DNA of 8,464 nt from a bacterium (GTDB lineage Bacteria; B130-G9). Below, one piece after another: positions 1 to 8,464 of this stretch (its first letter is position 1; each line of letters starts with the position of its first letter). The stretch spans positions 1 through 8,464 of the forward strand of contig JAGHCW010000002.1 of the NCBI GenBank assembly GCA_021160245.1, read 5' to 3'. Made by a program: the position numbers and the translations under genes. The notes beneath the pieces are model-generated. The model did no database searches, was not told the DNA's origin, and saw only the letters and a program-made list of their open reading frames with translations.

Positions 1-210
1 CGCCAACAGCGAATCCGTCTTTTCTTTCGAGACCACCGTGAAAACAAGGATGGACTTCTCCGGCCATATATTCGTGCCAAATTTCTTGCCCGTTTCGCCC
101 TCGCCTATCACATCTCTAATCTCGGTGTAGGCATGTACCCCGTGTTCGATGATCAGTTTCCTGACATCGTTCTGGCGGTCCTGAGGGCAGACGATCATGA
201 CCATCTTCAT
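1..210 (-). CDS. P-II-like signalling protein (PII-NG type), 3' end beyond window
   Basis: The first 70 residues are visible, beginning MKMVMIVCP; the frame is open at the left edge, so the C-terminus is missing. The pattern is that of a small ferredoxin-like P-II fold: a beta strand (MKMVMIV), a helix (DRQNDVRKLIIEHG), a strand (HAYTEIRDVIGEG), then the run TGKKFGTNIWP followed by the strand SILVFTVV. A G-x-G-x-TG...(F/L)GT-x-x-WP segment replaces the classical long T-loop with its uridylylated Tyr. It is typical of P-II-like proteins encoded beside RND efflux genes (the PII-NG group). The start has a good AAGGAG site at 217-222 with a 6-nt spacer, overlapping the stop of the RND gene only 10 nt upstream, so coupled translation is likely. 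By inference it senses a small ligand and modulates the pump. A CutA- or DUF190-like relative is the main alternative; what it binds cannot be seen. Confidence 0.75.
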   Translation of the reverse strand, partial: MKMVMIVCPQDRQNDVRKLIIEHGVHAYTEIRDVIGEGETGKKFGTNIWPEKSILVFTVVSKEKTDSLLA

Positions 211-216
211 GGCTTG

Positions 217-222
217 CTCCTT
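217..222 (-). promoter_or_regulatory. Shine-Dalgarno of the P-II-like gene, overlapping the RND stop codon
   Basis: AAGGAG on the minus strand, 6 nt before the ATG at 210. It shares two bases with the TAA stop (221-223) of the permease gene, so ribosomes finishing the pump gene end on the initiation site of the next gene. Confidence 0.7.
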
Positions 223-3200
223 AGATTTCGGAATGTTCAGTGCTTTCGTTATCGAGCCAGTGATTCTGCTCATCTCGCGGCGAGCTCTTGTGAGCATAGG
301 CCAGGCCATAGACCACGGGAATGAGCACTAACGTAAAGGCAGTGGACATGAATAGGCCGAAGATCAGCGCCCAGGCCAACCCACTGAAAATAGGGTCGAG
401 AGTTATTGGCCAAGCGCCGAGCATAGTGGTGCCCGCAGTCAGGAATATCGGGCGGAAACGAACCGCCCCTGACTCGATGATCGCATCCTTGATGTTCGCG
501 CCTCTTGCGACCATTGCCTTGATGAAATCGATGAGAATGACGGCGTTACGGATGACGATGCCGCCCAGGGCGATCATGCCGATCATCGCGGTAGCGGTGA
601 AGAAGGTCGGGTTGCCAAATCCACCGACAGGATGGTTCGTGATGAGGTTTAGGAGCCAGAACCCGGGCATTATGCCTATCACCATCAGTGGGATGGACAT
701 CATTATGATTATCGGGAGCAGGTAGGAGCGAGTCTCATAAACGAGCAGGACAAAGATGCCGAGCATCGCTATGGAAAAGGATATGCCTAGGTCCCGGAAA
801 ACCTCGAGCGTAATCTTCCACTCGCCCTCGCCACGCCAATTCACGTGAATGCCGGCTGGCAGCGGATGCTTCTTTAGGTACTTCTGCAGCGATAGAATCG
901 CGTATGCAGGCCCAATTCCAGCCATTTCGGATGTTACATAAACCACACGCTTCTGGTTTTTATGATAGATGGTCTTGTCGAACACAGACCTCTCAAAATG
1001 GCCCAACTCACCGATCTGCACGTTGCGGCCGTTGCGGCTCTTGACGACAAGTTTTTTCAAGCGAGCCACATCGGAGCGCTGGTCACGAGGCAGCCTCAGC
1101 ACGATCGGAAGCTCGTTCACCTCGGTAGGAATGCGAACAACACCGGCCTCCATCCCCTCCAGCGAAATGCGCAGCGTCTTGACGATGTCCTCGGTGGAGA
1201 TACCGTTCAGACCTGCCTTCTCCCTGTCAACACGAAAGAACATCTTCCGTTGATTCGCCTCGACTGAGTCGTCAATGTCAACCATGCCCGGTTCGCGCCC
1301 CATGCGCGCCTCTATTAGTTGCGAGGCGCTGATTAGGTCGTCGTAAGAATGGTATGGCTCGCCATATACCTCGGCGACTACAGTGGAGAGGACAGGTGGG
1401 CCTGGCGGGACCTCTACGAGTTTGATATTAGCTCCAGTTCTTTTTGCGATTGCGCTGACAGCGTTTCGGATGCGAAGAACGAGGGAATGGCTGTCCATGT
1501 GACGTTTATCGCGATGGAGAATGTCAACGTGAATGTCCGCGGTGTTCGGGCCCCGTCTTAGGTAATAATGTCGCGCTAGCCCGTTGAAGTTCATTGGAGA
1601 GGGCTCGCCGACCATTGTAGTGAAATCCACCACTTCGGGGACCGTGCGCAGAAGGCCCTCGAGCTGGCGGGCTACGGCGGCCGTGCTCTCGAGCGTTGTG
1701 CCTTCGGGCGTGTCGATAATGAGCTGGAACTCGTTCTTGTTGTCCAAAGGAAGCATCTTGAGCGGCACAGCCCTTGTGAAACCCATCGCTGCGGAGAGAA
1801 TAAAAAGCACAGCAACCACGCCGAGAAAAAGAATGCTCTTCGCCCGAGAATTAACGAGAGGAAGCATTACTCGGCTGTAGATACGAAAGGTGCCTGTCGT
1901 CTTGACGTCGAATGGCTTTTCCTCCTTAATCTTGAGGACTTTGGCGGAAACCCACGGTGCTATCGCAAATGCGACCAACATTGAGATCAACATCGTTAGC
2001 GGCACATTCAGCGCCATCGGACGCATGTACGGCCCCATCATCCCTGTGATGAAGAACATAGGAATGAACGACATGATTATCGCAAGCGTCGCCATGACGA
2101 TTGGACCGGCCACCTCGTTCATTGCTATCGAGACAGATGTTAGTCGCGGATGCCGGCGAAGCGCCAGGTGCCTTGAGATATTGTCCACGCTAACAATCGA
2201 GTTATCGACCAGAAGACCCAACGACAGGATCAGCGCAAATAGTGTGACCCGGTTGATCGTGTAGCCGAAGAGGTAATTGAATAAGAGCGACAACGCATAG
2301 GTGACTGGAACCGCCAAAGCAACCACGAGCCCCTCGCGCCAGCTCATCGCTAACGCCACGAGGCCTATGACCGCGATGACTGCCAGCCCCAGACTCCGAA
2401 CGAGGTTGTTGACCTTGTCGTTGGCGGTCTCGCCGTAGTCCCGAGTGATGCGGTATCTCACCTCGTCAGGGATAAGCTTGCCCTTCAGCTGCCGCATCGT
2501 CTCCTCCACAGCTTTGGCTACCCACACAGCGTTACTGCCTTTTTTCTTCGCAACCGCAATCGTTACCGCCGGATAGGTTTTGGCATCGAACGTCTTGGGA
2601 TCGAAGTTCTCGCCGCGTTCTGGAGAGCCTCCGCGGACTGCGTTCGGATCGCCTGTTGGGCCAAAACCAAACCGCGAATAGGACTCAACCTCCTCCGAAC
2701 CATCAACAACCCTCGCCACATCCCGAAGATAAATGGGCCGGTTCGCCCAAACGCCAACCATGAGGTTCCGAATCTCATCGACATCTCCCAGGAAAGGCCC
2801 TGCTTCGACCTTCACGACCTTGTTATCCTTGTCGAACGAACCGCTCTGCATCTGCGAGTTCGACATTGACAAGGCGCCAGCAATCTGCATCGCCGAAAGG
2901 CCATAGGCCGCCAGCCGCTCGCTGTCCAAATAGCAGTAAACCACTCTCTTCTGCCCACCGTGGATCGTGATCTTTCCCGTGTCTTTGACGGGTTGCAGCC
3001 TCTTGGCGACCTCCTCCGCCACACGATAGAGCTGGTGCGAACCATACCTGCCGCTGAAGAGCGTAATGTCCACGATCGGAACGTCATCGATCTCAATGGG
3101 CTTCACGACCCATCCTGCGACCCCGGGCGGTATCTTGTCCATATTTTGCTGTATCTTGTTGTAGAGCTTTATCAGGCTCCTCTCTCGGTCCTCGTTTACG

Positions 3201-3508
3201 AAAAAACGCACCGTAACAATCGCCATCCCCGGCCGAGATATCGAATACACATACTCCACGCCATCGATCTGGTTGAGCATCCGCTCCAGCCGCGAGGAGG
3301 CCATCTGCTCCACCTCCTCAGCGCTGCCACCTGGGTACTGCACAATCACATCCGCCAGCGGGACAACTATCTGTGGCTCCTCCTCACGGGGCGTCACCTG
3401 AAGCGCGAAGACGCCAGCGACGAGGCTAACAACGATCAGAAGTATGGACAGGTTCCCCTTCAAAAACGAGTCCACTATCCGAGATGTTATTGAGTTCCTA
3501 CTATCCAT
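221..3508 (-). CDS. RND-family efflux permease (AcrB/CusA superfamily), inner membrane
   Basis: 1095 residues, full length for the ACR_tran family (usually about 1000-1100). It is a proton-driven inner-membrane pump and would form the trimeric core of a tripartite exporter with the adaptor and TolC-like genes upstream. TM1 is at about 18-36, followed by the conserved REEEP-x-I segment (41-47) and the first porter domain. TM2-TM6 span about 371-525, TM7 is at about 558-577, a second porter domain follows, and TM8-TM12 span about 905-1072. The TM4 proton-relay motif reads GLLVDNSIV, with D435 present but N436 where AcrB has its second Asp. TM10 reads GGIVIRNAVILIDF, with R987 where AcrB has Lys940. 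The C-terminal GAVRFRP and LDPIFSGLAWALIFG blocks are well kept. The start ATG has a G-rich Shine-Dalgarno at 3515-3521 overlapping the adaptor stop. Substrate (drug, solvent or metal) is not predictable. Confidence 0.95.
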   Translation of the reverse strand: MDSRNSITSRIVDSFLKGNLSILLIVVSLVAGVFALQVTPREEEPQIVVPLADVIVQYPGGSAEEVEQMASSRLERMLNQIDGVEYVYSISRPGMAIVTVRFFVNEDRERSLIKLYNKIQQNMDKIPPGVAGWVVKPIEIDDVPIVDITLFSGRYGSHQLYRVAEEVAKRLQPVKDTGKITIHGGQKRVVYCYLDSERLAAYGLSAMQIAGALSMSNSQMQSGSFDKDNKVVKVEAGPFLGDVDEIRNLMVGVWANRPIYLRDVARVVDGSEEVESYSRFGFGPTGDPNAVRGGSPERGENFDPKTFDAKTYPAVTIAVAKKKGSNAVWVAKAVEETMRQLKGKLIPDEVRYRITRDYGETANDKVNNLVRSLGLAVIAVIGLVALAMSWREGLVVALAVPVTYALSLLFNYLFGYTINRVTLFALILSLGLLVDNSIVSVDNISRHLALRRHPRLTSVSIAMNEVAGPIVMATLAIIMSFIPMFFITGMMGPYMRPMALNVPLTMLISMLVAFAIAPWVSAKVLKIKEEKPFDVKTTGTFRIYSRVMLPLVNSRAKSILFLGVVAVLFILSAAMGFTRAVPLKMLPLDNKNEFQLIIDTPEGTTLESTAAVARQLEGLLRTVPEVVDFTTMVGEPSPMNFNGLARHYYLRRGPNTADIHVDILHRDKRHMDSHSLVLRIRNAVSAIAKRTGANIKLVEVPPGPPVLSTVVAEVYGEPYHSYDDLISASQLIEARMGREPGMVDIDDSVEANQRKMFFRVDREKAGLNGISTEDIVKTLRISLEGMEAGVVRIPTEVNELPIVLRLPRDQRSDVARLKKLVVKSRNGRNVQIGELGHFERSVFDKTIYHKNQKRVVYVTSEMAGIGPAYAILSLQKYLKKHPLPAGIHVNWRGEGEWKITLEVFRDLGISFSIAMLGIFVLLVYETRSYLLPIIIMMSIPLMVIGIMPGFWLLNLITNHPVGGFGNPTFFTATAMIGMIALGGIVIRNAVILIDFIKAMVARGANIKDAIIESGAVRFRPIFLTAGTTMLGAWPITLDPIFSGLAWALIFGLFMSTAFTLVLIPVVYGLAYAHKSSPRDEQNHWLDNESTEHSEI

Positions 3509-3514
3509 GCGACG

Positions 3515-3521
3515 CCCCCCT
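3515..3521 (-). promoter_or_regulatory. Shine-Dalgarno of the RND gene, overlapping the adaptor stop codon
   Basis: Reads AGGGGGG on the minus strand, 6 nt before the ATG at 3508, and overlaps the TAG stop (3520-3522) of the adaptor gene. This supports the chosen start and suggests translational coupling between adaptor and pump. Confidence 0.55.
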
Positions 3522-4575
3522 AACCCTTGATCGGTTTAGTCAGGATTACATCGCCGTCGGAAAGCCCAGAAAGAATCTCAACATCCTCTCCATAGGAGGC
3601 GCCTGTCTTGACGAGCCTCCGAACGGCGCGATTGCCCTCAACGACCTGAACGAGTTCCAGCTGCCCCACCCGGTACACTGCGGAGGCCGGCGCTAGAATA
3701 GACGGACGCTTGTCATCGAGTACCCACACCCGCCCGAATGTGCCGGGCAACACCTGCCCATGAACACCGTCTATGTGCACCTTCACCAGCTGCGTCCGGC
3801 TCGGCGGGTCAACCTCCCCTACGATCTGGGTAACCTCTCCATGAAACACACCTAGAGGGCGGTCCAGCTTGACATCGACCGCATCCCCGAGCTTGAGCTT
3901 CTCCACAAGCCTAAGCGGCACCGGAACCTCAATCCGCATCTTGTTCTGGTCGTAAACTCCAAGAAGAACCTGACCAGGATTTGCTAAATCCCCCACCTCG
4001 ACCTGGCGGTCCGTAACCCGCCCATCTATCGGCGACCTGATTTTAGTGAATGTCAACATCACTTTTATCCGCTCAACCTGTGCCTTTGCTCCATTAAGGT
4101 CCGACCTCACCGCCGTCAGAGCCTGGTCCGTCGTCGCCTGCGTTTTCATCAGCCTCTGTGTCCGCCTATATTCTATCCTCGCATGATTCAGACGAGCCGT
4201 TCCAGCCGCCAACTGCTCAAGCAACTCCCTGTCGTCCAATGCTATCAGCAACTGACCAGCCTTCACCGGGTCCCCCGCCGAAACGTAAACATCCTGCACA
4301 TACGCGCTCAGCCGAGAGCTCAGGTGAATCTCGCTCTCCGACACGCACGTCCCAACTATGTCTATACGAGGCGCAACCAACTGCGTCTTGACACGGAGAG
4401 TCTCCGCACCACGCGGGACCGGGACCCCACTCCCGATCGATATGTCAGCCGGCCCAAGCTTGTGTTCAAAACTGCCTCCCGACCAGGCAATAAGTAGCGC
4501 CACTCCACCTATGCCAAGCGCAAACCTCGCCAGTATGCCGAGCTTTGACTTCCCATTCACGCTTTTTTCTTTCAT
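3520..4575 (-). CDS. RND efflux membrane-fusion protein (periplasmic adaptor, HlyD/AcrA family)
   Basis: 351 residues from the chosen ATG. An N-terminal hydrophobic stretch (about 11-32) is a signal anchor or signal peptide; no lipobox Cys is present, unlike lipidated AcrA. The adaptor modules then appear in order: first half of the biotinyl-lipoyl domain (about 86-115, with VSAGDPVKAGQLL), a short alpha-hairpin (about 116-172), the second lipoyl half (about 177-207, with IRSPIDGRV), a beta-barrel (about 214-285, ending LPGTFGRV) and a membrane-proximal domain (about 290-350, with GLSDGDVIL). It would bridge the TolC-like protein and the RND pump in the periplasm. The frame stays open to an ATG at 4629, but that site has no Shine-Dalgarno and adds an acidic 18-residue leader before the signal. 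The ATG at 4575 has AAGGAG 6 nt upstream and was chosen. The gene lies 79 nt after the TolC-like gene and 11 nt before the pump. Confidence 0.93.
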   Translation of the reverse strand: MKEKSVNGKSKLGILARFALGIGGVALLIAWSGGSFEHKLGPADISIGSGVPVPRGAETLRVKTQLVAPRIDIVGTCVSESEIHLSSRLSAYVQDVYVSAGDPVKAGQLLIALDDRELLEQLAAGTARLNHARIEYRRTQRLMKTQATTDQALTAVRSDLNGAKAQVERIKVMLTFTKIRSPIDGRVTDRQVEVGDLANPGQVLLGVYDQNKMRIEVPVPLRLVEKLKLGDAVDVKLDRPLGVFHGEVTQIVGEVDPPSRTQLVKVHIDGVHGQVLPGTFGRVWVLDDKRPSILAPASAVYRVGQLELVQVVEGNRAVRRLVKTGASYGEDVEILSGLSDGDVILTKPIKG

Positions 4576-4581
4576 AGCAAT

Positions 4582-4587
4582 CTCCTT
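4582..4587 (-). promoter_or_regulatory. Shine-Dalgarno that decides the adaptor start
   Basis: AAGGAG on the minus strand with a 6-nt spacer to the ATG at 4575. The upstream in-frame ATG at 4629 has no comparable site, so this element argues for the 351-residue protein over the 369-residue one. Confidence 0.75.
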
Positions 4588-4654
4588 GTCGTCTGAATCA
4601 TCTATGTCCCAATTCGCAACTTTGACCATTTCTCAGAAGCCAACCAACATCCCT

Positions 4655-5992
4655 TCACTTCTCCACGAAGTCCGCTATCAGCTCCCCTTGAGCACGGCGC
4701 ACATTCGACATCGCCGTCAAATAATCGTAACAAGCCGCTACTTTTCGAGTCCGCATGGCTGTCAGCCCCACTTGCGCAGTCAGCAGATCTGTGATGTTGG
4801 CTGCTCCCTCCTTGTAGCGCTCACTGGTTATGCGCAACGCTTCCTCAGCGCTCTCGACGCTCTTCTTCACAACAGAAAGCCGCTTGAACGCCTCGACCGA
4901 GCGCAGATAGGCCTGCTTCAAATCCAATCGAAGGTTAGCCCCGACCTTCTCCTGGTCCCTCTGCGATGCGCGCCACTTCGCCTTCTTCTGAGCGATTGCG
5001 CTCGGCCTTCGAAAGCCAGTGAACAAGTCCCAACGAGCGTTTACGCCAACCATGTAACTCCCTTGCGGGTCCGCATGATAATCCGTATCCCAGTCGTAGG
5101 ACGCAAAAGCGTTTACCACCGGGAAATACCCTCGTATCGCACTGCTATACGCGCGCTGTTTGAGCAACATCATACGTTTCGCAGCGGCAAGCTCCGGCCG
5201 TTTGTCTATCGTTCCCATGCCCTGCTTTGATGGGTCAATGCACTCGCCCTGCTCTGCCGGCGCCGGAAACCCTGCGGAAGGGATGATGTCCTTTCCTATC
5301 GCCGTATTCAGCGCAGCTATCGCCAACTGCACGCCGTTCTGCGCCTTGATCAGGTCATCCTTGGCCTGCGCTAACTTCACATCCAAGTTCAAGACATCCG
5401 TCTTGAACACTGCGCCCGCCGAAAACCGACCCATAGAGACCCGCAAACTCTCCTTCAAACTCTCTACCGACGCCTGCTGAACCACCACGAAAGCCTCAGC
5501 CTCCAGCACGCCATAGTAGCCACGCACCACCTGATATATGAGCTCATTCTGAACCACAAGCAGACGCGCCTGCCGAGCCTGTTCCCCAAGTTTCGCCTTC
5601 GCCACCTCGATGAACCGCTGGCCACCATCGAACACCCGAAACTGTGCCCCGACCGAAAACCTCATGTTGTCCGTGTCGCCCGGCCAATTCGGGTCAAACT
5701 CAGGTGCACGCATGTCCAAGTTACGCTGGTTCAGACTCATCATGAACGCCTGCGGAGCGTTGTCAGTCTTCGTGTAGTTCCCTGAAACATAAACCTGAGG
5801 ATAAAAGGCCGAACGTGCTTGACCGATCATCTTCCTCGCCGCCTCGACCCTCTGAGCACTCGCTTGAATGCCCGGATTGCTAGCGAGCGCGACCGCAACA
5901 CAGTCCCTGGGCGTTATGTCATCAGCCCGCAAGCTCTGAACCAAAACTCCCGCAACAATCGCCGCTATGGCTACTGCCGTTGCGATACGCAT
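4655..5992 (-). CDS. TolC-family outer-membrane efflux protein
   Basis: 445 residues from the chosen ATG, close to the usual 420-480 for outer-membrane efflux proteins. A clean signal peptide (MRIATAVAIAAIVAGVLVQS, likely cleaved after LRA near residue 23) precedes two OEP repeats at about 26-233 and 261-440. The internal duplication is visible as RFSAGAVFKTDVLNLDVKLA (190-209) and RYKEGAANITDLLTAQVGLT (392-411), the paired helical motifs of TolC folds. It would trimerise as the exit duct of the tripartite pump. Start choice is uncertain. The frame extends to an ATG at 6073 that overlaps the repressor stop by 8 nt and has AAGGAGG at a tight 3-nt spacing, but that adds a 27-residue leader with three acidic residues before the signal. 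The ATG at 5992 has GGGAG at 7 nt and gives a canonical signal peptide. Confidence 0.92.
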   Translation of the reverse strand: MRIATAVAIAAIVAGVLVQSLRADDITPRDCVAVALASNPGIQASAQRVEAARKMIGQARSAFYPQVYVSGNYTKTDNAPQAFMMSLNQRNLDMRAPEFDPNWPGDTDNMRFSVGAQFRVFDGGQRFIEVAKAKLGEQARQARLLVVQNELIYQVVRGYYGVLEAEAFVVVQQASVESLKESLRVSMGRFSAGAVFKTDVLNLDVKLAQAKDDLIKAQNGVQLAIAALNTAIGKDIIPSAGFPAPAEQGECIDPSKQGMGTIDKRPELAAAKRMMLLKQRAYSSAIRGYFPVVNAFASYDWDTDYHADPQGSYMVGVNARWDLFTGFRRPSAIAQKKAKWRASQRDQEKVGANLRLDLKQAYLRSVEAFKRLSVVKKSVESAEEALRITSERYKEGAANITDLLTAQVGLTAMRTRKVAACYDYLTAMSNVRRAQGELIADFVEK

Positions 5993-5999
5993 CTTGCGA

Positions 6000-6004
6000 C
6001 TCCC
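6000..6004 (-). promoter_or_regulatory. Shine-Dalgarno supporting the internal TolC-like start
   Basis: GGGAG on the minus strand, 7 nt before the ATG at 5992. The competing site is AAGGAGG at 6077-6083, 3 nt before the ATG at 6073. The second is a better match but too close for optimal initiation; both could be used. Confidence 0.5.
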
Positions 6005-6065
6005 ATAAACGCGGGACCGCCTCGACGAATGCCAATCGTCCAATTCAGTCCAAATCCATGTTCCC

Positions 6066-6383
6066 CTATTCATTTGCCTCCTTACCTCTCATGCACTGCA
6101 AAATCCCAACACACCGTTCATCCGCTATTGAGTAGAAAACCTCTTTGCCCTGACGCCTCGCCTTAATGATGCTAGCACGCTTCATCAGATTCAGATGCTG
6201 CGAGGCGGTTGCCTGCGGGATGCCGAGAGCTTTACTGATCTCATGGACGGGCACCTCGCTTCGGCATCGTAGTTGCTCGATTATCCTCAGCCGCTGGGGA
6301 TGCGCTAGCATGCGCAGGACGTCAGCGACGCGTCGAAGCAGTTCGATAGACAGAAGCTCATTTTGTTCTTGTTTGTCAATCAT
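6066..6383 (-). CDS. ArsR/SmtB-family winged-helix transcriptional repressor
   Basis: 105 residues from the chosen ATG, the usual ArsR size. Visible parts are the N-terminal dimer helix (LLRRVADVLRMLAHPQRLRI, with the family A/S-HPxR motif at about 27-31), the helix-turn-helix (VHEISKALGIPQATASQHL, about 46-64, with recognition helix QATASQHLNLMKRASI), and the beta-wing (RRQGKEVFYSI, about 76-86). The metal-binding ELCVCD motif of CadC/SmtB is absent; the matching stretch reads SEVPVHE. Three cysteines (C40, C91, C97) might serve a thiol or metal sensor, but their spacing fits no sensor class I can name with confidence. As first gene of the efflux operon, with a repeat in its own promoter, it is probably an autorepressor relieved by the pump's substrate. 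An in-frame TTG at 6392 lies inside the -10 box and so should not be in the transcript; ATG at 6383 was chosen. Confidence 0.9.
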   Translation of the reverse strand: MIDKQEQNELLSIELLRRVADVLRMLAHPQRLRIIEQLRCRSEVPVHEISKALGIPQATASQHLNLMKRASIIKARRQGKEVFYSIADERCVGILQCMRGKEANE

Positions 6384-6391
6384 CACAGTCA

Positions 6392-6419
6392 ACTATAGTG
6401 TCATATTCATATATGTCAA
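6392..6419 (-). promoter_or_regulatory. Sigma70-type promoter of the efflux operon
   Basis: On the minus strand, TTGACA (6414-6419) is followed by a 16-nt spacer and TATAGT (6392-6397), a near-consensus -35/-10 pair. Transcription would start about 6-8 nt downstream, near 6384-6386, only 1-3 nt before the repressor ATG at 6383. No other promoter of this quality was seen inside the operon, so it probably drives all five genes. Confidence 0.75.
6402..6415 (-). promoter_or_regulatory. Possible ArsR operator in the promoter spacer
   Basis: An inverted repeat, CATAT-TCAT-ATATG on the plus strand, lies between and partly over the -35 box. ArsR-family operators are typically AT-rich imperfect palindromes covering the promoter, so a repressor bound here would block RNA polymerase. 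The arms are only 5 bp in AT-rich DNA, so chance is possible. Confidence 0.45.
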
Positions 6420-6492
6420 TACTTGCATCTGTAATAGACCAAAGAATACCCACCAAAAATCTTTCTTCCCATGATAAAATATAACACTCCCA

Positions 6493-6802
6493 ATGCCCTC
6501 ATCTGCAGTGGGCCGAGGTTCGTACCACGTAGATGGCGCCCCGCCAGATCAAGGAGTCATCTACATTTACCGGCGCTGGAGCACCCTTGATCATCTGTTC
6601 TGTAATATCAGAACCGAGGTCCCGATTGACGGCGAAGAGGTGATGTGCAACCTGTACAGCGGCAAATGCATCGCTTGATGTGTGCTCCTAAAGATGAGGA
6701 ACGTGCTACGCGAAAGTGTCCTTCACGGCATTGGGGGCGCAGCTTGAGCTTGAGAAGATGGGGGAGCTGGTTGCCGAAAAGGAGATCAAGAAGTGCAAGT
6801 TA
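6493..6802 (+). pseudogene. Decayed DUF2846-like lipoprotein/secreted protein gene
   Basis: Two pieces in different frames resemble the two ends of a DUF2846 protein. Piece one (6493-6678) contains GVIYIYRRWS, then IDGEEVMCNLYSGK, matching the family pattern of a VYIYR strand followed by a (V/I)DG-x-x-V...L-x-x-G turn; it stops at a TGA (6676-6678). Piece two, open from 6698 in the +1 frame, reads CYAKVSFTALGAQLELEKMG, then EKEIKKCKLA, matching the family's C-terminal aromatic strand and its usual (E/K)CKLA-like ending. About 25-30 residues that normally lie between them are missing and no signal peptide or lipobox remains upstream. The picture is a relic with a stop, a frameshift and a deletion. 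The family match comes from pattern memory, not a search; boundaries are approximate. Confidence 0.55.
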
Positions 6803-7057
6803 GCCGGTTCATGGAGTCCCGTATCCAGAATACGCTCCCTTTGTGCAGATTATTTGCACTTATGACCACATATTTACCCTTAGTTACCCATATTTGTGCA
6901 CCCCCAAAGCACCAGACTATTACGCGGCTACTACGATTGATAGAGAGCAATCTCGCGCAATTTGGATTTGAGTCGTAAGCCCCTATTATTTCTAATATGA
7001 TCGGCTATTATCCTCGATATGCCGGGTTTGCCGGAGATTGCTGTGAACGCTCATATT
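6803..7057. other. Non-coding AT-rich stretch before the epimerase gene
   Basis: No credible gene is seen on either strand. The stretch contains GTGCA/TGCAC arms with a 7-nt loop (6843-6859), a second copy of TTTGTGCA (6840-6847 and 6893-6900), and two TTACCC copies 10 bp apart (6874-6879, 6884-6889). Their roles are unknown. The possible epimerase promoter lies at its right end. Confidence 0.5.
6968..6996 (+). promoter_or_regulatory. Possible promoter of the epimerase gene
   Basis: TTGAGT (6968-6973) and TCTAAT (6991-6996) are separated by exactly 17 bp, about 70 bp upstream of the ATG. Overlapping TATTAT-like hexamers nearby offer alternative -10 boxes, so the exact site is uncertain. Confidence 0.4.
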
Positions 7058-7061
7058 GGAG
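7058..7061 (+). promoter_or_regulatory. Shine-Dalgarno of the epimerase gene
   Basis: GGAG with a 6-nt spacer to the ATG at 7068. The same ATG begins the Rossmann motif at the expected place, so the start is well supported. Confidence 0.65.
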
Positions 7062-7067
7062 TAGAAG

Positions 7068-7991
7068 ATGAAAGTTTTAGTAACCGGTGGTGCGGGATTT
7101 ATCGCGTCGCACTTAGTTGACAGGTTGATTGCAGACGGGCATTCGGTTGCGGTTATCGATGATCTCTCGACGGGCTTTAGGGGGAACATCAATCCCAAGG
7201 CGACGTTTTATGAAATGGACATTCGGGACAAGGCGATCTCCGAGGTGTTCGCCAAGGAGCGGCCAGATATGGTCGATCATCACGCGGCGCAAATGGCGGT
7301 CATAAAGTCCGTCTCAGAACCACAATTCGACGCCGACGTCAATATCGGTGGCTCGCTCAATATTATCCTCAACTGCCTCAAATACAAAGTCAAGAAGCTC
7401 GTCTATATCTCGACCGGCGGCGCCGTCTATGGCGAGCCTCAGTATCTGCCCGTCGATGAGAAGCATTCCATAAATCCGATCTCACAGTACGGCATCTCAA
7501 AGCACACGGTTGAGCACTACTTGTTTCTCTACAACCTGACGGATGGGCTGAAATACACCGCGCTGCGATACCCTAATGTCTATGGCCCGAGGCAGTATCC
7601 ATTCGGCGAGGCGGGCGTTACGGCGATCTTCTCGGCCAAGATGTTGAAGGGCGAGACAGTAACCATCTTTGGCGATGGTGAGCAGCTGCGCGATTATGTC
7701 TATGTCGGGGACATTGTTGAGGCGAACATTCTTGCGATGACGAATCCGGCGTCGGACAACGAGATCATCAACATCGGCTCTGCAAGAGGTTCCTCGGTCA
7801 ACGAGATATTTCGAATAATCAAGGAGGCGACAGGCTTTGGCGGCGAGCCAATATACGCTCCCGCGCGCAAGGGCGAGGTCTATAAAATCTACATCTCCGC
7901 CGCCAAAGCGAAGAAACTCGTCGGTTGGGAGCCAAAAGTCTCGTTCGAGGAAGGCCTAAAGCGGCTGGTCGAGTATCAACGCAGCAAATGA
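7068..7991 (+). CDS. NAD-dependent epimerase/dehydratase, extended SDR (UDP-glucose 4-epimerase-like)
   Basis: 307 residues, normal for GalE-like extended SDRs (about 300-340). It opens at once with the Rossmann strand and dinucleotide motif TGGAGFIASHL; the third glycine of GxxGxxG is Ala13. D31-D32 end beta-2 and favour NAD over NADP. The HHAAQ block (71-75) is a variant of the common D-H-x-A-A. The active site is STGGAVYG (115-122) with the YxxxK pair Y141/K145. The loops NVYGPRQ (170s) and QLRDYVYVGDI (210s) are typical of nucleotide-sugar epimerases. It likely interconverts hexose epimers (for example UDP-Glc/UDP-Gal) in the cytoplasm for cell-surface polysaccharide synthesis. GalE, a UDP-glucuronate or GlcNAc epimerase, or a dTDP-sugar dehydratase relative cannot be separated from sequence alone. 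It stands alone on this strand, with a convergent gene downstream, so it gives no pathway context here. Confidence 0.9.
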   Translation: MKVLVTGGAGFIASHLVDRLIADGHSVAVIDDLSTGFRGNINPKATFYEMDIRDKAISEVFAKERPDMVDHHAAQMAVIKSVSEPQFDADVNIGGSLNIILNCLKYKVKKLVYISTGGAVYGEPQYLPVDEKHSINPISQYGISKHTVEHYLFLYNLTDGLKYTALRYPNVYGPRQYPFGEAGVTAIFSAKMLKGETVTIFGDGEQLRDYVYVGDIVEANILAMTNPASDNEIINIGSARGSSVNEIFRIIKEATGFGGEPIYAPARKGEVYKIYISAAKAKKLVGWEPKVSFEEGLKRLVEYQRSK

Positions 7992-8011
7992 TGCCATAGC
8001 GGCGCGTTCTC

Positions 8012-8061
8012 AGACCTGCCTGTCGTGGTTCGTCGCTCGCGGCTCGCGTAAGGGCAGGTCT
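8012..8061 (+). repeat. Inverted repeat in the convergent intergenic spacer
   Basis: Perfect 9-bp arms AGACCTGCC (8012-8020) and GGCAGGTCT (8053-8061) enclose a 32-nt loop holding a tandem 7-bp repeat, GCTCGCG twice (8035-8048). It lies 20 bp after the epimerase stop, between convergent genes. It could act as a two-way terminator, but no T-run follows either arm and the loop is long for an intrinsic terminator. A small dispersed repeat is the alternative. Confidence 0.5.
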
Positions 8062-8210
8062 CCCGTACCCGCTCTCTCTTAATTGTCGGCCGAGCTGCGC
8101 GTCGACCTCTTGATCCTCATCCTGCTTGTTCTTCTATCTACCTATTGAAAAACGGGGTGTTTTCGTGATCTTCGATTCGTCCTATTGGTCGCTTTCTCCG
8201 AACAGCGAAT
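8062..8210. other. Remainder of convergent spacer
   Basis: No gene is seen. On the minus strand, just downstream of the Ig-like gene, AAAAC-ACCCC-GTTTT followed by T (about 8145-8161) is a weak hairpin with a short T-run. It may contribute to termination of that gene but is too weak to call. Confidence 0.35.
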
Positions 8211-8464
8211 CTATCTAATCTTGAAATACGGGTACCTGGCGCTTGAGTTTCCTGACTTGTCGAAGGCGACAATTTCGAGCGTGATGGCGCCCGATTGCAC
8301 ACCGGCCGGCATAGGCGTTTGGAATGTCCAGACACCGTCGCCTGCGTGATCATCGCCCTCTGCGCCGTCGTCATGTAGGAAGAAGCCCGTCGCAAGGCCG
8401 CCCTCCAGGAAGAGCTCAACGCGGTCGATATCTGATAAGCCATCCGGATCGCTCACATACGCGA
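8211..8464 (-). CDS. C-terminal part of a secreted or surface protein with an Ig-like domain (5' end beyond window)
   Basis: 83 residues up to the TAG stop are visible; the frame is open through the right edge, so the true start lies outside and the GTG near 8456 is only an internal Val codon. The sequence is one beta-sandwich-like domain: SDPDGLSDIDRVELFLEGG, then FLHDDGAEGDDHAGDGVWTF, then ITLEIVAFDKSGNSS, ending YPYFKIR. The DDG...GD...AGDGVxTF core followed by V-x-A-x-D-x-x-GN is a repeated theme in large bacterial extracellular proteins with Ig-like or choice-of-anchor X-like domains, where the acidic loop may bind calcium. No sorting signal follows, so this domain seems to close the protein. 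The role of the whole protein cannot be judged from this end. Confidence 0.75.
   Translation of the reverse strand, partial: AYVSDPDGLSDIDRVELFLEGGLATGFFLHDDGAEGDDHAGDGVWTFQTPMPAGVQSGAITLEIVAFDKSGNSSARYPYFKIR

Follow-up and report, generated by a model that had tools for sequence, protein, structure and literature searches.

A PG0541-family P-II-like gene behind an RND pump gene in an operon headed by an ArsR repressor gene

Organization of the operon and its promoter

The window, that is, the whole stretch of DNA analysed here, is the complete contig C230 (8464 bp) of a 3.43 Mb draft genome with a completeness of about 95%. Five genes are arranged head to tail on the minus strand in the order ArsR, TolC-type channel (OEP), adaptor (MFP), RND pump, and P-II-like protein. 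The first encodes an ArsR/SmtB-type repressor (6066..6383; NF033788, 87.4 bits against a cut-off of 55), in agreement with the preliminary description of this DNA, which had placed an ArsR gene at the head of the operon. Its open reading frame extends from 6392, but the ATG at 6383 is the likelier start. The repressor gene is followed by those of the TolC-type outer-membrane channel (4655..6073; PF02321, 209.8 bits), the periplasmic adaptor or membrane fusion protein (3520..4629; TIGR01730, 186 bits, cut-off 94.9), and the RND inner-membrane pump subunit of 1095 aa (221..3508; PF00873, 529 bits). The P-II-like gene (1..210) is the last in the operon. As first described, its ATG lies 10 nt past the TAA stop of the pump gene, and its Shine-Dalgarno sequence AAGGAG overlaps that stop (TCTAAGGAGCAAGCCATG). 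Outside the operon, the window contains a gene for an NAD-dependent epimerase (7068-7991) and, at the other contig end (8211-8462), a fragment of a possible Ig-like protein (Big_13 below cut-off).

A strong promoter-like sequence of the operon, TTGACA-16-TATAGT (11 of 12 matches), is located at 6392..6419 on the minus strand, and a candidate ArsR operator on the same strand (6399..6418), the imperfect palindrome TGACATAT-ATGA-ATATGACA, sits inside it. The promoter layout is shared with four related operons (L023, L024, L025, and L029). The repressor message is probably leaderless because, in all five operons, which come from different phyla, only 7-8 nt separate the -10 hexamer from the arsR ATG.

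The window ArsR and its close relatives share a single cysteine (TILDCIR) and have no classical CxC motif; therefore, the inducer is not readable from the sequence. Dithiol or persulfide sensing of the BigR/SqrR type was considered for the window ArsR and dropped, since only one cysteine is present in this protein and its close kin. ArsR relatives that are 40% away (L076, L082, and others) carry both cysteines. Related pump operons with BigR/SqrR-like two-cysteine ArsR genes were found in L066, L071, L076, L082, L090, and L091, and YgaP-like, rhodanese, and glutaredoxin-like genes are located downstream in L076. The gene contents hint at a sulfur-stress role of this pump branch.

The contig end cuts the P-II-like gene after 70 of about 96 codons. 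The preliminary description had looked to flanking sequence for the full gene. The missing C-terminus was not found among the other contigs of this genome, so that none continues the gene, but full-length relatives of 96 aa are available in L024 and L025; the L025 gene occupies 13192-13482, its pump gene 9986-13195. In both relatives, the C-terminal part ends near LPVEEVI, without a C-loop. Within the phylum, the window DNA recurs in just one further genome (G003); the match begins only at position 522, so that the G003 contig breaks off within the pump gene.

Family assignment and fold of the P-II-like protein

The 70 residues encoded in the window match the P-II family PF00543 with 34.3 bits (cut-off 25) and NF045581, the "PG0541 family transporter-associated protein", with 55.2 bits (curated cut-off 45). 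With a PG0541 profile made without its own clade, the window protein scored 57.2 bits; the corresponding scores were 20.8 bits for SbtB, 4.7 bits for canonical P-II, and 0.4 bits for PII-NG. By profile, the groups nearest to the PG0541 family followed the same order: SbtB (probability 96.7, with an SbtB profile built from 3 sequences), canonical P-II (88.7), and PII-NG (67.4). In the phylogenetic tree, a branch with 100/100 support sets the canonical and PII-NG proteins, as one group, apart from the others, and the window protein is placed outside the PII-NG clade (100/98); the deeper forks are weak, and most bootstrap trees do not recover PG0541 as one side of a branch. The window protein had no Pfam match to CutA, DUF190, or DUF3240 at E values up to 10, where HMMER filters may drop weak ones, and DUF3240 was matched by one of 38 relatives (E 0.005). 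A PDB sequence search with the single P-II-like protein gave no match, and a search of viral contigs gave one weak match only.

The relatives of the window protein are short (median 96 residues, n=43), and their loops differ from those of other P-II proteins. None of the 43 has the GDGKIF-type B-loop or the RIxxGE C-loop, whereas both occur in 6/6 PII-NG and 9/9 canonical proteins; in the window, the contig ends before this region. The canonical T-loop sequence YRG[AS]EY with Tyr51 was also found in none of the 43. The T-loop segment of the window protein is TGKKFGTNIWP (residues 40-50; 61..93, minus strand), and Pro50 of its W-P motif is the sole invariant column over 38 family members. The T-loop is thus altered, as had been noticed at first, but it is not peculiar to this gene: it follows the consensus of the PG0541 family. 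In canonical P-II proteins, the cleft for ATP and 2-oxoglutarate is formed by the B-loop, the C-loop, and the base of the T-loop (PMC8395244). Because the first two are absent in the relatives, the ligand site must be remodelled.

A structure of L025, the nearest full-length relative (56% identical over the shared part), was predicted as a monomer with a pLDDT of 82, its T-loop region (39-47) being uncertain. The model matched GlnK (2gnk, Z 12.1), CPII (11.4), and SbtB (11.3), values that tie within error. Judging from this model of a homolog, the window protein has a ferredoxin-like P-II-type fold. The comparisons place it inside the P-II superfamily, as originally proposed. On the sequence evidence, the gene is a PG0541-family member and not PII-NG, the group that had served as the reference in the preliminary description. 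The family has already been named, and the window protein adds a member in a new pump clade with a different repressor. The literature searched gives no function for the PG0541 family; PG0541 itself appears there solely as a conserved hypothetical protein.

Linkage to RND genes and the two P-II lineages of the genome

Among 386 diverse genomes, 50 had a match to NF045581, 42 of them above the cut-off. A contig end truncates one of these 42, leaving 41 with readable context. The P-II gene adjoins an RND gene in 39 of the 41, with the RND gene directly upstream in 38; in most cases, the two genes overlap or lie no more than about 100 nt apart. The two exceptions without an RND neighbour are L130 and L016. 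Chance pairing is therefore excluded, and the coupling first seen at this locus is conserved in relatives. The distance matrices of the P-II and RND proteins are correlated (r 0.69, with at most 0.20 in 2000 shuffles), which partly reflects shared species history. The commonest gene order is TetR-OEP-MFP-RND-P-II, and ArsR replaces TetR in the window and its close relatives. The repressor thus varies (TetR in many, ArsR here, or none seen), and the RND and P-II genes stay paired. Retention of the P-II gene while the repressor switches between TetR and ArsR suggests that its partner is the pump rather than the repressor.

Other contexts were also observed. The PG0541-like gene of L016 (8265-8576) has a DHODB/NfnB-like reductase pair on one side and a radical SAM gene on the other, and the L130 member has a PF03901 glycosyltransferase gene two genes further on. 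A PG0541-like gene of L165, with a near relative in L167, lies behind an RNase E/G-like gene, and a P-II-like gene of L166 directly follows that of the inorganic-carbon transporter DabA.

The window pump scored 260.6 bits with TIGR00914, the best CusA/CzcA model, against a cut-off of 701; by this model, it is not of the CusA/CzcA (HME) type. It is 92% identical to a pump from Candidatus Coatesbacteria and 40-63% identical to pumps within its own separate RND clade; with the pumps that accompany most PG0541 proteins, it shares about 24% identity. A minority of its 80 closest relatives have a P-II gene as partner, and the pump tree shows at least five changes in the presence of this gene, which therefore behaves as an optional module. 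Alignment columns of the pump that vary with the presence of the P-II gene lie mostly in the periplasm or the membrane and are linked to lineage, with no cytosolic signature among them, and the length of the pump's C-terminal tail does not differ with and without the P-II gene. Among the neighbour proteins of related pumps (82 scanned), a YgaP-like membrane protein occurred 11 times and DUF1538 6 times. In Gammaproteobacteria (L060, L062, L064, L067, L070, L085, and L096), pumps of the same clade are often followed by DUF1538 membrane proteins, and in L064 a P-II-like ORF with a weak profile match also lies downstream of the pump (14794-15144).

The genome has exactly two P-II matches, each immediately following an RND gene, and about six RND pumps, only two of which have a P-II neighbour. 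At a completeness of about 95%, the genome yielded no ammonium transporter, and the remaining three of the four genomes sampled from the phylum had no P-II match. The second P-II gene, on contig 47 (C47), follows a CusA-like pump gene. The five nearest relatives of its product in the diverse sample are all encoded behind OEP-MFP-CusA-like operons; hence, the C47 protein is the PII-NG of this genome. A single genome thus has two different P-II lineages, each with an RND pump of its own; this suggests that the P-II/RND pairing arose at least twice.

Proposed control of the pump

RND pumps are trimers. In the AmtB-GlnK and SbtA-SbtB complexes, a P-II trimer sits on a transporter trimer with its T-loop inserted from the cytosol (PMC8352866), and control by P-II proteins appears to be restricted to trimeric transporters (PMC10710835). 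With the pump as the conserved partner, modulation of the pump is the best reading of the locus. We propose, with a probability of about 0.55, that the P-II-like protein, as a trimer, binds the RND pump from its cytosolic side and modulates it in response to a ligand, while ArsR controls transcription. The P-II-like protein would form a trimer, as other P-II proteins do, and would bind the pump trimer via its short T-loop and the W-P motif. Pump activity would then shift with a ligand in the cytosol, for which an adenine nucleotide, as for SbtB, is the likeliest candidate. The amount of the pump would be set by ArsR, and its working rate by the P-II-like protein. Such dual control, already suggested in the preliminary description, can fairly be inferred from the gene content. 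The comings and goings of the P-II gene on the pump tree also fit the expectation for a modulator. Against this reading stand the comparison of pumps with and without the gene, which yielded no cytosolic signature, and the two above-cut-off members that have no RND neighbour.

The window protein shares with the PG0541 family an above-cut-off profile match, the size of the relatives, the W-P motif, and the RND neighbour, but its operon starts with ArsR instead of TetR and its pump belongs to a separate RND clade. The CusABC/CzcABC-linked PII-NG proteins, represented here by C47, share the superfamily and the position after an RND gene; they are of another lineage, retain the GDGKIF and RIxxGE loops, and accompany CusA-like pumps. 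SbtB of the bicarbonate system SbtA-SbtB is the nearest tested profile outside the family and resembles the window protein in its fold, its altered loops, and its transporter-adjacent gene. However, the similarity is weak (20.8 bits), and its partner SbtA is a sodium/bicarbonate symporter, not an RND pump. GlnK-AmtB likewise combines the P-II fold with a gene beside that of a trimeric transporter, but the Tyr51 motif and the B-loop and C-loop signatures of GlnK are absent in the PG0541 family, and the present genome has no ammonium transporter.

The small accessory proteins AcrZ and WatS1 tune RND pumps (PMC10710835), and the P-II-like protein might similarly be a positive assembly or activity factor that senses no ligand. 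We consider this unlikely, because the listed proteins have only 49-55 aa and AcrZ consists of one helix in the membrane, whereas the window protein has a P-II fold, which is used elsewhere for ligand sensing. Alternatively, the protein could act on transcription by binding the local repressor and releasing or reinforcing it according to a cytosolic signal. P-II proteins are known to bind transcription factors, such as PipX and AmtR, and an ArsR gene belongs to the operon here, as a TetR gene does in many relatives. However, the P-II gene directly follows the RND gene, distant from the repressor gene, and the repressor changes or is not seen while the RND and P-II genes remain paired, which makes such a role improbable.

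The protein might also be a soluble, CutA-type sensor of metals or toxicants, or a chaperone, that passes the substrate to the pump. CutA shares the P-II fold, and for a P-II-type gene located next to czcABC in Geobacter, a role as a cobalt sensor has been proposed (PMC7726332). The Geobacter gene, however, is a PII-NG and thus of a different lineage, and the window protein has no Pfam match to CutA or DUF190. In addition, judged by the CusA/CzcA model, the pump is not an HME-type one, and the ArsR proteins closest to that of the window share one cysteine and have no classical CxC motif; there is little chance that this explanation applies. A true PII-NG, that is, a GlnB/GlnK-derived sensor of ATP and 2-oxoglutarate on a heavy-metal pump, would agree with the superfamily and the adjacent RND gene but is highly improbable given the profile scores, the loops missing from all 43 relatives, and the 100/100 branch that isolates the canonical and PII-NG proteins.

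The usual view is that RND pumps are regulated through gene expression. If modulation by the docked P-II-like trimer is correct, the assembled pump would be switched by a sensor in the cytosol, which would add a fast second layer of control. The PG0541 family is common, and its RND linkage is nearly strict. Tentatively, and with somewhat less confidence than the reading of this locus, it may represent a third class of P-II transporter gates besides GlnK-AmtB and SbtB-SbtA, in which ligand-responsive trimers plug or tune RND pumps at their cytosolic face; the family would have been recruited independently of PII-NG and would occur in roughly a tenth of the sampled bacterial genomes. The pumps of L025, with a P-II gene, and L029, without one, offer a natural comparison. 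The instructive point of this locus is that a single genome carries two P-II lineages on two RND pumps.
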